Part shown: piece by piece, positions 1-64,000 of the stretch
Numbering within the stretch: position 1 is the first letter of the stretch
How the letters are laid out: every line of letters begins with the position of its first letter
From: Myxococcaceae bacterium
GTDB lineage: Bacteria > Myxococcota > Myxococcia > Myxococcales > Myxococcaceae
Length of the DNA stretch: 64,000 nucleotides
Assembly (NCBI GenBank): GCA_016793095.1
Contig: JAEUJQ010000072.1
Span: 1 to 64,000, forward strand
Direction: 5' to 3'
The notes under the pieces: generated by a model
What the model was told of the DNA's origin: nothing
Databases searched by the model: none
Seen by the model: the letters and a program-made list of their open reading frames with translations, nothing else
Position numbers and translations under genes: made by a program

Positions 1-2624
1 GGCTTGAACTCGTCGTAGACGTCGGCGGCCACCCGTCGAATCGTCTCGTGCAGCCGACGCAGCACGGGCTCGAGCGTCTCGTCCGTCACGCGGACCCCGT
101 CGCGCCTGAGCGCCGTGAGCAGCTGGAACTGCACCGCGTGCGCCATCGACCCCTTCTCGAGGGGCCCCAGCTCCTCGAGCTCACCGGGCAGCTCGAAGGG
201 CTCGAGCCGCAGCACCGCGGACAGGAAGAACCTGTACGGACACTCGGCGTAGAGCTGCAGCGCGGTGGGTGAGAAGGGCCGGGCCGTGGGCAGGTGCGCC
301 TCGAGCGCCTTCCTCGCCAGCGCGGCGGGCTTCACGAGGCCGTCGTGCGGGGTCCACGCGCTCGTCTGCCACCGCGCGAACCGCGCCCGCAGCGCCCGCC
401 CCAGGTGCGGGTTGGTGGTGACGAGGTAACGCGCGCGCCCCTTCACCGCGCCCGTCGCGCGGAACACGCTGTCGATGGTGGCGAGGTCGTACTCGGTGTC
501 GTCGATGGCCCCTTCGCGCTTCGCCGGCGCGGGCCACGCGAGCCGCACGTTCGCCGACGCCTCGGCCTGCCGCTGCAGCACCTCGTAGCCCGGCAGCGCC
601 CCCTGCACTGCGCGCGCCGCCTCCAGCGCGTAGAAGGACGGCACCCGCGGTCGGGCGTGCTCGGAGTCGATGCGCGGGTACGAGAGGATGGCGCGCTCCC
701 TCGCGGCGCCCACGGCGAGCAGGAGGGCGAGGCGCTCGGTGGCGATGCGGCGCTGCGCGACCTCGAGCTTCGGCGACAGCTGCTCGCGGGTCCGGTCTGG
801 CAGCAGCGGGTCTTCGCGGAGCTTCTGGGGGAACACGCGCTCGGCGAGGCCCGGGACGAAGACGGTGTGGAACGAGAGGCCCCGCGCGCCGTCCACGGGC
901 GCGACGAAGACGTGCCCCGGCCGCTTGCCCTGCGGCGCTTCGGTCACCTCGGCGAGGCGCTGCGCCAGCACCGTGCGCACCTCGGACAGCTCGAGCGGCC
1001 CCACGGGCTTCATGGGCGCCAGCTCGTGCAGCACCGCCAGCACGCGTGATGGGTCCTTCAGCGCGCGCGTCGAGAGGCTCATCAGCGCCTCGAGCCACTC
1101 CCCCCAGCTCGCGCGCTTCGGCAGCGCCGCCAGCACGTCCAGCAACGGCAGCGCAAACTGCTCGAGGGCCGTGAGGTCGCGCAGCATGCCCTTCGTCCGC
1201 TCCACCTGCGCCTCGGTGGCGGTGGGGTTCGCGAGCTCTCTCTGTTTGAGCTGTCGCAGCCCGGTGAGGCGACGACGCCAACGGTCGGTTCCGCCGATGA
1301 CGGCGGCCTCGACGATGAGCTTCTCCCAGCGGCGTGGCGCGCGGAGCTGGCCCAGCACGGCCGGCGCCTCCACGTCCGTCACCTCTTCGGGGACCGGCGG
1401 TGCTGGCGGGGCGAAGGGGCTCGCCGGCAGCAGCGTGTCAGGGCCGTCAGGGCGCGCCCAGGGCCGGGCGGGGGCGGCAGGAGGAGCGCCCCGGGCGTCG
1501 AGCGGCGGCACCTGCGACAGCGAGAGGTACTCGCCGAAGCGACGCGCCGACAACCCCTCCTCGGCGCAGCGCAGCAGCGAGAGGAGCGCGCGGCCAGCGC
1601 CGTCGGGGTGCGGGAGCCCGGACGAGAACCACGCCCTCACGCCCGCGCGGCGGAACGCATCTTCGAGGGGCGCGCGGTAGGCGCCCGGGCTGCGCAACAG
1701 CACGGCGATGTCATCGGCGCGGACGCCCTCCTTCGCGAGCGCGACGACACGCCTGGCAATTTCGACGCACTCCCGCGCCTCGCCGGGCGCCGAGAAGAAG
1801 TCGTCGAGCGACTGCGCGGCCGACGGCTTCGAGCCGGCGACGAAGAGGTTGCGCTGGAGCTCGGTCAGCGGCGTGCTGTCCGTCGGCTCGGCGACGCGTG
1901 GAGCGCCGAGCACCGCCGTCAACACCTCGAGCGTCGTCTCGTCGTCCGCGGGTGCGACGGCGACGGCCCGCGTCGAGTGCGCCACCAGGGCCTCGACGAA
2001 GCGGGCCTCGAGGCCGTGGCCCACTGCGACGTCGAGCAGCAGCAGCGGCGCTCGCGGCAGCGACGACACCGCCTCGCGCGCGAGCGCGTACACCATCGCC
2101 TTGTCGGCCAGCCTCGAGGCGCCCAGCGCGTCGTCGAAGCGTCGCATGGCGTCGGCCAGCGCGGGCTCCACGGCCGCCGGCGCCACCTCGAGCAGCCGCA
2201 GCTCACCCACCGTGCGCGCCAGCGCGCGCGAGAGCCCGGGCTTTCCCTCGAGCGGGGCGAGGCGGTGGAGGAGCTGGGACTCGCCGAGCTCCCAGGTGAC
2301 GCGGGCCCACAAGGCCTCGAGCGACAGCCCCGCCGCCGAGGTGAGGCCACGCGCGAGCAACTGCGGGCGGGCCAGCTCGAGCGCGCAGCGGAACAACGTG
2401 GTGCGCCGCCAGCCGAACAGCGGGCGCCGGAGCGCGCGGGTGAACTCGGCGCCCGCCTCGAAGGTGGACGCGAGGAGCAGCACGTCGCCGGTGGAAGGCA
2501 GGCTGGCCGCGACCTCCCGCAGGCGCGCGAGGCGCAGCTCACTGCGGCGGCTGACGAGGAGCTCTCGCATCCGCGGCGCATCGCAGCAGACCGCGGCACC
2601 GGCAGGAAGCGCAGAGTCTCTCAT
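1..2624 (-). CDS. AddB-like PD-(D/E)XK helicase/nuclease subunit, partial
   Basis: 874 codons are visible, read from an ATG at 2624 to the left edge, so the C-terminus is missing. The layout resembles AddB/RexB-type subunits of double-strand-break-processing helicase-nucleases: a long helicase-like half followed by the start of a RecB-family nuclease domain. The best marker is FSPTALQLYAECPYRFFL near residue 795. In AddB this is where the first Fe-S cluster cysteine (here C795) precedes the nuclease core. The catalytic D...ExK residues would lie beyond the edge. Where AddB carries a Walker A loop (about residues 40-60) I see GDVLLLASTFEAGAEF and no GxxxxGK[ST], so this copy may not hydrolyse ATP, like the inactive helicase half of AddB relatives. 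An AddA-type partner would be expected just off the window. Family call is from motif reading only. Confidence 0.75.
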   Translation of the reverse strand, partial: MRDSALPAGAAVCCDAPRMRELLVSRRSELRLARLREVAASLPSTGDVLLLASTFEAGAEFTRALRRPLFGWRRTTLFRCALELARPQLLARGLTSAAGLSLEALWARVTWELGESQLLHRLAPLEGKPGLSRALARTVGELRLLEVAPAAVEPALADAMRRFDDALGASRLADKAMVYALAREAVSSLPRAPLLLLDVAVGHGLEARFVEALVAHSTRAVAVAPADDETTLEVLTAVLGAPRVAEPTDSTPLTELQRNLFVAGSKPSAAQSLDDFFSAPGEARECVEIARRVVALAKEGVRADDIAVLLRSPGAYRAPLEDAFRRAGVRAWFSSGLPHPDGAGRALLSLLRCAEEGLSARRFGEYLSLSQVPPLDARGAPPAAPARPWARPDGPDTLLPASPFAPPAPPVPEEVTDVEAPAVLGQLRAPRRWEKLIVEAAVIGGTDRWRRRLTGLRQLKQRELANPTATEAQVERTKGMLRDLTALEQFALPLLDVLAALPKRASWGEWLEALMSLSTRALKDPSRVLAVLHELAPMKPVGPLELSEVRTVLAQRLAEVTEAPQGKRPGHVFVAPVDGARGLSFHTVFVPGLAERVFPQKLREDPLLPDRTREQLSPKLEVAQRRIATERLALLLAVGAARERAILSYPRIDSEHARPRVPSFYALEAARAVQGALPGYEVLQRQAEASANVRLAWPAPAKREGAIDDTEYDLATIDSVFRATGAVKGRARYLVTTNPHLGRALRARFARWQTSAWTPHDGLVKPAALARKALEAHLPTARPFSPTALQLYAECPYRFFLSAVLRLEPFELPGELEELGPLEKGSMAHAVQFQLLTALRRDGVRVTDETLEPVLRRLHETIRRVAADVYDEFK

Positions 2625-2762
2625 CGGTGGCGACCTCGCCGCGGGTTCCTCAGCTGGGCCGCGGGGCGAGGCGCTCTGCCTTTCCTCGAAGCGCTCGCTG
2701 AGCGGTGACCGGCGATCCACGGAGCGCTTGCGCCTCGCGGGCACAGACGCCACGGTGCCGAC

Positions 2763-3232
2763 ATGAGCCTCGCGGCGTTCGAGGAGCTCCTGCTGAAGGC
2801 ACCCTGGCCGCAGCTCCAGCACGCCTATGGCGATGCGACCGACACGCCCGGACATCTGCGGGCCCTCCTGGGCGGCGGGTCGCGCGCCCGCTCGGAGGCG
2901 CTCCGGGAGCTGTCTCTGAGCGTCATCCATCAGGGGAGCCACTGGGGTGGCGCGCCCGAGGCGACCCGGTGCCTCGTCGAGCTGGTGCTGGAGCCGACGA
3001 CGCCTGGCCGCGGCGACCTGCTCGCGCTGCTCTCCTACCTCGCGACCCGCTACGAGGACCGGAAGTGGCGCCGCTCGGTGCTCGAGCTCGCGTCGCGCGT
3101 CGAGGCCTCGACGACGACGACGCAGAGGTTCGCGCACAGGCCGCGGTGTTGCTCGCGTACCTGCCCTCGGTCGCGGCCGAAGCCACCCCTGAGCGGCTCA
3201 CGGTTCACAAGTCAGGCCGCGCAGCTCCGTGA
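2763..3232 (+). pseudogene. HEAT-repeat protein gene, frameshifted and truncated
   Basis: From the ATG at 2763 the first frame reads as a HEAT-like protein of a kind common in actinobacteria and myxobacteria (PWPQLQHAYGDATDTPGHLRAL near the start, then helical repeats). At about 3105-3120, in a GAC/ACG simple repeat, that frame dissolves into Thr/Arg/Ser-rich nonsense. The sensible continuation (DDDDAEVRAQAAVLLAYLP) is in another frame and ends at the TGA at 3230-3232. So one frameshift splits the gene; even joined, the product is only about 155 residues and stops inside the 3' end of the convergent lipoprotein gene. A sequencing error in the short repeat could explain the shift but not the short C-terminus. 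The full-length family has several more repeats, so I read this as a decaying remnant. Confidence 0.6.
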
Positions 3233-5480
3233 TTCGGCCATCGAACCAGAAGACCAGCAGGCTTCCAGGTCGCGTGTACAGCAAGCCCCGGCGAGCCCCG
3301 GGAGTGGCGGGGCGACCGATGACCGGGCTCCATTGGCCCACCGGGAATCCACTCGTGACACTCAGATGCTCCAGGCCGGTCTCGGTCAGCACGAATGTGT
3401 GTTGGCAGTACTGCTCGAAGTCCAGAGCGCGAGCGGTCGTCGGCGGTGCGACCAGAACGCGTGTCGGGAGGGATACAACACTGCCATCTCGCAACCCCAC
3501 GCGTGCTCGCGAACCGTCGAAGAACACCTCGACGGCTTCGTCGTCGGACACGAGTAGTTCATCGACTCGCCACACGACCGGGTTGTCCGCGCGGAAGCGG
3601 AAGACCCGTCCGCTCGCGACGACGTAACCGCCGGCGAAGCGTGTCCCAAGGGAGTCCGGAGCCAGGGCGATCGACGTCACGGTCGCGTGAGGAGCGGGAA
3701 CGAAGGCAACGCCAGAACGGCTCCCGTCAAAGAACCGAACCGCGTCACCGGTTGCGACCAACGTCAGCGCACCCCCGTCTGCCAGCTCTCTTCCAGTAGC
3801 GGCGGTCGCAGTCCCCGGGAATGACCAGACGGCCGTGGGCTGAACCTGCACATCGACGTTCCAGGCGAAGAGAGAAGACGAGCCCGCATCGGCTTGAGCC
3901 AGCAATTGACCGACAGCCCATCCCGGTCGCCCCGAGACAGCGCTTGGCTCCTTCACCGGAAGGCGTTCCACCCAGGGACCACCTCGCGTGAGCACGACGC
4001 TGTACGGCTGGTCGCCCACCGATCCCGCGGGCACGACCTCGGCCGGCACGAAGCCGTGAACCTCGTCGCTGACGGTGACTGCTGACGATGGCGGTCGAGT
4101 CGGTAACAGCGGTGTTGTGCGAGCACTCGACTCCATCAGCCTCAAGACGGGCCACGCACCTGCGAAGGCTCCGGTTCTCGCATCAGTGCTGACCGCGACG
4201 TCGTCGAGCACCTCCGAAGCGCCGCCGTCTTCAAGCGCGCCCACGTAGCTTCGCGACGATCGCTTGCACCAGGCTTGAAGCGCCAGGTTGTCGAATCGCC
4301 ACGCAACCGGTTCACAGTCGGTCGTGCCCTGTGCTCCCAGGAAGAACGGCGAAGACATCAGCGTCGCCATGCACGCGGGTGGCATGGCTCCAGGACTCAT
4401 GAAGGACAACAGCGAAGAGAAGACTGCCCCGCGTGCGCGCGATTCGACGACGACAGGACCGACGAAGTCGTTGCTTATCCGGCTCCAGCTGCGGCAGTCC
4501 GGTGCCACGATGGGCAGACCTCCATCGACGGTTCCCACTCGAAGGCCTTCGGAAGTCACTGCTGCGAGCTGAAGCTCTCCCCGAGAACTGAACTCGACCG
4601 CGTCGAAGATGCGCCCGGTCACCGACACGGAATCCACTCCGCTGGGCGTCCAGCGAACGACGCTCCCCGGCCCGAGGCCGTAGATGCTGCTGAAGCCAGA
4701 GCGCAGCGACTCCACCCCGCTCGGGAAGACCCCTCGCGTCACGCCGCCATCAGACCAGTTCACGGCCGCCCAGCCGCCGTCTTCGAGGAGCACGACGGTT
4801 CCATCCCGCGTCGTCCCCAACGACCTCGCGTGGTTCGGTAGCGCGACGAATCGGCTGGTCGTTCCCCGTTGCCGACAGCTCAAGGAGCGAGCGGCTGGGA
4901 ACTCCATTCGGTAGACGCCGGCAGTCGTCATGACATCGAACTGTGTCGTGATGCAGGAGCCGTCGATGCCCAGTGGCGCCGGCTCAACGTGCGTCGGCGA
5001 CCCAACCCAGAGCGGAGGGTTCCGGTCAATCAGCGTCGCCGCTGGCAGCTCGGCCACCCGCAGCGCCTCTGCGCCGGTGTCGAGACACCGGGCGTCCGGG
5101 CCACACCGCCAGCCCGCATCCCCCGAGCAGTCACGGTCGTCACGACACGCGACGCCTCGCACCGTCTCCCGGTCGTAACACTTCCCTTCGACGCCGCAAT
5201 GCCAACCAAAGCACTCGTCGTTCGTGCGGCACATCCAGGGCCCCGGCCCTTTTGCATGACAGATCGCATCGAGGCCGCACTGCCAGCCATAACAGTCTGC
5301 GTTGTCGCGACAGCGCCAGGGTCCTGGTTCGTCGCGAAGACAGCGCCCCTCGAGCCCGCAATGCCACTCACCGGGACACTGGTCCGCGCCGCCATCCGGC
5401 GTACAGAGAAACGGAGCTCCCGCCTCGAGGTCGACCCTGGCACACCCGGCGAGCAGCGTGAGGAGAACGAAGCCCCGCAT
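3198..5480 (-). CDS. Cys-repeat lipoprotein with propeller-like body
   Basis: A 760-residue predicted lipoprotein: the signal peptide ends in the lipobox LLAGC (C13). Four consecutive Cys modules follow, each with four cysteines: C26/35/41/47, C57/63/68/74, C84/90/95/101 and C112/118/126/132. The middle two have the strict spacing C-x5-C-x4-C-x5-C and near-identical text (WxCRxNxxCxGWxCG). These are small disulphide knots of the EGF/dickkopf-like kind seen in many myxobacterial surface proteins. The remaining 620 residues are rich in short beta-strand-like segments with DGG turns and look like a beta-propeller, though I cannot assign a blade family. It is the second gene of an operon with the gene starting at 6297; only one base separates that stop from this ATG. 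Its 3' end overlaps the broken HEAT gene on the other strand. Function unknown; likely outer-membrane or surface anchored. Confidence 0.85.
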   Translation of the reverse strand: MRGFVLLTLLAGCARVDLEAGAPFLCTPDGGADQCPGEWHCGLEGRCLRDEPGPWRCRDNADCYGWQCGLDAICHAKGPGPWMCRTNDECFGWHCGVEGKCYDRETVRGVACRDDRDCSGDAGWRCGPDARCLDTGAEALRVAELPAATLIDRNPPLWVGSPTHVEPAPLGIDGSCITTQFDVMTTAGVYRMEFPAARSLSCRQRGTTSRFVALPNHARSLGTTRDGTVVLLEDGGWAAVNWSDGGVTRGVFPSGVESLRSGFSSIYGLGPGSVVRWTPSGVDSVSVTGRIFDAVEFSSRGELQLAAVTSEGLRVGTVDGGLPIVAPDCRSWSRISNDFVGPVVVESRARGAVFSSLLSFMSPGAMPPACMATLMSSPFFLGAQGTTDCEPVAWRFDNLALQAWCKRSSRSYVGALEDGGASEVLDDVAVSTDARTGAFAGAWPVLRLMESSARTTPLLPTRPPSSAVTVSDEVHGFVPAEVVPAGSVGDQPYSVVLTRGGPWVERLPVKEPSAVSGRPGWAVGQLLAQADAGSSSLFAWNVDVQVQPTAVWSFPGTATAATGRELADGGALTLVATGDAVRFFDGSRSGVAFVPAPHATVTSIALAPDSLGTRFAGGYVVASGRVFRFRADNPVVWRVDELLVSDDEAVEVFFDGSRARVGLRDGSVVSLPTRVLVAPPTTARALDFEQYCQHTFVLTETGLEHLSVTSGFPVGQWSPVIGRPATPGARRGLLYTRPGSLLVFWFDGRITELRGLTCEP

Positions 5481-5481
5481 C

Positions 5482-6297
5482 TCAGAACTTCCCCGCCAGC
5501 ATCAGTCCTCCAGGGAGCGGCGCGACCACGATGCCCTCTCCGCGCGGCCAGAGGAGAATTCCCGTCACCATCGCGGCGACGCCCAGACCAGCAGCCACCA
5601 CACCGCCGATCCGGAGCGCCGAGATGGTGCCGAGCTGCGCCCGGTAATCCGCGACGGGCTTGAGCGGTACGGCTGGCTCCTCTCGTCCCAGGCGAAGCTC
5701 GGCCGCCAGGGTGTTCTCCAGTAACGCGCCCTGCAGCAGCAGACCCGCGCCCGCGAGCACACTGGCCCCACCGGCCGCAAGGAACGTCACGGGAACGACG
5801 CGGCTGGGCGACGGCGGCGGCGGTGTCGCGCTGGCCTCGGCGAACGCAACCGGCACCAGCGCGCGCAGGGACGCGAGGTCCGAGGCGATGCGGGACGCGC
5901 GGCCCAGCGTCATCGCGCGCGCGGTGTCCTGCACCTGCAGCGAGAGCTGAAAGGCGTCCTGGCCGAGCTTCGTCACCGAGCCGCTCATCAGGAACTGAGC
6001 GCCCAACGCGCCAGCGAGCTCAGCCGTGCACGAGGACGAGGACTCCGCGCAGCCGAGCAGCTCCCGCTGCCGCTCGAGGCCGAGCAGGTTCGCCACCTCG
6101 GCCTGGCTCGTCACCTGGAAGAGCCCCGTCCTGCCCGCGGCTGCCGTCAGCGCCTCGGTGAGGGCCTTCGCAACGGCGGGCTCGACATCGCGGGAGCCGA
6201 CGAGCTCGAGGATGACCAGCCGTGGTTTGTCAGGGGTCGCCGCTGCAAGCCCGGACAGGAGCACGCATGCAGCCAGCACTGGGCGATTGACGAGCAC
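5482..6297 (-). CDS. CsgG/LpoB-like secreted protein with C-terminal membrane helices
   Basis: 271 residues. An N-terminal signal sequence (residues 1-20) is followed by a domain of about 130 residues beginning KPRLVILELVGSRDVEPAVA, with LTEALTAAAGRTGLFQVTS and LGAQFLMSGSVTKLG. This pattern (compute 'all' activators, name-the-source, then 'sum in a list') matches the CsgG / LpoB / FlgO-like fold that myxobacteria use in many predicted envelope proteins. C103-type cysteines at CAESSSSC may form a disulphide. The C-terminal third contains two hydrophobic segments (about 165-187 and 225-250) and ends PLPGGLMLAGKF. First gene of a two-gene operon with the Cys-repeat lipoprotein (one-base gap). 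Exact role unknown; a sensor or assembly factor in the envelope is a guess. Confidence 0.75.
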   Translation of the reverse strand: MLVNRPVLAACVLLSGLAAATPDKPRLVILELVGSRDVEPAVAKALTEALTAAAGRTGLFQVTSQAEVANLLGLERQRELLGCAESSSSCTAELAGALGAQFLMSGSVTKLGQDAFQLSLQVQDTARAMTLGRASRIASDLASLRALVPVAFAEASATPPPPSPSRVVPVTFLAAGGASVLAGAGLLLQGALLENTLAAELRLGREEPAVPLKPVADYRAQLGTISALRIGGVVAAGLGVAAMVTGILLWPRGEGIVVAPLPGGLMLAGKF

Positions 6298-6383
6298 GGC
6301 GGCAGCCTATCCCACCGGCTTTCACAGCCTGGCCGGGTTTCGCGTGAGCCGGCCCGCCCCGTCGTGTTATTCCGTTGACCCTG

Positions 6384-6782
6384 ATGCGCCGGCTCAGCCT
6401 TCTCCTCACGGTCCTGATTGCGGTGAACGCGTTCGCAGAGCCGCCCCAACGCACCTTCCTGTCGGCCGTCGGCGTCGGTGTCGCGGGCCTCGGCCTCGGC
6501 CTCGCAGGGTTCGGCCTCGGGCAGCAGCTCATCGCCTCCGACGCGCGCGCCGTGATGAAGGCGTACGGCATTCCCACCGCCGCTGAAGCGCCAGCCGTCT
6601 CCATACTTCAGAAGCGCGCTGACAGCGCCGGCACGCTCGCCCTCGTCGGCTTCCTGGGCGGCGCGGCGCTCCTCGCCGGCGGCATCGTGCTCGTGCTCCT
6701 CGACTCGCCGGCTGCGCCCGTCACCGCCTTCGTGACCCCGCTTCCGGGTGGCGCGGCCGCTGGCGTCACCGCCACGTTCTGA
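6384..6782 (+). CDS. small membrane protein with signal peptide
   Basis: 132 residues if started at the ATG at 6384; a TTG three codons upstream (6375) is also possible but gives a less typical signal peptide. The N-terminus MRRLSLLLTVLIAVNAFA is a signal sequence. Two hydrophobic helices follow (a Gly/Leu-rich one at about 28-50 and a second at about 84-108), then a short tail ending TPLPGGAAAGVTATF. The helix pair and the PLPGG...F tail resemble the C-terminus of the divergent gene at 5482-6297, suggesting a shared membrane-tail module. The stop TGA shares its A with the ATG of the Nudix gene (TGATG), so translation of the two is probably coupled. No known family recognised. Confidence 0.65.
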   Translation: MRRLSLLLTVLIAVNAFAEPPQRTFLSAVGVGVAGLGLGLAGFGLGQQLIASDARAVMKAYGIPTAAEAPAVSILQKRADSAGTLALVGFLGGAALLAGGIVLVLLDSPAAPVTAFVTPLPGGAAAGVTATF

Positions 6783-7249
6783 TGCTGCGAATCCCCCGCG
6801 GGCTGTTCGGCGTGATGAAGGAGGTCCTCCGCCACCTCCTGCGCCGCCCCGTCGTCGGCTTCGTCGTCTACGCCCGCACGCCCGATGGCCGGCTCCTGTT
6901 GATCCGCCGCGGCGACACGGGCGAGTGGGCCCTCGTCGGCGGAACACTCGAGTGGGGCGAGACGCTGCGCAGCGGCCTGCCGCGCGAGCTGATGGAGGAG
7001 GCCGGCGTCGAGCTGCTCTCTGCCGGTGACCTGCTGGGCGTCTACTCGGACCCGCGCCGTGACCCGCGCTTCCACGCCGTCACCGTCGTCGTCGAGGCGA
7101 CCGTCTCGGAGCCGAGGCGGCCGCCCATGAACCCCGTGGAGATTCTCGAGGTGCGCTGCTTCCGCGAGGACGAGCTGCCAGGCCCCCTCTCGCACATGCT
7201 CGATGACGTCCTCCGCCGCGCGCGCGCCGGCGAACGCCACTGGGAGTGA
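6782..7249 (+). CDS. Nudix hydrolase
   Basis: 155 residues with a perfect Nudix box at residues 54-76: G54-x5-E60-x7-R68-E69-L-M-E72-E73-A-G75-V. The family hydrolyses nucleoside diphosphates linked to another moiety (oxidised dNTPs, NDP-sugars, ADP-ribose and others); the box binds the metal. The strand PVVGFVVYARTPDGRLLLIRRG before it is the usual first strand of the fold. Substrate cannot be told from this sequence. The extra 20 basic residues at the N-terminus are unusual and could be a membrane-surface or linker helix. It overlaps the upstream small membrane protein by one base. Confidence 0.9.
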   Translation: MLRIPRGLFGVMKEVLRHLLRRPVVGFVVYARTPDGRLLLIRRGDTGEWALVGGTLEWGETLRSGLPRELMEEAGVELLSAGDLLGVYSDPRRDPRFHAVTVVVEATVSEPRRPPMNPVEILEVRCFREDELPGPLSHMLDDVLRRARAGERHWE

Positions 7250-7252
7250 CGC

Positions 7253-8167
7253 CTACTCCGGCATCCAGCCCCAGCTCGGGTTGGGCCCGCCAGAGCCCAC
7301 CACCACGTCCACGACATGCCCCTTGCCGAAGTCGAGCTTGTCCAGGCGCAGCGGGTGCTCGAGCACCACGACGTGCTCGTAGCCGGGGTGCTTCCGCAGC
7401 TCGGCGACCGCGCGCTGAATGCCCTCGTTCGTCGGCGGGTAGTTCGCGAGCAGCGACATGACGAAGCTCCGGTCGGCGAAGCCCGAGCCTCCAGCCGCGG
7501 CCTTGCCGGTGACGCCGCTCGGCACCGGGCCTCCTCCACCGCTCGGCCCCTCGGACTGCCAGGCGAGCGCGGTGTAGTTCGGGTCGTTCGAGTCCGCGCC
7601 GCGCAGGAAGTCGACGACCTCGCCCTGCGGGTTCTCGCGCGTGCGGACGAGCGCCTTGTCGCCCTGCACCCAGTCCACGCCGAAGCCCTCCTTCTCGAGG
7701 CCCGGCTTGATGTGCTCGTTGAACCACTGCTCCGCTTCGGCCTTCGTGCGCGGCATGGTGCCGGACGCCTGCGCGAGCTTCGCGAAGGTGTACTTCGCCG
7801 ACTGCGCGACGCCGTCGAGCCGCTTGAGCTCCCCGCCCAGCTTCGAGGCGTCGAAGCCCGTGAAGCTCGGAGCGCCTCCGAAGACGGCTTTCGACGCTGG
7901 CGCGGCGCTCAGCTCGGGGCCCTTCGGGGTGGGCGCGTCGAACGCGTCGGCGCCACGCTCGATGGCGGTCGCGGCGACCCTCGGGCCTTGCGCAAACGCG
8001 TCACCAGCCCGCTCGAGAGCAGTGGCGGCGACCTTCTGCCCACGCTGCGCGAGCGGTCCACCTCGTTCGAGCGCGGTCGCGGCCGCCTTCGGGGCGCGCT
8101 TCGCGAGGCGGTGGGCGAGGTGCTGCATCTTCGGACGGGTCCTGCGGAGGAGCTTCTCGAGCTTCAT
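7253..8167 (-). CDS. unknown protein with triplicated N-terminal helix repeat
   Basis: 304 residues, no signal peptide. Residues about 28-75 hold three tandem copies of an 18-20 residue amphipathic unit with the core AATALERG/AATAIERG, each followed by a short Gly/Pro turn. The rest is acidic and Gly-rich with a conserved-looking C-terminal domain (from about residue 225: FVMSLLANYPPTNEGIQRAV ... HVVVLEHPLRLDKLDFGKG). I do not recognise the family. It converges with the Nudix gene with a three-base gap. The N-terminal basic stretch (LRRTRPKMQHLAHRLAKRAPK) could bind nucleic acid or membrane, or serve as a secretion signal for an effector; all three are guesses. Confidence 0.7.
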   Translation of the reverse strand: MKLEKLLRRTRPKMQHLAHRLAKRAPKAAATALERGGPLAQRGQKVAATALERAGDAFAQGPRVAATAIERGADAFDAPTPKGPELSAAPASKAVFGGAPSFTGFDASKLGGELKRLDGVAQSAKYTFAKLAQASGTMPRTKAEAEQWFNEHIKPGLEKEGFGVDWVQGDKALVRTRENPQGEVVDFLRGADSNDPNYTALAWQSEGPSGGGGPVPSGVTGKAAAGGSGFADRSFVMSLLANYPPTNEGIQRAVAELRKHPGYEHVVVLEHPLRLDKLDFGKGHVVDVVVGSGGPNPSWGWMPE

Positions 8168-8439
8168 GGTGGACTCCAGGAGAGGGGGAACGGCTGCGGC
8201 TGATCAGCTCCATTGCAGCGCGCATGCCCCGGTCGCCCCGCCCCCCGGGCCAGTCATCGCGGTGAGGTGGCGCGGTGGAGTGACCGGTGGACCGGACACT
8301 GGAGCGGCGCGGCGTGGCGCTCGCGGGGCGGACCTCATCCAGCGCTCATGGAGGGGGCGTCTCGAGCGCTGGGAAACGGGCTGGCCCTTACGCCTCCAGG
8401 GAGGCACACTGCCGTTCCCCCGCACCCCGAGGTGACCGC
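8168..8439. other. divergent intergenic region, 272 bp
   Basis: Lies between the start of the unknown minus-strand gene and the small zinc-ribbon gene. It must hold promoters for both. I see no clear repeat, hairpin or sigma-70 box in it. Confidence 0.4.
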
Positions 8440-8736
8440 GTGAAGCAATGCCTGTCGTGCAACGGCCTCGTCCCCGACACCCTCGACGTCTGTCCGAACT
8501 GCGCGGTGACGCGGAGGAAGAAGGGCCTCAAAGTGGTGGCTGCGGCGAGCCTGGTGTCGCTCGCGCTCAGCAACTGCGGCAGCCAGATGGCACTCTACGG
8601 CGTGCCCTGTACCTCGAAGCAGGTCGACGGCGGCAACAACGGCTGCCTGGGCGCCTGTGACACGCTGCTGCCCGATGGCGGCGACCCGCGGAAGGACCGC
8701 ACCAGCTCCTGCTTCACCGATGGCGGCACGCCCTGA
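8440..8736 (+). CDS. small zinc-ribbon / Cys-rich protein preceding a radical SAM enzyme
   Basis: 98 residues from a GTG at 8440, chosen because it places a zinc ribbon at the N-terminus: C4xxC7 and C18xxC21 (MKQCLSCNGLVPDTLDVCPNC). A longer upstream reading to 8287 is low-complexity and unlikely. After a basic stretch (RRKKG) comes a hydrophobic segment (about 32-44) that ends ALSNCG, which could be a transmembrane helix or a lipobox-like site. The C-terminal half has five more cysteines (in NCGS, VPCT, GCLGAC, SSCF) and Asp/Gly motifs. The gene overlaps the radical SAM gene by 17 bp, so the two are co-translated. By analogy with RiPP systems it is a candidate substrate or partner of that enzyme, but a zinc ribbon at the N-terminus is not usual for a precursor peptide. 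Confidence 0.7.
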   Translation: MKQCLSCNGLVPDTLDVCPNCAVTRRKKGLKVVAAASLVSLALSNCGSQMALYGVPCTSKQVDGGNNGCLGACDTLLPDGGDPRKDRTSSCFTDGGTP

Positions 8737-10000
8737 CGACTCCGCCTCGTCGGCTCGCGACGAGGTGTTCCGCCGCTTCGACGTCCGCACGCCGCTGAGG
8801 CCCAGCTACGTCGTCTGGGAGCTCACCCTCGCGTGCGACCAGCCCTGCACCCACTGCGGCTCGCGGGCAGGCACCGCGCGCGAAGGCGAGCTCACGACCG
8901 CGCAGGCCCTCGGCGTCGTCGACCAGCTCGCTGCGATGGGCACCTTCGAGGTCGTGCTCATCGGCGGCGAGGCCTACCTGCACCCGGGCTTCCTCGAGCT
9001 CGTGCGCGCGCTGCGCTCGAAGAACATCCGCCCCACCATGACGACGGGTGGTCGCGGCATCACGCCAGCGCTCGCGAGGTCCATGCGGGAGGCCGGACTC
9101 CACTCGGTGTCCGTGAGCATCGACGGGCTCGAGGTCACGCACGACCTCATGCGCGCGAGCCCCGGCAGCTTCGCCTCGGCCACCGCCGCGCTGCACGCCT
9201 TCCGCGACGTGGGCCTGCGCACCGCCGCGAACACGAACTTCAACCGCCTCAACCAGGCCGACGCCGAGCCCCTCTACGAGCACCTGCGCGCCTGTGGCAT
9301 CAGCGCCTGGCAGGTGATGCTGACGACGCCCATCGGCCGCGCGTCCGACCGGCCCGCGATGCTGCTCCAGCCGTGGGACCTGCTCGACCTCATGCCCCGC
9401 CTGGTGGCGCTCAAGGAGCGCGGCTTCGTCGACGGCGTTCTGCTGATGCCGGGGAACAACCTGGGGTACTTCGGCCCCGAGGAGACCGCCCTGCGCTCGC
9501 CTGCGAAGGGCATGACCGACCACTGGATGGGCTGCCAGGCCGGCAAGTACGTGATGGGCATCGAGGCCGACGGCGGTGTGAAGGGCTGCCCGTCGCTGCA
9601 GAGCCGGCACTACCTCGGCGGCTCGCTCGCGAACCAGTCGCTCGAGGCCATCTGGAACGAGACGAAGCCGCTCGCCTTCGCGCGGGCGCGCACGGTGGAC
9701 GACCTCTGGGGCTTCTGCCGCTCCTGCCCCTTCGCCGCGACCTGCCTCGGCGGCTGCACCTTCACCGCGCACGCGTTCTTCGGCCGACCGGGCAACAACC
9801 CGTACTGCCACTTCCGGGCGCGCGCACTGCAGGCAGAAGGAAAGCGGGAGCGCCTCGTGCTGAAGGAGGCCGCTCCCGGTGAGCCCTTCGACAATGGGTT
9901 GTTCGAGCTGGTCGAGGAGCCGTTCGACGCGCCGGATCCGCGACCGCCGACGCCGAGGGAGCTGGTCAAGGTGACGAAGCTCCCCCGGCCGAAGGCCTGA
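8720..10000 (+). CDS. radical SAM/SPASM domain protein
   Basis: 426 residues from the ATG at 8720; an earlier in-frame start at 8657 would lie wholly inside the upstream gene. The radical SAM cluster motif is C39xxxC43xxC46 (CDQPCTHC). The SPASM domain is complete: C272-x12-G-x4-C290, then C333xxC336x5C342x3C346, then C363, the seven-cysteine pattern that binds auxiliary Fe-S clusters in peptide-modifying enzymes of the anSME/PqqE type. A GGE motif (IGGEAYLHPG, near 82-90) binds SAM in this superfamily. The C-terminal 50 residues are Pro/charged and variable. Family knowledge: SPASM proteins usually modify ribosomal peptides or enzyme side chains. The overlapping small Cys-rich gene upstream is the obvious candidate partner. 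No dedicated exporter or protease is adjacent. Confidence 0.92.
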   Translation: MAARPDDSASSARDEVFRRFDVRTPLRPSYVVWELTLACDQPCTHCGSRAGTAREGELTTAQALGVVDQLAAMGTFEVVLIGGEAYLHPGFLELVRALRSKNIRPTMTTGGRGITPALARSMREAGLHSVSVSIDGLEVTHDLMRASPGSFASATAALHAFRDVGLRTAANTNFNRLNQADAEPLYEHLRACGISAWQVMLTTPIGRASDRPAMLLQPWDLLDLMPRLVALKERGFVDGVLLMPGNNLGYFGPEETALRSPAKGMTDHWMGCQAGKYVMGIEADGGVKGCPSLQSRHYLGGSLANQSLEAIWNETKPLAFARARTVDDLWGFCRSCPFAATCLGGCTFTAHAFFGRPGNNPYCHFRARALQAEGKRERLVLKEAAPGEPFDNGLFELVEEPFDAPDPRPPTPRELVKVTKLPRPKA

Positions 10001-10001
10001 C

Positions 10002-10784
10002 TCAGAAGGCGGCGATGGTCAGCATGGCGGCGTCGGCGCGGCTCGGCGCTCCTGCGGTGCGCTTCAGGTTCGACAGGTCCCGCTCGAGCGCCTGGCGCCG
10101 CTGGATGAGCTCCTCGCGCTGCGCGACCGCCTCGTCCTTCGCTCGGGAGCCGCCGACCGCGCCGACGATGATCATCGCGACGCCGCCGAGGCCGACCGCG
10201 AGGAACGGGATGCCGACGGGCGGGAAGACCATCAGGATGAGCCCGACGAGCGCCGCCGGCGAGAGCACCGCGCCGATGACGACGAGCGCGATGGAACCAC
10301 CGGGCCAGCTGGTGTCGATGCCGCGGAGCTGCGCGTTGATGCCGTCGATGTCGCTCTCGAGCTGCATGACCTGCTGCGAGAGGCTCAGCCCACCGCGGGT
10401 CGGAATGGGCGGGGGCGCCTGGGCGATGAGCGTCGCCGAGCGGGACGACGGAGGAGGCGGCTCCGTCAAGCGCGCGTTCGCAGGCTGGTAGGGCTCGGGA
10501 GGCGGGGGCGGCGGCGAGAACCCTGCGGTGGTGTCGACGGGAGCGGCGCTGCGGGCCTTGCAGACCTTCGCCACGCAGCGCAGTGAGCCGTCGCTCGAGC
10601 AGTCAGACGTCGCCTCACAGGAGAGGCCTTCCTTCGTGGCCGCGATCGGCGCCGTACACATCGAGTTCACGCACTTGAGGCCGGCGCGGCAATCGGAGCG
10701 GGCGCGGCACGATTCGCCGACGTCGCCGAGCGAGGCGTCAGCGGTCTGAGAAAGGAAGGCGGTAACGAGCAGGGTGGTCAGCAT
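10002..10784 (-). CDS. Cys-module membrane protein (partner of 10968 gene)
   Basis: 260 residues from the ATG at 10784; the longer frame to 10865 adds 27 residues that spoil the signal peptide. MLTTLLVTAFLSQTADA is a signal sequence. Two Cys modules follow: C26/32/38/43 (C-x5-C-x5-C-x4-C) and C56/62/70/75. A Pro-rich stretch (about 88-125) leads to a heptad-like segment (LSQQVMQLESDIDGINAQLRG), two hydrophobic helices (about 168-215) and a second coiled coil (REELIQRRQALERDLSNL), ending MLTIAAF. The N-terminal 45 residues match those of the divergent gene at 10968 in both text and Cys spacing, so the two genes share an ancestor for that part. Envelope location likely; function unknown. Confidence 0.8.
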   Translation of the reverse strand: MLTTLLVTAFLSQTADASLGDVGESCRARSDCRAGLKCVNSMCTAPIAATKEGLSCEATSDCSSDGSLRCVAKVCKARSAAPVDTTAGFSPPPPPPEPYQPANARLTEPPPPSSRSATLIAQAPPPIPTRGGLSLSQQVMQLESDIDGINAQLRGIDTSWPGGSIALVVIGAVLSPAALVGLILMVFPPVGIPFLAVGLGGVAMIIVGAVGGSRAKDEAVAQREELIQRRQALERDLSNLKRTAGAPSRADAAMLTIAAF

Positions 10785-10967
10785 GGGGTCCTCGAAAGGG
10801 TGTGAGTGAGTGCGGCGGATCAGCCCCTGTGCAAGGCCGGCACACACCCAGGTGCCCAGAATCACGTCGAAGACACCGGGACCCGTCTCAGATCGCGGAT
10901 GGTGGCCGAGACGGAAGGAGTCGTTTCAGGGAGTTGGGCCGGCGGCCGATCTGCACGACGGCCCCCC

Positions 10968-11711
10968 ATGCTCACCACCCCACTCATCGTCCTCCTCTCT
11001 GCTGTTCCCGTCCTTGGCGAAGAAGGCGAGTCGTGCCGCACCGACGCTGACTGCCTCTCCTCACTGGCCTGCACCTCGAGGGTCTGCACGCCCCGGCCCG
11101 CCCCTGCTGCGCCTCCTTCGCGTTCTGTCCCGTCGGTTCCCGCTGAGCCGGCCCCGTCTCTCCGCACTGAGGAGCCACCGCCAGCGGCCGAGGTCGTCAC
11201 CGAGACCTCACCAGCGGACGAGACGCCGCGGTACTTCACCGGCGTGCACTTCGTCCTCGGCGCGATGGCTGGCGCGGGTCCGATGTGGACGAAGTCGTCA
11301 GGGTACCTGCTCGGTCAGCCACAGGAGTTCGAAGCCTTCAGCGCGCAGATTCCGATGGAGCTCCGGATCGGCGTGCTCTTCGGGCGCTTCGAGCTGATGG
11401 CGGAGGTTGCTCCGGCGACGCTGGCGCTGATGGCAGCTCCCATTCGTCACTTCTCCGCAGCGCTCTCGGCGGGGTTCATGCTGCCGCTCTACGAGAACGG
11501 TGACTTCAGCGTCTCGCTCCCCCTGCGCGCCCGTGGCGGGGTCTTCCTCAGCAGCCGCAACGGCGGACCCCTCGTCGGTGGCAGCGCAGGCGTCGGCCTT
11601 CGGTTCGGTCGCGCCCTCGTCGAACTGCGCGCGCTCGCGGAGTACCGCCACGTCTGGGCTGGCTCCAGCTTCGCCGTGCCGGTCGACCTGAGCTTCTCGT
11701 GGATCTTCTGA
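10968..11711 (+). CDS. Cys-module protein with outer-membrane barrel-like C-terminus
   Basis: 247 residues from the ATG at 10968, where MLTTPLIVLLSAVPVLG forms a signal peptide; the upstream extension to 10806 has no signal and is rejected. One Cys module, C23/29/35/40, has the same C-x5-C-x5-C-x4-C spacing as the divergent neighbour. A Pro/Ala linker (41-90) leads to a C-terminal domain of alternating hydrophobic/polar strands (YFTGVHFVLGAM, MELRIGVLFGRFELMAEV, ALVELRALAEYRHVWAG) ending in VDLSFSWIF. A final aromatic residue after alternating strands is the usual signature of a beta-barrel outer-membrane protein. Likely an eight-strand-type barrel with a periplasmic or surface Cys head. No family named. 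Confidence 0.75.
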   Translation: MLTTPLIVLLSAVPVLGEEGESCRTDADCLSSLACTSRVCTPRPAPAAPPSRSVPSVPAEPAPSLRTEEPPPAAEVVTETSPADETPRYFTGVHFVLGAMAGAGPMWTKSSGYLLGQPQEFEAFSAQIPMELRIGVLFGRFELMAEVAPATLALMAAPIRHFSAALSAGFMLPLYENGDFSVSLPLRARGGVFLSSRNGGPLVGGSAGVGLRFGRALVELRALAEYRHVWAGSSFAVPVDLSFSWIF

Positions 11712-11743
11712 CCTCTTTCCCCTCATCACCATCGGAGCCCGCC

Positions 11744-12166
11744 ATGACCACCCGCCTCGCCGTCCTCGTTTCGCTGTCCCTCCTGTCGTCCGCCTGTGGC
11801 CCTGAGCTGACGGATCCGACCATCACGCTGAGCCCGACCGACGCCACGCTCATCAAGCGGGGCTCGACGTGGGTCTTCGTGAGCCCGGTGCAATACACGT
11901 GGGGAACCGGTGCGACTCAGACCCGGTTCAGCGCCCGCGTGAAGGAGCAGCGAGGAGGCTTCCTGGTCAACCCCGAGGGACAGCCGAAGAACTTCTTCGA
12001 CATTGGCCTCCCGAATCCCCTCGAGCTGCCGCTCGACGCGAAGCCCTCGTTCCCGGTCGGTACCGAGGTCGTCCTGACCCTCGAGGTGATGGCGCTGAGC
12101 TGGGATGGCGTGACGAATCAGGGCGTCGCGATGCGCACGCAGAACTACTCGTTCATCCAGCGCTGA
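11744..12166 (+). CDS. small lipoprotein
   Basis: 140 residues from the ATG at 11744, 32 bp after the barrel protein and probably co-transcribed with it. MTTRLAVLVSLSLLSSAC is a lipoprotein signal (C18). The mature part reads as a single beta-sandwich-like domain (ITLSPTDATLIKRGSTWVF ... TEVVLTLEVMALSWDG). The last codons are CAG-CGC-TGA; this stop coincides with the start of the 58-bp repeat tandem described at 12174. Function unknown. Confidence 0.75.
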   Translation: MTTRLAVLVSLSLLSSACGPELTDPTITLSPTDATLIKRGSTWVFVSPVQYTWGTGATQTRFSARVKEQRGGFLVNPEGQPKNFFDIGLPNPLELPLDAKPSFPVGTEVVLTLEVMALSWDGVTNQGVAMRTQNYSFIQR

Positions 12167-12173
12167 GTTTCGG

Positions 12174-12298
12174 CGCGCTCGCCCTGGCCCGACGGGCCTA
12201 CGGCTGCCCGCGGGCCGCTTCGCCAGCGCTGGGTTATCGGCGCGCTCGCCCTGGCCCGACGGGCCTACGGCTGCCCGCGGGCCGCTTCGCCAGCGCTG
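12174..12298 (+). repeat. two tandem copies of a 58-bp stop-codon-linked repeat
   Basis: Copies at 12174-12231 and 12241-12298, identical over nearly all 58 bases and 67 bp apart. Each starts CGCGCTCGCCCTGGCCCGAC and ends in GCTTCGCCAGCGCTG. The ends can pair (GCGCT/AGCGC, then GGCCCG/CGGGCC after an internal loop), giving an imperfect hairpin. The first copy begins 7 bp after the stop of the 11744 gene, in sense orientation. The second copy runs through the last codons of the convergent RNA-ligase fusion gene. Confidence 0.85.
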
Positions 12299-13716
12299 AG
12301 CCTCGGCAACCGCACGCCCGACAGCGCCTCGAGCAGCGCCCGCGCCCGCACCTCACTGCGGGCAACGATGCGGCGGCCCGAGCCCGACAGCGTCGCGTCA
12401 CGCAGCAGCACCGGCTGCACCACCATCCACGCGAGTCGGTTCAGCCACGCCCGCAGGAAGCGGGTGCCGTCCTCCGACTCGTACGCGCGGGTGAGCGTGA
12501 CGCGCTGGCGGGCGTCGAGGTCGAGGCGCTCGAAGGCCGCGCCCAGCTCCCACGCCGCGTCAGCGGAGAGCGCGCACTCGAAGTCGAGGAAGCGCGCGGT
12601 GCCGTCCTGGAGCCGCACGTGTTCGGGCTTCAGGTCTCCGTGACAGACGACCCGCTCGGAGACGAGGCCGCGCTCCAGGGTCCGGAGCAGCGGCAGCAGC
12701 GCCTTCTTCGTCGCCAGTGCCCACCCATGACGGGGGCCGAGGGCGTCGAGCGCGCGCGTCAGGTGGGCCGAGGGTCGGTCTGGGAGGGCGTCGAGGGGCA
12801 GCGCGGTGGCCACGCGGTGCAAGGCCGAGAGCGAGCGGCCGACCGCGGCGACCTCGTCGAGCGACACGCCACGTCCGAACCGGCGCCCGCCGAGCCGGCC
12901 CATCACCACCGCCGAACCGCGCACGGACCTCAGCCCGGGGCCCAGGCGACCGACGCGCCGCAGGCGCTCGACCTCGACCTGCTGACGGCCGCGCTGATCA
13001 GCCCCGAAGCGCTTGGAGACCGAGCCTGCGCGCCCGCCCGCCCTGGGGAGCGGAGGACGACGCGGCGCTGCCGGAGCCTTCAGTGCGCGCTCGAGGAAGT
13101 CGTGGCGCACCAGCTTGAAGCAGCGCTGCCCCTGCACCACGATGAGGCCCTCGGCGGGTCCGCCGAAGCGTGAGGTGCGCGTGAGGGGCCAGAGCGACTC
13201 CACGTCGCGCACGGTGCCCCGGAAGACCGGCGTCGGCACCTCGAAGCCCGCGCGTGAGAGCAGCTCGTGCGACCGCTGCGGGCCCAGGAACGTTCTCCGC
13301 GCCTGGTGCACGAGGTCGAAGGCGACGAAGGGCACGTCACGGCGCGGATACGGCAGCCGCATGGGCGCGCCCTCGAGCCACTCCCCGTAGACGACGAGGT
13401 CATTCCCCAGCAGCCGCCACAGCGCGCCGAGCCGGTCGAACGCGAAGTCCACCATCGGCCACAGGCCAGGTCCGATGCGGTCGAGCGTGAGGAGCCCGTG
13501 GATGCGGGAGTGGATGCGTGGCACGCCGCGCACGAAGCTGAAGCCCACGTTGAGGCCGTCGAGCTTCTCGTACGCGACGAACGGCCGCGAGAGGACCGCC
13601 CGCGTCTGCCGCGGCGAGAGCACGACGTCGCCCTCGCTGAAGGCGCTCCCGGCGAGGTGCGGAATCGCCGGGTAGCGCGTGCCGAAGACGAGCTTCGGGT
13701 AGGTGGTGATGCCCAC
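12265..13716 (-). CDS. RNA ligase domain fused to an APH/Bud32-like kinase fold
   Basis: 483 residues from a GTG at 13716. Residues 1-215 carry all the motifs of an ATP-dependent RNA ligase nucleotidyltransferase: motif I EKLDG with the nucleophile K51, motif III VYGEWL (109-114), IIIa PFVAFDLVH (129-137), IV EGLIV (189-193) and V FKLVR (200-204). After a Pro/Arg linker (215-235), residues 235-470 look like an aminoglycoside-phosphotransferase or Bud32-type kinase: a candidate beta-3 lysine in SVSKRF (K235), the Brenner motif CHGDLKPEHV with D361, and the metal-binding DFE at D378. Known ligase enzymes join 5'-phosphate and 3'-OH RNA ends; a kinase-fold partner could phosphorylate RNA, a nucleotide or a small molecule. 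I do not know this combination as a named family. It follows the RG-rich gene by 9 bp, so they form an operon. The last 11 residues are encoded by the antisense of the 58-bp repeat. Confidence 0.85.
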   Translation of the reverse strand: MGITTYPKLVFGTRYPAIPHLAGSAFSEGDVVLSPRQTRAVLSRPFVAYEKLDGLNVGFSFVRGVPRIHSRIHGLLTLDRIGPGLWPMVDFAFDRLGALWRLLGNDLVVYGEWLEGAPMRLPYPRRDVPFVAFDLVHQARRTFLGPQRSHELLSRAGFEVPTPVFRGTVRDVESLWPLTRTSRFGGPAEGLIVVQGQRCFKLVRHDFLERALKAPAAPRRPPLPRAGGRAGSVSKRFGADQRGRQQVEVERLRRVGRLGPGLRSVRGSAVVMGRLGGRRFGRGVSLDEVAAVGRSLSALHRVATALPLDALPDRPSAHLTRALDALGPRHGWALATKKALLPLLRTLERGLVSERVVCHGDLKPEHVRLQDGTARFLDFECALSADAAWELGAAFERLDLDARQRVTLTRAYESEDGTRFLRAWLNRLAWMVVQPVLLRDATLSGSGRRIVARSEVRARALLEALSGVRLPRLSAGEAARGQP

Positions 13717-13725
13717 CGCGACGAA

Positions 13726-14169
13726 TCAGGTCGTCGAGCCGCGCGGGGCAGGAGCTGGACGACGGCCGCCCGTGGAGACGCCCGTGTTGCGGCCACGGCC
13801 ACCGCCGGTCGAGACGCCGGTGTTCCGGCCACGACCGCCACCCGTCGAGACGCCCCAGTTGCTGGTGTCGAGCTGCTTGAGCTTCTCCTGGCGCTTCTTC
13901 GCCTCGCTCGTCAGCTCACCGGCGAGCTCGCCAAACTGCTTCTTGTACTTCCCCTCGGTGAGGCGGTTCGCCATGTCGAACGAGGTCTTCACCTCGCTCA
14001 GCGTCGCCGTCGGCTTCTTCGAGGTCCGCAGCTCGGAGACGGCGGCCTTCTTGATGTCGCTCCACTCCTTGTTCGAGATGGGGCTCGGCTGCTTCGTGGA
14101 GCCCTTCGTCGAGAGGGCCTTGAGGAGTGCTCCGGAGACGTTGGCGTTGGGGTTCTTGACGGTCGGCAT
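13726..14169 (-). CDS. small Lys-rich protein with RG/GGR-repeat tail
   Basis: 147 residues from the ATG at 14169. Residues 1-105 are helical and lysine-rich (KEWSDIKKAAVSELRTSKK, KKQFGELAGELTSEAKKRQE) with no signal peptide. The tail has three copies of GVSTGGGRGRNT-like text followed by RRPAPAPR. Tandem RG/RGG-type tails commonly bind RNA or DNA; that is family-level knowledge about the composition, not about this protein. It sits 9 bp upstream of the RNA-ligase/kinase fusion on the same strand, so an RNA-binding partner role is a reasonable guess. It could instead be a structural low-complexity protein. Confidence 0.75.
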   Translation of the reverse strand: MPTVKNPNANVSGALLKALSTKGSTKQPSPISNKEWSDIKKAAVSELRTSKKPTATLSEVKTSFDMANRLTEGKYKKQFGELAGELTSEAKKRQEKLKQLDTSNWGVSTGGGRGRNTGVSTGGGRGRNTGVSTGGRRPAPAPRGSTT

Positions 14170-14267
14170 GGGTGGCTCCTTCGAGTGGGGCGCCGACCTG
14201 AGCACACTCCTGCCGACGGCGGAAAGTGCCTTGCGATGCGGTGTCGTGCCTCTCAGAGTGATGCGTC

Positions 14268-15236
14268 ATGTCGGGCTTCGTCGCCTTCACGCACCCCAGG
14301 GAAGCGCCGGTCGTCAGCGCCCGCGCCGTTCCGGCGCCAGGGCCCGGCGAGGTGCTGGTGCGCCTCGAGGCGTGTGGCGCGGGCGCGGCGGACTTCGGCT
14401 TCTTCCAGCTCGACGCCCTCCCGCGCACTCCGCTGATTCCCGGCTTCGAGGCGGTCGGCGTCGTGGAGGCCACTGGGGGTGGAACCGGGGTGGCGATTGG
14501 CACGCGCGTGGGGCTGACGCCGCTCGCGTCGGTCTGTGGTGGTTGTGGGCTCTGTGAGCGTGGGCTCGAGCGGTGGTGCCCGAAGGCGGTGCTGCACGGG
14601 TGGCACCGCGACGGCTTCCTCGCGCAGCACGCCGTCACGACGGACCGCGCGGTGGTGCCGCTCGGCGATGGCGACGACGCGTCACAGTGGGCGCCGCTCT
14701 TCGCCTCGGGTTGGACGGCGATGGGCGCGGTGCGCGCGGCGGGTGTAGGGCAGGGCGGACGGCTCGGCGTCATCGGCGTCGGCGGTCTGGGACACCTCGT
14801 GGTGCAGGTGGCCTCGGCGCAGGGGCTGGCGGTCGCTGCGTGGGACGTCGATGCAGACCGGCGCGCGCTCGCGGGTGAGGCTGCCTGCCCGGAGCCCTTC
14901 CCGATGGAGTCGGTGGACGCGCTCATCGTGTGCACGCCGTCGACGCAGGCGATTCAGCAGGCGCTCCGCGCGGTGCGCCGGGGCGGCACGCTGGTGCTGG
15001 CGGCCGCCTCACCCTCGGTCCGCTTCGACCTCTCGCTCTTCGACACGGTGATGCGTGGCGTGACGCTCGCGCCCGCGTTCCTCGGCACCCGGAGCGACCT
15101 CACCGAGCTGATCAGCCTCGCGCGCGCAGGCGTGGTGCGTCCCCGTGTCACGCGACGCCGGTTCGCCGACCTGCCCGGGGCCTTCTGGGCGCTGCGCGAC
15201 GGCGGCTTCACCGGCAGGCTCGTGTTCAACCCTTGA
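14268..15236 (+). CDS. MDR-family zinc alcohol dehydrogenase-like protein lacking a catalytic ligand
   Basis: 322 residues. The medium-chain dehydrogenase/reductase layout is clear: a GroES-like half with structural-zinc cysteines C90, C93, C96 and C104, then a Rossmann fold with GVIGVGGLG (167-175). The catalytic zinc site is abnormal: C36 is present, but the usual GHE is PGF60E61, so the histidine ligand is replaced by phenylalanine. The family normally oxidises alcohols or reduces aldehydes with NAD(P). This copy may bind no catalytic zinc and act as a zinc-independent reductase. It is also shorter than the usual 340-350 residues. Divergent from the RG-rich gene with a 98-bp promoter region. 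Confidence 0.85.
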   Translation: MSGFVAFTHPREAPVVSARAVPAPGPGEVLVRLEACGAGAADFGFFQLDALPRTPLIPGFEAVGVVEATGGGTGVAIGTRVGLTPLASVCGGCGLCERGLERWCPKAVLHGWHRDGFLAQHAVTTDRAVVPLGDGDDASQWAPLFASGWTAMGAVRAAGVGQGGRLGVIGVGGLGHLVVQVASAQGLAVAAWDVDADRRALAGEAACPEPFPMESVDALIVCTPSTQAIQQALRAVRRGGTLVLAAASPSVRFDLSLFDTVMRGVTLAPAFLGTRSDLTELISLARAGVVRPRVTRRRFADLPGAFWALRDGGFTGRLVFNP

Positions 15237-15266
15237 ATATCTGGCGGGTCGAGTCGTCTGCAGGTC

Positions 15267-16949
15267 GTGCTTCGCTCGCTCCTGCCCGTGGTGCTCGTCG
15301 TCTCCAGCGGTTGCACGCTTCACCACGCACGGCTCGAGTCAAGTCGCGACCTGGTCATCACGCGCACTGGAGATGGGCTCTGCGGGCCCATCGGCATCCG
15401 CCGGGCGTCCCTGGGGGCGCGGTGGGGCGAGTACGTGCGGGTGTCGGTGGCCGCTCCAGCCCCTGTGAGCGGCGAGGCCCGGCTGCACGTCGATGGGCGC
15501 GCGTACCCGCTGCAGCGGTTCACCACGGAGCCGCAACTGATGGGCGCCGTTCAGGTCGCCGCGGAGGGCGTGCAGGTCGAAGTGCCGGCAGTCCTCCCCG
15601 TGGTCGCGACGAGCCAGACCATCGTCCTGGACGCTGCGTGGACGAACGAGCGGCTCGACGTGCCGACGGCGCTGGGTGCGGGCCATGTCATCGACATCAC
15701 CCTCGCGGGCCTCACGACGCCCCGGGGAAGCTGCCGCGACGTCGTCTTCACCGTCGAGCAGGGCGTGTTCCAGCCGACGGTGGACGAGCGGGCGTGGGTC
15801 GCCGAGCTGACCCGCCGCGGAGGGCCCGAGCTGCAGGCGTGGCTCGCGGCCGAGGAGACGCGGAAGGCCGGGGTTCGCGCCCAGGTGTTCCTCGAGGCGG
15901 AGCGTCGCAAGGTCGCGTGGGCCGCCGAGCTCGAGGCACGGCGAGAGGCGTCGCGGGTGGAGGCGGTCGCGAGAGCGGAGGCTGCGCGGGTGGAGGTCCT
16001 CGCGAGGGTCGAAGTCGAGCAGCGAGAGGCCCTGAGGCGTGAGGAGGTCCGTCAGGCCCACTACGCGGAGTACGAACGTCGTCGTGAGGCGCGGGTCGAG
16101 GGCTCAGCGGGGGTGGCCGTCGCAGCACCAGCAGTTCAGGTCTCCGCTCCCGTTCTGCCGGCGCCGAAGCGTGCGCTGGTGTGCCGGGCGCCGCAGTCCT
16201 CGCGTGGGTCCTTCGGGGGCTCGGGGCCGGGGCCGGTGACGTCGGTGCCGATGGTGGCGGAGGAGTCCTGTGAGGAGGTCGCGGACACGGCCACTGCAAG
16301 CAGCGCGTTCGCGGCGGCGTCGGGCTCGGTCGAGGTGACGTCCTCGCAGGAGCGGGTGACGCGCGCTGGGGTGGCGGGTGACCTGAGTGCCTCGACGCAG
16401 GTGGCGGGGCGGGAGACGCGCGCGGGTGGAGTGAGTGGAGGCGCCTGGACGCAGGTGCCGTCGCAGGAGGGGCGCGCCAGTGAACTGTCTGGAGGTGCCT
16501 CGGCCTCGGAGGTGACCGGTGGCGCCTCGGTGTCGGCAGCGGTTGGTGTGTCGATGGGCGCGGAAGTCAGCCTCGGCAGCGAAGGTCCCGGCAGCACGCG
16601 CGGCGCTGGAGGCCAGACACTCGAGGCGCGGCCTGTCTCCTCGGAGTCGGTCGCGGCAGCGCCCGCGATGGAGGTCGAGGCGTACCCCGAGTGGTCGACG
16701 CCGCAGAGCTTTCAGGTCGCCCGGGTCGCCGTGGCGACGGAGCAGGTGACGCCCGCACCGTCCCCGCCATGCCCCCCGCCCGCCCCGAGGCAGGTGACCG
16801 CGGTGGAGCCACGAGCCGGCCTGGCGCTGCTCCACCTCTTCGGCGCCCTCGTGAACGTCGCGGCGCAGGTTCACGCGACGCAGCCGGTGCACCCGTCCAC
16901 GCCTGTCCAGCAGCCCGTCCACCAGGCGTCCCCGGTTCAGCCGCGCTGA
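15267..16949 (+). CDS. large lipoprotein with Ala/Arg/Glu coiled coil
   Basis: 560 residues from a GTG at 15267; the lipobox is VVSSGC (C16). Residues 17-160 form a compact beta-rich domain (RASLGARWGEYVRVSVAAP ...). Residues 170-290 are a long charged helix with repeated RxEAxARxEAxRVE text, a likely coiled coil. Residues 300-500 are low complexity (Ser/Gly/Ala/Val with GGASxSE repeats), and a short hydrophobic helix (ALLHLFGALVNVAAQV) precedes a His/Gln/Pro tail. Anchored in the envelope; function unknown. Its stop (CGC-TGA) is followed at once by sense-oriented copies of the 58-bp repeat. Confidence 0.75.
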   Translation: MLRSLLPVVLVVSSGCTLHHARLESSRDLVITRTGDGLCGPIGIRRASLGARWGEYVRVSVAAPAPVSGEARLHVDGRAYPLQRFTTEPQLMGAVQVAAEGVQVEVPAVLPVVATSQTIVLDAAWTNERLDVPTALGAGHVIDITLAGLTTPRGSCRDVVFTVEQGVFQPTVDERAWVAELTRRGGPELQAWLAAEETRKAGVRAQVFLEAERRKVAWAAELEARREASRVEAVARAEAARVEVLARVEVEQREALRREEVRQAHYAEYERRREARVEGSAGVAVAAPAVQVSAPVLPAPKRALVCRAPQSSRGSFGGSGPGPVTSVPMVAEESCEEVADTATASSAFAAASGSVEVTSSQERVTRAGVAGDLSASTQVAGRETRAGGVSGGAWTQVPSQEGRASELSGGASASEVTGGASVSAAVGVSMGAEVSLGSEGPGSTRGAGGQTLEARPVSSESVAAAPAMEVEAYPEWSTPQSFQVARVAVATEQVTPAPSPPCPPPAPRQVTAVEPRAGLALLHLFGALVNVAAQVHATQPVHPSTPVQQPVHQASPVQPR

Positions 16950-16956
16950 GTCCTGG

Positions 16957-17115
16957 CGCGCTCGCCCTGGCCCGACGGGCATGAGGCCGCCCGCGAGCCG
17001 CTTCGCCAGCGGTGAGAGTCCTGACGCGCTCGCCCTGGCCCGACGGGCATGAGGCCGCCCGCGAGCCGCTTCGCCAGCGCTGAGAGTCCTGGCGCGCTCG
17101 CCCTGGCCCGACGGG
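16957..17115 (+). repeat. three tandem copies of the 58-bp stop-codon-linked repeat
   Basis: Copies at 16957-17014 and 17025-17082, plus a partial third at 17093-17115, spaced 68 bp. The text TGAGTCCTGGCGCGCTCGCC links the stop of the coiled-coil lipoprotein to the first unit, and similar TGAGAGTCCTG linkers join the later ones. Compared with the 12174 copies, the loop differs (CATGAGGCC in place of CTACGGCT) while the arms are kept, as expected for selection on a hairpin. Confidence 0.85.
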
Positions 17116-17149
17116 GTGAAGATGGGCCGGCCGAGTCTCTGAGGCGCCG

Positions 17150-18271
17150 TCAGCGGACCTCGAGGTGCCCCTGATCGACGCGCACGAAGACGCCGCCGCG
17201 CGCGCGCGTCGTCTCGATGAGCCGGTCACGACCCAGCGTCTGCTCCACCTCGCGGCCGTTCAGCACCACGTGCAGCGGGCCGTGCACCAGCGCGTCGGTC
17301 TGCTCCACCGCCCACAGAATCGACTCCCAGATAAGCGGGTGCGGGTTGCCGAAGACGCCGCCGCCGATGAGCGTCAGCACGACGGTGCGCGTGCCGAGCG
17401 AGGCCGCGGCGAACAGGGTGCCCGCGTACGCCGCGCGGAGCAGCACCCGGCAGACGTCGAGCAGCGGGCCCTCGGTGCGCGCGTTGCTGTAGCCGCCTCC
17501 GGCGAACGTCGAGGTGAAGACCTGCGCGATGCGCTGGCCTGCGTTCACCGGCCCGTCCCAGTTGGCGCCGAAGACGACCTCGACCCGCTCGTGTACGCCG
17601 ACGCAGAGGTCGTCGAAGCGCGCCTCGAGCGTCCGCGCCGTCGCCTCGAAGTCCTTCAGGTTCTGCGAGAGCAGGTAGCCGCTCTCGACCCGGCCCACCG
17701 ATGCCGGCAGCGCGTTCGCCAGCAGGTCGAGCTGCCGGGCGTCGGTCTGCACGAAGCGGGAGCCGTCGCTCGCCGGTGCCGCGTAGTGACGCACGAGCGT
17801 GCCGGGGAAGGCCGAGATGGACGCCCGCGGGCCCTGCGTCGGGTCCGTGAAGTAGCGATGCACCGGCACCAGCATCGCGTCGGGCGCCTCGAGGCAGTTG
17901 AACTGCGAGGCCACCTGGAACAGCGAGCCCTCCGGCGCGGTGGCCTGCAGCAGCCCGACGTCGGTGAGCGGGTCAGCGCCCGCGAGGACCGAGAGCTTCA
18001 CCCGTGGCGCCGCGCTCTCCCGCGTCAGGAGTGCGGCCTCGTGCAGCGCGCCGAGCGACAACACCGAGAAACGCCCGCCGTCGAAGCGGTGGCCGGCGCC
18101 GGCGACGGTGGCGTGGCCAGTCGAGTCGAAGGTGATGTGCTGGTGCGGAGCCTTCGCCACCTCGGCCTCGAGGCGCTGCACGAGCGAGCGGGCCGCGGAG
18201 GGTCGCCTGGCGAGCTCGGCGCGGCGCTTGTCGAGCTCCTGCTGGCGTCCATCGAGGATGAGGTCGAGCAT
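17150..18271 (-). CDS. macrodomain-like (ADP-ribose-binding fold) protein, tentative
   Basis: 373 residues, no signal peptide. The central text LFQVASQFNCLEAPDA ... DPTQGPRASISAFPGTLVRHY and the C-terminal VVLTLIGGGVFGNPHPLIWESI resemble a family of macro-fold proteins shared by protists and bacteria. In these, the first motif and the GGGAFGN loop line the ADP-ribose-type pocket. I recognise the pattern but cannot name a Pfam entry with certainty. If right, it binds or removes ADP-ribose or a related nucleotide. It is divergent from the SMI1/KNR4 gene 84 bp away, and SMI1/KNR4 proteins are common in polymorphic-toxin immunity loci, so a conflict-system role is possible. Confidence 0.6.
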   Translation of the reverse strand: MLDLILDGRQQELDKRRAELARRPSAARSLVQRLEAEVAKAPHQHITFDSTGHATVAGAGHRFDGGRFSVLSLGALHEAALLTRESAAPRVKLSVLAGADPLTDVGLLQATAPEGSLFQVASQFNCLEAPDAMLVPVHRYFTDPTQGPRASISAFPGTLVRHYAAPASDGSRFVQTDARQLDLLANALPASVGRVESGYLLSQNLKDFEATARTLEARFDDLCVGVHERVEVVFGANWDGPVNAGQRIAQVFTSTFAGGGYSNARTEGPLLDVCRVLLRAAYAGTLFAAASLGTRTVVLTLIGGGVFGNPHPLIWESILWAVEQTDALVHGPLHVVLNGREVEQTLGRDRLIETTRARGGVFVRVDQGHLEVR

Positions 18272-18354
18272 CGCCCGAGTCTCGCACGGCTTGTCACCCG
18301 GTTCGTCAGCACTTCCGGCGCCCTCGAAACGCCAGCGAGGTAGAAGGTTGGACC

Positions 18355-18897
18355 ATGAAGAAGATCGAGAGGCGGGTGGCTGACGTCATCAGAGCGCTGG
18401 AGACGAGGCTGAAGGAGCTCTCCTCTCTGCCCGACTACGCTCACGTTCGCCTCGTCCCAGGCCCACCTGCGACGGACGAAGCGCTTGCCGCTTACGAGCG
18501 CCACCTTGGGCGAGCGCTGCCGCCCTCCTATCGCGCGTTCCTCGAGCTTCACGATGGCTATCGCGGGTTGGCCTATCCCGGTGACATGTTGGCCATCGGC
18601 GACCTTCTCCCGGGAGGCAAGTGGGCTGCGAGAGCTGCGGTCTGGCGGGAAAGAAGCTCCCGCGCGGGCGCCGAAGAGACACGCGAGGCCATTCCGATCG
18701 CGAACCTCGGGCAGCCAAACAGCTGGGTCTTCCTCGATCCCACCCAGCCCGCTGCTCTGGGAGAGTTGATGGTCGTCGAGTGGGACCCCGAAGATACGAC
18801 CGGGTACCAGGATCTCGTTGCGTTTCTCGAGGAGTGTCTCGAGACCGTGGAGTACGGAATCGCCGAAGCCAACGGTCTCGTCTCTGACGACGACTGA
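18355..18897 (+). CDS. SMI1/KNR4-family protein
   Basis: 180 residues. The SMI1/KNR4 core is visible: ATDEALAAYERHLGRALPPSYRAFL then ELHDGYRGL, and later a Trp-Val-Phe strand and acidic tail (EYGIAEANGLVSDDD). The family fold is used mostly as an immunity protein against contact-dependent and polymorphic toxins, and in yeast as a cell-wall regulator. No toxin gene is adjacent, so this may be an orphan immunity gene or a housekeeping regulator. The ATG at 18355 has a purine-rich upstream region (GTAGAAGGTTGG). Confidence 0.8.
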   Translation: MKKIERRVADVIRALETRLKELSSLPDYAHVRLVPGPPATDEALAAYERHLGRALPPSYRAFLELHDGYRGLAYPGDMLAIGDLLPGGKWAARAAVWRERSSRAGAEETREAIPIANLGQPNSWVFLDPTQPAALGELMVVEWDPEDTTGYQDLVAFLEECLETVEYGIAEANGLVSDDD

Positions 18898-18942
18898 TCC
18901 TGGCCGGACGTTTCAGCGTTGGTGGGCATGGGTTGTCCGGTT

Positions 18943-20454
18943 CTACCGCAGGGCTGGCAGCGGCACGCCGTAGCGCTGCAGGAACCACGTCTGAAAGCAG
19001 GCCGGCCAGGCCGAGAGGCGCAGCGCGTGCCGCGTGAAGGACTGGGTCACGTCGAGCGGGTCACCGTCGAGCCGCTGGCACTCGCGCGCTGCCTCGTCGG
19101 CCACCGTTGCCGCGCACGCCTTCTCGGCCGAGCCCACGAGCGTCACCACCTGCGTGTCGAGCACGCCGGGGCGCGTGGACTCGACGTCGGGCGTCAGGCC
19201 CTGCTCGACGAGCACCTCGTCGGTCGTCAGGCGCTTCGTCGTCGTCCGCCCGCCGCAGGTGAGCGTCACGTCCACATCGACGCGCACGCGCGGCAGCGAC
19301 GCCTCGAGGTCGAAGGTGCGCAGCGCCGGGTCCAGCTCGCGTTGCTCGGGCTTCGGCAGTTGCCGGCACCGGCCCACCAACCGTCCGCCCATGCCCGCCG
19401 GGAGCCTGGGCAGCGCCGGTTGCGGTAACTGGCACACCCACGAGGCGACGCTCCAGGCGCTGACGTCGAGCGCGGGCAGCGGCGCGTCCTTTCCCAGGAA
19501 CCAGGCCGCGAACCAGCGGTGGAGCTGCGCCGCGTGAGCGCGTTGCTTCGCCTCGGTGGCGAGCGTCACGTGCTTCTGGCTCGCCTCGAGGGCGAACGGC
19601 TCCACCCGCCGGCGGCTCTCGTCGACGAGCAACAGCGGGCGCACGAGCGCGGCGGCCCGCTCCGGCTGCCCTCTCGCGCTCAACCCCTCGGCCCGCTTCG
19701 CCAGCACGTCGGTCAGCTTCGCGAGGTCGGCGAAGAGCGGCGCCAGCACCGCGCGCTCCCTGGGCAGCGCGAGGCCCCGCAGCACATCGCCCAGGAGCGC
19801 CGCGCGGCCCTCGTCGTCCAGCAGCTTCGTCTCCTGCCGGACGCGCGCGACCAGGCGAGCCACCGCGGCGTCGAGCTCCTGCTCCTCGGCGCCATCGCGA
19901 CGCCAGTCCGCGACGCATCGCGCTGCTTCAGCCGACGGGCGCCGCAGGCACGCCGCCCCCTCACCGAACGCGTCGGCCCCCGGGGGCTCGGGCGTGTGGG
20001 CGGGCGAGACCGGCTCCTGCGGCGGGGGTTGCGCTGGAGTCGGTCCCGGCGAGAAGGCTGCCGACTCGAGCTCGCCGAGGAAGCCGTCGGCGTCGGCGCC
20101 CCACCGCGCTCGCAGCACCCGCACGGCCTCGTCGCGCCCCAGGGCCCTGGCGAGCGCCTCGACCTCGGCCGCCGCCGCCCCACGCCCGGAGCGCTGCTGC
20201 CGCTCGAAGAGCCCGTCGATGGTGGCCTGCGCGCACCGCTTCCTCGCGTTCGACAGCGCCTGGCTCGCAGGCACGAGGTCCGCGCCCGGGGCGGCGTCGA
20301 GGGCCCTCCGCTCTCTGGCGAGCACCTGCTCGAACTCCACGAAGGACGGGCAGGCCGGCGCGTCCTGCTCGAGGGCCTTCGCCCGTGCGCGGACGTCAGC
20401 GGAGCCGGTGACGCACGCCAGCAGGAGGCAGGTGGAGCAGACCAGGGTCCTCAC
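18943..20454 (-). CDS. lipoprotein, unknown function
   Basis: About 503 residues from a GTG at 20454 (20457 is equally possible); the longer frame to 20505 is rejected because the lipoprotein signal VRTLVCSTCLLLAC starts at the GTG and ends at C14. The N-terminal half is helical and Ala/Arg/Glu-rich; a Pro linker sits near 155-180. The C-terminal part contains six or more cysteines (WVCQLPQP, GRCRQLP, LTCGG, KACAAT, RECQR, PACFQTW) and beta-like text (VRVDVDVTLTCGGRTTTKRL). It is divergent from the FtsX-type permease pair, so it may be an envelope component working with them, but nothing in its sequence says so. Confidence 0.7.
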   Translation of the reverse strand: MRTLVCSTCLLLACVTGSADVRARAKALEQDAPACPSFVEFEQVLARERRALDAAPGADLVPASQALSNARKRCAQATIDGLFERQQRSGRGAAAAEVEALARALGRDEAVRVLRARWGADADGFLGELESAAFSPGPTPAQPPPQEPVSPAHTPEPPGADAFGEGAACLRRPSAEAARCVADWRRDGAEEQELDAAVARLVARVRQETKLLDDEGRAALLGDVLRGLALPRERAVLAPLFADLAKLTDVLAKRAEGLSARGQPERAAALVRPLLLVDESRRRVEPFALEASQKHVTLATEAKQRAHAAQLHRWFAAWFLGKDAPLPALDVSAWSVASWVCQLPQPALPRLPAGMGGRLVGRCRQLPKPEQRELDPALRTFDLEASLPRVRVDVDVTLTCGGRTTTKRLTTDEVLVEQGLTPDVESTRPGVLDTQVVTLVGSAEKACAATVADEAARECQRLDGDPLDVTQSFTRHALRLSAWPACFQTWFLQRYGVPLPALR

Positions 20455-20525
20455 CACCCCGTTGTGCCAGCGCCGCGCACCGCGGTCGAGCCAGTTCCCG
20501 TCCACGCCGCTATGGTGCGCCCGGC

Positions 20526-22871
20526 ATGTTCACCCAGCTGCAGGTCCTCGTCCGCATCGCGATGGCGAACATCGTCTCGAGCGCGCTCAATGTCTTCGTG
20601 GGCTCCGTGCTGCTCTTCGGGACGGCGCTGCTCGTCGTCGGTGGCTCGCTCTTCTCGACCCTCGACGGCTCGTTGAGCCGCAGCATCGTGGACAGCCTCG
20701 TCGGCCACGTGCAGGTCTACTCCGCCCGCTCGAAGGACACGCTCGAGGTCTACGGCAAGGTGGACGGGACCGACTCCGAGCTGACGCCGCTCGACGACTT
20801 CAAGGCGCTCAAGGCCAGGCTGCTGGCGGTGCCGAACGTCGAGGCCGTCGTCCCGATGGGCAGCGCGACCGCGCAGGTCACCTCGGGGAACACCATCGAC
20901 GTCGTGCTCGAGCGGCTGCGCAACCTGTACCGGGTCCAGCGCAGCGACGGACCGAAGCTGCCCGACGCCGAGTTCACGACGCGCGCCGACAGCCTCAAGC
21001 GCCACATGCGCAACATCGTCGCGGTGCTCGAGAAGGACCTCGTCACCGAGCTCGAGCTGACTGACGGCTCGACGCTGGAGCCGAAGATGGTGGAGGCGGT
21101 CAAGGCGGCCTCGCAGGACGCCTTCTGGGCCTCGTTCGACGACGACCCGTTCGCGCACCTCGAGCTGCTCGAGAACCGGGTCGCGCCGATGGTGGCCGAC
21201 GGCGACCTGCTCTTCTTCCGCTGCCTCGGCACCGACCTCGACGTCTTCCAGAAGTCGTTCCCGCGCATGCAGCTGGTCGAGGGGACGCCCGTGCCGCCGG
21301 GCCACCGCGGGCTCTTGATTCCCCGCTTCATCCTCGAGGAGTACTTCAAGCTGAAGAACGCGCGCCGCCTCGACAAGATCGCCGAGGCGCGCAAGGCGGG
21401 GCGCAGCCTGGCCGACGAGAGCGACGCCGAGCTCAAGCGCTTCGTGCGCGAGAACCAGTCGCAGACCCGGGAGATTGCCCTGCAGCTCGACGGGCTCGCC
21501 ACCGCCGAGGCGGTGAAGAAGCTCCAGGCGCACCTGGGCAGCGAGGAGCGCGACCTGCCGAAGCTGCTCGAGGCGTTCTTCGGCGTCACCGAGGCGACCT
21601 TCGACGCCCGCTACCGCTTCTTCTACGACGAGCTGGCGCCCATGCTGTCGCTGTACCGCGCGAAGGTCGGCGACACGGTGACGCTGCGCAGCCTCGCGCG
21701 CTACGGCTCGGCGGCGACGGTGACGGTGAAGGTGTATGGCATCTTCGAGCTGCGCGGGCTCGAGAAGTCGCCGCTCGCCGGGCTCACGACGCTCATCGAC
21801 ATCGTCACCTTCAGAGACCTCTACGGCATCGTCAGCCCCGAGATGAAGGCCGAGGCCGAGGCGATGAAGGCGCAGGTGGGCGCGAAGCAGGTCGAGCGGG
21901 AAGACGCCGAGGCGGCGCTGTTCGGTGAGGACGCCGAGGTGGTGGGCGACGCGAAGTCCGAAGGCATCGCCGAGGCGGTGCAGCCGCGCGAGGTGAAGAA
22001 GCAGACCGACACCTTCGCGCTCGAGGACATCGACACCGGCGTCGTGCTGCACGCGGCGGTGCTGCTGAAGGACGGCTCGGACGCGGCGCTGGCGCTGACG
22101 ATGGGCGAGCTCGAGCAGGTCTTCGCCGCCACGAAGCCGCCGGCTGACAAGGCCGTCATCGACCGCGCGAAGGCGCTCGCGGCCACCGGGAAGCTGCCGC
22201 TGATGCTGGGGCTGTCGCTGGGCCAGGTCCTCGCCGCTGAAGAGGAGCGGCTCGGTGGCGGCGCGCCGAAGAGCACCGAGGCGCTGCTCGCCCTGAAAGA
22301 GGCGCTGCGCACCGAGCGGCCGACCCTCGCCTCGGAAGACGTCGCCACCATCGACGCGCTGCTGCGCGGCGGGCGGCCGTCGGTGTGGACGGTGAGCTGG
22401 CAGTCGGCGTCGGGCTTCCTGGGCAAGTCCATCGACTTCTTCCGCCTCGCGCTGTTCCTCATCGTCGCGGCCTTCGCGTTCGTCGCGCTCATCGTGGTGA
22501 CGCTCGGCATGACGGTGGCGACGCTGCAGCGCACGCAGACCATCGGCACTATGCGGGCCATCGGCGCGCAGCGGGGCTTCGTGGTGGCCATGGGGCTGGT
22601 GGAGACGCTGGTGCTGTCGGTGGTGTTCGGCGCGCTGGGGCTCCTCGCCGGCGCCGGCGTGGTGGGCTGGCTCGCGAGCCGCGGCATCCCCGCCTTCCGC
22701 GACGAGCTGTACTTCTTCTTCTCGGGTCCGGTGCTGAGGCCGGAGCTGAGCGGCGGGGGCCTGGTGTTCGCGCTCGTCGTCACCATGGTGGTGAGCGTGC
22801 TGGCCGTCATCTTCCCGACCTGGCTCGCGACGCGCGTCAAGCCCATCACCGCGATGCAGCCGACGGAGTGA
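20526..22871 (+). CDS. FtsX/MacB-type ABC transporter permease with large ectodomain
   Basis: 781 residues. One N-terminal membrane helix (about 15-43), then an ectodomain of roughly 590 residues, then three C-terminal helices with the FtsX signature: ALIVVTLGMTVATLQRT, TIGTMRAIGAQRGFV and the final ATRVKPITAMQPTE. This is the type VII ABC architecture (MacB, LolCE, FtsX), which transmits force across the inner membrane rather than moving substrate through a channel. The ectodomain is about twice the usual MacB size and partly coiled (AEAEAMKAQVGAKQVEREDAE). It is followed after 4 bp by a second permease. No ATPase gene is in the window next to it, so the nucleotide-binding subunit must be encoded elsewhere. 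Confidence 0.9.
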   Translation: MFTQLQVLVRIAMANIVSSALNVFVGSVLLFGTALLVVGGSLFSTLDGSLSRSIVDSLVGHVQVYSARSKDTLEVYGKVDGTDSELTPLDDFKALKARLLAVPNVEAVVPMGSATAQVTSGNTIDVVLERLRNLYRVQRSDGPKLPDAEFTTRADSLKRHMRNIVAVLEKDLVTELELTDGSTLEPKMVEAVKAASQDAFWASFDDDPFAHLELLENRVAPMVADGDLLFFRCLGTDLDVFQKSFPRMQLVEGTPVPPGHRGLLIPRFILEEYFKLKNARRLDKIAEARKAGRSLADESDAELKRFVRENQSQTREIALQLDGLATAEAVKKLQAHLGSEERDLPKLLEAFFGVTEATFDARYRFFYDELAPMLSLYRAKVGDTVTLRSLARYGSAATVTVKVYGIFELRGLEKSPLAGLTTLIDIVTFRDLYGIVSPEMKAEAEAMKAQVGAKQVEREDAEAALFGEDAEVVGDAKSEGIAEAVQPREVKKQTDTFALEDIDTGVVLHAAVLLKDGSDAALALTMGELEQVFAATKPPADKAVIDRAKALAATGKLPLMLGLSLGQVLAAEEERLGGGAPKSTEALLALKEALRTERPTLASEDVATIDALLRGGRPSVWTVSWQSASGFLGKSIDFFRLALFLIVAAFAFVALIVVTLGMTVATLQRTQTIGTMRAIGAQRGFVVAMGLVETLVLSVVFGALGLLAGAGVVGWLASRGIPAFRDELYFFFSGPVLRPELSGGGLVFALVVTMVVSVLAVIFPTWLATRVKPITAMQPTE

Positions 22872-22875
22872 GCCG

Positions 22876-24180
22876 ATGATCCTCTTCCGAATCGCCTTCC
22901 TCTCGCTGTGGCAGGCCCGCAACCGAACCGGGGTGCTGGCCGGCGCCATCGCCTTCGTCTCGGCGCTGCTGGTGATGATGCTGGGCGTGGCCGAGGGCAT
23001 GAACCGCTCGCTCATCGAGGCGTCGACGACGCTCATGAGCGGCCACGTGAACGTCGCCGGCTTCTTCAAGGTGACGGCGGGGCAGGGGGCGCCGGTGGTG
23101 ACGAAGGCGAAGTCGGTGCGCGAGGTCGTGAAGCGCGCGGCGCCCGAGGCGCTCTACGTCGTGAGTCGCGGCCGGGGCTACGCGAAGGTGGTGAGCGACC
23201 AGGGCTCGACGGTCATCGGGCTGTCTGGCGTTTCGGTGGAGGAGGAGCAGGGCCTCGAGAAGGTGTTGCGGATGAAGGAGGGCTCGCTCGCCGACCTCGC
23301 GAAGCCCAACTCGGTGGTGCTCTTCGAGGACCAGGCGGCGCGGCTCGAGGTGCGGGTCGGCGACGCAGTGACGGCCTCGACGCCCACCACCCGCGGGGTG
23401 AACAACACGGTGGACCTCACCGTCGTCGGCGTCGCGAAGAACCTCGGCATGATGAGCCAGTTCTCGTGCTTCATGAACGCGAAGTCGCTGCAGAAGCTCT
23501 ACCAGCTCAACGACGACACCACCGGAGCGCTGCAGGTGTACCTGCCCTCGGCGGACCTCGATGAGGTGAAGCGCGTGCAGGGCCGCGTTCGTGAGGCGCT
23601 GCTCGCGGCGGGCTACCAGGTGATGCCCGATGACCCGCGCGCCTTCTTCTTCAAGTTCGAGAACATCTCGCGCGAGGGCTGGACGGGCCAGAAGCTCGAC
23701 CTCACCACCTGGCACGACGAGGTGAGCTTCATCGCCTGGACGGTGGACCTGATGAGCGCGCTCTCGTTCTTCCTCGCCGTGGTGCTGCTGGCGGTCATCG
23801 GCGTCGGCATCATGATCGTCATGTGGATCAGCGTGCGCGGCCGGACCCGGGAGATCGGCACGCTGCGCGCCATCGGCATGCAGCGCCCGTCAGTGCTGGC
23901 GATGTTCCTCGCCGAGGGCTTTCTGCTCGGGGCCTTCGCGACGGTGGTGGGGACGCTGGCGGGGGTGGTGCTGTCGGCGCTGCTGACGGCCGTGCAGGTT
24001 CCGTTGCCGCAGGGCGTGCAGTTCGTGCTGCTGTCCGAGAAGCTGGTGCTGATTCCGACGGTGCGCTGGACGCTCATCTCGGGCGCCTTCATCACGGCGG
24101 TCGTGACGGCCATCTCGTTCGGCCCGGCGCTGGTGGCGTCGCGGATGAAGCCGGTGACGGCGATGGCCCACGCAGGCTAG
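22876..24180 (+). CDS. FtsX/MacB-type ABC transporter permease
   Basis: 434 residues, the LolC/E-like size. N-terminal helix (about 15-38, GVLAGAIAFVSALLVMMLGVA), ectodomain to about 290, then three helices with GRTREIGTLRAIGMQRPSV and a closing FGPALVASRMKPVTAMAH. Second gene of a two-gene operon (TGA, four bases, ATG). Two different permeases together suggest a heterodimer as in LolCE-type lipoprotein sorting or in antibiotic/peptide-responsive exporters. With so many lipoproteins around, a lipoprotein-handling role is attractive but not shown. Confidence 0.9.
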   Translation: MILFRIAFLSLWQARNRTGVLAGAIAFVSALLVMMLGVAEGMNRSLIEASTTLMSGHVNVAGFFKVTAGQGAPVVTKAKSVREVVKRAAPEALYVVSRGRGYAKVVSDQGSTVIGLSGVSVEEEQGLEKVLRMKEGSLADLAKPNSVVLFEDQAARLEVRVGDAVTASTPTTRGVNNTVDLTVVGVAKNLGMMSQFSCFMNAKSLQKLYQLNDDTTGALQVYLPSADLDEVKRVQGRVREALLAAGYQVMPDDPRAFFFKFENISREGWTGQKLDLTTWHDEVSFIAWTVDLMSALSFFLAVVLLAVIGVGIMIVMWISVRGRTREIGTLRAIGMQRPSVLAMFLAEGFLLGAFATVVGTLAGVVLSALLTAVQVPLPQGVQFVLLSEKLVLIPTVRWTLISGAFITAVVTAISFGPALVASRMKPVTAMAHAG

Positions 24181-24370
24181 CCCCTGTCGAGTCGGGTCTC
24201 CCCTCCGCCCCGCACCGAGCCATGCCTGATGAGCAGGTCCTGCAGACGGCCCAGTCCGCGGACGGGGTGGACTGCTCCCGCGACGGCTCTCCTCGCGTGC
24301 AGAGTCCCCGGGCTGCCTCGGCGCCGGCCGGGGAGCGACCTCCGCCGCCCGCCTGGAGTAGGACGCGGGC

Positions 24371-25906
24371 ATGGTGCGACGGCTCTTCCCGGTGCTCGCG
24401 GTGATGGGGTGCGCTGACGCGTTCCCCGGGCCGGCCGCGGGACGAGCGGACGCTGGAGACGTCCTGGTCGACGGCGGCGCGATGGGCCAGGACGCCGGGA
24501 CGCACGACTCGGGGGTGGACGCTGGGCTCGTGGACGGTGGCGATGCAGGTGGAGGAACGACCGACGCTGGTGGACGCGACGACGCTGGCGCCGCCGACGC
24601 GGGCTCACCACCTGACGCGGGTCTGGTGACGGTGACGTTCACGCCGTCGAGCGCGGCGCTGCCCAACCCGGAGCGTGGCTGGTACGTGTGGGCGAGCGGC
24701 GACTTCGGGGCCTCCATCGACACCGGCGCCCTCACCACCGCGTACGGAACCGGCGTCCGGCTCGCCTACACGGTGGTGGACCTGAGCGCGTTCCGGTCGG
24801 CCTCCCTCTCGACGCCGTTCCTCGATGCGCTGTCGAACCGGTTCGGCACGCTCCGGAGCCTCGGCATGAAGGCGGTGGTGCGGTTCGCGTATGACTACAG
24901 CGCCGCGGGCAATGACGCCCCCGCGATGCAGATTGTCGCGCATCTGCAGCAGCTCACGCCGTTGCTCGCAGCGAACGAAGACACCATCGCCGTCTTCCAG
25001 GCGGGCTTCATCGGCGCGTGGGGCGAGTGGCACAGCTCGAAGAACTCGAACTCCTACGGCTACATGACGAACCCGGGCGTCACCGAGCTGCAGGCCGACG
25101 CGAACCGGCTCCTCGTGCGCAACGCGGTCCTCGCGGCGGTGCCCGCGTCCATTCCCATCGCGTTTCGCTACCCCGGAGACCTCATCAAGTGGTGGCCCCA
25201 GGCGACGCAGCAGAGCCGGGCGGGGCTGCACAACGACTGCTGGCTCGCCGGGCCGACGGACACGGGGACGTACTCCTCGCAGGCGCAGCGGACGTACGTG
25301 GCCGCCCTCTCGGCGAACGCCACCTTCGGGGGAGAGACGTGTGACGCTGACACCCCGCTGCGGACGAGCTGCGCCGACGTTCGCGCCGAGGGTGCGCAGT
25401 ACCACCTGAGCTACCTCAACCGTCAGTTCTTCGCCGGCTTCATCACGGCGTGGACCAACGGGGGCTGCCTCGACGAGGTGACGCGGCAGATGGGCTACCG
25501 GCTCCAGCTCGACGAGGTGAGCCACGTGGCGAGCGCGCCAGCGGGCTCGACGGTGCGGGTGACGGTGAAGCTGCGCAACGTCGGTTGGGCGAAGCTGTTC
25601 AGCGCCCGCCCGCTGGTGGTGCGCCTCACGCAAGGGAACCAGGCGCTCGTGGCGTCGAGCACCACGCTGCTGTCCTCCCTCCCGGCGCAGGCGAACGGCT
25701 CGTCCACCCTCGTCATCGACGTGGCGATTCCCGCGAACGCGACGCGAGGCACCTACGACGTCTCGCTCGCGGCGCCTGACGTCTTCCCGCGCACGATGAC
25801 GGATGCGCGCTTCGCGATTCGGTTCGCCAACGCCGACGCTGGGGCGCAGGCCTGGAGCCCTCCCGCTGCGCGCTTCGCGACCGGCACGGCGCTCGTCATC
25901 GAGTGA
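24371..25906 (+). CDS. DUF4874/DUF4832 lipoprotein
   Basis: 511 residues; lipobox VLAVMGC (C14). Residues 24-84 are a DAG/DGG-rich linker (GVDAGLVDGGDAGGG-like), typical of myxobacterial lipoproteins. From residue 88 it matches DUF4874 (LPNPERGWYVWASG, then RLAYTVVDLSAF and FGTLRSLGMKAVVRFAYDY) followed by DUF4832, including FIGAWGEWHSS and the C-terminal beta domain. These paired domains form a TIM-barrel-like, glycoside-hydrolase-related unit of unknown substrate. Secreted to the outer membrane. The 190 bp upstream hold no obvious gene. Confidence 0.85.
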   Translation: MVRRLFPVLAVMGCADAFPGPAAGRADAGDVLVDGGAMGQDAGTHDSGVDAGLVDGGDAGGGTTDAGGRDDAGAADAGSPPDAGLVTVTFTPSSAALPNPERGWYVWASGDFGASIDTGALTTAYGTGVRLAYTVVDLSAFRSASLSTPFLDALSNRFGTLRSLGMKAVVRFAYDYSAAGNDAPAMQIVAHLQQLTPLLAANEDTIAVFQAGFIGAWGEWHSSKNSNSYGYMTNPGVTELQADANRLLVRNAVLAAVPASIPIAFRYPGDLIKWWPQATQQSRAGLHNDCWLAGPTDTGTYSSQAQRTYVAALSANATFGGETCDADTPLRTSCADVRAEGAQYHLSYLNRQFFAGFITAWTNGGCLDEVTRQMGYRLQLDEVSHVASAPAGSTVRVTVKLRNVGWAKLFSARPLVVRLTQGNQALVASSTTLLSSLPAQANGSSTLVIDVAIPANATRGTYDVSLAAPDVFPRTMTDARFAIRFANADAGAQAWSPPAARFATGTALVIE

Positions 25907-26048
25907 CGGGTCCGAGCGACTCCCGGTCTCGCCACCCGCGTTCCCCGAGGTGCTGCCCAGCCTCGAGCGCGTCGAGGAGGCCCGTGCTCGAGGAAGAGCC
26001 GCCCCCTCTCGCGGCCCATCGGCCCTGGTCGGTCTCCGCCCCGGCTCG

Positions 26049-26951
26049 TCAACGCTCCAGCGAGCGGCGCAGGGCCACGACGTCGGCGAGGCGTGGGTCC
26101 TGTGCGCAGCGCTCCTCGAAGGCGCGCGCGACGGCGACCGCCTCGGTGAAGCGCCGGGCCCTCGTCAGCTCGACGAGGAGCGCCAACCGCACCTCGGGGT
26201 GAAGGACCCCGTCGGGGAAACGCGAGAGCGACGTCGTCCACGCAGCGAGGGCGTCGGTGCGGTTGCCCTGCTTCGCTTCGAGGACCCCGAGCTCGTAGAG
26301 GGCGGCCTGGGCGAGCAGGCCATCGCCCTTCGCCTCGGCGCGCAGGCAGTCGAGGCGCTCGCCCGCAGTCGCGTCACAGACGGGCGTCGTGCTGGCCACG
26401 GTGGTGAGCGGCAGGGGAATGTTGGGTGAGGGCGGCCAGACGAGCGTCTCACCCGCCTTGACGACGCGGGTGGTGTCCTTCGCGCGCAGCACCACCTCTC
26501 CTTCTTCCACCCTCACCGTGGTGCCACCGGCCGTGACCTCGGCGAGGAAGCGCGAGCGGCTGGCCTCGAGCGTGACGTGCGGCGTGATGAACACCACCTT
26601 CGCCGCGGTCGCGCGCTGCACCGCGAGTCGCCCGGCGTCGAGGCGCACCACGCCGGACGGCTGCTGCGCAAACGACGAGTTGGCGGAGGCCACCAGGACC
26701 GGCGCCTCGGGGCCCGCGGGGCTGACGGGCGCGGGCCTGAGCCAGAGGACGAGCAGCACACCCGCCACCAGCGCCGCCGCGAAGGCGGGGAGGAGGACGA
26801 CGTCGCGCGCTCCGTCTGCGCCCCGCACCACCCTGTCCCAGGAGGTGTGGTCGAGCGGCGCGGGCGGCACCTGCGCGGCCAGCGCCACGAGGCGGGCAGC
26901 CTTCACCTCGGCCGGGTCGGTGGACGCGCTCCAGGGCTTCAGCTCATCCAT
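26049..26951 (-). CDS. FecR-like anti-sigma/TPR membrane protein
   Basis: 300 residues. The cytoplasmic N-terminus (1-50, starting MDELKPWSASTDPAEVKAARL) is the likely sigma-binding part. One membrane helix spans about 51-71. A periplasmic FecR-type beta domain follows (VVRLDAGRLAVQRA ... VTLEASRSRFLAEVTAGGTTVRVEEGEVVLRA), then helical repeats (about 205-300) resembling TPRs. Its start overlaps the end of the ECF sigma gene by 8 bp, so sigma and regulator are co-translated. In this arrangement the membrane protein normally holds the sigma factor until a periplasmic signal arrives; that role is inferred from context. Confidence 0.85.
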   Translation of the reverse strand: MDELKPWSASTDPAEVKAARLVALAAQVPPAPLDHTSWDRVVRGADGARDVVLLPAFAAALVAGVLLVLWLRPAPVSPAGPEAPVLVASANSSFAQQPSGVVRLDAGRLAVQRATAAKVVFITPHVTLEASRSRFLAEVTAGGTTVRVEEGEVVLRAKDTTRVVKAGETLVWPPSPNIPLPLTTVASTTPVCDATAGERLDCLRAEAKGDGLLAQAALYELGVLEAKQGNRTDALAAWTTSLSRFPDGVLHPEVRLALLVELTRARRFTEAVAVARAFEERCAQDPRLADVVALRRSLER

Positions 26952-27522
26952 GACGCTCCTCCTTCAGCCCGCTGGTGCGCTGCTCGATGAGCTCGAGGCG
27001 CGCGAGCTCGGCGGCGAAGTCCTTCCGCGCGTGGAACAGCCTCGTCCACACCGTCTTGAGGGGAATCTGCAGGGCGGCGGCGATCTCCTCGCCCGGCAGG
27101 CCCTGCAGCTCGTGCAGCACCAGCACCTCGCGCTTCTTGTCCGACAGCTTCGAGAGCACCTGCTCGACGCGCTTCGAGGCGTCCCGCTGCTCGGCGGTGC
27201 GGCTCGACGACTCGGCCGACGCGACCTCGTGCACGTCTTCCAGGCCGAGGAAGCGCCGCAGCTTCGCCGTCCGTCGTCGCGACGCGGCCACCTTGACGGC
27301 GACGCCGTACAGCCAGGCCTTCGGGGCGTCTGCACTCAGCACGTCATCGGGCTTCCGCAGCGCCACGATGAAGACCTCGTGGAGCAGGTCATCGGGGTCC
27401 AGGTCTCGGCCCGCGAGGCGCGCCACACCCAGCCGCAGCTCCGCCGCGTGCGCGACGTAGAGCCGCCGCACCGCCTCTCGTGGGCTCTCCCCCAGGGTCA
27501 TCACGAGCGCTTGTAGCGACAT
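26944..27522 (-). CDS. ECF RNA polymerase sigma factor
   Basis: 192 residues from the ATG at 27522 (MSLQALVMTLGESP); an ATG at 27501 is the alternative, and the longer frame to 27762 is rejected as it runs back through the promoter. Region 2 is clear (DLDPDDLLHEVFIVALRKPD, then APKAWLYGVAVKVAASRRR) and region 4 ends in a good helix-turn-helix (LSDKKREVLVLHELQGLPGEE, then LQIPLKTVWTRLFHARKDF). Regions 1.1 and 3 are absent, as expected of ECF factors. Co-translated with the FecR-like regulator. Its own promoter faces the divergent membrane protein gene at 27671, a plausible target. Confidence 0.93.
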   Translation of the reverse strand: MSLQALVMTLGESPREAVRRLYVAHAAELRLGVARLAGRDLDPDDLLHEVFIVALRKPDDVLSADAPKAWLYGVAVKVAASRRRTAKLRRFLGLEDVHEVASAESSSRTAEQRDASKRVEQVLSKLSDKKREVLVLHELQGLPGEEIAAALQIPLKTVWTRLFHARKDFAAELARLELIEQRTSGLKEERHG

Positions 27523-27670
27523 CTCGACGTCGAGGTGCCGGCTTCGACGCGCCGGCTTCACGGGAACGGCGTTGCGCAGCGGGGTGTGCAGCCGGCTGCA
27601 GTGCCCGTTTGGTAAGTGATTGAAGTTGCTCGCATCGCAGGCGGGCACCGGTCCTGAAGAGGGGAAGGGC

Positions 27671-28267
27671 ATGCTCACCTTCCTCGCCGCGGCCGCCCTC
27701 GCTTCGACTGCAGTGCCCTTCTCGCCGCCACCGATGGTGGACGCGCCCAGCGTCACCAGCACGCCTCGTCAGGCGCGGTTGGTGGACGAAGAGGGGATGA
27801 AGGCCTCGTCGCCGGTCGACCTCGCGGGGCGCATGGTGATGGCGCCGGTGCTGGGAGCGGTGGGCGGTGTGCTGGGCGGTGTCCTCGGCTTTGGAGCGGG
27901 CGCCCTCGTCGGCGCCGTCGCGCGCGCCGGGTCCTGGGGCAGCCTCGGCGTCGGCTTCATCGTCGGAGCGCTGGTGTCCTTCGTCGGGCTGGCCATCGGT
28001 ACGGCCATCGGCGCTTCGCTCTTCGGCGACGACTTCAAGGGGCGCTTCGGGCGCTCCATCGGCTGGGCGTTCCTCGCGATGGGGGTGGCGACGGCCATCT
28101 CGGTGGTCGCGATCCTCGTCCTGCCGACCATCGGCCTCGCCGTCAGTCTCGGCGCCGGCGTCGTCAGCGCCGCGGCGGTGCCCCTCATCGTCGAGGCGCG
28201 CGCGATGGCGACCGTCGAACCAGAGCGGCGTGCACCTGAGGCGACCCTCGCGGTGGCGACGTTCTGA
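27671..28267 (+). CDS. Gly-rich multi-spanning membrane protein
   Basis: 198 residues from the ATG at 27671; a TTG at 27620 would add a non-signal extension. A signal-like N-terminus (MLTFLAAAALASTAVPF) is followed by a short Pro/Ser region and then four or five hydrophobic segments full of GxxxG motifs (MAPVLGAVGGVLGGVLGFGAG, LGVGFIVGALVSFVGLAIG, AFLAMGVATAISVVAILV, LAVSLGAGVVSAAAVPLIV). It ends PEATLAVATF. Divergent from the ECF sigma/FecR pair across 148 bp, so it may be under their control. Similar small membrane proteins with an Ala/Thr-Phe tail occur elsewhere in this window (6384, 10002). Function unknown. Confidence 0.7.
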   Translation: MLTFLAAAALASTAVPFSPPPMVDAPSVTSTPRQARLVDEEGMKASSPVDLAGRMVMAPVLGAVGGVLGGVLGFGAGALVGAVARAGSWGSLGVGFIVGALVSFVGLAIGTAIGASLFGDDFKGRFGRSIGWAFLAMGVATAISVVAILVLPTIGLAVSLGAGVVSAAAVPLIVEARAMATVEPERRAPEATLAVATF

Positions 28268-28276
28268 GGCCGGGCT

Positions 28277-29746
28277 TCACCAGCGCACGACGGCGCCCGC
28301 AGACACCGTCGCCTCGAGCGCGCCGAGGTCGAACACGCCGACGTTGGTGATGACGAAGCGCTCGGGAGGCTTCACCACGCCCGTTGCGCGCACGCTGACG
28401 GCCAGCGGCCCGACGAGCGTGAACGAGGCCCCAACCGACGCGACGCCCCCGAAGGACAGGAGCACCTGTCGAGGCTCCACCCGGTCGTAGCCGGTCGCGA
28501 CCGCGTCGAGCCGGAGCCCGCGCACGCCGGCTTGAAGCTCGACCAACAGCCGCTGCGTGACGGCCCAGGCCCCGCGGGCCGAGAGCGAGAGCCACTGCCA
28601 TGCGGCTGACACCGAGCCCGGGTCGATTCGTCGCGACGAGGCGCCGGAGAAGCCGACGTCGAGCGCTGCGCCCCACCAGCCGCGGGTCACGTCGAGCGTC
28701 AGCGTGCCGAGCGGCAGCACGTCTGCCGTGGTGCCTGAGCCGACACCGCCGAAGAGGCCCGCCCCGAAGGTCCATCGGGACGACGGCGGGTCGTTCGCCT
28801 CGGCCTCCAGCGCAGCCGCGACGCCCGCTGCAGCTTTCTCACCTTCAGCCGTCGAGGACGCGAGGCCTGCGTCACCTCGCTCCTCCCGGCTGGACGCAGC
28901 CTTCTCACTGTCACTCGCTGGTGACGCCGCGATGCCTGCGTCACCTCGCTCTCGGCTGGACGCAGCTTTGTCACTGTCCGCTGCTGACGCCGCGATGCCT
29001 GCGTCACCTCGCTCGTCCCGGCTGGACGAAGCTCTCTCGCCGTCACTCGCCGCTCTCGCGTCACGTCGGGCGGCAGTCTTCTCGCCGTCACTTGCTGCTG
29101 ACGCCGCGATGCCTGCGTCACCTCGCTCCTCCCGGCTGGACGAAGCCCTCTCGCCGTCACTCGCCGCTCTCGCGTCACGTCGGGCGGCAGCCTTCTCGCC
29201 GTCACTCGCTGCTGACGCCGCGATGCCTGCGTCACCTCGTTCCTCCCGGCTGAGCGCAGCTTTCCCACCGTCACCCGGCGCTGAGCTCGCGAGGCCTGCG
29301 TCAGGCGACTCCGCGGTTCGGCCCGGAGCGCTGGTCCGGACCTCGCCGCTCTGCGCGACTCCCGTCGCCGGGCCGTTCGGCACGGCTGCGATGCCCCCAT
29401 GAGGCGCGCCGCGAGCCGGCTCCGCACCGCGACCAGCATCGGAGGCGTCGGGGCTGGAAGCGGCTCTGGTGGGCGTCGCCAGCCACGCGCCAACGAGAGA
29501 CACGACGACGCGCTCGACCGCGTCACACGACGCCTCGCCGACCGGCACTTCGCGTCGGAACGTCGCGCGCCCCGGAGCGCTCAAGGTGACGACGAGGGCC
29601 CCCGACGGCGTTCGCCGAAGCAGCAGGCTCCTGTCGGGCCGGTCAAGGGCTGCGCGCAACCGATCCACCCGCGCCGCGTCCATGCAGGGCGCGTCCGGCG
29701 TGGCGTCGAGGGTGGCCAACAGCCCGGCGAGGAGACCATGCAGCAT
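28277..29746 (-). CDS. barrel-like envelope protein with long tandem amino-acid repeats
   Basis: 489 residues. A weak signal-like start (MLHGLLAGLLATLDATPDAPC) and a small beta domain (30-90) precede residues 148-307, which are a tandem array. The largest unit is about 38 residues (core RGDAGIAASAASDGEKAA, then RRDARAASDGERASSSRE), present twice in full and then as shortened copies. The DNA array covers about 28826-29305. Residues 320-489 show alternating strands with aromatic edges (WTFGAGLFGGVGSG, GTLTLDVTRGWWGAALDVGF) and end TVSAGAVVRW, a beta-barrel-like C-terminus. A surface barrel with a flexible periplasmic spacer is the simplest reading. Repeat number may vary between strains. Confidence 0.75.
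   Translation of the reverse strand: MLHGLLAGLLATLDATPDAPCMDAARVDRLRAALDRPDRSLLLRRTPSGALVVTLSAPGRATFRREVPVGEASCDAVERVVVSLVGAWLATPTRAASSPDASDAGRGAEPARGAPHGGIAAVPNGPATGVAQSGEVRTSAPGRTAESPDAGLASSAPGDGGKAALSREERGDAGIAASAASDGEKAAARRDARAASDGERASSSREERGDAGIAASAASDGEKTAARRDARAASDGERASSSRDERGDAGIAASAADSDKAASSRERGDAGIAASPASDSEKAASSREERGDAGLASSTAEGEKAAAGVAAALEAEANDPPSSRWTFGAGLFGGVGSGTTADVLPLGTLTLDVTRGWWGAALDVGFSGASSRRIDPGSVSAAWQWLSLSARGAWAVTQRLLVELQAGVRGLRLDAVATGYDRVEPRQVLLSFGGVASVGASFTLVGPLAVSVRATGVVKPPERFVITNVGVFDLGALEATVSAGAVVRW
28826..29305 (-). repeat. in-frame tandem repeat array inside the 28277 gene
   Basis: Encodes residues about 148-307. It consists of two full units of about 114 bp and several shorter units, all in frame, with near-identical DNA (CGCGATGCCTGCGTCACCTC recurs five times). 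In-frame expansion is expected by slippage or unequal crossing-over. Confidence 0.85.
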
Positions 29747-29798
29747 CGTGGCTCATGTCACCCGAGCTGAGCGGGAGTTTCACGAAAAGTCGCGGCCC

Positions 29799-30719
29799 TC
29801 ACTTGCCCGCGGGGCACGGCTTCAGGATGCGCAGGTGAATGCGCTCGTTGCGCTCACGCACCGCCCGCAGCTTCGCGGGCTCCATCGCCTTCTCGGCCTC
29901 GCTGCCCGGGTCGGGCTCCTCCATCGCCGGCTTCTCGCTGCCGTACCCGTACGTCTTCTTGATCTTCGACGGGCTCACCTTCTCCTTGATGAGGTACCGC
30001 GTCACCGCCTGCGCGCGCTTCGCCGACAGCTCCTTGTTGGCCTTCGGCTCGCCCACCTTCGAGGTGTGGCCCTCGACCTCGACCTGCACCGCCTCGCACG
30101 AGGACAACAGCGCGACGAGCGCGTCGAGGTTGGCTTTCACCGCAGGCTTGTCGAGAGCGAGCTCGTCGGTGCCGGCCTTGAAGTCGATGGCCTCGTAGTC
30201 CGCCTCGCCGGCCTTCGTCGCATCGACGGTGGGTGGCGCTTCCGCGGCGGCGGCGGCGGCCCGGGCCCGCTTCGCGGCGTCAGCCACCTGCTTCGCGGCC
30301 TCAGCGACGAGCGCCTCGGTGGACTTCAGCTCGCTCTTCACCTTCTCGAGCGTCACGCCGACGTCGGCCTTCACCTTGTCCATCGCGGCCTGAACGCCAG
30401 CCACCTTGCCCTTCGTGATGGCCTCGTTCACCGCGGTGGCGCCGCTGGTGAGGCTCGCCTGCGCGTCGGTGATGCCCTGGTCGAGGCTGGTGAACGCCGC
30501 GTCCAGCTTGCCCCTCAGCGCCTGCCCGTCCTTGTCGTCGGCGGGCGGCACGAAGGCGGCGGTGCGAGCCTTGAGCTCGGTGGCGACCTTCATGACGTCG
30601 CCATGCTGCGCGGTGAGCTTCGCGAGCGTGTCGTTCCAGGTCTTCGTGATGGGCGTGAGGTCTTCGGTGCAGGCCGTGATGAGCCAGGTGGACAACGACA
30701 GGGCGAGCAGTCTCTTCAT
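29799..30719 (-). CDS. OmpA-family lipoprotein with coiled-coil stalk
   Basis: 306 residues. Lipobox LITAC (C17). Residues 20-165 are a helical, Lys/Ala-rich stalk (ALRGKLDAAFTSLDQGITDA, KSELKSTEALVAEAAKQVAD) like that of SlyB/YiaD-type or phage-spike lipoproteins. An OmpA/MotB peptidoglycan-binding domain follows (about 178-300): FKAGTDELALDKPA, VEGHTSKVG, NKELSAKRAQAVTRYLI and the Arg-rich end RAVRERNERIHLRI. The domain binds the diaminopimelate stem of peptidoglycan. A 23-residue acidic insertion (YGSEKPAMEEPDPGSEAEKA) sits between the last strands. The lipid anchor plus stalk plus cell-wall domain would tether the outer membrane to the wall. Confidence 0.9.
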   Translation of the reverse strand: MKRLLALSLSTWLITACTEDLTPITKTWNDTLAKLTAQHGDVMKVATELKARTAAFVPPADDKDGQALRGKLDAAFTSLDQGITDAQASLTSGATAVNEAITKGKVAGVQAAMDKVKADVGVTLEKVKSELKSTEALVAEAAKQVADAAKRARAAAAAAEAPPTVDATKAGEADYEAIDFKAGTDELALDKPAVKANLDALVALLSSCEAVQVEVEGHTSKVGEPKANKELSAKRAQAVTRYLIKEKVSPSKIKKTYGYGSEKPAMEEPDPGSEAEKAMEPAKLRAVRERNERIHLRILKPCPAGK

Positions 30720-30782
30720 GGTGGGCAGCTCCTCTCGGGGGGGTCTCGTCTACCAGAGCGCCGCGACGGAGCCGACCCGCCT

Positions 30783-31994
30783 TCAGAGTGGCCGGCCGTA
30801 CACGCGGTAGGTCTTGATGCGCCGGCCGCCCGCGGCCTGCACCATGCGGGTGAGCAACTTGTCGTCCTCGGGCATCCACCCGACCTCGGCGGTCGTGTAG
30901 CCGAGCCGCACGGCGCCCAGGAACGTCTCGTGGGCGAGCAGCGCGTCGATGCCGCGGCGGCGGAAGCCCGACTTGATGCCGAAGAGCAGCACCTTGAGGC
31001 GCTGCAGCTTGCGCGCCGCCCACAACATGCGCGCCAGCCCGAAGGGGAACAGCACGCCTCGCGCCTCCTTCACCGCGGCGTTGGTGTCGGGCACCGTGAT
31101 GCAGAACGCGACCGGCTCGTCACCGACCTCGGCCACCAGGCACAGCTCGGGCCGGAAGAGGATGAGGGGCTTCAGCTTGCGCACGATGTGCTCGAGCTCT
31201 GCCTCGCTCATCGGCGACAACCCGAACGCGCCCGGCTTCAGCATCGACTCGCTGATGGCCTTGATGCGCAGGAGCTCGCCCTCGGGGTCCGCCGTATCCA
31301 CCTGGCGGATTCGCACCTGGCCCGACGCGCGCACCCGGTTCGCCAGACGCACGACCTTGTCCGGCAGGCCGGCCGCGGCGGTCACCTCGTAGTTCACCAG
31401 GTCCTTCAGGGGCTCGAAGCCATTCGCCTCGAAGAGCGCCGCGTAGAAGCGGTGGTTGTGGGCGTTCATCATCGCGTGCGGCTGGTCGAAGCCGTCGATG
31501 AGCACGCCGACGTCATGGTGGAAGGCGAGGTTCACCGGGCCCACCACGCGCGTCATGCCCGCCTGCCGGAGCCACTCGCACGCCGGCTGGAAGAGCGCCG
31601 ACGCCAGCCCCGGGTCGTTCTGCGACTCGAAGAGGCCGATGAAGCCGTCGCGCGTGCCGTGGAAGCGGTTGAAGCGGCTGTCCACGCAGGCCGCGATGCG
31701 CCCCACCACGCGGCCCTGCCGGCGCGCGAGGAAGTACGTCGCCCGCGCCGACTCGAAGAAGGGGTTCGCGCGCGGGTCGATGAAGTCGCGGCGCTCGGCG
31801 ACGATGGGCTGCACGAAGACCGGGTCGTTCGCGTAGTGCTCGAGCGGCAGGCGCACGAACTCGTCGCGCTGCGCCTGTGACGTGCACTCCTCGACGACGA
31901 CGTCGGTGGCGATGGCGGCGAAGCGCGGCACCCGGAGCGCCTTCGACGGGCGGCCCCGCGTCGCCCTCGGCTTCTTCGTCGGCGCGTCGCTCAC
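30783..31994 (-). CDS. YghO-like acyl-CoA N-acyltransferase-fold protein (copy 1)
   Basis: 403 residues from a GTG at 31994; a longer frame to 32315 is rejected because it runs through a separate small membrane-protein reading frame. Motifs: FVQPIVAERRDFIDPRANPFF, then GRIAACVDSRFNRFHGTRDGF and a C-terminal GNAT-like core (FRRRGIDALLAHETFLGAVRLG, then AEVGWMPEDDKLLTRMV). These match the YghO family (GNAT superfamily, double-domain). The second copy is at 34026. Family members have acyl-transferase folds but mostly untested substrates; some proteins of this type have been linked to sphingolipid/ceramide synthesis in other bacteria, which I can only mention as a possibility. Confidence 0.85.
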   Translation of the reverse strand: MSDAPTKKPRATRGRPSKALRVPRFAAIATDVVVEECTSQAQRDEFVRLPLEHYANDPVFVQPIVAERRDFIDPRANPFFESARATYFLARRQGRVVGRIAACVDSRFNRFHGTRDGFIGLFESQNDPGLASALFQPACEWLRQAGMTRVVGPVNLAFHHDVGVLIDGFDQPHAMMNAHNHRFYAALFEANGFEPLKDLVNYEVTAAAGLPDKVVRLANRVRASGQVRIRQVDTADPEGELLRIKAISESMLKPGAFGLSPMSEAELEHIVRKLKPLILFRPELCLVAEVGDEPVAFCITVPDTNAAVKEARGVLFPFGLARMLWAARKLQRLKVLLFGIKSGFRRRGIDALLAHETFLGAVRLGYTTAEVGWMPEDDKLLTRMVQAAGGRRIKTYRVYGRPL

Positions 31995-32037
31995 GCTGGC
32001 GCAATAGCCGACGCCCACGCGGAACGGAAACGCCCGC

Positions 32038-32217
32038 TCACGGAATCGGCACGCCCTCGTACCAGAGCCTCGTGTCACCGAGCTGGGTGAACCACACGCC
32101 ACTGGCGAGCAGGGCAAGCGCCAGCAACACCAGCACCACGATGGCCGCGGTGGTGGCCCGTGGCCCGAGGATGGCCCGGTGCCTCTCGCTCGCCCGGTGC
32201 GAGTCTCGTGAGCCCAC
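32038..32217 (-). CDS. small single-pass membrane protein, tentative
   Basis: 59 residues from a GTG at 32217. A basic N-terminus (GSRDSHRASERHRAILGPR) precedes a strong hydrophobic helix (AAIVVLVLLALALLASGVWF) and a short tail LGDTRLWYEGVPIP. The positive-inside rule would keep the N-terminus in the cytoplasm. It sits 43 bp upstream of the YghO-like gene on the same strand, so probably co-transcribed. Too short for family assignment; support comes from the clean membrane helix. Confidence 0.5.
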   Translation of the reverse strand: MGSRDSHRASERHRAILGPRATTAAIVVLVLLALALLASGVWFTQLGDTRLWYEGVPIP

Positions 32218-32431
32218 GGCGACCTCGACGCTAGCACCGGGCCTGCTCGAGGTGATGCCGTCGAGCCGCGACGGGCAGGTTCGACGCCACGCCGCCGCGC
32301 TGCAGCGAAGAGCAAACCGGTGGTGGTCGAGGCCGGAGGCGACGGAGCTCAACGGCTGCGGTTCGCCAGCGACACGCCTCGCGCCTGCGCGGACGACGCG
32401 GCGGGCGCCCGGCCCGTGCTACGACTCCGTC

Positions 32432-33013
32432 ATGGCCGACTACGAGTTCAGCTCCGCCTACGTCGACTCCATCGTCCGAGGGCTGCGCCGCACGGGCCAG
32501 CTCGACGCGCTGATGGAGCAGGTGTCGCCGCTCGCCCAGGCGCTCGCGAAGGACCCGTACGGCGAGACGTGGCAGCCGGCGCTGCTCCTCGAGGAGCTCG
32601 GCGAAGCAGCGGTCGCCCTCATCGGCGAGGCGCCCTTCGAGCAGGTGACGTACCGCGCGATGCAGGACCGCTTCGGGCCGATCGTGCTGCCGATGCTCAA
32701 GAGCTCGCTGGCCTCGTCGAACAAGTCGCCGGCCGCCATCCTGAAGAAGCTGAACGACCTGGTGAAGGTGGCGATTCGCGGCGTCGAGATCTTCTTCCAG
32801 CCCGACGGAGACCACGGCGGCATTCTGCAGGTCAGCTACCCGCGCCCGGTGGCGCCCAGCGTCGCGCGCTCGTGGCTCGGCGTCTTGCGCTTCGTCTTCG
32901 AGGTGACGACGCCAGGAGAGGTGAAAGAGACGTTCCACGCACCCCATGGCGCCACGCTGCAGTACCGCGTCGAGTGGCAGGCGCCCGGGCCCGCGACGCC
33001 GGCGAAGCCCTGA
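32432..33013 (+). CDS. myxobacteria-type unknown protein (possibly DUF2378-like)
   Basis: 193 residues from the ATG at 32432. It is soluble, with a helical N-terminal half (SIVRGLRRTGQLDALMEQV, EELGEAAVALIGEAPFEQVTY) and a beta-rich C-terminal half (GVEIFFQPDGDHGGILQVSY, then GVLRFVFEVTTPGEVKETF). The helix-then-strand order, size and Myxococcales context recall the DUF2378/TIGR02265 and V4R/heme-NO-like groups, but no diagnostic residue is visible and I give this only as a hint. It converges with the HD-domain gene. Confidence 0.65.
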   Translation: MADYEFSSAYVDSIVRGLRRTGQLDALMEQVSPLAQALAKDPYGETWQPALLLEELGEAAVALIGEAPFEQVTYRAMQDRFGPIVLPMLKSSLASSNKSPAAILKKLNDLVKVAIRGVEIFFQPDGDHGGILQVSYPRPVAPSVARSWLGVLRFVFEVTTPGEVKETFHAPHGATLQYRVEWQAPGPATPAKP

Positions 33014-33062
33014 CGGTGCGTCGATGGCCCGCCGCTCCGTGGTGGACCGGGCCAGCGCGGGG

Positions 33063-33929
33063 TCAATCGACGTCGTCGCCCGCCGGCACCCCGGGCAGGC
33101 ACGATGGCAACGGCGCCTTCTCGAGGTACTCGTGCGCCGTGGCCTTGAAGGCGGGCACGTCCTTCACGCGCTGCCAGTCCACGCCGTCGAGGAAGCGCCT
33201 GGTGTGCCCGACGAGCTCGGCGCCGCACCGCTTCGCCTCGGCGGTGAGCAGCGTCTGGTTCGCGTCGTTCACGCTCTTCCACGCGCTGTCGCGCCCGGTG
33301 AGCGCGCTGTCCTTGAGGGGCTCGCGCTCGAACTCGGGGTTCTTCTGGCGCAGCTCGACGACCTTCACGACGCCGTCCACCGTCATCAGGTCGAGCATGT
33401 CCACGTCGTAGAGCACGCGCGCCTCGGCGGTGGTCGGCGTCGGAAACGCGCGGTGGCAGAACTTCGTCATGAAGCGGTCGTCGCCCCAGGCGTCGTTGTG
33501 GCCGCACGGGCCCATGTGCTGGACGATGGCGTCGGCCGCGCGCGTCGTCAGCTCGCGGCTCTTGCCCAGCGCGGGCAGCACCTCGCGCGCCCACTCGCTG
33601 CCCTCGGCGCCGTGGTTGCAGAAGCGCTCCTTCGGCTCGCCGCGGCCGTCCTCCTTGGTCGCGTCGTGGAGCAGCGCCGCCGCGCGCACGACGTGCACGT
33701 TCGCCTGCTCGGCCTCGGCGAAGCGCGGCGCGTAGAAGTAGAGGCGCCGCATGTGCAGGTGATTCGGCCCGCCCTTCGCGACGCGCTCGAGCGCCTTCTC
33801 GAGCACTCGCTGTGCGTCGGACGGCGGCAGCTCGTCCGGCGACGGGCGGCGCAGCCGCGACAGGCCGAAGAAGACGAGGAACGACGCGACGCCGAGAGCG
33901 ACGACGCGAGTACGGCGGGTGGTGGCCAT
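33063..33929 (-). CDS. membrane-anchored HD-domain phosphohydrolase
   Basis: 288 residues. One N-terminal membrane helix (about 8-25, VVALGVASFLVFFGL). The HD-superfamily metal ligands are visible in order: H57/H59 region (PNHLHMRRLYFYA), H88-D89 (AALLHDATKEDG), H106 (FCNHGAEG), H138 (IVQHMG) and D178 (YDVDMLDLM). The family hydrolyses phosphomonoesters or phosphodiesters, often nucleotides or second messengers. A cytoplasmic or periplasmic placement depends on the orientation of the single helix. A CNHG/CGHN pair of cysteines around the active site is unusual. Downstream on the same strand lies no close partner; the 58-bp repeat is just upstream. Confidence 0.85.
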   Translation of the reverse strand: MATTRRTRVVALGVASFLVFFGLSRLRRPSPDELPPSDAQRVLEKALERVAKGGPNHLHMRRLYFYAPRFAEAEQANVHVVRAAALLHDATKEDGRGEPKERFCNHGAEGSEWAREVLPALGKSRELTTRAADAIVQHMGPCGHNDAWGDDRFMTKFCHRAFPTPTTAEARVLYDVDMLDLMTVDGVVKVVELRQKNPEFEREPLKDSALTGRDSAWKSVNDANQTLLTAEAKRCGAELVGHTRRFLDGVDWQRVKDVPAFKATAHEYLEKAPLPSCLPGVPAGDDVD

Positions 33930-33960
33930 GCCCGACAGTACCGCGAGCGCGCCAGGACCT

Positions 33961-34018
33961 CAGCGCTGGCGAAGCGGCTCGCGGGCGGCTTCATGCCCGT
34001 CGGGCCAGGGCGAGCGCG
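33961..34018 (-). repeat. single copy of the 58-bp stop-codon-linked repeat
   Basis: Same sequence family as the copies at 12174 and 16957 but on the minus strand. Read in that orientation it begins 7 bp after the stop of the 34026 gene (AACTGACTCCTGGCGCGCTC). So all three repeat sites in the window follow a gene in sense orientation. Confidence 0.85.
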
Positions 34019-34025
34019 CCAGGAG

Positions 34026-35231
34026 TCAGTTCTTCGGCGCGAGCGCCTTCGTGTACACGCGGTACTTCTTGTAGCGCTTGCAGCCGAAGAGCTCGATGGG
34101 GCGGTTCACCATGTCGTTGTCCTCGAGCGTCCAGCCGATCTCTCCGCCGGTCCACCCGAGGCGCTTGCCGACGTCGAAGGTCTCCTTCATCAGCACCGAG
34201 TCGAGGCCGCGCTTGCGGTACTCCTTCTTGATGCCCAGCGCGATGAGGCGGCCCTGCTTGATGCGCTTGAGCTCGAGCATCATCTTCACCAGCCCGATGG
34301 GCAGGCCGAAGGTGGTGAGCCGCCCGTTGGCCTTCTTGATGGCCTGGTTCGCGTCGGGCACCGTGATGCAGAACGCCACCGGCTCGTTGTTCACCTCGGC
34401 GAAGAGCACGAGGTCGGTGTTGAGGATCATCTTGAGGTCCTTGCCGAGCTGATCGAACTCCTCGTCGGTCATCGGCACGAAGCCCCAGTTCTTCTCCCAG
34501 GCGGAGTTGTAGATCTCCTTGATGAGCCGCACCTCGCGGTCCCACTCCTTGATGTTGGCCGGGCGCATCTTGATGCCCTCGCGCTCCTTCACCTTCTCGG
34601 CGACGCGGGCGATCTTCGGGGGCAGCTCACCGGTGATGTCGATCTTCCAGGCGAACAGGTCCTTCGCCTTCGTGTACCCGGCAGCCTCGGTGAGGCCGAG
34701 GTAGTACTTCGGCGTCCACGGCATGAGGATGGCGGGCTCGAGCTCGAAGCCCTCGAGCAGGAAGCCCCACTCGTTGTTCGACGACGGGCTCGCGGGGCCG
34801 AGGATCTCCGCGTGGCCGCGCGCCTTCACCCAGGCCTCGGCGGCGTCGAAGAGCGCCTTCGCCACGCCCGGGTCGTCGATGCACTCGAAGAAGCCGAACC
34901 AGCCGACGCGCGTGCCGTGGAACTCGTTGTACCGGGGGTCGTCGATGGCGGCGATGCGGCCGACGATCTTGCCTGCGCGACGCGCGAGGAAGAGCTGCAT
35001 CGTGCCGAACTTGAACCAGGGGTTCTTCTTCGGGTCGAGCACGAGCTCGCGCTCCATCACGAGGGGCGGCACGAAGGCGGGCTCGTTCTTGTAGACCTCG
35101 TACTGGAAGAGGATGAAGGCCTTCTTCTCGGCGGCGGTGGTGACGGGCGACACCGTCACGTCCGTCGCCGCGACCGCGAGAGGCACCGCAGCAGCAGCCG
35201 GACCAGCCACGTCAGGAGCAGGCGTCGTCAT
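34026..35231 (-). CDS. YghO-like acyl-CoA N-acyltransferase-fold protein (copy 2)
   Basis: 401 residues from the ATG at 35231 (MTTPAPDVAGP); 13 codons upstream another ATG is possible. It is a clear paralogue of the gene at 30783: FVPPLVMERELVLDPKKNPWF, GRIAAIDDPRYNEFHGTRVG, FCITVPDANQAI and YRKRGLDSVLMKETFDVGKR all align with the first copy. Identity is moderate, so the duplication is old and the two may have different acyl or amine substrates. N-terminal 35 residues are an Ala/Pro/Val extension. Divergent from the CxxCH lipoprotein gene; the 58-bp repeat follows its stop. Confidence 0.88.
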   Translation of the reverse strand: MTTPAPDVAGPAAAAVPLAVAATDVTVSPVTTAAEKKAFILFQYEVYKNEPAFVPPLVMERELVLDPKKNPWFKFGTMQLFLARRAGKIVGRIAAIDDPRYNEFHGTRVGWFGFFECIDDPGVAKALFDAAEAWVKARGHAEILGPASPSSNNEWGFLLEGFELEPAILMPWTPKYYLGLTEAAGYTKAKDLFAWKIDITGELPPKIARVAEKVKEREGIKMRPANIKEWDREVRLIKEIYNSAWEKNWGFVPMTDEEFDQLGKDLKMILNTDLVLFAEVNNEPVAFCITVPDANQAIKKANGRLTTFGLPIGLVKMMLELKRIKQGRLIALGIKKEYRKRGLDSVLMKETFDVGKRLGWTGGEIGWTLEDNDMVNRPIELFGCKRYKKYRVYTKALAPKN

Positions 35232-35347
35232 GGTGCGCGGCTCATAGGGGAAGGTGACACGGTGAGTCAAACGAGCCGCGCTCCCTCGAACGGACCTCTT
35301 CGGCGGGCGGGGAGCAGGACTTCGCGCGGGCTCGGTTAGAGTGCGGC

Positions 35348-36214
35348 GTGGTGATCCCCCGCGTCGTGGTGTGCTGGACCCTGCTGCTGGTCGCGTGCGG
35401 CGAAGCGCCGACGCCTGCTCCTTCTGACGGCGGACGCACTGACGCGGGCACGGCCCGGCAGGACGGCGGCGTCACGGACGGCGGAGCAGGTGGGGCTGGT
35501 GGCGGCATGGCAGGGGGTGGCGCCGCAGGCGGGACCGCGGGAGGCACGCCCGGCCCGAACGTTCCGCCCGTCGTCGGTGCCGCCATCATCGCGCCGATGA
35601 CGTCGGGCTGGGCGGGCCAGCTCTTCCCGTTGAGCATCACGGCCTCGGACGCGAACGGCGACCGGCTCACCTTCACGTGGACGCAGGTGGCTCCCGCGGG
35701 CGAGCAGGGCGGCTTCATCGAGAACGGCAGCCCCAACGCGCAGCGCTGGTACGCGCCTGAGACGCTCGCGCCGACGACCTACGTGCTTCGGGTGAGCGTC
35801 ACCGACGGCCGCTCGGCGCCAGAGACCCGCGAGGTCTCCGTCATGGTGCGCCCGCCGCGGTTCTCCGAGGTGTACGGCGCCATCCTCGGGCTGCCGGTGC
35901 TGCAGGGGGGCCAGTGCGTCGGCTGCCACGGCTCGATGGGCAGCTACACCGTCGGGGCGAGCGCGGGCGCGGCCTGGTCGCGCCTGGTGAACGTCGGGCA
36001 CAACCACGGCGCCGCCTGCCGCAACGCCGGGGTTCCGTCGCTGGTGGTGCCCAACGACAAGAGCCGCTCGTTGCTCTACCTGAAGATGGCGGGTACCCAG
36101 CCGGCCGGGTGCGGCGACGTCATGCCCCGGGGCACGTCCGCCGTGCCACCCTCGCCGCCGAACCAGGTGGTGGCCATCGGCACGTGGATTCGCCTCGGGG
36201 CTCCGAACGACTGA
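35348..36214 (+). CDS. CxxCH lipoprotein with Ig/PKD-like domain
   Basis: 288 residues from a GTG at 35348. Lipobox LLLVAC (C17), then a Gly/Ala/DGG-rich linker (20-70). Residues 72-168 look like a PKD/cadherin-like domain (PLSITASDANGDRLTFTWTQ, TYVLRVSVTDGRSAPETREV). Residues 172-288 contain a single c-type haem motif C190VGCH194 and read like the cytochrome-like domains found at the end of many myxobacterial lipoproteins (SLLYLKMAGTQPAGCGDVMP, then IGTWIRLGAPND). A surface or periplasmic electron carrier or binder is likely. Its 3' end is the unit that was duplicated in the tandem repeat that follows. Confidence 0.82.
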   Translation: MVIPRVVVCWTLLLVACGEAPTPAPSDGGRTDAGTARQDGGVTDGGAGGAGGGMAGGGAAGGTAGGTPGPNVPPVVGAAIIAPMTSGWAGQLFPLSITASDANGDRLTFTWTQVAPAGEQGGFIENGSPNAQRWYAPETLAPTTYVLRVSVTDGRSAPETREVSVMVRPPRFSEVYGAILGLPVLQGGQCVGCHGSMGSYTVGASAGAAWSRLVNVGHNHGAACRNAGVPSLVVPNDKSRSLLYLKMAGTQPAGCGDVMPRGTSAVPPSPPNQVVAIGTWIRLGAPND

Positions 36215-36510
36215 GCCGCGCTGCGGTCAGGCCGGCATGTCCTTGCGTGCCGACTGGGCGACGACCGCTTCGTCTCCGAACCAGGTCTCGGCCATCGGCA
36301 CGTGGATTTCACCTCGGGGCTCCGAACGACTGATCCCCCTCGCTGCAGTCAGCTCAGCATGGCCTTGCGTGCCGACTGGGCGACGACCGCTTCGCCTCCG
36401 AACCAGGTCTCGGCCATCGGCACGTGGATTTCACCTCGGGGCTCCGAACGACTGAGCCTCGCTGCAGTCAATCCAGCATGTCCCGGCGTGCCGACTCGGC
36501 GACGGCCACG
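36158..36510. repeat. triplicated convergent gene junction, about 120-bp units
   Basis: Three tandem units start at about 36158, 36276 and 36398 (spacing 118 and 122 bp). Each unit contains the last codons and TGA of the CxxCH lipoprotein gene on the plus strand and the last codons and TGA of the NhaR-like gene on the minus strand. The first unit holds the true end of the plus gene and the third holds the true end of the minus gene. The extra copies have decayed: the plus-strand tail in units 2 and 3 has a one-base insertion (GATTTCACC for GATTCGCC), while the minus-strand tail still reads VVAQSARKxMxx-stop. Confidence 0.85.
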
Positions 36511-37367
36511 ACCGCCGGGTGACGCAGGCGCCGCTCGACCGAGATGGCGAAGAAGCGCACGCGCAGCTCGTCGGTCCGGCCGACGACCTGCACCTGGAAC
36601 TGCCGGGCCACCTCGTCCTCGATGGCCGTCGGAGCCGCGAACACCCCGCGTCCTGCCGCGCCGAACACCTTCATGAGCGCCGAGTCGTCGAACTCGCCGA
36701 CCACTTTCGGCCGCAGCCCGTGGCGCTCGAACCACTGGTCGAGCAGCAACCGCGACGGCGTGCCGGCGAGAGGAAGCAGGGTCGGCGCCCCGGTGAGGGA
36801 CGCCGGGAACGTGCGCTTGAGGCTGGTCGCGAGGTTCGCGCGCGCGAAGAAGGTCAACCCGCTCTCTCCGAGCTCGTGGTTGAAGGCGCGCACCTTCACG
36901 TCGTGCGGCGCCGGCGAGTCGCTCAACACCACGTCCAGCTCGTGCAGCGCGAGCCTCGCGAGCAGCTGCGCCACGTTGCCCTCGTGCACCTCGAGCTGCA
37001 GGTCGGGCACCGCAGCGTAGGCCGGCTCCAGCAGCCGCTCGGCCACCAGCTTCGGCACCACGTCGGCCACGCCTACGGTGAACTTCACCTGCCGGCTCAT
37101 CGGCCCGCGGGTGATGGACTCCTGCATCTCGCGCCCGAGCCGGAAGATCTCATCGGCGTACCGGTACACCGACCGCCCGACATCGGTCAGCGCGAGCCGC
37201 CGCCCGGCGCGCTGAAAGAGCTTCTGCCCCAGCGACTCCTCGAGCGTCTTCAGCTGGGTCGAGATGGTGGGCTGTGAGAGGTGCAGCTCTCGGCTCGCGT
37301 TGGCGATGGTGCCCGTGCGCGCGACAGTCCAGAAGTAGAGCAGGTGGTGATAGTTGAGCCAGGCCAT
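36468..37367 (-). CDS. nhaR: LysR-family regulator, NhaR-like
   Basis: 299 residues from the ATG at 37367, the usual NhaR length. The start MAWLNYHHLLYFWTVARTGT and the helix-turn-helix ASRELHLSQPTISTQLKTLE are typical of NhaR, which in enterobacteria activates the Na+/H+ antiporter gene nhaA. The effector-binding part (about 95-295) is complete. The signature RRLALTDVGRSVYRYADEI closes the DNA-binding region. No antiporter gene is in the window, so the target is unknown, and the symbol rests on sequence likeness only. Confidence 0.88.
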   Translation of the reverse strand: MAWLNYHHLLYFWTVARTGTIANASRELHLSQPTISTQLKTLEESLGQKLFQRAGRRLALTDVGRSVYRYADEIFRLGREMQESITRGPMSRQVKFTVGVADVVPKLVAERLLEPAYAAVPDLQLEVHEGNVAQLLARLALHELDVVLSDSPAPHDVKVRAFNHELGESGLTFFARANLATSLKRTFPASLTGAPTLLPLAGTPSRLLLDQWFERHGLRPKVVGEFDDSALMKVFGAAGRGVFAAPTAIEDEVARQFQVQVVGRTDELRVRFFAISVERRLRHPAVVAVAESARRDMLD

Positions 37368-37456
37368 CGTCCGCCCTTCTCTCGCCACGAGCGGTGCGGG
37401 ATGCAAGGGAATCAGGCTCGCTCGTCCCGCTGGAGTTGAGTTGCTCCCGGTCGGGC

Positions 37457-39079
37457 TCAGCCATCGACCTTGAAGCGACCGGTGACGGCGGTGAGCGCCT
37501 CGACCGAGGTCTGCAGGTCCTGGGCGATGCGGGTGGTGCGGCCCGTCGCGTCCACTCCCTGCTTCACGAGGTCGGCGACGTTGCGGGCGCCGGCCACGGC
37601 CTGTTCGCTCGACTGCCGCTGCTGTCGGGTCGCGACGGCGATCTGCTGCGCTGCTTCCTTGGTGCCGCGGGACAGCTCGAGGATGGCCTGGAACGAGCTC
37701 GACGCCTGTTCGGCGATGCGCGCGCCGCGCTCGGACGCCTCGACGCCCAGCCTCGACCGCGTCACGGCGGTCTCACCGGACTGCTGCACGCTCTCGACGA
37801 TGCGGCCGATGTCACGCGCCGACTGCGCCACGCTCTCGGCGAGCTTCCGCATCTCGGCCGCCACCACCGAGAAGCCCCGGCCCACCTCGCCCGCCTTGGT
37901 GCCCTCGAGCGCGGCGTTCAGCGCGAGCAGGTCCGAGCGGTCGGCGACCTGCTTGATGACCGCCGCGATGCGCGAGACCTGCTGCAGGTCAGCGTTGAGC
38001 CGGCTGATGGCCTCGGCGACGTCGCCCGATTCACGGCGGATGTCCGTCATGCTCGAGACGACCTGCGTCACGGTGGCCCGGGCGTCGTCCACCGCCTGGT
38101 TGGTGCGCGCCGCGGCCTGCTCCACCGTCTCGGTCGAGCGGGTGATCATCTCGGCGGTGCGGCTCAGCTCCTCGAAGGTGGCGGCGATCTGCTGCGCGTA
38201 GGCCGACTGCTGGCTGGTGACGTGCTCCTGGTCGCTCGAGGCGGTGATGAGGCCCTTCGCAGCGGAGGACAGGCGCGTCGACAGCGCCACCATCTCGCCG
38301 ACGAGGTGCTTCAGGCTGCCCACCATCTCGTTCACCGACGAGGCCATCGACTGCACCTCGCTGGCGCCGTTCACCTCGACTGCCTTGAGCGTGACGTCGC
38401 CGGCCGCCAGCTCCTTCGCCACCCGCGACACCACCCCCAGCGGTCCTGCGACCGCGCTCGAGAAGAACAGGGCGAGCAGCACGCCACCCCCGAGCGCCGC
38501 GAAGAGCACCCAGAGCCCGACGAGCTGGTTCTGCCGCCGCTGCTCGGAGAACTTCGCGAGCGAGAAGCGCAGGACGACCAGCACCTCGGTGTCCTTGTCC
38601 GTGGCGGAGCAGCGCACGTCGAGCACCGCCGTCCGCGACGTCACGCACTCGCCGACGGGAGGAAGGGCGTAGCGGTCAGCCGGCAGGTCGCCCACCAGGA
38701 GCGCGGCGTCGCCCTTGCCGAGCACCAGCACCCGCTGACCGTCAGAGGTGACGACGCGCTTCGGCTCGAGCACCAGGACGCCCGCCTGAGAGAGATCGCG
38801 GTTCGTGCGCAGCCCGTTGATGAGGCTCGTCAGCTCCTCGGGTTGCGCGAGCCCGTCGATGATGAGGCGGACAGTGGGCGCGGCGTTGGTGCTGGCGAGC
38901 TGGGCCAGCGCGGTCGCCTGGCTCGAGAGGGCCTCGTCGGCCTGCTGGTTGAGGCGCGACGGGAAGTAGATGGCGCTGAAGAGGGCAACCACCACGCACG
39001 GCGTCACCACCGCGATGGCCGCCTGCACCCGCAGCGAGAGCCTGGCCCAGAGCGAAACCATGGAGGCCAAGCGTCCCAT
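37457..39079 (-). CDS. methyl-accepting chemotaxis protein
   Basis: 540 residues from the ATG at 39079 (an ATG at 39061 is also possible). Two membrane helices: about 20-42 (AIAVVTPCVVVALFSAIYF) and about 190-212 (LVGLWVLFAALGGGVLLALFF). Between them is a small periplasmic sensor with a cysteine pair (C140 and C151 region: GECVTSRTAVLDVRCS). A HAMP domain follows (GPLGVVSRVAKELAAGDVTL) and a long signalling coil with the tip SDLLALNAALEGTKAGEVGRG, FSVVAAEMRKLAESVAQSA. It would control a CheA kinase for motility or another output. The sensor is short and of no named family. Transcribed alone; a C-terminal CheR-binding pentapeptide is not visible. Confidence 0.92.
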   Translation of the reverse strand: MGRLASMVSLWARLSLRVQAAIAVVTPCVVVALFSAIYFPSRLNQQADEALSSQATALAQLASTNAAPTVRLIIDGLAQPEELTSLINGLRTNRDLSQAGVLVLEPKRVVTSDGQRVLVLGKGDAALLVGDLPADRYALPPVGECVTSRTAVLDVRCSATDKDTEVLVVLRFSLAKFSEQRRQNQLVGLWVLFAALGGGVLLALFFSSAVAGPLGVVSRVAKELAAGDVTLKAVEVNGASEVQSMASSVNEMVGSLKHLVGEMVALSTRLSSAAKGLITASSDQEHVTSQQSAYAQQIAATFEELSRTAEMITRSTETVEQAAARTNQAVDDARATVTQVVSSMTDIRRESGDVAEAISRLNADLQQVSRIAAVIKQVADRSDLLALNAALEGTKAGEVGRGFSVVAAEMRKLAESVAQSARDIGRIVESVQQSGETAVTRSRLGVEASERGARIAEQASSSFQAILELSRGTKEAAQQIAVATRQQRQSSEQAVAGARNVADLVKQGVDATGRTTRIAQDLQTSVEALTAVTGRFKVDG

Positions 39080-39120
39080 GCCTGCGGGCGGGCACAAGCA
39101 CGAACGTGCGCGGCGCCGAC

Positions 39121-39894
39121 TCAGTTCGACTCGACGAGCTCGTGCTTCTCGACGGTGAAGCCCTCGGGCGCGGCGAGCGTGAAGGCGTCGTTCGGCACCT
39201 CGGCGGACAGGTCGATGCGAGTGAAGGTGGTGCGGCCCAGCTCGGCGCCGTTCTCGCGCTGCACCACCACCTTCGGCACGCACAGCGACAGGCGCTGCTC
39301 GCACTGCTCCTCGTCCACCACCACCTCGTTCGTCACGGCGCCAGCGCGCGTCGTCTTCGCGAGGAAGTCACCGGACGGGTAGCGCAGGTGCCAGGTGACG
39401 GTGATGGGCTGGCCCTTCTCGTCGGGCGTCGAGTGCACCAGCTCGAAGGCCTCGGGGCCCTTCGGGTGCGCCACCCTCGCCGCCGCGACGCCTTTCGAGG
39501 GAAGCAGCGGCGTGCGGTAGCCCTCCGGCACGAAGGGTGAGAACTGCGTGGTGAGGAACAGCGCCGCCTTGTCGGCGGGCAGCTTCAGCTCGAACGCCTC
39601 GAGCTTCTTCTCGGCTGGCGACAGCTTGAAGAAGCGTGTGCCGTCGAACGAGAGCGTCATGGGCTGCGGGGTCAGCAGGGTGCCCTTCACGCGGTTCGGC
39701 GCGCGGTAGACGAAGGTGTGCGTCGCCAGGGCGTCGCCCTGCGTCGAGGTGACCTCGACGAAGTAGTGGCCGAGGCGCTTGTCCCGCTCGGCCAGCGCGC
39801 GCCGTGCCTCCGAGGCCAGGTTCTCGGGGGCCTTCCCCGGCTCCTTCGGGCAGCCGCAGAGCGTGAGCGCCAGGATGAGGGTGGTGCGCGTCAT
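39121..39894 (-). CDS. LolA/LolB-fold-like lipoprotein
   Basis: 257 residues from the ATG at 39894; the longer frame to 39957 is rejected because it hides the lipoprotein signal MTRTTLILALTLCGC (C14). The mature protein is a run of antiparallel strands (THTFVYRAPNRVKGTLL, PMTLSFDGTRFFKLSPAEKK, TVTWHLRYPSGDFLAKTTR) as in the half-barrel of LolA, LolB and DUF4292 proteins. Those carry lipids or lipoproteins. Function here is inferred from shape only. It ends 41 bp before the MCP start on the same strand. Confidence 0.75.
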   Translation of the reverse strand: MTRTTLILALTLCGCPKEPGKAPENLASEARRALAERDKRLGHYFVEVTSTQGDALATHTFVYRAPNRVKGTLLTPQPMTLSFDGTRFFKLSPAEKKLEAFELKLPADKAALFLTTQFSPFVPEGYRTPLLPSKGVAAARVAHPKGPEAFELVHSTPDEKGQPITVTWHLRYPSGDFLAKTTRAGAVTNEVVVDEEQCEQRLSLCVPKVVVQRENGAELGRTTFTRIDLSAEVPNDAFTLAAPEGFTVEKHELVESN

Positions 39895-39903
39895 TCGGTC
39901 CTC

Positions 39904-39953
39904 CGGAAAAGCCGAAGGGCCCGGCACCCCTCGCGGAGCGACCGAGCCCTTCG
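39904..39953 (-). terminator. intrinsic terminator after the 39974 gene
   Basis: On the minus strand CGAAGGGCTCGG pairs with CCGGGCCCTTCG (arms at 39946-39953 and 39913-39920 plus extra GC pairs), followed by GCTTTTCC. This is the cleanest stem with a T-run in the window, 21 bp after the stop of the small lipoprotein gene. Confidence 0.7.
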
Positions 39954-39973
39954 TCACCGCACGGCGGTTGGAC

Positions 39974-40321
39974 TTACTTGACCGCGATGCCCATCGCGCC
40001 CGAGTTCGTCACGCCGATGATGTTGCCGGCGAGGGCGAAGATGCCGTGACGCGGCGTGGTGCCGGCGCCCTTGAGGTCGATCTTCGACGCGCCCATGGCC
40101 TTGGCCTCGGCGACGAGCAGCTTGTTGACGACCTGGTCGAGGTCCGACGTGACGATGTCGATGATGTGGAAGATGAGGGTGATGCCGATGCTGTTGGCCT
40201 GGATCACCGCGACGGCCTCGCCGCCGTTCGCGACGACCTCGTTACCAGCGACGGTGGCAGACTCAACCGACGTGCAGCCAACCGCAGCAGCGAGCGACAG
40301 GGCCAGAAACGCCTTCTTCAT
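39974..40321 (-). CDS. small lipoprotein, YbjQ/TRL-like
   Basis: 115 residues from the ATG at 40321, chosen for the signal MKKAFLALSLAAAVGC (C16). The mature part is short and regular: VEVVANGGEAVAVIQAN-type strands, a helix (DQVVNKLLVAEAKAMGASK) and a Gly-rich end (TPRHGIFALAGNIIGVTNSGAM). The pattern recalls TRL-like and YbjQ-like small lipoproteins, but I would not name a family. Followed by an intrinsic terminator, so it ends its own transcript. Its promoter lies in the 151 bp shared with the divergent M50 gene. Confidence 0.75.
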   Translation of the reverse strand: MKKAFLALSLAAAVGCTSVESATVAGNEVVANGGEAVAVIQANSIGITLIFHIIDIVTSDLDQVVNKLLVAEAKAMGASKIDLKGAGTTPRHGIFALAGNIIGVTNSGAMGIAVK

Positions 40322-40472
40322 GTGTGGACTCCTCGTATCAAGCAAGGTGGTAACAGCTTTCACTGCCTGCCAGGGCTTTCCCCTCCCAGCGAGCGGCGCG
40401 GACCATACCGGCAGTCCCCCGGGTGTCAACGACAGACTCGATGGTCTCTGACGAACGTCATAGGGAGGCCTC

Positions 40473-41450
<978 letters not shown>

Positions 41451-41454
41451 GGGA

Positions 41455-41960
41455 CTGCGCGGGCGGACACCCAGCGAGGGGGCCGTGTCGGGCGGACGAC
41501 CGAGCGAGGGGCGGTGCTGCGAGGCGGACGACCAGCGAGGGGACTGTGTCGGGCGGACGACCGAGCGAGGGGCGGTGCTGCGAGGCGGACGACCCAGCGA
41601 GGGGGCTGTGTCGGGCGGACGACCGAGCGAGGGGTGGTGCTGCGAGGCGGACGACCCAGCGAGGGGGCTGTGTCGGGCGGACGACCGAGCGAGCGGTGCT
41701 GCGCCAGGCGGACGACGTAGCGGGGAGGTGCTGTGTCGAGCGGACGACCGAGCGAGCGGTGCTGCGCCAGGCGGACGACGTACCGGGGGAGGTGCTGTGT
41801 CGGGCGGACGACCGAGCGAGGGGTGCTGTGTCAGGCGGACCACCCAGCGAGGGGAGGTGCTGCGCCGGGCGGATGACACGGAGCGGATGTTGTGTCGGGC
41901 GGGCGACCCAGCGAGCGGACGTGGGTGACGAGGTGCACGATGCGAGTGAGGTGTGTCGGG
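41455..41960. repeat. minisatellite, about 15 units of 31 bp
   Basis: The core GGCGGACGACCCAGCGAGGG recurs at 41462, 41491, 41523, 41552, 41584, 41614, 41646, 41676, 41707, 41739, 41770, 41803, 41834, 41868 and 41898 (spacing 29-34 bp). Linkers alternate between two types (TGTGTCG and TGCTGCGA/TGCTGCGCCA), giving a higher-order dimer of about 62 bp. Unit lengths are not multiples of three, so no long frame follows the repeat faithfully. Later units are more diverged. No spacer diversity of the CRISPR kind. It lies between the M50 gene and a lipoprotein gene. Confidence 0.88.
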
Positions 41961-42226
41961 GGACCACGCAGCGAGAGACGACCGAGGGCGCACGCGCCTG
42001 GACTGGACGACCATCGCCAGGCTCCGGCGCCTGGCGAAGGTACCGCTCGCAGTGAGTTCCTCTCCGCTGCCGGACGAGTCGAACGAGACCACGCGCACGA
42101 CGCCACGAGAGTGCTCGGACGAATCGTCGACCCGGTGGCGCGACGAGCTGCGTAGCGCGCTGTTCAACGCTGTAGCACCGCGGCGGTTTTCGGGACGGCG
42201 CGTGCGAGCGTGGGGAAACTCCGTCC
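41961..42226. other. non-coding stretch upstream of lipoprotein gene
   Basis: After the minisatellite the sequence loses periodicity. I see no convincing gene, hairpin or transfer RNA in it. It must contain the promoter of the 42227 gene; AACGCTGTAGCACC and CGGTTTTCGGGACGG near 42165-42200 are the only AT-richer parts. Confidence 0.4.
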
Positions 42227-43036
42227 ATGCGCCTCGTCCTCGTGGCCCTCGTCGTGGTGCTCGCAGCATGTCACCGGGAAGCGCCGGTCACCTTCCTGCC
42301 TGGCCAGCCGCTCGCAGACGTCGAGGTGGAGCGCCGTCATCACCTCTCCCTCGACCTCTCCATCGGCGTGGGAGAAGAGCGCGAGCGGCAGCCGCTGGTG
42401 GACTCCGCCTCGCTGCGAGCGCAGGTCGAGCGGCGGGCCGAGGGCGTGGTGGTGCGCTGGCTCGAGGACCGCGGCATGCACCCCTCCACTGTCGAGGGCC
42501 GCAGCCTCGTGGTGAACGCGCTCGCGGTGCGAAGCGTCGACGACGGGACGCTCGCAGGTCCCCGGGAGTCCTCTTCGGCGCGCGCGCTGGCGCAGGTGGG
42601 CGCAGGGCCCGACGCGCTGCAGGTGGCGCTGATGCAGGCCCCGCTCCGTCGCGGAGAACGACGCCCCGGGGTCGACGAGGCCTTTGGCGCGCTCGCGGCG
42701 CGGACGCTTGGAGGGGGCGGCGCGGTGGACGTCGAGGAAGCTTCGCTGAGGCTCGAGGCAGCGACCGACTCGGTGGCTGTCTTCTCGGCCGCGCTCGTCG
42801 CGAAGACGCACGCGGGCCCGGTCACCATGACGTGGGCGCTGCGGGGCACCCTGGAGGTGCGCAGGTCCGACACCTTCCCGCTGTCGCTCGCGCTCGAGGG
42901 GCCGGTGCGCGTCACCTCCGAGCAACCGGATGAGGGCCTGCCCGACGTCACCGGAGAGGGCTCGTTCGTCGTGCTGCACCGCGCACGCGAGCTGCAGCCC
43001 GCTCGCCCCGTCCCGCTCGCGACCGTGGTGAGATGA
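42227..43036 (+). CDS. lipoprotein, unknown function
   Basis: 269 residues. MRLVLVALVVVLAAC is a lipoprotein signal (C15). The body is a mixture of strands and short helices (LADVEVERRHHLSLDLSIGVG ... GPVTMTWALRGTLEVRRSDTF). No family recognised. It is followed by an unknown Cys protein 33 bp downstream, then an overlapping third gene, so the three probably form an operon (42227-45029). Confidence 0.75.
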   Translation: MRLVLVALVVVLAACHREAPVTFLPGQPLADVEVERRHHLSLDLSIGVGEERERQPLVDSASLRAQVERRAEGVVVRWLEDRGMHPSTVEGRSLVVNALAVRSVDDGTLAGPRESSSARALAQVGAGPDALQVALMQAPLRRGERRPGVDEAFGALAARTLGGGGAVDVEEASLRLEAATDSVAVFSAALVAKTHAGPVTMTWALRGTLEVRRSDTFPLSLALEGPVRVTSEQPDEGLPDVTGEGSFVVLHRARELQPARPVPLATVVR

Positions 43037-43069
43037 GCCGGCGGGCATCGCCCGCACCGTGGAGGCGCC

Positions 43070-43699
43070 GTGTGGCTCGTGTTGCTCGTCGCGACGTTGG
43101 GCCAGACGTCGTCGTTTCGCGGCGCTGTCTTCTTCGAGCCTGACGCGGGCTTCACGCGGGTGCTGCCGGCGCCGTGGCCCGACGTCATCTCCGGGGCCGA
43201 GGTGGTCAGCCTCGGCGGGCTCGAGCCCCGAAAGGGTCGTGAGCAGCGACAGCGGGTGAACTGGAGGCGCACGCTCGAGCAGCCAGCGGACGTCGAGGCC
43301 GTGCGACGGCTCGTGCTCGACCCGACGATGTACCGCCTGCTCGACAGCGAGACGTGCAGGTGCGGCGTCCTCAAGCTCTGCGGCAGGTGCGACCCGAACC
43401 TCGACCTCACCTTCGAGAAGGGGAACCGGCGCGTGCAGTTCCTCATCTGCTTTCACTGCTCCGAGACGACCGTGAGCCTGCTCGAGCACGGGGTCGAGCT
43501 GCAGGCCGTCGTGCCCGACCTGGGAGAGCGGAACGAGTGGCTGCGGGTGCTCGCGGCGCTCGTGCCCGACGACGACCTCGTCATGACACGCAAGCGGCGG
43601 GCTGACGAGCTCGAGCAACGCGAGCGAGCGCGACGAGAGCGAGCCGCTCGCGGTGTCCCCGACGCAGGGCACGCGCCGGAGGAGCCCCGGCGTGACTGA
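43070..43699 (+). CDS. secreted Cys-cluster protein, unknown
   Basis: 209 residues from a GTG at 43070. A short signal peptide (about 1-17) is followed by a domain containing C96xC98, C104xxC107 and C127xxC130 (SETCRCGVLKLCGRCDP and LICFHCSET). Three close Cys pairs could bind a metal or form disulphides; as the protein appears exported, disulphides are more likely. The C-terminal 40 residues are charged helix (KRRADELEQRERARRERAAR). The last 8 bp overlap the next gene. No family recognised. Confidence 0.7.
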   Translation: MWLVLLVATLGQTSSFRGAVFFEPDAGFTRVLPAPWPDVISGAEVVSLGGLEPRKGREQRQRVNWRRTLEQPADVEAVRRLVLDPTMYRLLDSETCRCGVLKLCGRCDPNLDLTFEKGNRRVQFLICFHCSETTVSLLEHGVELQAVVPDLGERNEWLRVLAALVPDDDLVMTRKRRADELEQRERARRERAARGVPDAGHAPEEPRRD

Positions 43700-45029
43700 T
43701 CAGGAGCGCCTCGCGCACGACCTCGCTGCGGTGCTTCGGGCGCAGGGGCTCGGAGGCAGCGCGACCGGCGGCGGCGTGCACTGGCGCGTCGACCTCACCA
43801 CCCCGGGTCGGGCGATGCGCGTGCACTGCTTCTGGTACGGCGCCTCGCACGGGCTGCTGCTGGGCATGAACCCGGCGAACGCGCGCGCGCGGCCGCGGCC
43901 CACGGGGAATGCCCGTTTCGGCCCGGAGTACGCCGCCACGCTCAGGGAAGGCGCCGCCACCGTGGCCGAGGGCCGCACTGGTGACGCGGGTGAGGTGGTG
44001 GCCTGCGCGCGCGCCTGGCTCGCCGGCTGCTCACGCGACGAGCTCGCGGTGGCGGCGCCCTTCGTCGACCGCCTGGGTCGGTTCATGCGCGCGGTGGCCG
44101 GGCGAATCGACCCGCGGCTCGGCTGGGAGCTCGGCGGCGACCCCTCGTACGAGCTGTGGGTGCACGGCGAGGGGCGCTCGTGCGAGCTGAAGCCGAACGG
44201 TGAGGAGCCGAGCTGCCAGTTCCGCATCGGGCAGGCGACGGTGGCCTTCACGCCGCGGCTCGAGGACGTCGGTGACGCGACGTCGGCGTGGCTGCTCGAG
44301 CGCACTCCGCTGAGCGCCCTCCCCTCGCGGGTGCCCCGAGCGTCGCTGGAGCCGCACGCGGAGGTCCTCGAGAGCGACCCGGCCCGCTGGCACTGGCTGC
44401 ACATGCGCGAGCGCATCGCCGACGCCGACGACGTGCTCGCCGAGCTGCGGCCGCTGCACGAGCGCCTCGCGGCGAGCCCCATCGCGACGCGCTTCTTCAC
44501 GTACTCGAGCCTCAACCGGCTCTGCTTCTCGGCGAGCTCGCACTTCCCCTGGGTCGACCCGGGCCTGCCGCCCATCGCCCCGGCAGGGGACGGCCGGTAC
44601 GGTGTCGGCCGGGACGTGCTCCAGCTCGACGACGCGCTCGCGCGCATCGAGGCGAGGCTCGCGGGCTTCCCCATTCCGCCGTTCTCCGGCTCCGCGTACC
44701 ACCTCGAGCAGCGCGTGCTGGGCGTGCGGCTGAAGGCGCTCGGCAGTCCGCTCGAGCCGGTGCTCGCGCCCCGCGGCGCGTGGTTCGACGTCGTGGTGCC
44801 CGCGCTCGGGTCGACCCGCCGGTGCCTCGTGACGCCGCGCAACGACTGGACGGGGCAGGTTCGGGAGCGCGCCCACCTCGAGCTCATCGACGGCGCGTCG
44901 ACCGTCAGCGCGAGCTGGCCCTCGTGGGACGACGCGGTCGCGGCCGTGCGCTGCTTCTGTGAAGACGACGCGCCCCTCGACGAGGTGCTGCGCGCGCCGG
45001 GGGTCGAGGTGCAGCGCCGCCCCGCGTGA
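43692..45029 (+). CDS. unknown cytoplasmic protein, 445 residues
   Basis: Starts with a GTG at 43692 inside the end of the preceding gene, so the two are translationally coupled. The protein has no signal peptide. It contains conserved-looking blocks such as RVHCFWYGASHGLLLGMNPAN, FFTYSSLNRLCFSASSHFPW and GSAYHLEQRVLGVRLKALG, with two-fold internal similarity between its N- and C-terminal thirds hinted by RCLVTPRNDW and VHCFWYG blocks. I do not recognise it. An N-terminal domain of about 120 residues followed by a larger one is a reasonable reading. Confidence 0.7.
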   Translation: MTDQERLAHDLAAVLRAQGLGGSATGGGVHWRVDLTTPGRAMRVHCFWYGASHGLLLGMNPANARARPRPTGNARFGPEYAATLREGAATVAEGRTGDAGEVVACARAWLAGCSRDELAVAAPFVDRLGRFMRAVAGRIDPRLGWELGGDPSYELWVHGEGRSCELKPNGEEPSCQFRIGQATVAFTPRLEDVGDATSAWLLERTPLSALPSRVPRASLEPHAEVLESDPARWHWLHMRERIADADDVLAELRPLHERLAASPIATRFFTYSSLNRLCFSASSHFPWVDPGLPPIAPAGDGRYGVGRDVLQLDDALARIEARLAGFPIPPFSGSAYHLEQRVLGVRLKALGSPLEPVLAPRGAWFDVVVPALGSTRRCLVTPRNDWTGQVRERAHLELIDGASTVSASWPSWDDAVAAVRCFCEDDAPLDEVLRAPGVEVQRRPA

Positions 45030-45080
45030 AGCAGCGCTCCCGGCTGGCTGAGCGACGAAGCGCTGGCGTAGTCTCGCGCC

Positions 45081-45662
45081 ATGTTGCCGAAGGTGAGTGG
45101 GACCCGGACCATCGCCGACTGGCTCGCCCTGCCCGCTGGCCACAGGTTCGAGCTGGTGGATGGCAATCTCGTCGAGAAGGCCAGCCCGTCATCGGAGCAC
45201 GGAGTGACCCAGACGAGGGTCGGAATCCAGGTCGGTCGCCCCTTCATGCGGAGGCCGGGTGGCAGGTTGCCGGGCGGCTGGTGGATCGCCACCGAGGTCG
45301 ACGTCGTGCTGGGGGCAGACCTCTTTCGACCCGACGTCATCGGCTGGCGGCGCGAGCGCGTCCGCGAGCTACCTCGCGATCAACCCACCACCATCAGACC
45401 CGACTGGATCTGCGAGATCGTCTCCGAGTCCAACGCGGCCCACGACCGCGTCGTGAAGATGCGCGCGTACCACCAGGCGCAGGTTCCGCATTACTGGCTC
45501 CTCGACCCGGTCGAACGCACGCTGGTGGTCATGCGACACGCGGAGGGCGGCTACCTCAACGTCCTCGCCGCGACGGCCGAGGAGCGGGTGCGTCCGGAGC
45601 CCTTCGGGTCGGTCGAGTTCCTCGTCGCTGCGTTCTTCGACGACGTCGACGACGACTCGTGA
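45081..45662 (+). CDS. Uma2-family PD-(D/E)XK nuclease-fold protein
   Basis: 193 residues. The Uma2 pattern is complete: RTIADWLALPAGHRFELVDG, then EKASPSSEHG, a strand with the catalytic D (FRPDVIGW), PDWICEIVSESNAAHDRVVK (the E-x-K-like half) and YWLLDPVERTLVV. The family has a restriction-endonuclease fold of uncertain role and is expanded in cyanobacteria and myxobacteria. An acidic tail (FFDDVDDDS) is present. No toxin-antitoxin or restriction partner is adjacent. Start ATG at 45081. Confidence 0.88.
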   Translation: MLPKVSGTRTIADWLALPAGHRFELVDGNLVEKASPSSEHGVTQTRVGIQVGRPFMRRPGGRLPGGWWIATEVDVVLGADLFRPDVIGWRRERVRELPRDQPTTIRPDWICEIVSESNAAHDRVVKMRAYHQAQVPHYWLLDPVERTLVVMRHAEGGYLNVLAATAEERVRPEPFGSVEFLVAAFFDDVDDDS

Positions 45663-45686
45663 CGCGGCGGTCCCGCGCGCGCCAGC

Positions 45687-47384
45687 CTACGGAATGACGG
45701 TGACGACGCCCTGGCTCTCGGCGCCGCCGCGGTTGACGGCGCTCACCGCCCAGGTGCCCATCGACAGCGGCCCGAAGCTGGCCTGCACGCCGCCCGCGAC
45801 GTCCACCAGGGTCCACCCTGTCGGGTCGAAGCGGTAGAGCGCATAGAAGCGCGCGGTCATCGGCAACACGTGTGACACGTCCAGCGTCGTTCCGTTCCGA
45901 GTCACGACGGGGGGCAGCGGGGTGGCCGAAGCTCCGGCGCGGGGAATCGACGGAGGCAGCGCCGGCGTCGCGTAGAGCTCGTTCCGGAAGAGGTCGCGAA
46001 CACCGAGCAGGTTCGTGCGCACGTTCTCCTCGCGGAAGTGGATGCCGCCCATGAGGCCCTGCGCGCGCAGCGTGCGGCCCGCGTTCACCTGCAGACGAAT
46101 CTCGTTCACCGAGGTGAAGCCCGTCATGCCCAGCCGATAGACGGCGTGCCCCGGGAAGACGTGACGGCCCCCCATCGCTCCGTTGGCCCACCACGTCGCC
46201 AGCGGCACGAAGGGCTGCCCCGATGACGTCGTCGCCCAGTAGAGCTGCGGCGCGACGTAGTCCACCCAGCCCTGGTTCATCCACGTCACCGCGTCGCAGG
46301 AGATGTCCTCGTACGCGTCGAGCCCCACCACGCCGGGCGGGTTGTTCGGTCGCCAGATGCCGAAGGGCGAGATGCCGAAGCGCACCTGCGGGTGGTCGGC
46401 GGTGACGACAGCCATCACCTCGCGCACCAGCGCGTTGACGTTGTCGCGGCGCCAGTTGCTCTTCGTCATCGTACCGCCGTCGGCGCGGTACGCCTGGTAC
46501 GTCGCCTCGTCCGGGTACGGGCTGCCAGCGGGGTACGGGTAGAAGTAGTCGTCGAAGTGCAGGCCGTCGACGTCGTATTGCCCGAGCAGGTCGCGAAGCA
46601 CGCCCAGCACGTGCTGCCGCACCGCAGGCACGCCCGGGTTCATCGTCACGCGGCCGTCGTAGGTGATGGCCGCGCTCGAGAGCGTGCGGCTGACGTGGTT
46701 CATGGCCGTGGGCGAGCTCGCCGAGACCAGCGCGCGGTACGGGTTCACCCACGCGTGCACCTCGACGCCGCGGGCGTGCGCTGCGGTGAGCAGCGCGTCG
46801 AGCGGGTCCCACCCCGGGTCCCGGCCCTGGGTGCCGGTGAGGTAGCGGCTCCAGGGCTCGAGGGTGGACTGGTACCAGGCGTCGGACTCGGGCCGCACCT
46901 GGAAGAAGATGGCGTTGAGGCCAGCGTCGCGCGTGCGCTCCACGAGGGCGCGCATGGCGGCCACGCCCGCGTCCGGCGAGAGGCCCGAGGGGAAGTCGAG
47001 GTTCGAGACGGTCGCCACCCAGACGCCGCGCAGCTCCCGCGGGTGCGAGACGGTGGCCAACACCACGCCGGAGTCCGTGAGGAGGAAGCCCCCGTCTCGT
47101 GAACCCGCGTCGTCACCACCATCTGGCCTGCCCGCGTCCACGCTCCCACCCGAGGCGCCGCCCGCAGTCGAGCCGCCGCCGCCACCACCGCCACCACCGC
47201 CACCACCGCCACCACCGCTCACGCCACCACCGCTCACGCCACCGCCGACCCCGCCACCGCCGACCCCGCCAGCCGCGGCTCCCCCCGCTGCGCCACTGCC
47301 CCCGCCGGCGCCGCCGTCGTCGTCAACGGCAACGGGTCCACAGGCGGCGAGGAGCGCGACGAGGCAGGCACCGGAGAAACGCAC
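45687..47384 (-). CDS. GHL10 (DUF187) family lipoprotein
   Basis: 565 residues. Lipobox LVALLAAC (C15). Residues 25-75 are an extreme Gly tract (GGGVGGGVSGGG, then about 15 glycines), a flexible tether. From residue 115 the glycosyl-hydrolase-like 10 fold is clear: RELRGVWVATVSNLDFPS, LNAIFFQVRPESDAWY, VEVHAWVNPYRAL, VDGLHFDDYFYPYP and RFGISPFGIWRP. Relatives such as DigH cut denuded peptidoglycan glycans. The C-terminal 90 residues form a beta domain (fibronectin-like). It shares a 176-bp divergent promoter region with the EF-hand lipoprotein, in which a perfect 10-bp inverted repeat flanks 90 bp. Confidence 0.9.
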   Translation of the reverse strand: MRFSGACLVALLAACGPVAVDDDGGAGGGSGAAGGAAAGGVGGGGVGGGVSGGGVSGGGGGGGGGGGGGGGSTAGGASGGSVDAGRPDGGDDAGSRDGGFLLTDSGVVLATVSHPRELRGVWVATVSNLDFPSGLSPDAGVAAMRALVERTRDAGLNAIFFQVRPESDAWYQSTLEPWSRYLTGTQGRDPGWDPLDALLTAAHARGVEVHAWVNPYRALVSASSPTAMNHVSRTLSSAAITYDGRVTMNPGVPAVRQHVLGVLRDLLGQYDVDGLHFDDYFYPYPAGSPYPDEATYQAYRADGGTMTKSNWRRDNVNALVREVMAVVTADHPQVRFGISPFGIWRPNNPPGVVGLDAYEDISCDAVTWMNQGWVDYVAPQLYWATTSSGQPFVPLATWWANGAMGGRHVFPGHAVYRLGMTGFTSVNEIRLQVNAGRTLRAQGLMGGIHFREENVRTNLLGVRDLFRNELYATPALPPSIPRAGASATPLPPVVTRNGTTLDVSHVLPMTARFYALYRFDPTGWTLVDVAGGVQASFGPLSMGTWAVSAVNRGGAESQGVVTVIP

Positions 47385-47413
47385 GGGCGCGGTGTACCCG
47401 TGAAGGGCAGCAG

Positions 47414-47523
47414 AAAGGAACCCTCACCGTCGCGAGCGGAACCGGCGGGTGACGGTGGGTCCCGCCGCCATCCCCGCGACACTGCAGGACGCGCAACCAT
47501 CGAGGCCAGGCCGGGTTCCTTTC
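47414..47523. promoter_or_regulatory. symmetric AAAGGAACCC boxes between divergent genes
   Basis: AAAGGAACCC at 47414-47423 and its exact inverse complement GGGTTCCTTT at 47514-47523, exactly 100 bp apart. Each box contains GGAAC, the usual -35 element of ECF sigma factors, and each points toward the gene on the far side (plus box to 47561, minus box to 47384). A further GGAACC occurs at 47433-47438 on the plus strand. No matching -10 was certain. Could equally be an operator pair. Confidence 0.4.
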
Positions 47524-47560
47524 TCCGAGGCCGGACACACGAAGTCCCCAGGAGACCGCC

Positions 47561-48406
47561 ATGACAGCCCTTCGCCGTGCACTGCTCACCCTCTCGCTCT
47601 CTGCCCTCTCGTTCTCAGGCGCCGCCTGCCAGGGCGCCATGACGGACGACGAGGCGCTGGTGGGGGAAGCGACCTCGTACCTGACGGTGGCTGAAGAGAC
47701 GGGCGACCTGGCGAACGAGGCGAGCGCGGCGGAGTCCGACGCGGCGCTCGAAGAGATGGCTGGCGAGGCCACTGAGCTGCCCTCGATGCCGAGCGACGCC
47801 CCTGGCGTGTGCGACCTCGAGGGCCGACGCCAGCGCGTCATCGCCCGCTACGACGAGAACGGCGACGGCCAGCTGGGCCCTGCGGAGCGCGGGCAGCTCA
47901 AGCGCGACCTCGAGGCGCGCGTCGGTCACCCCGTCGCCGTTCGCTTCGGCCTGCGTCACCGCGTCGCCGTCGTGAAGCGCGTGAAGTGGGTCTTCGACGA
48001 GAACAACGACGGCGTGCTGTCGACCGAGGAGCGCACCGCGCTGGTGGACGCGCTCGAGGCCCGCTGCCGGCTCGTTCGCGCGCGAGTGATGGAGCGGTTC
48101 GACGCGAACAAGGACGGCGCCCTCGACGAGACCGAGCGGCAGGCAGCGAAGCAGGCGCTCCACGCGAAGGTGCAGGCGCTGCGGCAGCAGGCCCTCGCGA
48201 AGTACGACGCGAACGGCAACGGCGTGCTCGACGACAGTGAGAAGCAGACCATGCGCAGCGACTTCATCGCGGCGTGGAAGGCGAAGCGGGCCGAGGTCGC
48301 GAAGCAGTTCGACGTGAACGCCAACGGCACCCTGGAGGACGCTGAGAAGCTGGCCCTCAAGCGCGCCATTCAGCAGCGCATCGCCGAGGGGAAGGACGCC
48401 GAGTAA
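47561..48406 (+). CDS. EF-hand lipoprotein, five calcium loops
   Basis: 281 residues. Signal MTALRRALLTLSLSALSFSGAAC with the lipid Cys C23. Five canonical EF-hand loops at D98-E109, D146-E157, D181-E192, D216-E227 and D251-E262, each with D-x-N/D-x-D/N-G (DENGDGQLGPAE, DENNDGVLSTEE, DANKDGALDETE, DANGNGVLDDSE, DVNANGTLEDAE). The last four are spaced exactly 35 residues, implying tandem duplication. A calcium-binding surface or periplasmic protein is near certain; partner unknown. It is followed by a strong hairpin. Confidence 0.92.
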   Translation: MTALRRALLTLSLSALSFSGAACQGAMTDDEALVGEATSYLTVAEETGDLANEASAAESDAALEEMAGEATELPSMPSDAPGVCDLEGRRQRVIARYDENGDGQLGPAERGQLKRDLEARVGHPVAVRFGLRHRVAVVKRVKWVFDENNDGVLSTEERTALVDALEARCRLVRARVMERFDANKDGALDETERQAAKQALHAKVQALRQQALAKYDANGNGVLDDSEKQTMRSDFIAAWKAKRAEVAKQFDVNANGTLEDAEKLALKRAIQQRIAEGKDAE

Positions 48407-48429
48407 CGCACCCTCGCGCCGGGCTGCAG

Positions 48430-48461
48430 GAGCCGGAGCCTCCACCTGGAGCCTCCGGCTC
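48430..48461 (+). terminator. hairpin terminator downstream of EF-hand gene
   Basis: GAGCCGGAG (48430-48438) pairs with CTCCGGCTC (48453-48461), extended by CTCC/GGAG after one mismatch with an ACCT loop. The following TTCGCGTCTC has few T residues, so termination may be inefficient or Rho-assisted. It also ends the small minus-strand ORF that stops at 48470. Confidence 0.6.
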
Positions 48462-48469
48462 TTCGCGTC

Positions 48470-48637
48470 TCAGGGCCCCGACAGCCGCAGCACGAGCTTC
48501 GCGGAGCGGGGCTCCGACGTCGGCCGGCACGCCGAGCGCTGCATGCCCCGAGCGGCCGGCAGTCGGAGTCCCGGGCGCACATCGGTGTGCACCAGTTGGG
48601 GGACGACCGGCGCGGCAGCCCCGGCTGCCAGCGCCAC
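48470..48637 (-). CDS. short ORF downstream of the kinase gene, doubtful
   Basis: 55 codons from a GTG at 48637, 9 bp after the stop of the glycerate-kinase-like gene. The reading (ALAAGAAAPVVPQLVHTDV, then RSAKLVLRLSGP) has a coding-like GC3 pattern but no recognisable domain and no good ribosome-binding site. It may be a true small protein or the eroded end of another gene. Confidence 0.3.
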   Translation of the reverse strand: MALAAGAAAPVVPQLVHTDVRPGLRLPAARGMQRSACRPTSEPRSAKLVLRLSGP

Positions 48638-48646
48638 ATCCGGCCC

Positions 48647-49591
48647 TCAGGGAACGGGCGTGCGCGAGGCGTCGAGCGTCAGGGCGAGCAGCCGGTCCCC
48701 GGGGGTCGCGCGCCCCACGGTCGGGCCCCATGTCTCGTACGCCGGCAAGAAGCGCCGCACGTAGTCCTCCACCTCGGCGTCCGACAGCCCTGGACGCCCG
48801 CTCGCTCGCATCGCCGCCTCAGCCTCGATGCGCCAGCGAATGACCTGCCGCGGGTCTGCCATGCGCAGGCACACCAGCACCTCGAGCAGGCGCGTCCAGC
48901 GAGCGTAGTCGCGCAGCATCGCGTTGGGCGCGGCGAGCGCGGGCTCCGGCACCCGCTCGACGGGCTCGAAGCCCAGCATCCACCCTTCGACGAGGACGAG
49001 GTCGACGGAGCCGTGAACCGGCGTCACCTCCACGCTGCGGTCGCCACGGCCGCCGTGGGCCGACTTGTCGTAGCGGGGCACGTCGACGTCACGCCCCTCG
49101 GAGAGCGCGCGCAGCACGGACTCGCCCAGCGCGACGTCGTGGGTGCCGGGGTAGCCGCGGTGCTCGAGGAAGCGGTTGCCCGGGTGCGCGGCGGCGAGGG
49201 CGAGCTGCTCCTGGCGGCGGAGGTAGAAGTCGTCGATGGAGATGCTCACGACGCGCAGGCCGAAGACGTCGTGCAGCAGGCCCACGAGCGCACCGGTGAG
49301 CGTCGTCTTCCCCGCGCCCTGCGGGGCGTTGAGCCCGGCGAGCAGCGGCCGTGAGGGCTTCGCGCGCACGTGATGCAGCAGCCAGAGCGCGACAGGCACT
49401 GTGAGCCAGTGAATGCGCTCGGCGCGTCCCGGGCTCTCGGGGAATGACCGCTCGAGCCACCCGGCCGCGCGCTCCCAGGCGTCGCCGTCCACTGCGCCAG
49501 GACGTTCGAGCGCCGGCCAGGCGGGACCTCGTCGGGCGAGCTCAAGGGACGGCACGCGGGCCATTTCATCAGCGAATGGGGCGCGCGGCAC
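48647..49591 (-). CDS. D-glycerate 3-kinase-like P-loop kinase
   Basis: 314 residues from the ATG at 49591; an ATG at 49564 (MARVPSLEL) is equally good. A P-loop GLNAPQGAGKTTL lies at residues 86-98 (K95), and the acid pair is SIDDFYL (118-124). YPGTHDVALGE and the basic ArgPRYDKSAHGGRGDR segment match the plant/cyanobacterial GLYK type and related panto-kinase-like enzymes. These phosphorylate D-glycerate to 3-phosphoglycerate. The divergent MFS gene is a natural candidate for the transporter of the same compound. Confidence 0.82.
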   Translation of the reverse strand: MPRAPFADEMARVPSLELARRGPAWPALERPGAVDGDAWERAAGWLERSFPESPGRAERIHWLTVPVALWLLHHVRAKPSRPLLAGLNAPQGAGKTTLTGALVGLLHDVFGLRVVSISIDDFYLRRQEQLALAAAHPGNRFLEHRGYPGTHDVALGESVLRALSEGRDVDVPRYDKSAHGGRGDRSVEVTPVHGSVDLVLVEGWMLGFEPVERVPEPALAAPNAMLRDYARWTRLLEVLVCLRMADPRQVIRWRIEAEAAMRASGRPGLSDAEVEDYVRRFLPAYETWGPTVGRATPGDRLLALTLDASRTPVP

Positions 49592-49606
49592 GTCGGCGAC
49601 AGCGGG

Positions 49607-49711
49607 TGTCGTCGTTGTGCCACGCGCGATTCACTCACGACGGGAGTTCTGTCGTCGTCGTGCGACCCGCGGTGCAGCCGCGACGGGAGCTGTCGTCTTT
49701 GTGCCGCGCGC
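49607..49711. promoter_or_regulatory. three direct repeats between kinase and transporter genes
   Basis: TGTCGTCGTTGTGCCACGCG at 49607, TGTCGTCGTCGTGCGACCCG at 49650 and TGTCGTCTTTGTGCCGCGCG at 49691 are spaced 43 and 41 bp (about four helical turns). Two of them are preceded by CGACGGGAG. Placement in a 135-bp divergent region suggests operator sites for a shared regulator. Confidence 0.5.
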
Positions 49712-49726
49712 CCCATACTGCTTGCG

Positions 49727-50962
49727 ATGACGGCCCGGCGAACGGCGACGGCGGCGGTGCTCCTCGCGGCGCTCGGGTACTTCGTCGACATCTACGACCT
49801 GGTGCTCTTCTCGGTGCTGCGTGTGCCCAGCTTGAAGGCCCTCGGCGTCGATGACGCGAGCCTGGTGCCGGTGGGCGGTGTCCTGCTCCACCTGCAGCTC
49901 GGCGGCATGATGCTGGGTGGCATCGCCTGGGGCGTGCTCGCCGACAAGCGCGGGCGGCTGACGGTGCTGTTCGGGTCCATTCTCATCTACTCGCTCGCCA
50001 ACCTCCTCAACGCCTTCGTCGGCTCCATCCTCGCCTACGGAGCCTGTCGCCTCTTCGCGGGGTTCGGGCTCGCCGGCGAGCTGGGCGCCGGCATCACGCT
50101 GGTGTCCGAGCTGCTCCCCACGGAGCGGCGCGGCCTCGGCACGACGCTCGTCGCCACCATCGGGCTGTCAGGGGCGCTCGCAGCCGGGCTCATCGGCGAC
50201 GCCCTCGTGTCGTGGAGCGCGGCCGACGGGTGGCGGTGGGCCTACGGCCTCGGCGGCCTGGTGGGTCTCTTGCTGCTCGCGCTGCGGCTCGGCGTCTTCG
50301 AGAGCGGCCTCTTCGAGCGCACGCGGGGGCAGGACGTGCACCTCGGGGATGTGCGGCAGTTGTTCCGGCCGCCAGCTCGCGCGCTCCGCTTCCTGCGCGT
50401 CATCACCGTTGGCATGCCCATCTGGTTCGCCGGCGGCGTGCTGTTCGTCTTCTCACCGGAGATCGGCGGCGCCCTCGGGCTCACCCCGCGCCCGACGGGC
50501 GGGCAGACCATCTTCTGGGCCTACGCGGGCGTCACCGCAGGCGACCTCGCGTCGGGGCTGCTCAGCCACGCCGTGAAGAGCCGCAAGCGCGTGCTGGGCC
50601 TCTTCCTCGTCTCATTCGCGGGCAGTGTCGTTGCCCTGCTCACCTTCGGCGGCCGCTCCCCTGGCACGTACTACGCGCTCATGTGCGTGCTGGGCTTCAC
50701 CACCGGCTACTGGGTGCTCTTCGTCACCACTGCCGCCGAGCAGTTCGGCACCAACTTGCGCGCGACCGTGACGACGAGCGCGCCCAACTTCGTGCGCGGC
50801 ACCGCCATTCCCATCACCGCGGTGTGGATGACGCTCAAGCCCTCGCTGGGCACCGTGCCAGCGACCCTCTCGGTGGGCCTCACCTGCATCTCGCTGGGCC
50901 TGCTGGCGCTCTGGCGCATGCCCGACAGCTTCTCGGCGGACCTCGACTTCGTCGAGCGGTGA
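49727..50962 (+). CDS. MFS transporter
   Basis: 411 residues with about 12 hydrophobic segments. The MFS signature between helices 2 and 3 is GVLADKRGRLTVLFGS, with the second-half counterpart HAVKSRKRVLG. The N-terminal text ALGYFVDIYDLVLFSVLR and the helix-5 text GLAGELGAGITLVSE resemble metabolite:H+ symporters of the ShiA/ProP class. Substrate is not readable from sequence; the divergent glycerate-kinase-like gene suggests a small organic acid. Start ATG at 49727. Confidence 0.9.
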   Translation: MTARRTATAAVLLAALGYFVDIYDLVLFSVLRVPSLKALGVDDASLVPVGGVLLHLQLGGMMLGGIAWGVLADKRGRLTVLFGSILIYSLANLLNAFVGSILAYGACRLFAGFGLAGELGAGITLVSELLPTERRGLGTTLVATIGLSGALAAGLIGDALVSWSAADGWRWAYGLGGLVGLLLLALRLGVFESGLFERTRGQDVHLGDVRQLFRPPARALRFLRVITVGMPIWFAGGVLFVFSPEIGGALGLTPRPTGGQTIFWAYAGVTAGDLASGLLSHAVKSRKRVLGLFLVSFAGSVVALLTFGGRSPGTYYALMCVLGFTTGYWVLFVTTAAEQFGTNLRATVTTSAPNFVRGTAIPITAVWMTLKPSLGTVPATLSVGLTCISLGLLALWRMPDSFSADLDFVER

Positions 50963-50978
50963 CGACCGCGCGGTGTGA

Positions 50979-51006
50979 CCAGTGGTTACATGAATGTTTC
51001 CACTGG
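50979..51006. promoter_or_regulatory. 28-nt near-perfect palindrome after the MFS gene
   Basis: CCAGTGG and CCACTGG (50979-50985 and 51000-51006) enclose ACAT...ATGT, a second nested inverted repeat. It is AT-rich for this genome and lies 16 bp after the MFS stop in the region convergent with the VOC gene. It could be a bidirectional terminator or a protein-binding site. Confidence 0.5.
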
Positions 51007-51138
51007 CGACATGGTCCGACGGTGGCGCCAACCAGCCCTGCGCCGCGCGAGTGCTCGAGCGCCCCTCGGGGGTGAGGCGAAGGCGCGCCAGCGGGTCCGG
51101 GTGAAGGGCCGCTCGCTGTCCGGCGCGGTGGCCAGGCC

Positions 51139-51504
51139 TCACGCGGGCTGCACGAAGTTGAGCCGGTAGCCGTCGGGGTCGGTGACGATGAGGTCGCGTG
51201 TGTGCCACGGCTGAACTTCTGGGCCCTGCACCGGCGCGTTGAGGGCCTTCGCCCGCTCGGCCAGCACCTGCACGTCAGTGCCGGTGGTGAAGCACAGCAG
51301 CACGCCCCAGCCGCGCTTGCCCTCGAGGCGGACCCCGGTGGGTGTCGCCACCAGCAGCACGTCACCGCTGTCTTGCCAGCGCAGGTGAATGAAGGCGCCA
51401 TCAGCGCCGACCCGCGTGAAGCCCAGGGCTTCGTAGAACGCCGCCGACGCCTTCTGGTCGAGCACCAGGAGCTTGGTGAAGGCCTTCAGGGGAGCCTCGC
51501 TCAT
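51139..51504 (-). CDS. VOC-family (glyoxalase/bleomycin resistance) protein
   Basis: 121 residues from the ATG at 51504. A single VOC module with KAFTKLLVLDQKASAAFYEALGF at the start and RDLIVTDPDGYRLNFVQ at the end; the E/D-H metal ligands of classic glyoxalases are not all obvious. Members bind small molecules or act as lyases, dioxygenases or resistance proteins. Function here unknown. Confidence 0.88.
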   Translation of the reverse strand: MSEAPLKAFTKLLVLDQKASAAFYEALGFTRVGADGAFIHLRWQDSGDVLLVATPTGVRLEGKRGWGVLLCFTTGTDVQVLAERAKALNAPVQGPEVQPWHTRDLIVTDPDGYRLNFVQPA

Positions 51505-51640
51505 GAGTCGCCCCATACCGGGCCATGTCCTCGCGCGCCATCACCCACCCCCCAGGGCCTGTCCCCCTGCCGGAAAAACGGCTGGCGGGCGACTGAGTCA
51601 GGGTTTAGACACCGTCCAGACCTTAGCCCCTGGAGTTCCA

Positions 51641-52657
51641 ATGCGTCTCGTCGTCGTCGCCGTCACCCTCCTCGCAGCTGCCGCACGGGCCGACGCCCAG
51701 CTCGACACGGCGAAGGCCACCTTCAAGCCGCTGCCCGCGCAGTACGACTCGAAGGACAACCCCATCACGAAGGAGAAGGTCGAGCTGGGCAAGCTGCTCT
51801 ACTTCGACAAGCGGCTGTCGAAGAACCACGACGTCGCGTGCGCGAGCTGCCACGACCTCGCGAAGTACGGCGTGGACGGCGAGCAGTTCTCGACGGGCCA
51901 CAAGAAGCAGAAGGGTGGCCGCAACGCGCCCACCGTCTTCAACGCGGGCAACCACATCGCGCAGTTCTGGGACGGCCGCGCGGCGACGCTGGAGGACCAG
52001 GCGAAGGGCCCGGTGCTGAACCCCGTCGAGATGGCGCTGCCCGACGCGGCGGCGGTCGAGAAGACGCTCAAGTCGATTCCCGGCTACGCGCCCCTGTTCG
52101 CGAAGGCCTTCGGCGGCGAGAAGGACGCGGCCGTCACCTTCGACAACATGGCGAAGGCCATCGGCGCGTTCGAGCGCACGCTCACCACGCCGGGCAAGTT
52201 CGACAAGTACCTGGGCGGTGACGAGAAGGCGCTGAGCGACGCCGAGAAGAAGGGAATGCAGGCGTTCATCAACGCGGGCTGCGTCTCGTGCCACATGGGC
52301 GAGGGCCTGGGCGGTGCGATGTACCAGAAGCTCGGCCTCGTGAAGCCGGTGCCCGACCTGAAGGACACGGGCCGCTTCGAGGTGACGAAGAAGGACGCCG
52401 ACAAGTTCTTCTTCCGCGTGCCCTCGCTGCGCAACGTGGCGAAGACGGCGCCGTACCTGCACGACGGCACGGTGAAGACGCTGCCCGAGGCGGTGACGTT
52501 CATGGCGAAGCACCAGCTCGGCAAGGAGCTGAAGAAGGAGGAGGTCGACTCCATCGTCACCTTCCTCAACGCCCTCACGGGCGAGCTGCCGAAGGGCCTC
52601 GAGGCTCCGAAGCCGCTGGCGAGCGGCAAGGACACGCCGAAGCCGGACCCGACGTAA
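51641..52657 (+). CDS. di-heme cytochrome c peroxidase (CcpA/MauG family)
   Basis: 338 residues from the ATG at 51641; upstream frame to 51473 is not coding-like. A signal peptide ends near residue 20. Two c-haem sites: C67ASCH71 (low-potential haem) and C214VSCH218. The family text ELGKLLYFDKRLSKNHDVAC, RNAPTVFNAGNHIAQFWDGR (W110) and RVPSLRNVAKTAPYLHDGTV is complete. It reduces hydrogen peroxide to water in the periplasm with electrons from a cytochrome or cupredoxin. A Pro/Lys tail of about 20 residues follows the second domain. Ribosome-binding site TGGAG lies 6 bp upstream. Confidence 0.94.
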   Translation: MRLVVVAVTLLAAAARADAQLDTAKATFKPLPAQYDSKDNPITKEKVELGKLLYFDKRLSKNHDVACASCHDLAKYGVDGEQFSTGHKKQKGGRNAPTVFNAGNHIAQFWDGRAATLEDQAKGPVLNPVEMALPDAAAVEKTLKSIPGYAPLFAKAFGGEKDAAVTFDNMAKAIGAFERTLTTPGKFDKYLGGDEKALSDAEKKGMQAFINAGCVSCHMGEGLGGAMYQKLGLVKPVPDLKDTGRFEVTKKDADKFFFRVPSLRNVAKTAPYLHDGTVKTLPEAVTFMAKHQLGKELKKEEVDSIVTFLNALTGELPKGLEAPKPLASGKDTPKPDPT

Positions 52658-52751
52658 GAACGCAGCTCGCTTCGAACTCACCTGAAGCGGTCGAGTTGTT
52701 TCCTGATGGTCGCCGCGGCGAGGGAGACCGATTCGAGTGGGCGGTGGGGTG

Positions 52752-53042
52752 GTGAAGGTCTTCGGCCTGTCGGTGGTGTTGCTGGTGGCGTGCGAGAAGT
52801 CGCCCGCGCCAGTGCAGCTGCCGACGGGCCGTATGCTGTCCGGGCTGAGCCGCTGCGACGCCGACCAGCGCTGCCCAGACGCGGGCACCTGCTTCGTGTC
52901 GCTGTTCGACAAGGCGCCGACGTGCACCGGCGAGGGCAAGACGCCCTGTGACGTCATGCAGTGCGACGCGCCAGCCACGTGCCGGTGCCTCGAGACGCTT
53001 CCGAGGCAGTGCGGGTGCGGCATCACCTACCGCGCGAAGTAG
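52752..53042 (+). CDS. small Cys-rich lipoprotein (tandem copy 1)
   Basis: 96 residues from a GTG at 52752 (52749 and 52737 are possible). Signal MKVFGLSVVLLVAC (C14). The mature part has ten further cysteines and shares with the next gene the frame LxRC...CPDAGxCF...CTG...CDVxxCDAPAxCxCLxxLPxQCGCG. The dense end CRCLETLPRQCGCG is a small disulphide knot. Tandem paralogue of the gene at 53086, 43 bp downstream. No known family. Confidence 0.8.
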   Translation: MKVFGLSVVLLVACEKSPAPVQLPTGRMLSGLSRCDADQRCPDAGTCFVSLFDKAPTCTGEGKTPCDVMQCDAPATCRCLETLPRQCGCGITYRAK

Positions 53043-53085
53043 CCCACCTTGCTCCGCGAGCACATGGCAGCCCAGACTTCGCGTG

Positions 53086-53388
53086 ATGCGCCTGCGGACC
53101 GCCATCCTGCTCTGGTCTCTCTCGTCCTGCGGGCAGGCCTCTTCGTTCGCACGGGAGCCGGCGCCTCCGACGGGGCGCGTGCAGCCGGGCCTCGAGCGGT
53201 GCTCCAACCAGACGTGCGCCCCAGACGCCGGCTCATGCTTCACGTGGCGGACCGGCGAGCAGTACTGCACGGGCGCCAACGACCGCAGCGCGTGCGACGT
53301 CATCGCGTGCGACGCGCCGGCGCGGTGTCTGTGCCTCCTCTCGTTGCCACCACAGTGCGGCTGCGGCGCCGCTTCGGGGGACCGCTGA
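53086..53388 (+). CDS. small Cys-rich lipoprotein (tandem copy 2)
   Basis: 100 residues from the ATG at 53086 (GTG at 53083 is the alternative). Signal MRLRTAILLWSLSSC (C15). The Cys frame is the same as in copy 1, including CDVIACDAPARCLCLLSLPP and QCGCG. Sequence between cysteines has diverged, so the duplication is not recent. Probably surface or periplasmic binding knots; function unknown. Confidence 0.8.
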   Translation: MRLRTAILLWSLSSCGQASSFAREPAPPTGRVQPGLERCSNQTCAPDAGSCFTWRTGEQYCTGANDRSACDVIACDAPARCLCLLSLPPQCGCGAASGDR

Positions 53389-53423
53389 CGATTCACGGGC
53401 GACGTCGACCTTCGCGCCGAGCG

Positions 53424-53654
53424 CTACCAGCTCCCTGAGCTCCCGTGCCCGGAGCTGCTTCCTCCGTCGAAGCTCGAGCTCGATGAAGAGTCGGAGACCC
53501 GCCTGAGTCCGAGTGTGATGAGAGCCTGGCGGTGTGCGTCGAGCGGTTGGTCTTCCCGCAGTGGACGCATCCAAGCGACCAGTCCTTCGCTGTACTCGGT
53601 CGCGCGCTCGAGCTCCCGGCTGCTGGAGGAGGCCGTCTTGAAGTGGATCGACAT
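53424..53654 (-). CDS. small helix-plus-Ser-tail protein, doubtful
   Basis: 76 residues from the ATG at 53654 with AAGGG just upstream. A helical part (RELERATEYSEGLVAWMRPL, then RQALITLGLRRVSD) and a Ser/Gly tail (SSSSSSFDGGSSSGHGSSG). It lies in a 490-bp gap between a plus-strand lipoprotein and the oxidoreductase gene. Another frame coupled to the oxidoreductase stop (GTG at 53881) overlaps it, so at most one of them is real. Confidence 0.4.
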   Translation of the reverse strand: MSIHFKTASSSSRELERATEYSEGLVAWMRPLREDQPLDAHRQALITLGLRRVSDSSSSSSFDGGSSSGHGSSGSW

Positions 53655-53877
53655 CCCTTCATCCTGGACCTGCGCTCACCGCTCATCCAGCGCTGCTCAC
53701 AACCTGCCCGGGTCGCTTCGACATCGAAGGCACGGCCGCGAAGGGAGGACGAGTGCGCCGACCCCCTTGCGCACTGTCGCGCCACTTCGACGCCGACGGC
53801 GGCTCCGGCCTCGTCAGGCACCCGGGCGCGCGCCTCATCGTTGAGTGCGCACGCGGCTGCGGTCGCTTCGCTGACCG
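53655..53877. other. gap upstream of the small ORF, no clear gene
   Basis: A minus-strand frame begins with a GTG overlapping the oxidoreductase stop (GTGA, 53881) and reads MTVSEATAAACALNDEARAR plausibly for about 40 codons, then becomes Arg/Ser-rich. This may be a decayed or frameshifted short gene. I see no repeat or RNA structure. Confidence 0.35.
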
Positions 53878-55464
53878 TCACGCGCGCTTGAGCATGTCCA
53901 TCACCGGCCCGGGGCCCAGCAGGGCGCCCGCGGTGATGAGGCCGCCCAGCGCCCCGCCCGCGACCCCGCACGTCGCGAGGTCGGCCCCGGTGAGCAACAA
54001 CCCCGGCAGCGGCGTCTTCGCGCGCAGGGGCAGCTCGTAGCGCCCGGGTGTGTGGTCGAGGCCGTACAGCTCTCCGCGCGGGTGCGAGGCGAAGCGCGCG
54101 GTCGTCAGCGGCGTCGACAGCTCCGCCACGTCGACGCGCCCCTTGAGCTGCGGCAGCCGCTTGAACAACACCTCGAGCATGCGCTCGGTCCACCGCGCCT
54201 TCACCGCGTCGTACTCCGCGCCGCGCTTGCGCCACTTCGTGCCCTGCCACTTCGAGAACCACTCCCACTTCGCCATCGTGATGGCGTCGATGGTGGCGCG
54301 GCCGGGGAAGCGCCGCGCGAAGTCCGGGTCCTTCGCCGAGGGGAACGAGAGGTACATCATCGGGAACGGCGCCTCAGGGTCGGCCTCGAAGCGCGCCACG
54401 TTCTCGTCGTGCTTCTCGTCTGGGTACAGCCAGAGGTTGGTGCCGGTGAGGCCCAGCTCGGCGTCGGTCGACTTGAAGCCCAGGTACAGGCACACGTAGC
54501 TCACCGACGGCGGAACGCTCGAGAGCGCCTTCGTCCACGCCGCCGGGCGGTGCGCCTCGGGCACGAGCCTGCCGAAGGTGTTCGCCACGCCCGCGTCGCT
54601 GATGACGAGCGGCGCGCGCTGCTCGCTCCCGTCCGCCAGCCGCACGCCCACCGCGATGCCCTGCTCGACGATGACGGACTCCACCTCGGCGTTGGTGGCG
54701 AGGTGGCCGCCGTGCTCTTCGATGAGGGGCGCGATGCCTGCGGCGATGACCGACGCGCCGCCCACCGGGTAGTACCCACCGCCCAGGTAGTGCGCGACCA
54801 GCGACGCGTGCATGGCGAAGCTCGAGCGCGAGGGCGGCAGGCCGTAGTCGCCGTACTGCCCCGTCAGCACCGCGAGGAGCTCCTCGTTCTTCGTCAGCTC
54901 GAGCAGCACGTCACGCGTCGTGCGCGCGGCGAGCTCGGCGTACCCACGCTTCGCCAGCGGCGCGGCCACGGCCGACACGAGCGACGGCAGCCCGCGCGTC
55001 ATGAAGAACATCGAGCCCTTCTTCGCCGTCGACTTCACCAGCTCGACGTACTTCGCGATGGCGCCCTTCTCGGCGGGGAAGGCCTTGCCCAGCGTCTCGA
55101 TGAAGTTCTGCGTGCCGGCGACGAGGTCGTAGCCGCGCGCGCCCAGCTCCACGCGGTCGTACACCTCGGGCAGCTTCGCCCAGCGGATGCGCCCGTCGGA
55201 CAGCTTGTCGAACACCGAGCGCAGGGCGCCGTGCTCGCCCACCTGGCCGATGTAGTGCACCCCGACGTCCCACTCGTAGCCGGGCCGGGTGAAGGTGTGC
55301 GTGTAGCCGCCGATGCGGTAGTGGCGCTCGAGCACCAGCACGCGCTTCTTCCCGTGCCGCGAGAGCATCGCCGCGACGGTGAGCCCACCGATGCCCGAGC
55401 CGATGACGATGGCGTCGAAGCGCCCCGAGGGTGGCTGCTGCTTGTACGAGTGGCCGAGGTGCAT
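53878..55464 (-). CDS. FAD-dependent oxidoreductase, RetSat/CrtI-like
   Basis: 528 residues from the ATG at 55464 (longer frame to 55962 is an extension into the divergent gene). The FAD site is DAIVIGSGIGGLTVAAML (G22xG24xxG27) with the ribose-binding E46 and the family-typical GGYTHTFTRPGYEWDVGVHY. The C-terminal FAD motif is LLLTGADLATCGVAGGALGG. This is the retinol-saturase / phytoene-desaturase / carotenoid-isomerase group, acting on isoprenoid double bonds, or unknown lipids in bacteria. No carotenoid genes are adjacent. Divergent from the M32 peptidase over 103 bp. Confidence 0.9.
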   Translation of the reverse strand: MHLGHSYKQQPPSGRFDAIVIGSGIGGLTVAAMLSRHGKKRVLVLERHYRIGGYTHTFTRPGYEWDVGVHYIGQVGEHGALRSVFDKLSDGRIRWAKLPEVYDRVELGARGYDLVAGTQNFIETLGKAFPAEKGAIAKYVELVKSTAKKGSMFFMTRGLPSLVSAVAAPLAKRGYAELAARTTRDVLLELTKNEELLAVLTGQYGDYGLPPSRSSFAMHASLVAHYLGGGYYPVGGASVIAAGIAPLIEEHGGHLATNAEVESVIVEQGIAVGVRLADGSEQRAPLVISDAGVANTFGRLVPEAHRPAAWTKALSSVPPSVSYVCLYLGFKSTDAELGLTGTNLWLYPDEKHDENVARFEADPEAPFPMMYLSFPSAKDPDFARRFPGRATIDAITMAKWEWFSKWQGTKWRKRGAEYDAVKARWTERMLEVLFKRLPQLKGRVDVAELSTPLTTARFASHPRGELYGLDHTPGRYELPLRAKTPLPGLLLTGADLATCGVAGGALGGLITAGALLGPGPVMDMLKRA

Positions 55465-55567
55465 GCGCGAGGCGTAGCGCCCGGGCCACGCCGAGTCGAC
55501 CCCAGCCTCGTCGTCGCACGTGACTCGGCGCCTCGCCGTACGGTGCCCGGGTGGTACAGTCGCGGTG

Positions 55568-57034
55568 ATGGCGCAAGGCGGCGACCAGCGGGCCCGGGTG
55601 GCCCAGCGGATGAAGGAGCGCGCGCTCCTGCTCTCCACCAGCACCTTGTTGTCATGGGACGAAGCGACCGGCATGCCCCGCGCCGGCGCGCGACATCGGG
55701 CCGAGCAGCAGGCGCAGCTCCTCGGGCTCGCGAGGGACCTCGCCGCTGACCCGCAGCTGGGTGAGTGGCTCGCCGCGTGTTCGGAGGACTTCGACGTGCG
55801 GCGGTGGAAGCGCCTGCACCAGCGGGCCTCGCGCGTCCCGCGGCGCCTCGTGGAGTCGCTGGCGAAGACGTGCACCCTCGCCCGTGAGGCGTGGGCGTCG
55901 GCGCGCGACGCCAACGACGGGCGCGTCTTCAAGTCGCAGCTCGCGCGTGTGGTGGCGCTCAAGCGCGAAGAGTCCGACGCGCTCGCGAACGGAGGAGACC
56001 GCTACGAGGCGCTGCTCGACGAGTACGAGCCCTTCGTCTCGGCGGCGACGACCGAGGGCCTCGTCGAGGCGGTCGCGCACGAGCTGCTTCGGCGCGCGAC
56101 GGCCTGGGAGTGCGGTGCGCCGGAGAAGCTGCCGGGGCCGGTCGCCGAGGCCGCGCAGCTCTCCTTGTGCACGATGGTCGCCCGGGCGGTCGGGTTCTCG
56201 GAGCGCCGTGGCCGCATCGACACCGGCTCGTACGGCAGCTCGGTGGCGGTGGGGCCCGGCGACGTGCGCGTGACGGTGCGCCTCTCGAAGCTCGACGCGA
56301 CGGGTCCGGTGCTGCGGCTGCTCCATGAGCTCGGCCACTGGTTCACCGACGATGGCGCGCCAGAGAACAGCTGGGGCACCCCGCGGGGCGAGGTGGCCTC
56401 GCACTCGCTGCACGAGTCGCAGGCGCGCTTCTTCGAGAACCACCTGGGCCGCAGCGACGCCTTCTGGGACTGGTTGTGGCCGAAGGCGAAGGCCGCGTGG
56501 GCGCCTCACTTCGACGCGTCGTCGGCGCTCGCGCTGCGCAAGCACGTGAAGTGGGTGCACCGCGGCCTCATGCGGGGCTGGGCAGATGAGGTGACGTCGG
56601 ACCTGCACGTGGTGCTGCGCATGCGGCTCGAGCGCGCCCTCATCTCGGGGAAGCTCGAGGTGGACGACCTGCCCGGGGCGTGGAGCGACGCGTCGGCCTA
56701 CTGGTTCGGCACGCGCCCGAAGAACGACCTCGAAGGGTGGCTCCAGGACGGCCATTGGAGCGCTGGACGCTTCGGCTACTTCCCCACGTACACCCTGGGC
56801 AACCTGGCGGCGGCGCAGTTCGCCGAGACGCTCAAGCGTGAGCGGCCGGACTGCGAGCATGAGGTGGCCCGCGGAGACTTCTCGCACGTCGTGTCCTGGC
56901 TCAAGGGGCGCATCCACACCCATGGCGGCGAGGGGAATGTCTTCGAGCGCGTGCAGGCAGTGACAGGGCGGGCGTTGACGGCCGAGGCGTTCCTGCGGCA
57001 CCTCGATGCGCGCTACGGCAGCCTGCGGCGCTGA
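55568..57034 (+). CDS. M32-family carboxypeptidase
   Basis: 488 residues from the ATG at 55568 (GTG at 55565 also possible). Zinc site H253-E254-L-G-H257 with the third ligand E283 in HESQARFFE, exactly the M32 pattern. Other family marks: LLSWDEATGMPRAGARHRAEQ near the start, GRIDTGSYGSSVAVGPGDVRV, ADEVTSDLHVVLRMRLERAL and GYFPTYTLGNLAAAQF. M32 enzymes remove C-terminal residues from peptides, usually in the cytoplasm. The family's HPF and DXRXT motifs are only partly kept (RIDTGSYG in place of HPFS). It begins about 10-15 residues short of the usual N-terminus. Confidence 0.9.
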   Translation: MAQGGDQRARVAQRMKERALLLSTSTLLSWDEATGMPRAGARHRAEQQAQLLGLARDLAADPQLGEWLAACSEDFDVRRWKRLHQRASRVPRRLVESLAKTCTLAREAWASARDANDGRVFKSQLARVVALKREESDALANGGDRYEALLDEYEPFVSAATTEGLVEAVAHELLRRATAWECGAPEKLPGPVAEAAQLSLCTMVARAVGFSERRGRIDTGSYGSSVAVGPGDVRVTVRLSKLDATGPVLRLLHELGHWFTDDGAPENSWGTPRGEVASHSLHESQARFFENHLGRSDAFWDWLWPKAKAAWAPHFDASSALALRKHVKWVHRGLMRGWADEVTSDLHVVLRMRLERALISGKLEVDDLPGAWSDASAYWFGTRPKNDLEGWLQDGHWSAGRFGYFPTYTLGNLAAAQFAETLKRERPDCEHEVARGDFSHVVSWLKGRIHTHGGEGNVFERVQAVTGRALTAEAFLRHLDARYGSLRR

Positions 57035-57316
57035 GGACCCGAGGGCCCGGCGCACCGGGGCCAACTCCAGGCTCTCCAGCGCGCTCGAGGTGGAGACGGG
57101 CGCGAAGCCGCCGCTGCCGAGCATCACGTTGCGCGCCTGGGGCCGGTGTCGTCCCGGTGTGACGGGGCACGAAGCGCGGAGTCCTCACCTTCGTGTTCGA
57201 GGCGTTCCGTGAGGCCTGGAGCGGGCCGGGGACGATTCTGCGCGCGGGCAGTCACCTGGTCCGGCAGGCTGCGGCCCGAATCGTCCGGCCTCCCCGCCGG
57301 CTCGCACGGAGCGACC
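57035..57316. other. intergenic region, 282 bp, no clear gene
   Basis: On the minus strand MLGSGGFAPVSTSSALESLE has coding character but continues only antisense through the peptidase gene. I see no repeat or RNA gene. The region holds the promoter of the DUF302 gene. Confidence 0.4.
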
Positions 57317-57697
57317 ATGAACCCACTCGAGAAGACGCTGTCGCAGCCCTTTGACGCCGTGCTCGCCCGCGTGCCTGAGGCCCTCAAGGTCGAAGGCTTC
57401 GGTGTGCTCACCAGCATCGACGTGAAGGACACGCTCAAGAAGAAGATCGACGTCGACTTCCGCCGCTACACCATCCTCGGGGCGTGCAACCCGAAGTACG
57501 CGCACCAGGCGCTCTCGATGTCGCTCGACGTCGGCACGCTGCTGCCGTGCAACGTCGTCGTCTACGAGGACGCAGCCGGCACCGTGGTGCGGGCAGTCGA
57601 CCCGCTGCGCTCCATCGGCGCCCTCGACGACGACCGCTTCCTCGCGGTCGCGAAGGAGGTCCGCGGCAAGCTCGAGCGCGTCATCGCGAGCCTCTGA
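57317..57697 (+). CDS. DUF302 protein
   Basis: 126 residues from the ATG at 57317. Typical DUF302 text: LKVEGFGVLTSIDVKDTLKK, then RRYTILGACNPKYAHQALSM and GTLLPCNVVVYED. The ACNP and PCNV cysteines are conserved in the family and may bind a metal, haem or substrate. Role unknown; often found beside sulphur or redox genes. The SMI1/KNR4 gene starts 2 bp after its stop. Confidence 0.9.
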   Translation: MNPLEKTLSQPFDAVLARVPEALKVEGFGVLTSIDVKDTLKKKIDVDFRRYTILGACNPKYAHQALSMSLDVGTLLPCNVVVYEDAAGTVVRAVDPLRSIGALDDDRFLAVAKEVRGKLERVIASL

Positions 57698-57699
57698 CC

Positions 57700-58362
57700 G
57701 TGGCGAAGAGGCCCGGAGCGGCTTTGACGGCGGCCGTCGACGTGCGCGGTGCCTGGGCCCGCCTCGAGGCGTGGTTCGCCGCGCACCGCCCCGACCTCGA
57801 CCTCACGCTACGCCCACCCGCGACCGCGAAGGCCATCGCCGCGGCCGAGAAGAAGCTGGGCGTCGCGTTGCCGGCGGACTTCCGTGAGTCCCTGCTCGTG
57901 CACGACGGCCAGGAGAACCACCCCGGCGTGCGCATCATTCCCTACGCCATGCGCCTCGGGTCGCTTGCGAGCCTGACCGCATGCTGGAAGGACGACCGCG
58001 CGCTCTTCGACGAGCACGAGATGCGTGAGCGCCTCGAGTGGCTCGACGACGGCCGGCGCGTGCGCCAGGTCCACCAGCACCCGAAGCACGTCCCCATCGC
58101 CGGGAGTCCCTTCTGGGACTACGACCGGCTGCTGCTCGATTTCGCGCCCGGCCCCCGCGGCACGGCGGGGCAGGTCATCGCGCGCGACGACGTCGAGGTC
58201 GTCTTCGTCTGCCGCTCGTTCGGCGAGCTGCTCGACAAGACGGCGCGAGGCCTCGAGGTCGGCGCCATCACCGTCGAGAAGTCCACGGACGAGAGCCGAC
58301 TCGTCTACCGCGCTGCGAAGTCGAAGAAGCCCGTCCGCCCAGACGTCTTCTTCTCGCGTTGA
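57700..58362 (+). CDS. SMI1/KNR4-family protein (second in window)
   Basis: 220 residues from a GTG at 57700, 2 bp after the DUF302 stop, so co-transcribed with it. KAIAAAEKKLGVALPADFRE and SLLVHDGQENHPGVRI are the SMI1/KNR4 core; SPFWDYDRLLLDFAPGPRG is the later strand with the usual acidic residues. The Trp-rich start (RGAWARLEAWFAAH) is typical of the Imm-type subfamily. As with the 18355 gene, no toxin is adjacent. Confidence 0.88.
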   Translation: MAKRPGAALTAAVDVRGAWARLEAWFAAHRPDLDLTLRPPATAKAIAAAEKKLGVALPADFRESLLVHDGQENHPGVRIIPYAMRLGSLASLTACWKDDRALFDEHEMRERLEWLDDGRRVRQVHQHPKHVPIAGSPFWDYDRLLLDFAPGPRGTAGQVIARDDVEVVFVCRSFGELLDKTARGLEVGAITVEKSTDESRLVYRAAKSKKPVRPDVFFSR

Positions 58363-58365
58363 CGC

Positions 58366-60117
58366 TCACCGCGGCACGAGCACGAGCGACGACTGCGCAG
58401 GCAGCTCGACGTCGAGCACGCCACCCGCGCCCACGGTGAGCGCCGGCCCCGGCACCAGCGCGTTCGCGAGCAGCGTGCCCGCTGGCCGGGACGTCGTGAG
58501 GCGGGTGCGCGAGCCGTGGCGGCCGTTCGTGTTGAGCACCACCAGCGCGTACGCCTCGCCTGCGTCGCCGCCCGTGCGCTCGAAGGCGAACAAGCCGGCG
58601 TCGCTCTCCTCCTGCGTGTTGCCGGTGGCGAACACCACGCGGGTGTCTCCGCGCCGCAGCGCCACGTGCTGCTTGCGCACCGCCGTCAGCGCCGCCAGGT
58701 GCTGCCACGTCTCGCCGCTCGCGTCGAAGCCCGTCGTCCACAGCACCTCCCGGTTCGCCGGGTCGTTGCCACCCGCGAAGTCGTACTCGGTGCCGTAGTA
58801 GACGCAGGGGAGCCCCTCTTCGGTCAGCAGCAGGGTGAGCGCGTTGCGCAGCGCCTTCGCGTCACCGCGCGCGTTGGAGAGGAAGCGCGCGGTGTCGTGG
58901 TTGTCGATGAAGTTCACCGGCACCTTCGCCGGCGCCAGGCCGATGCCGTTGGGCTGGGGCGTCGAGCTCCAGTTCTTCGCGCGCTGCGCCCACATCCACG
59001 CAATCTGGTTGGTGCCCCGCTGCTTGCTCGCGTCGTGCGCCTTCTCGAAGACGTCGGCGTACACCACGTACTTCTGCGAGAAGTTGAAGACCGAGTCGAG
59101 CTCGCCCGGCCGCGTGAAGCTGCCGAGCAGCTCGTCGCGCCCGTCGAAGGCCTCGCCGAACATCAGGAAGCGGTGCTTGCCCTGCGCCGCGAGCCGCTCC
59201 CGCACCGCCGGCGCGAAGTGCTGCCAGAAGCCGTGCTCGACGTGCTTCACCGTGTCGATGCGGAAGCCGTCGAGGTCCACCCACTCGGCCCAGCGCGCGT
59301 ACGCGTCCACCATCGCCTCGCGCACGGCGGGCAGCTCGGTCGCCACGTCTTTCAGGCCGCCGGGGAAGTCGCCGAGCAGCAGCTGGTCTGGCTGCTCGTA
59401 GTCCAGGGTGCGGCCGAGCCCATGGTAGGCGTCGGCGGCGCCCAGCACGTCCGGCTTCGGTCGCTGCCGGTAGATGTCGGGCACGTCGAAGAAGGTGATG
59501 GGCGCGCGGCCCGCCACCCCGAGCGAGGTGAAGACCTGCACTCCGCGCGGGTCGTAGTCCGGGTCGAACTCCGTGGAGCGCGTCACCGGTGACGTGCCGC
59601 CCGAGCCGCCGATGTACACGTCGGGCTTCCCGTTCAGGTTCTGGTCGTAGAAGAAGACCTGCCCCATGTGGTTGGTGACGATGTCGAGCACCACCTTCAT
59701 CTTCCGGTCGTGCGCCGCCTTCACCAGGCTGCGCAGCTCGGACACGTCGCCGAAGTGCGGGTTGGGCTCCGTGAGGTCCTGCGCCCAGTAGCCGTGGTAG
59801 GCGTCGAAGTCGGCGTCGGTCTCGACGTTGCGGACGGCAGGCGAAATCCACAGCGTCGTCACGCCGAGCCGCTCGAAGTAGTCGAGGTGGTTCTCGAGGC
59901 CGCGCCAGTCGCCGCCCTGGAAGCGCGCGAGGTGTCCAGCCTGCACGCCGTAGTCGTTGTTCACGTCGCCGTTCGCGAAGCGGTCGACGAGCACCTGGTA
60001 GATGACCTCGTCGCGCCAGTCGTCGACGTGCGTGGTGAGGGGCACCGGCTGCGCGTCGGGCGGCGGCGCGAGGCAGGCCGAGCAGAGGACGAAGGCGGCA
60101 GAGAGCAGGAAGCGCAT
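58366..60117 (-). CDS. GH13 alpha-amylase lipoprotein
   Basis: 583 residues. Lipobox VLCSAC (C15). GH13 motifs: region I DIVTNH (145-150), region II GFRIDTVKH with the nucleophile D288, region III FGEAF with the acid E322, region IV FIDNHD with D408. A C-terminal beta domain follows (about 495-583). Region II RIDTVKH is typical of the cyclomaltodextrinase/neopullulanase and alpha-amylase clades. The enzyme would cut alpha-1,4-glucan at the outer membrane. Third gene of the operon (12-bp gap after the porin). Confidence 0.93.
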   Translation of the reverse strand: MRFLLSAAFVLCSACLAPPPDAQPVPLTTHVDDWRDEVIYQVLVDRFANGDVNNDYGVQAGHLARFQGGDWRGLENHLDYFERLGVTTLWISPAVRNVETDADFDAYHGYWAQDLTEPNPHFGDVSELRSLVKAAHDRKMKVVLDIVTNHMGQVFFYDQNLNGKPDVYIGGSGGTSPVTRSTEFDPDYDPRGVQVFTSLGVAGRAPITFFDVPDIYRQRPKPDVLGAADAYHGLGRTLDYEQPDQLLLGDFPGGLKDVATELPAVREAMVDAYARWAEWVDLDGFRIDTVKHVEHGFWQHFAPAVRERLAAQGKHRFLMFGEAFDGRDELLGSFTRPGELDSVFNFSQKYVVYADVFEKAHDASKQRGTNQIAWMWAQRAKNWSSTPQPNGIGLAPAKVPVNFIDNHDTARFLSNARGDAKALRNALTLLLTEEGLPCVYYGTEYDFAGGNDPANREVLWTTGFDASGETWQHLAALTAVRKQHVALRRGDTRVVFATGNTQEESDAGLFAFERTGGDAGEAYALVVLNTNGRHGSRTRLTTSRPAGTLLANALVPGPALTVGAGGVLDVELPAQSSLVLVPR

Positions 60118-60129
60118 GGTGAGGTCTCC

Positions 60130-61551
60130 TCAGCGCACCGGGTAGGTCGTCGCGTTGAACCACCACTCGACCGAGATGCCGGCGTAGTGCTCGACGGTGC
60201 GGCGCGAGAACGGGTCATCGACGCCGTAGAAGGACCGCGCGCCGGCGTCACGAAGCGAGAGGGCGTAGACGAGCCGCAGCTGCGGCCGCTGGAACAGGCC
60301 GTGCCCGAACGGCGAGAAGTAGGGCATCAGGCCGAGCTGCGCGACGGTGCCACCGCGGAGCCCGCCGGTGTTCGGGTCCACCAGCGCGTAGACACGCCGC
60401 TGCACGTTGGCCTCGACCGCCACGCCGAAGAGCCGCGTCGCGTACCACTGCATGCGCGCCGACAAGGCGCCCTCGTCGTACTTGCCCGAGGACGTCTCCG
60501 AGACGCCGGCGTCGCGCACGAGGTCGAGGTAGCCGCCCACCAGCAGGCCGAGGTGCGTCGTGTCCCAGCCGCCCGCCAGCGCCAGCCGCGACGAGCGCGC
60601 GCCCACGGTGGTGAGCTGGTTGTTGAAGCGCGTGGGCATCGTCAGCTCGTCCGTCGTCGCGAGCCCCCACGTCTGCCGTGCCCACAGGTGCGCGAAGCGC
60701 TTCCCGTGCCACACCGACGCCTGGCCGCCGGCCATCACGCCCCAGTCGCCCGGCAGCGCCTGCTCGTCACCCGTCGTGGGGCTGCGCCGCACGCCCGCGG
60801 GCAGCTGGTGCGCTTCGGCGTAGAGCGAGAAGCGCAGGCCGAGCCCCGACGCGCCGTTCACCTCGTGCGTCAGCTTGAGGCTCTCGACGAGTCGCGGCCG
60901 GTCGAGGCGCGGCACCGACACCGTGCCGAAGTCCACCGGGTCGTTGTTCACCACCAGCTGGTACGTCGCGGGCGTGTCGAGGCGCTGCAGGCCCGCGTGC
61001 AGGCGCAGCTTCGTCTGGCCGAACCCGAGCTGAACGCCTCCGCCCACGGTGTTCAGGTCGTCGAGCGGCCAGAAGTTCAGCAGGTAGATGTCGTCGCCGC
61101 GGTACATGCGCGAGCCCGCCCACGCCGAGAAGCCCTCACCCACCGACGCCTCCGCGTAGAGGTTGCGCAGGCCGATGCTCTGCAGCGAGCGCCCGTTGAA
61201 GTGGAAGAAGGGCGGGAAGAAGGCCACCGTCGAGACGACCCGGCTCTGCACCGAGCCGAAGGTGTCTTCGCGGCGCAGCTCGAGCTCGGCGTACGAGTCT
61301 TCGATGAGGCGGGGGCCGTGGCTGACGAGGTTGGTGCTGCGGCCCGTCTGGCCAGCGAGGTCGGTGCCGATGCCGACGCGCCCGTAGGAGCCGAACTCGA
61401 AGCGCCCCTTCGAGAAGTCGTAGCTGGACGCCTCGGCAGGCGCTGGCGCGGTCGCGGCAGGCGCCACGGGCACCACCGGCCGTGAGGGCGTGGCGTCTTC
61501 AGCGACCGCGACGGAGGCCAGACAGAAGCAGGAGAGGAGTGCGCTGCGCAT
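60130..61551 (-). CDS. maltoporin-like outer-membrane sugar porin
   Basis: 473 residues with a signal peptide (about 1-17) and an Ala/Pro linker (20-42). The barrel begins GRFEFGSYGRVGIGTDLAGQ, the LamB/ScrY-type opening, and continues in alternating strands with aromatic girdles (AFFPPFFHFNGRS, GQTKLRLHAGLQRL) to ISVEWWFNATTYPVR at the end. LamB-type porins form trimers with a greasy slide for maltodextrins. Middle gene of the operon between two GH13 lipoproteins (3 bp after the first, 12 bp before the second), which strongly supports a maltodextrin role. Confidence 0.85.
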   Translation of the reverse strand: MRSALLSCFCLASVAVAEDATPSRPVVPVAPAATAPAPAEASSYDFSKGRFEFGSYGRVGIGTDLAGQTGRSTNLVSHGPRLIEDSYAELELRREDTFGSVQSRVVSTVAFFPPFFHFNGRSLQSIGLRNLYAEASVGEGFSAWAGSRMYRGDDIYLLNFWPLDDLNTVGGGVQLGFGQTKLRLHAGLQRLDTPATYQLVVNNDPVDFGTVSVPRLDRPRLVESLKLTHEVNGASGLGLRFSLYAEAHQLPAGVRRSPTTGDEQALPGDWGVMAGGQASVWHGKRFAHLWARQTWGLATTDELTMPTRFNNQLTTVGARSSRLALAGGWDTTHLGLLVGGYLDLVRDAGVSETSSGKYDEGALSARMQWYATRLFGVAVEANVQRRVYALVDPNTGGLRGGTVAQLGLMPYFSPFGHGLFQRPQLRLVYALSLRDAGARSFYGVDDPFSRRTVEHYAGISVEWWFNATTYPVR

Positions 61552-61554
61552 GAG

Positions 61555-63702
61555 TCACCTCGCCACGAGGATGCGGACCTGCCGCGCGGGGACCGTGACG
61601 GAGCCACCGGCCGACATCACCTCTTCGACGAGCTCGTCCATCGGGCGGCTCGGCAGCCCCGAGAGGGTGGCCGGTGCGTCGCCGCGGTTGATGGCGACGT
61701 AGACGGTCCCTTCGGCCGAGTTCATCGAGTACAGCCAGGTGTCGTTGCCGACGTTGAGGGTGGTGCGCGTGCCCCGCCGCAGCGCCGGGTGGGCCTTGCG
61801 GATGGCGCCCAGCTTCTGCAGGCGCGTCAACATCCACTGCTGGTGCGGGTTGAGGCCGCTCCACTGCATGAAGCGCCGGTTGTCGGGGTCGCCGCAGCCC
61901 GGCAGGCCCACCTCGTCGCCGTAGTAGAGCAGGGGCGCGCCGCGGCTCGTGTAGAGCACGCCGAAGGCCACCGCGAGGCGCTCGTACGGCTCGCGGGAGT
62001 TCACCGCCGCCGGGCCCGTCCACGCGCAGTTCGAGCCGTTGTCGTACTCCCCCCAGCGCGGCGGGCGCTCGGCCATGTGAATGACGCGGCCGATGTCGTG
62101 GTTTCCAATCCACGTGCTCATCACCGCGTTCGGTCCGTAGAAGCCGTCGTTCGAGTCCATGAAGCCCGACAGGTTCGACATCGGCTCGGCGCCGCGCACG
62201 GTGGCCTGCAGGAGGATTCGCCGCAGCGGGAAGTCGAACTGCCCGTCGAGCTTCGTGCGCGGGTCGATGAACGAGGCGAGGTACTGCCGGTTCCCGAAGT
62301 CGTACGTCTCGCCCACCATGTAGAAGCGCTGGCGCGGAGACTGCGTCGCGTGCACCTCGGTCTCGAGGCGCGTGCGCAGCTCGGTGAGCCACGAGCCGTC
62401 CACGTGCTTGATGGCGTCGGCGCGGATGCCGTCGAAGCCCACCCGCTTCACCCAGTCGATGACGTTGCCCACCGAGTACGCGCGCGCGGCCGGCACGGTG
62501 AAGTTCCAGTGAGGCAGGTAGCGGGTGAACCAGCAGCGGTGGCCCTGGCTGTTCCACGGACAGACGCCGCTGTCGTTGCAGATGCACTCGCCGCCGTTGA
62601 ACTGCAGCGGCCAGAACCAGCCGGGGTTCTGCTGGAACACCTGCGCCGACTCGTGCACGTGCACCATCGCGTAGTCGAGCAGCACCTTGACGTCCTGGCG
62701 GTGGGCCTCGTCGACGAGGTCCTTCAGGTCCTGCTCGGTGCCGAGGCAGCGCTCGGCGCGCGTCACGTCGCTGGGCCAGTAGCCGTGGTACGCGCTGTAG
62801 TTGCGCCCGTCGAAGCCCGCTCCCGAGCCGTCGGCGTTCTCGGCCGCGAAGGTGATGAGGAGGGTGTTGACGCCGAGGTCGCGGAAGTAGCCGGCGCGCA
62901 GCTTCGCCGTCACGCCCTTCCAGTCGCCGCCCATGTAGTTCGCGAGCGTCGGCACGCCGGCGACGTTGCAGTTGTTGGTGGTGTCGCCGTCGAAGAAGCG
63001 GTCGACGAAGACGGAGTAGATGACCGAGTCGCGCCAGTCGAAGACGCCCGTCGTCGGCGTCGTCATCGCGCAGGTGTACGAGGTCGGGCAGGTCGTCGCC
63101 GCGCGCAGGGAGTTGGTGATGCCGCCCGTCTGCGCCGTCGCGGGGTTGCCCGGGTCGAGCAGCCAGGTGCTGCCGTCGACGACGAACTTGTACTGCACGG
63201 GCTGGTTCCAGGGCACCGGCACCGAGGCGCGCCACTGGCTTCCCGTCTTCGTCATCGCGACGCCGGCCGTCCAGCCGTCCTCGCGGAAGTCGCCGCGCAC
63301 CTCGACGGACATCTCGGTGCCCGCCGGGAAGGTGAAGTCCACTGCGCAGCGCCGCGCCGCCTCGGCGCACAGCTGGGTCGCGCCACCCGCGGCGCCGCCC
63401 GCCAGCGCCGAGCCTCCGCCTGTCGCCCCGCCGGCCTCACCGCCGCCCAGGCTGAACCCGCCGCCGATGCCCGCGCCCACGCCTGCCCCCGTGCCCGCGC
63501 CGGTGCCCGCGCCCGTCCCTGCGCCCGTCCCTGCGCCCGTCCCTGCGCCCGTCCCCGCGCCAGCGCCAGTCCCGGTGCCGCCGCCGTGGCCGTTCGCGCA
63601 GTCAGGCGTGAAGGTGCGCTGCGAGGTGAGAGAGGGACGTGTCGTGGTGTCGCCGCACGCGAGGGCGAGCGCTGCAAGGATGAAGGGGATTCGGCGGGTC
63701 AT
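61555..63702 (-). CDS. GH13 alpha-amylase lipoprotein with starch-binding-like N-domain
   Basis: 715 residues. Lipobox LALAC (C16). Residues 38-110 are a Gly/Thr/Ala linker with about eight copies of GTGA, encoded by a 12-bp DNA repeat (about 63480-63560). Residues 118-185 form an E-set/CBM48-like domain (VDFTFPAGTEMSVEVRGDFR, VQYKFVVDGSTW). The catalytic barrel has region I DYAMVHVH (343-350, an unusual form), nucleophile D429 in GIRADAIKH, acid E465 in VGETYD and D536 in WIGNHD. Six cysteines in 374-390 suggest a disulphide-rich loop. First gene of the operon; the upstream 208 bp would hold its promoter. Confidence 0.93.
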   Translation of the reverse strand: MTRRIPFILAALALACGDTTTRPSLTSQRTFTPDCANGHGGGTGTGAGAGTGAGTGAGTGAGTGAGTGAGTGAGVGAGIGGGFSLGGGEAGGATGGGSALAGGAAGGATQLCAEAARRCAVDFTFPAGTEMSVEVRGDFREDGWTAGVAMTKTGSQWRASVPVPWNQPVQYKFVVDGSTWLLDPGNPATAQTGGITNSLRAATTCPTSYTCAMTTPTTGVFDWRDSVIYSVFVDRFFDGDTTNNCNVAGVPTLANYMGGDWKGVTAKLRAGYFRDLGVNTLLITFAAENADGSGAGFDGRNYSAYHGYWPSDVTRAERCLGTEQDLKDLVDEAHRQDVKVLLDYAMVHVHESAQVFQQNPGWFWPLQFNGGECICNDSGVCPWNSQGHRCWFTRYLPHWNFTVPAARAYSVGNVIDWVKRVGFDGIRADAIKHVDGSWLTELRTRLETEVHATQSPRQRFYMVGETYDFGNRQYLASFIDPRTKLDGQFDFPLRRILLQATVRGAEPMSNLSGFMDSNDGFYGPNAVMSTWIGNHDIGRVIHMAERPPRWGEYDNGSNCAWTGPAAVNSREPYERLAVAFGVLYTSRGAPLLYYGDEVGLPGCGDPDNRRFMQWSGLNPHQQWMLTRLQKLGAIRKAHPALRRGTRTTLNVGNDTWLYSMNSAEGTVYVAINRGDAPATLSGLPSRPMDELVEEVMSAGGSVTVPARQVRILVAR
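63480..63560 (-). repeat. 12-bp coding repeat in amylase linker
   Basis: Tandem GTCCCTGCGCCC-type units on the plus strand, read on the minus strand as repeated Gly-Thr-Gly-Ala. Slippage would change linker length in frame. Confidence 0.8.
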
Positions 63703-63910
63703 GGAGCCTCCGGGCTCGCGCTAGGCATTCCACGTGCCAGTCGGATCAGCCCGCGTGCGCCCGCTAACCCGCTGGAATCGGCCCTCACCCGCTGCCCGCA
63801 GCCGGCGGCGAGGACGCCTGTCCTCCTTCCCTGTCGGCTGACGCCTCGGGTGCAGCTCCCCCAGTGGAGGGTGACGCCCCGGACCCGGGCCGTGCGATAA
63901 GAGCGGTCTG

Positions 63911-64000
63911 ATGCGTCCGCTGGCCCTCCTGCTCCTCGCGAGCTGCTCGTTCACGCCCATTCCCGACGTGACGTCGAACTACGTCGAGCCGTGCGACACG
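63911..64000 (+). CDS. lipoprotein, partial (runs off right edge)
   Basis: 30 codons from the ATG at 63911: MRPLALLLLASC is a lipoprotein signal (C12), then SFTPIPDVTSNYVEPCDT. Divergent from the glucan operon across 208 bp. Nothing more can be said. Confidence 0.7.
   Translation, partial: MRPLALLLLASCSFTPIPDVTSNYVEPCDT

Follow-up and report, generated by a model that had tools for sequence, protein, structure and literature searches.

Described splicease systems and the gene pair of the window

The reference enzyme for tyramine excision is PlpX (rSAM subclass IPR026482), which removes a 135.0757 Da fragment (mass change -135.0757 Da) at X-Tyr-Gly, acts naturally on MYG and LYG sites and on a splice tag reading ...RPLYGLPI, and works with PlpY, a protein of the RRE type (PMC10533398; PMC11002830). 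The spliceotides that result are reported to be widespread and to be protease inhibitors (PMC10373908; PMC11117315). Two further systems bear comparison: the GDL maturases (TIGR03913) with their DUF1843 peptides (PF08898) and the TIGR04133 enzymes, radical SAM/SPASM proteins whose genes are paired with that of a small lipoprotein (TIGR04134). In the TIGR04134 lipoproteins a Tyr-Gly follows the lipobox Cys; they are not known to have a zinc ribbon. A search of the open-access literature found no paper on splicease lipoproteins or on myxobacterial spliceases.

The locus described here lies in the window, the whole 64,000-nucleotide stretch of DNA that was analysed, from a Myxococcaceae genome of 8.8 Mb and about 70% GC. 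Two ORFs, one with GTG start at 8440 and stop at 8736 and the other with ATG start at 8720 and stop at 10000, bear out the earlier note, which had described a radical SAM/SPASM gene overlapping a small Cys-rich one. Their features are:

8440..8736, + strand: small partner protein, proposed splicease substrate, 98 aa (ORF; homologues adjoin the enzyme gene in 32/33 genomes with both)
8449..8502, + strand: predicted zinc ribbon at the N-terminus (residues 4-21), CxxCxGxxPx5CPxC, which may serve in recognition (all 38 sequences keep the four Cys, the Gly and the Pro)
8527..8577, + strand: residues 30-46, a hydrophobic stretch with the lipobox-like LSNC (position -1 is Asn in the window protein, non-canonical; 34/38 relatives fit)
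8593..8601, + strand: proposed splice site X-Y-G, Leu52-Tyr53-Gly54, in the context MALYGVPC (Tyr-Gly invariant in 38 complete proteins)
8602..8733, + strand: Cys/Asp/Gly-rich tail with 4 Cys, proposed to be extracytoplasmic and disulfide-bonded (even Cys count in 38/38 relatives)
8720..8736, + strand: 17-bp overlap of the small gene and the enzyme gene (the same overlap is seen in L013 and L014)
8720..10000, + strand: radical SAM/SPASM enzyme, putatively of the splicease type, 426 aa (sub-cut-off matches to TIGR04103/TIGR03913; tree)
8834..8857, + strand: CDQPCTHC, radical SAM cluster motif with Cys 39, 43 and 46 (invariant columns in orthologues)
9533..9808, + strand: SPASM region with seven Cys (272-363; Pfam SPASM, invariant columns, SPASM fold)

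Recurrence of the pair, the check proposed in the earlier note, was surveyed in 195 genomes of the window's phylum with thresholds of E <= 1e-130 for the enzyme and E <= 1e-10 for the small protein. The enzyme is found in 34 genomes, the small protein in 35 and both in 33 (Fisher p = 8e-34 for genomes that are not phylogenetically independent, with kinship uncorrected). The bearers are bacteria with large genomes, apparently myxobacteria. In G076, the sole enzyme-bearing genome that lacks the small gene, the enzyme lies at the edge of its contig, and the two with the small gene and no full enzyme (G108, G184) carry a truncated or broken enzyme gene adjoining it. Where both genes are present they are neighbours in 32/33 genomes, G036 having them on different contigs. 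They are arranged either on the same strand, often overlapping or touching, or divergently, and in the enzyme tree each arrangement turns up on different branches; this adjacency kept in either arrangement upholds the view that the two products are tied. Estimates of dN/dS are about 0.2-0.43 for the small gene (four relatives, 17-bp overlap unmasked) and about 0.1-0.38 for the enzyme gene, showing both to be under purifying selection. Because the pair recurs in 33/34 enzyme-bearing genomes and both genes are under such selection, the two form a real pair, beyond chance.

The copy number of the small gene varies. It is tandemly duplicated beside one enzyme in G108, and G008 carries two additional copies, unlinked to its full enzyme gene, of which one sits at the end of a contig; G021 holds an enzyme fragment with no small gene nearby. 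No further conserved neighbour (transporter, peptidase, second enzyme or second small gene) was found around the pair beyond near relatives and antisense or shared-frame artefacts. The lack of a conserved transporter or peptidase is what one would expect if the Sec/lipoprotein route took over their task.

Affiliation of the enzyme

The enzyme scores above the Pfam cut-offs for Radical_SAM, with 68.9 bits, and for SPASM, with 30.6 bits. It has the CxxxCxxC motif together with the seven-Cys SPASM that characterize radical SAM/SPASM peptide maturases: Cys39, Cys43 and Cys46 (C39xxxC43xxC46) and the SPASM cysteines 272, 290, 333, 336, 342, 346 and 363 all stand in invariant columns of 21 orthologues, so that the SPASM pattern called perfect from the single sequence deserved the word. 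Two NCBIfam models are clearly ahead of all others, namely TIGR04103 (nif11-class maturase 3, PlpX type; 439.5 bits against a cut-off of 725) and TIGR03913 (GDL maturase; 389.4 bits against 591.75), and the enzyme stays below the cut-off of each, whereas the Nostoc member of TIGR04103 scores 853. Lesser matches are TIGR04133 (127.6 bits, cut-off 425) and TIGR03962 (111 bits). Identity is 46% with the nif11-class maturase 3 of Nostoc and 45% with GDL maturases. The PlpX subclass IPR026482 we take to be the same as TIGR04103, and the homology to PlpX, the proven enzyme, would run through TIGR04103 members and not through the sequence of PlpX itself.

A tree of 48 rows, only three of them outside rows, places the window-type enzymes in a clade of their own (support 100/98) that is sister to TIGR04103 and TIGR03913 joined (98/87). 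The superclade of spliceases (TIGR04103, TIGR03913 and relatives) includes the window type with support of 100/99 on a long branch of 1.58. Shared with TIGR04103 and TIGR03913 are the motifs CxxxCxxCGSR, GGE and GNNPxCxxR, of which CGSR and GNNPxCxxR occur in 21/21 window-type enzymes. An AlphaFold2 model (mean pLDDT 80.8) matches the folds of PqqE, SkfB, SuiB and anSME. SkfB is second by fold and the only solved structure that the sequence matches; no solved splicease structure was found in the structure search. With SkfB, SuiB and PqqE the enzyme has in common the radical SAM barrel and the SPASM fold, at only 15-22% identity and with no common substrate motif.

No window-type locus codes for a PlpY-like ORF, the RRE partner typical of Plp-type spliceotide loci. 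A search for a PlpY-like RRE had no match in the window's genome (G000) and gave nothing convincing in the 40 genomes searched. In contrast, such an ORF accompanies 80/80 cyanobacterial TIGR04103-type loci among the matches listed. Judged by sequence, the enzyme thus appears to represent a new branch of the splicease superclade, sister to its two described families and free of an RRE partner. The clade may already figure in the 2022 survey of spliceases by Scott et al. (Chem 8:2659).

The small protein and its Tyr-Gly site

Comparison of invariant residues among the small proteins, likewise proposed in the earlier note, was made on 38 complete members, leaving out G184 (frameshift), G008c (contig end) and G004 (no Tyr-Gly). 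It gave ten columns: Cys4, Cys7, Gly9, Pro12, Cys18, Cys21, Tyr53, Gly54, Cys69 and Gly96, with Tyr-Gly as the main element outside the zinc ribbon. The first six are predicted to form that ribbon (CxxC-x10-CPNC at residues 4-21 of the window protein); the ribbons of relatives have weak, sub-threshold matches to zinc-ribbon Pfam models, and the window protein itself has no match among Pfam and NCBIfam profiles. Its predicted structure is of low confidence, with values above 70 only at the zinc-ribbon end and in a portion of the tail. Assignment to the TIGR04134 rSAM-associated lipoproteins was rejected, with no HMM match even at E 10.

The Cys that ends the hydrophobic segment fits the lipobox pattern [LIVMFWSTAG][LIVMFYSTAGCQ][AGS]C in 34/38 proteins, as against 43/274 of the other Cys of the same proteins. 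The four misses, LSNC of the window protein among them, have Asn before the Cys. The lipobox-like segment that had been noticed in the window calls for one correction, as in the window protein Asn at -1 breaks the usual lipobox that most relatives fit; anchoring of the small protein as a membrane protein or lipoprotein is likely. Beyond the lipobox Cys each protein has 4, 2 or 6 Cys, never an odd number (38/38), in varying number and place, and the tails are mostly rich in Asp/Gly and poor in Lys/Arg. The even Cys count, the acidic tail and the signal-like segment ahead of it together speak for disulfide bonds formed outside the cytoplasm. Two distant homologues have a metal-binding motif of the MopE type (PF11617) in their tails, L111 5837-6208 (-) with 32.0 bits, above cut-off, and L112 9069-9542 (-) with 25.5 bits, just below it.

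Tyr-Gly is present in 40/41 small proteins overall. It directly follows the lipobox-like Cys in 29/38 proteins and comes 3-7 residues later in 9/38, and the residue before Tyr is accordingly Cys in 29, the others being Val (4), Leu (3), Ala (1) and Ile (1). Most relatives have Pro two residues after the Gly and a Cys 4-8 residues after Tyr-Gly. Such a variable X beside a constant Tyr-Gly is what tolerance of spliceases at X would predict. The one homologue devoid of the site (G004, L122 10775-11215, -) lies beside an intact enzyme gene, a 36-nt in-frame gap removing both lipobox and Tyr-Gly; this is possibly an assembly error, or else a real loss of the site.

The window-type small proteins thus offer their enzyme an X-Tyr-Gly partner as in spliceotide systems, and partners of related enzymes can be set beside them. 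Among the matches listed, 77/80 cyanobacterial loci code for a precursor-like protein of the nif11/NHLP type in which a GG motif is followed by XYG; in a stricter count of core sites, again among the matches listed, X is mostly Leu, Met or Ile. The Nostoc precursor ends in IALYGLPPELF. Eight DUF1843 peptides that adjoin GDL enzymes include four with an N-terminal YG (RPYGPAM and LYGGAM among them); others have YA or YM. Enzymes of myxobacterial cousins adjoin KYGIPP and C[DE]YGVPPP peptides; a search within 1.5 kb of three of these cousins (L028, L029, L039) turned up no small ORF with YG. The window site MA-LYG-VPC fits this series of partner sites.

The likeness to PlpX/PlpY of Pleurocapsa consists of the common radical SAM/SPASM superclade, an X-Tyr-Gly in the partner and a window LYGVP close to the LYGLP of the tag. 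Unlike that system the window type is devoid of the PlpY RRE, of a Nif11/NHLP leader and of a GG cleavage site, its partner is a zinc-ribbon protein with membrane or lipoprotein character, and its enzyme stands in a separate sister clade. The GDL/DUF1843 system shares the 45% identity, the absence of PlpY nearby and the N-terminal Tyr-Gly of several partners; it differs in its tandem small DUF1843 proteins as substrate and its longer maturases, and the window enzyme falls outside the TIGR03913 clade. TIGR04133/TIGR04134 resembles the locus in pairing such an enzyme with a small lipoprotein, although the window enzyme fits TIGR04133 far less well than it fits TIGR04103 or TIGR03913.

Two observations were made in passing. 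A Nif11-type precursor-like protein of Dolichospermum sp. FACHB-1091 (L157 1492-1818, +) has the core CYGLPP, in which X is Cys, here in a cyanobacterium. In G056 a more distant radical SAM gene is accompanied by a small ORF (L033 2785-3054, +) that carries three C[DE]YGV(L/P)PP repeats and is possibly a multi-site splice substrate.

Proposed reaction and alternatives

The reading that we favor, and consider probable, is that a splicease-type enzyme excises tyramine at the X-Tyr-Gly of the co-encoded small protein and leaves a ketoamide. Catalysis, the order of steps, lipidation, the role of the zinc ribbon and the biological function we infer as follows. The enzyme would recognise the small protein in the cytosol, plausibly via the N-terminal zinc ribbon, a role suggested for that part by the absence of the RRE partner PlpY. 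Tyramine would be cut out at Leu52-Tyr53-Gly54, giving an alpha-ketoamide in the backbone. The hydrophobic segment would then take the protein to the membrane, with lipidation possible at Cys46 in the window protein; most relatives would be lipoproteins with the lipid on the Cys directly preceding Tyr-Gly. The acidic tail would lie outside and form disulfides, and the alpha-ketoamide at the membrane surface would probably serve as a reversible covalent protease trap or as another electrophile. In 29/38 proteins X is the lipobox-like Cys itself; more tentatively, and with the odds somewhat against it, an RRE-free splicease reading the zinc-ribbon leader would there turn the residue to be lipidated into an alpha-keto-beta-homocysteine, giving a lipoprotein with a backbone ketoamide at its anchor, and signal peptidase II would later remove the leader.

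The modification is placed at Tyr-Gly and not in the tail because Tyr-Gly is common to otherwise unrelated partners. Counting against a splicease are the family scores below cut-off, the missing PlpY, the G004 homologue and the YA or YM that stands for YG in certain partners of the wider family. Cross-linking of the Cys/Asp/Gly tail by thioether or C-C bonds (of the sacti-, ranthi- or cyclophane-type) is a frequent activity of SPASM peptide maturases; no tail has fewer than two Cys, and the resemblance to SkfB in sequence and fold agrees with it. Such cross-links are nevertheless unlikely, as the enzyme groups with TIGR04103/TIGR03913 and not with sactisynthases, the number and spacing of tail Cys vary while remaining even, as disulfides predict, and the invariant element is Tyr-Gly and no tail pattern. 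The tail as the modified part, suggested in the earlier note, is hence unsupported; the note's idea of a membrane-anchored substrate is strengthened, the small protein behaving as a substrate would, with a tandem duplicate in G108 and unlinked copies in G008, and its anchoring being likely.

That the zinc-ribbon protein is instead a membrane scaffold or RRE-like helper, with the true substrate encoded elsewhere, would supply a performer for the job of the RRE partner missing near the enzyme and would account for a ribbon conserved as strongly as Tyr-Gly. We hold this to be improbable, since the X-Tyr-Gly is in the small protein itself (40/41), additional copies, whether in tandem or unlinked, are more readily explained for a substrate than for a stoichiometric helper, and no second conserved small gene is near. 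Least probable, and very unlikely, is action at X-Tyr-Gly with another outcome, e.g., decarboxylation of the Tyr, cleavage or coupling of the Tyr to the Cys downstream of it. SPASM enzymes of the mycofactocin type act on Tyr as well, and the TIGR03962 match and the Cys that follows Tyr-Gly in most relatives also speak for such an outcome; TIGR04103 and TIGR03913 fit far better, however, and a Cys after Tyr-Gly is no feature of most cyanobacterial sites among the matches listed.

If tyramine excision is what the pair performs, this backbone chemistry would reach beyond secreted peptides that have Nif11/NHLP leaders and include proteins anchored in the membrane, a zinc ribbon replacing leader and RRE, and lipoprotein export replacing a dedicated transporter. 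The locus would then offer protein engineering a candidate splicease that is complete in two genes, and protease trapping would be a testable idea of why these bacteria keep a ketoamide at their surface.

Other genes of the window and its genome merit mention. Seven MYXO-CTERM matches above cut-off are found in this genome and none in 14 control genomes, which suits a myxobacterium. A 760-aa lipoprotein-like protein (3198-5480, -) has several N-terminal CRxxxDCxxxxCGxxxxC repeats and no Pfam match, and two divergent overlapping ORFs (10002-10865, -, and 10806-11711, +) each contain GESCRxxxDCxxxLxCxxxxC, weakly like the EB module. The protein of 483 aa coded at 12265-13716 (-) is an unusual fusion of an RNA ligase domain (PF09414, 50 bits) to an APH-type phosphotransferase (PF01636, 56 bits), both above cut-off.

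Follow-up and report, generated by a model that had tools for sequence, protein, structure and literature searches.

The tRNA ligases of yeast and plants and the bacterial Pnkp combine a ligase and a P-loop kinase in one polypeptide, together with an end-healing phosphatase or phosphodiesterase, and the kinase of Pnkp1 is a P-loop polynucleotide kinase. To our knowledge, P-loop kinases and end-healing enzymes are the only partners with which RNA ligases have been paired. The locus described here likewise encodes a ligase fused to a kinase, but the kinase is a protein-kinase-like APH domain. Several parallels exist with the Pnkp1-Rnl-Hen1 repair complex, in which kinase and RNA ligase are encoded together, Rnl being co-translated with its kinase, the kinase product feeds the ligase, and the latter is activated by a third protein, Hen1 (PMC4411300). 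However, the kinase of that complex carries a phosphatase domain and its third protein is a methyltransferase (PMC4411300), whereas the present system has an APH-fold kinase, lacks both phosphatase and methyltransferase, and has a small and basic third protein. A protein-kinase fold is capable of RNA phosphorylation, as demonstrated by the archaeal tRNA 2'-OH kinase ArkI, an enzyme of this fold that phosphorylates tRNA; however, ArkI is an ePK/AQ578-type and not an APH kinase, and no ligase partner is mentioned in the accessible part of its description (PMC9095486). APH/choline kinases, such as the aminoglycoside phosphotransferases, share the kinase domain family PF01636 with the present system, but are stand-alone small-molecule kinases without a ligase or small-protein partner. 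Finally, the candidate defence cassette HEC-03 resembles the system in its related RNA ligase and in its occurrence in myxobacteria, but there the ligase is accompanied by a DUF3696-type ATPase and a PIN-like protein, and the HEC-03 ligases fall outside the clade of the system.

The window, by which we mean the entire stretch of 64,000 nucleotides analysed, contains a small gene followed by a fusion gene (Table 1). An earlier note, made on the sequence alone, had proposed that an RNA-ligase core and a kinase-fold domain reside in a single polypeptide, and Pfam profile searches of the 483-residue protein bear this out: residues 45-194 match PF09414 (50 bits, cutoff 27; E 5e-13) and residues 269-424 match the APH family PF01636 (56 bits, cutoff 23; E 5e-15). 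The ligase part contains the motifs KLDG (51), GEW (111), EGLIV (189), and KLVR (201), and the kinase part HGD (359) and DFE (378). The C-terminal half, which had been supposed to have a kinase fold, thus matches the APH family with a score well above the Pfam cutoff; as to the APH/Bud32 type suggested for it, the domain is APH/choline-kinase-like, but no RIO or Bud32 family was among the Pfam and NCBIfam matches. The stop codon of the small gene and the GTG start of the fusion gene are separated by a gap of 9 bp, in agreement with the earlier description. Scans for Rfam families, promoters, and terminators gave no matches.

Table 1. Features of the ligase-kinase locus (positions refer to the window)
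Feature	Position	Strand	Extent and key residues	Basis
Ligase-kinase fusion gene	12265..13716	(-)	483 aa, GTG start	PF09414 and PF01636 matches; orthologues in G001/G003
RNA-ligase nucleotidyltransferase domain	13081..13716	(-)	Residues 1-212; K51, E112, E189, K201	PF09414, 50 bits; no C-terminal domain
Interdomain linker	13009..13080	(-)	Residues 213-236	25-35% identity and dN/dS 0.76-1.13 between congeners
APH-type kinase domain	12268..13008	(-)	Residues 237-483; HGD 359-361, DFE 378-380	PF01636, 56 bits; alignments
Small basic protein gene	13726..14169	(-)	147 aa, pI 10.6	Congener orthologues; Shine-Dalgarno; dN/dS 0.31-0.36
Lys-rich N-terminal body of small protein	13852..14169	(-)	Residues 1-106	78-80% identity to congener copies
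Gly/Arg/Thr tail with GVSTGGGRGRNT repeats	13729..13851	(-)	Residues 107-147	Repeat positions; [ST]TG units kept in congeners
AAGGAG Shine-Dalgarno of small gene	14176..14181	(-)		Sequence

Orthologues of both genes were identified in the congeners G001 and G003, with 66-67% identity across almost the whole length of the fusion and 75-76% for the small protein. Between congeners, dN/dS values of 0.25-0.46 were obtained for the ligase, the kinase, and the body and tail of the small protein, all of which are thus under purifying selection, whereas the interdomain linker evolves under little constraint. The difference between the domains and the linker (Table 1) shows that both halves of the fusion are maintained.

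The sample consisted of 195 Myxococcota genomes that were searched with the fusion and with ligase and kinase profiles. The search with the fusion returned adjacent kinase and ligase matches in distant families, and reading of the loci gave nine systems among the 195 genomes, neither the kinase family nor the ligase family being found without the other. These nine genomes rank first with the ligase profile, followed by a drop in E value from 3e-56 to 3e-39, and the identical nine rank first with the kinase profile, where the drop is from 5e-80 to 1e-18. The order small gene, kinase, ligase, with a 4-bp overlap between the latter two, is present in G183, G010, G182, G192, and G193. The window genome (G000), G001, and G003 possess the ligase-kinase fusion, and G185 was found to contain a kinase-ligase fusion, the reverse of the window order. 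In a maximum-likelihood tree, the nine system ligases are set apart from other myxobacterial RNA ligases (support 89/92), G185 is nested with the unfused G192 (97/98), and the window genus forms a branch of its own (100/100); these positions indicate that the two fusions arose independently. The kinase tree agrees with that of the ligases. Taken together, the fusions in opposite order, the congruent trees, and the exclusive co-occurrence provide good support for kinase, ligase, and small protein forming one functional unit.

Three of the seven congeners possess the system, which keeps its place beside adh in all three; since adh persists in G006, G002, and G004, where the system is missing, the system is accessory. 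A strict-motif scan of 84,980 species genomes recovered only four of the known loci, besides one unrelated ligase (L091). No copy of the system was detected in the plasmids, phages, and viral contigs searched, and the ligase, the kinase, the small protein, and a HEAT-like protein encoded at some of the loci gave no PADLOC match. Neither PADLOC, NCBIfam, nor a literature search that covered few subscription papers yielded a record of the gene set, which, within the records searched, is previously undescribed and carried by a rare subset of myxobacteria.

The ligase, which consists of the nucleotidyltransferase domain only, is assigned to the RNA-ligase family PF09414, and RNA joining is predicted for it. 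The G010 and G192 ligases match this family with 41.7 and 35.4 bits, respectively. The motif I Lys, motif III Glu, motif IV Glu, and motif V Lys are invariant in the eight system ligases aligned and are also present in the G185 fusion. The window genome encodes four further PF09414 RNA ligases (C66, C9, C65, and C63).

Across the systems, the kinases conserve the HGD motif, the Asp of DFE, and the alphaC Glu, and eight of the nine also have the beta3 Lys, which is replaced by Arg in G193. Alignments revealed that the N-lobe of the window-genus kinase is about 9 residues shorter than that of its relatives, and that the metal-binding Asn after HGD is a His in the window genus and in G193, but an Asn in the other five lineages. 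With its short N-lobe and this His, the window kinase might be weak or regulatory. Its nearest relatives of solved structure are aminoglycoside and choline kinases; AlphaFold modelling of this kinase domain alongside four relatives reached a pLDDT of just 42, and the result was discarded. The kinases of G183, G010, and G182 carry a C-terminal CMP-kinase-like domain with an intact P-loop, which is missing from the other six loci. This domain matches PF02224 with 123-129 bits in G010 and G182, whereas in G183 it reached 88.6 bits with the (d)CMP-kinase model TIGR00017, under the cutoff of 136, which argues for a paralogue. A Pnkp-type layout of P-loop 5'-kinase, phosphatase, and ligase was not encountered in any of the loci.

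A small basic protein gene lies immediately upstream of the kinase and ligase in all nine loci. The supposition that this gene would be kept beside the ligase in relatives is thus upheld for the gene, but not for its RG repeats, which are not conserved outside the genus. The three tail repeats that had been described correspond to GVSTGG units that begin at residues 106, 118, and 130, but of the 12-residue repeats two are complete and one is partial. Small proteins from five distant lineages form a single family of 120-159 residues that is absent elsewhere in the 195 genomes. One of these distant members was modelled by AlphaFold as five helices (pLDDT 72); a Foldseek search with this model gave no significant PDB match, so that no fold is claimed for its EF-hand-like helix-loop-helix pairs. 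An acyl-carrier-protein-like GADS motif was also considered and dropped, as the window genus lacks it. In profile comparisons with the distant family, the similarity of the G193 small protein was weak (P 0.003) and did not suffice to demonstrate homology by sequence, and that of the window-genus protein was not significant (P 0.033). The bodies diverge past clear homology between lineages, and it is by their position, size, basic charge, and tail that the window-genus and G193 proteins are taken as equivalent to the distant family. The tails end or continue as SPYGG, TYHG, TYYG, RPYGGGGGGGGGSFGSFS, GYSGGGG...RYAGT, PSGTY, or SNWGVSTGGG..., and those outside the window genus are different Gly/Ser/Thr/Tyr sequences, some of just five to nine residues. 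In every tail, a Ser or Thr and an aromatic residue lie no more than two positions away from a Gly (PYGG, YHG, YYG, GYSGG, SGTY, NWG), and the RG repeats are thus the genus-level version of a more general Gly/Ser/Thr/aromatic tail. A basic pI, of 9.2-11.6, is common to all 27 proteins or domains of the small, kinase, and ligase classes, but 31% of the background proteins also reach a pI of at least 9.2, basic proteins being common in these GC-rich genomes.

The reading that we tentatively favour, giving it a chance somewhat short of even, is that the ligase adenylylates and joins a phosphate supplied by the kinase, the most likely substrate being an RNA to which the small protein is bound. The small protein would bind RNA via its helical body and its basic or Gly/Ser/Tyr tail and, because the ligase has no C-terminal domain, it may supply RNA binding or activation in place of that part, as Hen1 does for Rnl (PMC4411300). 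An RNA end or a ribose hydroxyl would be phosphorylated by the kinase, either unaided or, in some members, together with the CMP-kinase-like domain, and the ligase would adenylylate that phosphate via Lys51-AMP and join it to a hydroxyl, so that the whole would resemble the Pnkp1-Rnl-Hen1 complex with an unrelated kinase. The exclusive co-occurrence, the opposite fusions, the agreeing trees, the 4-bp overlaps, the invariant ligase residues, the membership of the ligase in an RNA-ligase family, and the basic nature of the proteins are counted in favour of action on RNA, as are the precedents of Rnl with its kinase and activator and of ArkI. Counted against it are that no 3'-end phosphatase or other end-healing enzyme gene was seen in the operons, that basic proteins are common in such GC-rich genomes, that the window kinase has a short N-lobe and lacks the usual metal-binding Asn, and that some tails, SPYGG and PSGTY among them, lack the length needed for binding RNA unaided. 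We know of no characterised APH-fold enzyme that phosphorylates RNA. The pairing of an RNA ligase with a kinase of the antibiotic-resistance type is conserved, has been fused twice independently, and is led by a dedicated small protein; it implies that the kinases are a new class acting on RNA or else that the ligase acts on something besides two RNA ends, and it points to a novel route by which RNA is phosphorylated and then joined or tagged. Both enzymes are small enough for direct expression and testing.

The main, though rather unlikely, alternative is that the small protein is the substrate, in that the kinase phosphorylates Ser, Thr, or Tyr of the tail and the ligase, treating the phosphoprotein like a 5'-phosphate, adenylylates it or joins it to an RNA 3'-OH, giving a nucleotidylated or RNA-linked protein. 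The constant position of the small gene directly upstream of the enzymes, the restriction of the five-locus family to these loci among the 195 genomes, and the preservation of Ser/Thr and an aromatic residue near Gly in every tail while the bodies diverge would all fit such a role, as would the fact that the fusions weakly resemble LxmK, a lanthipeptide kinase. The G183 operon contains a second predicted small gene (L043:11117-11437, minus strand) with a different body that ends in SPYGA, like the SPYGG of the first, but the overall similarity of the two proteins is not significant, as 139 of 2000 shuffles were as good. Furthermore, the window small-protein body is more conserved than the ligase, unlike most precursor peptides, the window tail contains no Tyr, and no exporter, protease, or lyase gene is present in the operons. 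We are not aware of a ligase of this fold that uses a phosphoprotein. We consider it improbable that the small protein, once its tail has been phosphorylated by the kinase, is joined to RNA (or AMP) by the ligase to form a covalent protein-RNA conjugate; if true, this would be a post-translational modification run by an RNA ligase, for which we know of no precedent.

Similarly improbable is a small-molecule or nucleotide pathway in which a nucleoside or metabolite receives a first phosphate from the APH domain, a second from the CMP-kinase-like domain, and then AMP from the ligase-fold enzyme, with the small protein as carrier or scaffold. APH and choline-kinase relatives do act on small molecules, and the fusion of a CMP-kinase-like domain with an intact P-loop to three of the kinases is in line with this idea, but that domain is missing from most loci, no biosynthetic or transport genes are common to the loci, all three core proteins are basic, and the ligase comes from an RNA-ligase family. 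RNA repair, modification, or defence had been proposed at the outset; the first two are plausible, but a defence or conflict module that repairs or modifies RNA during phage infection appears very improbable. The patchy, accessory distribution, with the system absent beside adh in three congeners, and the related ligases in HEC-03 would agree with such a role. Against it stand the lack of PADLOC matches and of copies in the plasmids, phages, and viral contigs searched, the constant position of the system next to adh wherever a congener possesses it, in three cases, and the fact that no toxin or sensor gene was seen at the loci.

The HEAT-like gene adjoins six of the nine loci and in two further genomes sits in a mutS-recJ run without the system. 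Examples are found at L042:9565-10182, L129:4921-5634, L130:3567-4247, and L081:3458-4081, and the C-terminal KPWMTR of the protein is kept across distant families (KAWMTR in G185). A cassette in which a related RNA ligase is accompanied by a DUF3696-type ATPase and a PIN-like protein recurs in myxobacteria and was also found on an Azotobacter plasmid (L084:5637-8193, L086:3991-6595, L050:6662-9233, L049:4855-7443, L082:6104-7778, and L097:3060-5678). In L084, the one cassette tested, the ATPase and the PIN-like protein match the PADLOC models HEC-03B and HEC-03A, respectively, whereas the ligase has no PADLOC model, and it may therefore be an unlisted third member of HEC-03.

A radical SAM gene is located near the system in all three congeners, but was not counted as part of it since it is not adjacent to the system in the distant loci. 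In the window (8440-10000, plus strand), a Cys-containing ORF of 98 residues, for which there was no NCBIfam match, directly precedes the radical SAM/SPASM protein, which resembles nif11-class peptide maturases with 439 bits, under the cutoff of 725; the two possibly form a modified-peptide pair. The window also contains an exact 46-bp direct repeat (12186-12231 and 12253-12298, 67 bp apart), the 33-bp core of which has no other copy in the genome at up to 2 mismatches, and the second copy of which encodes the final residues and the stop codon of the fusion.
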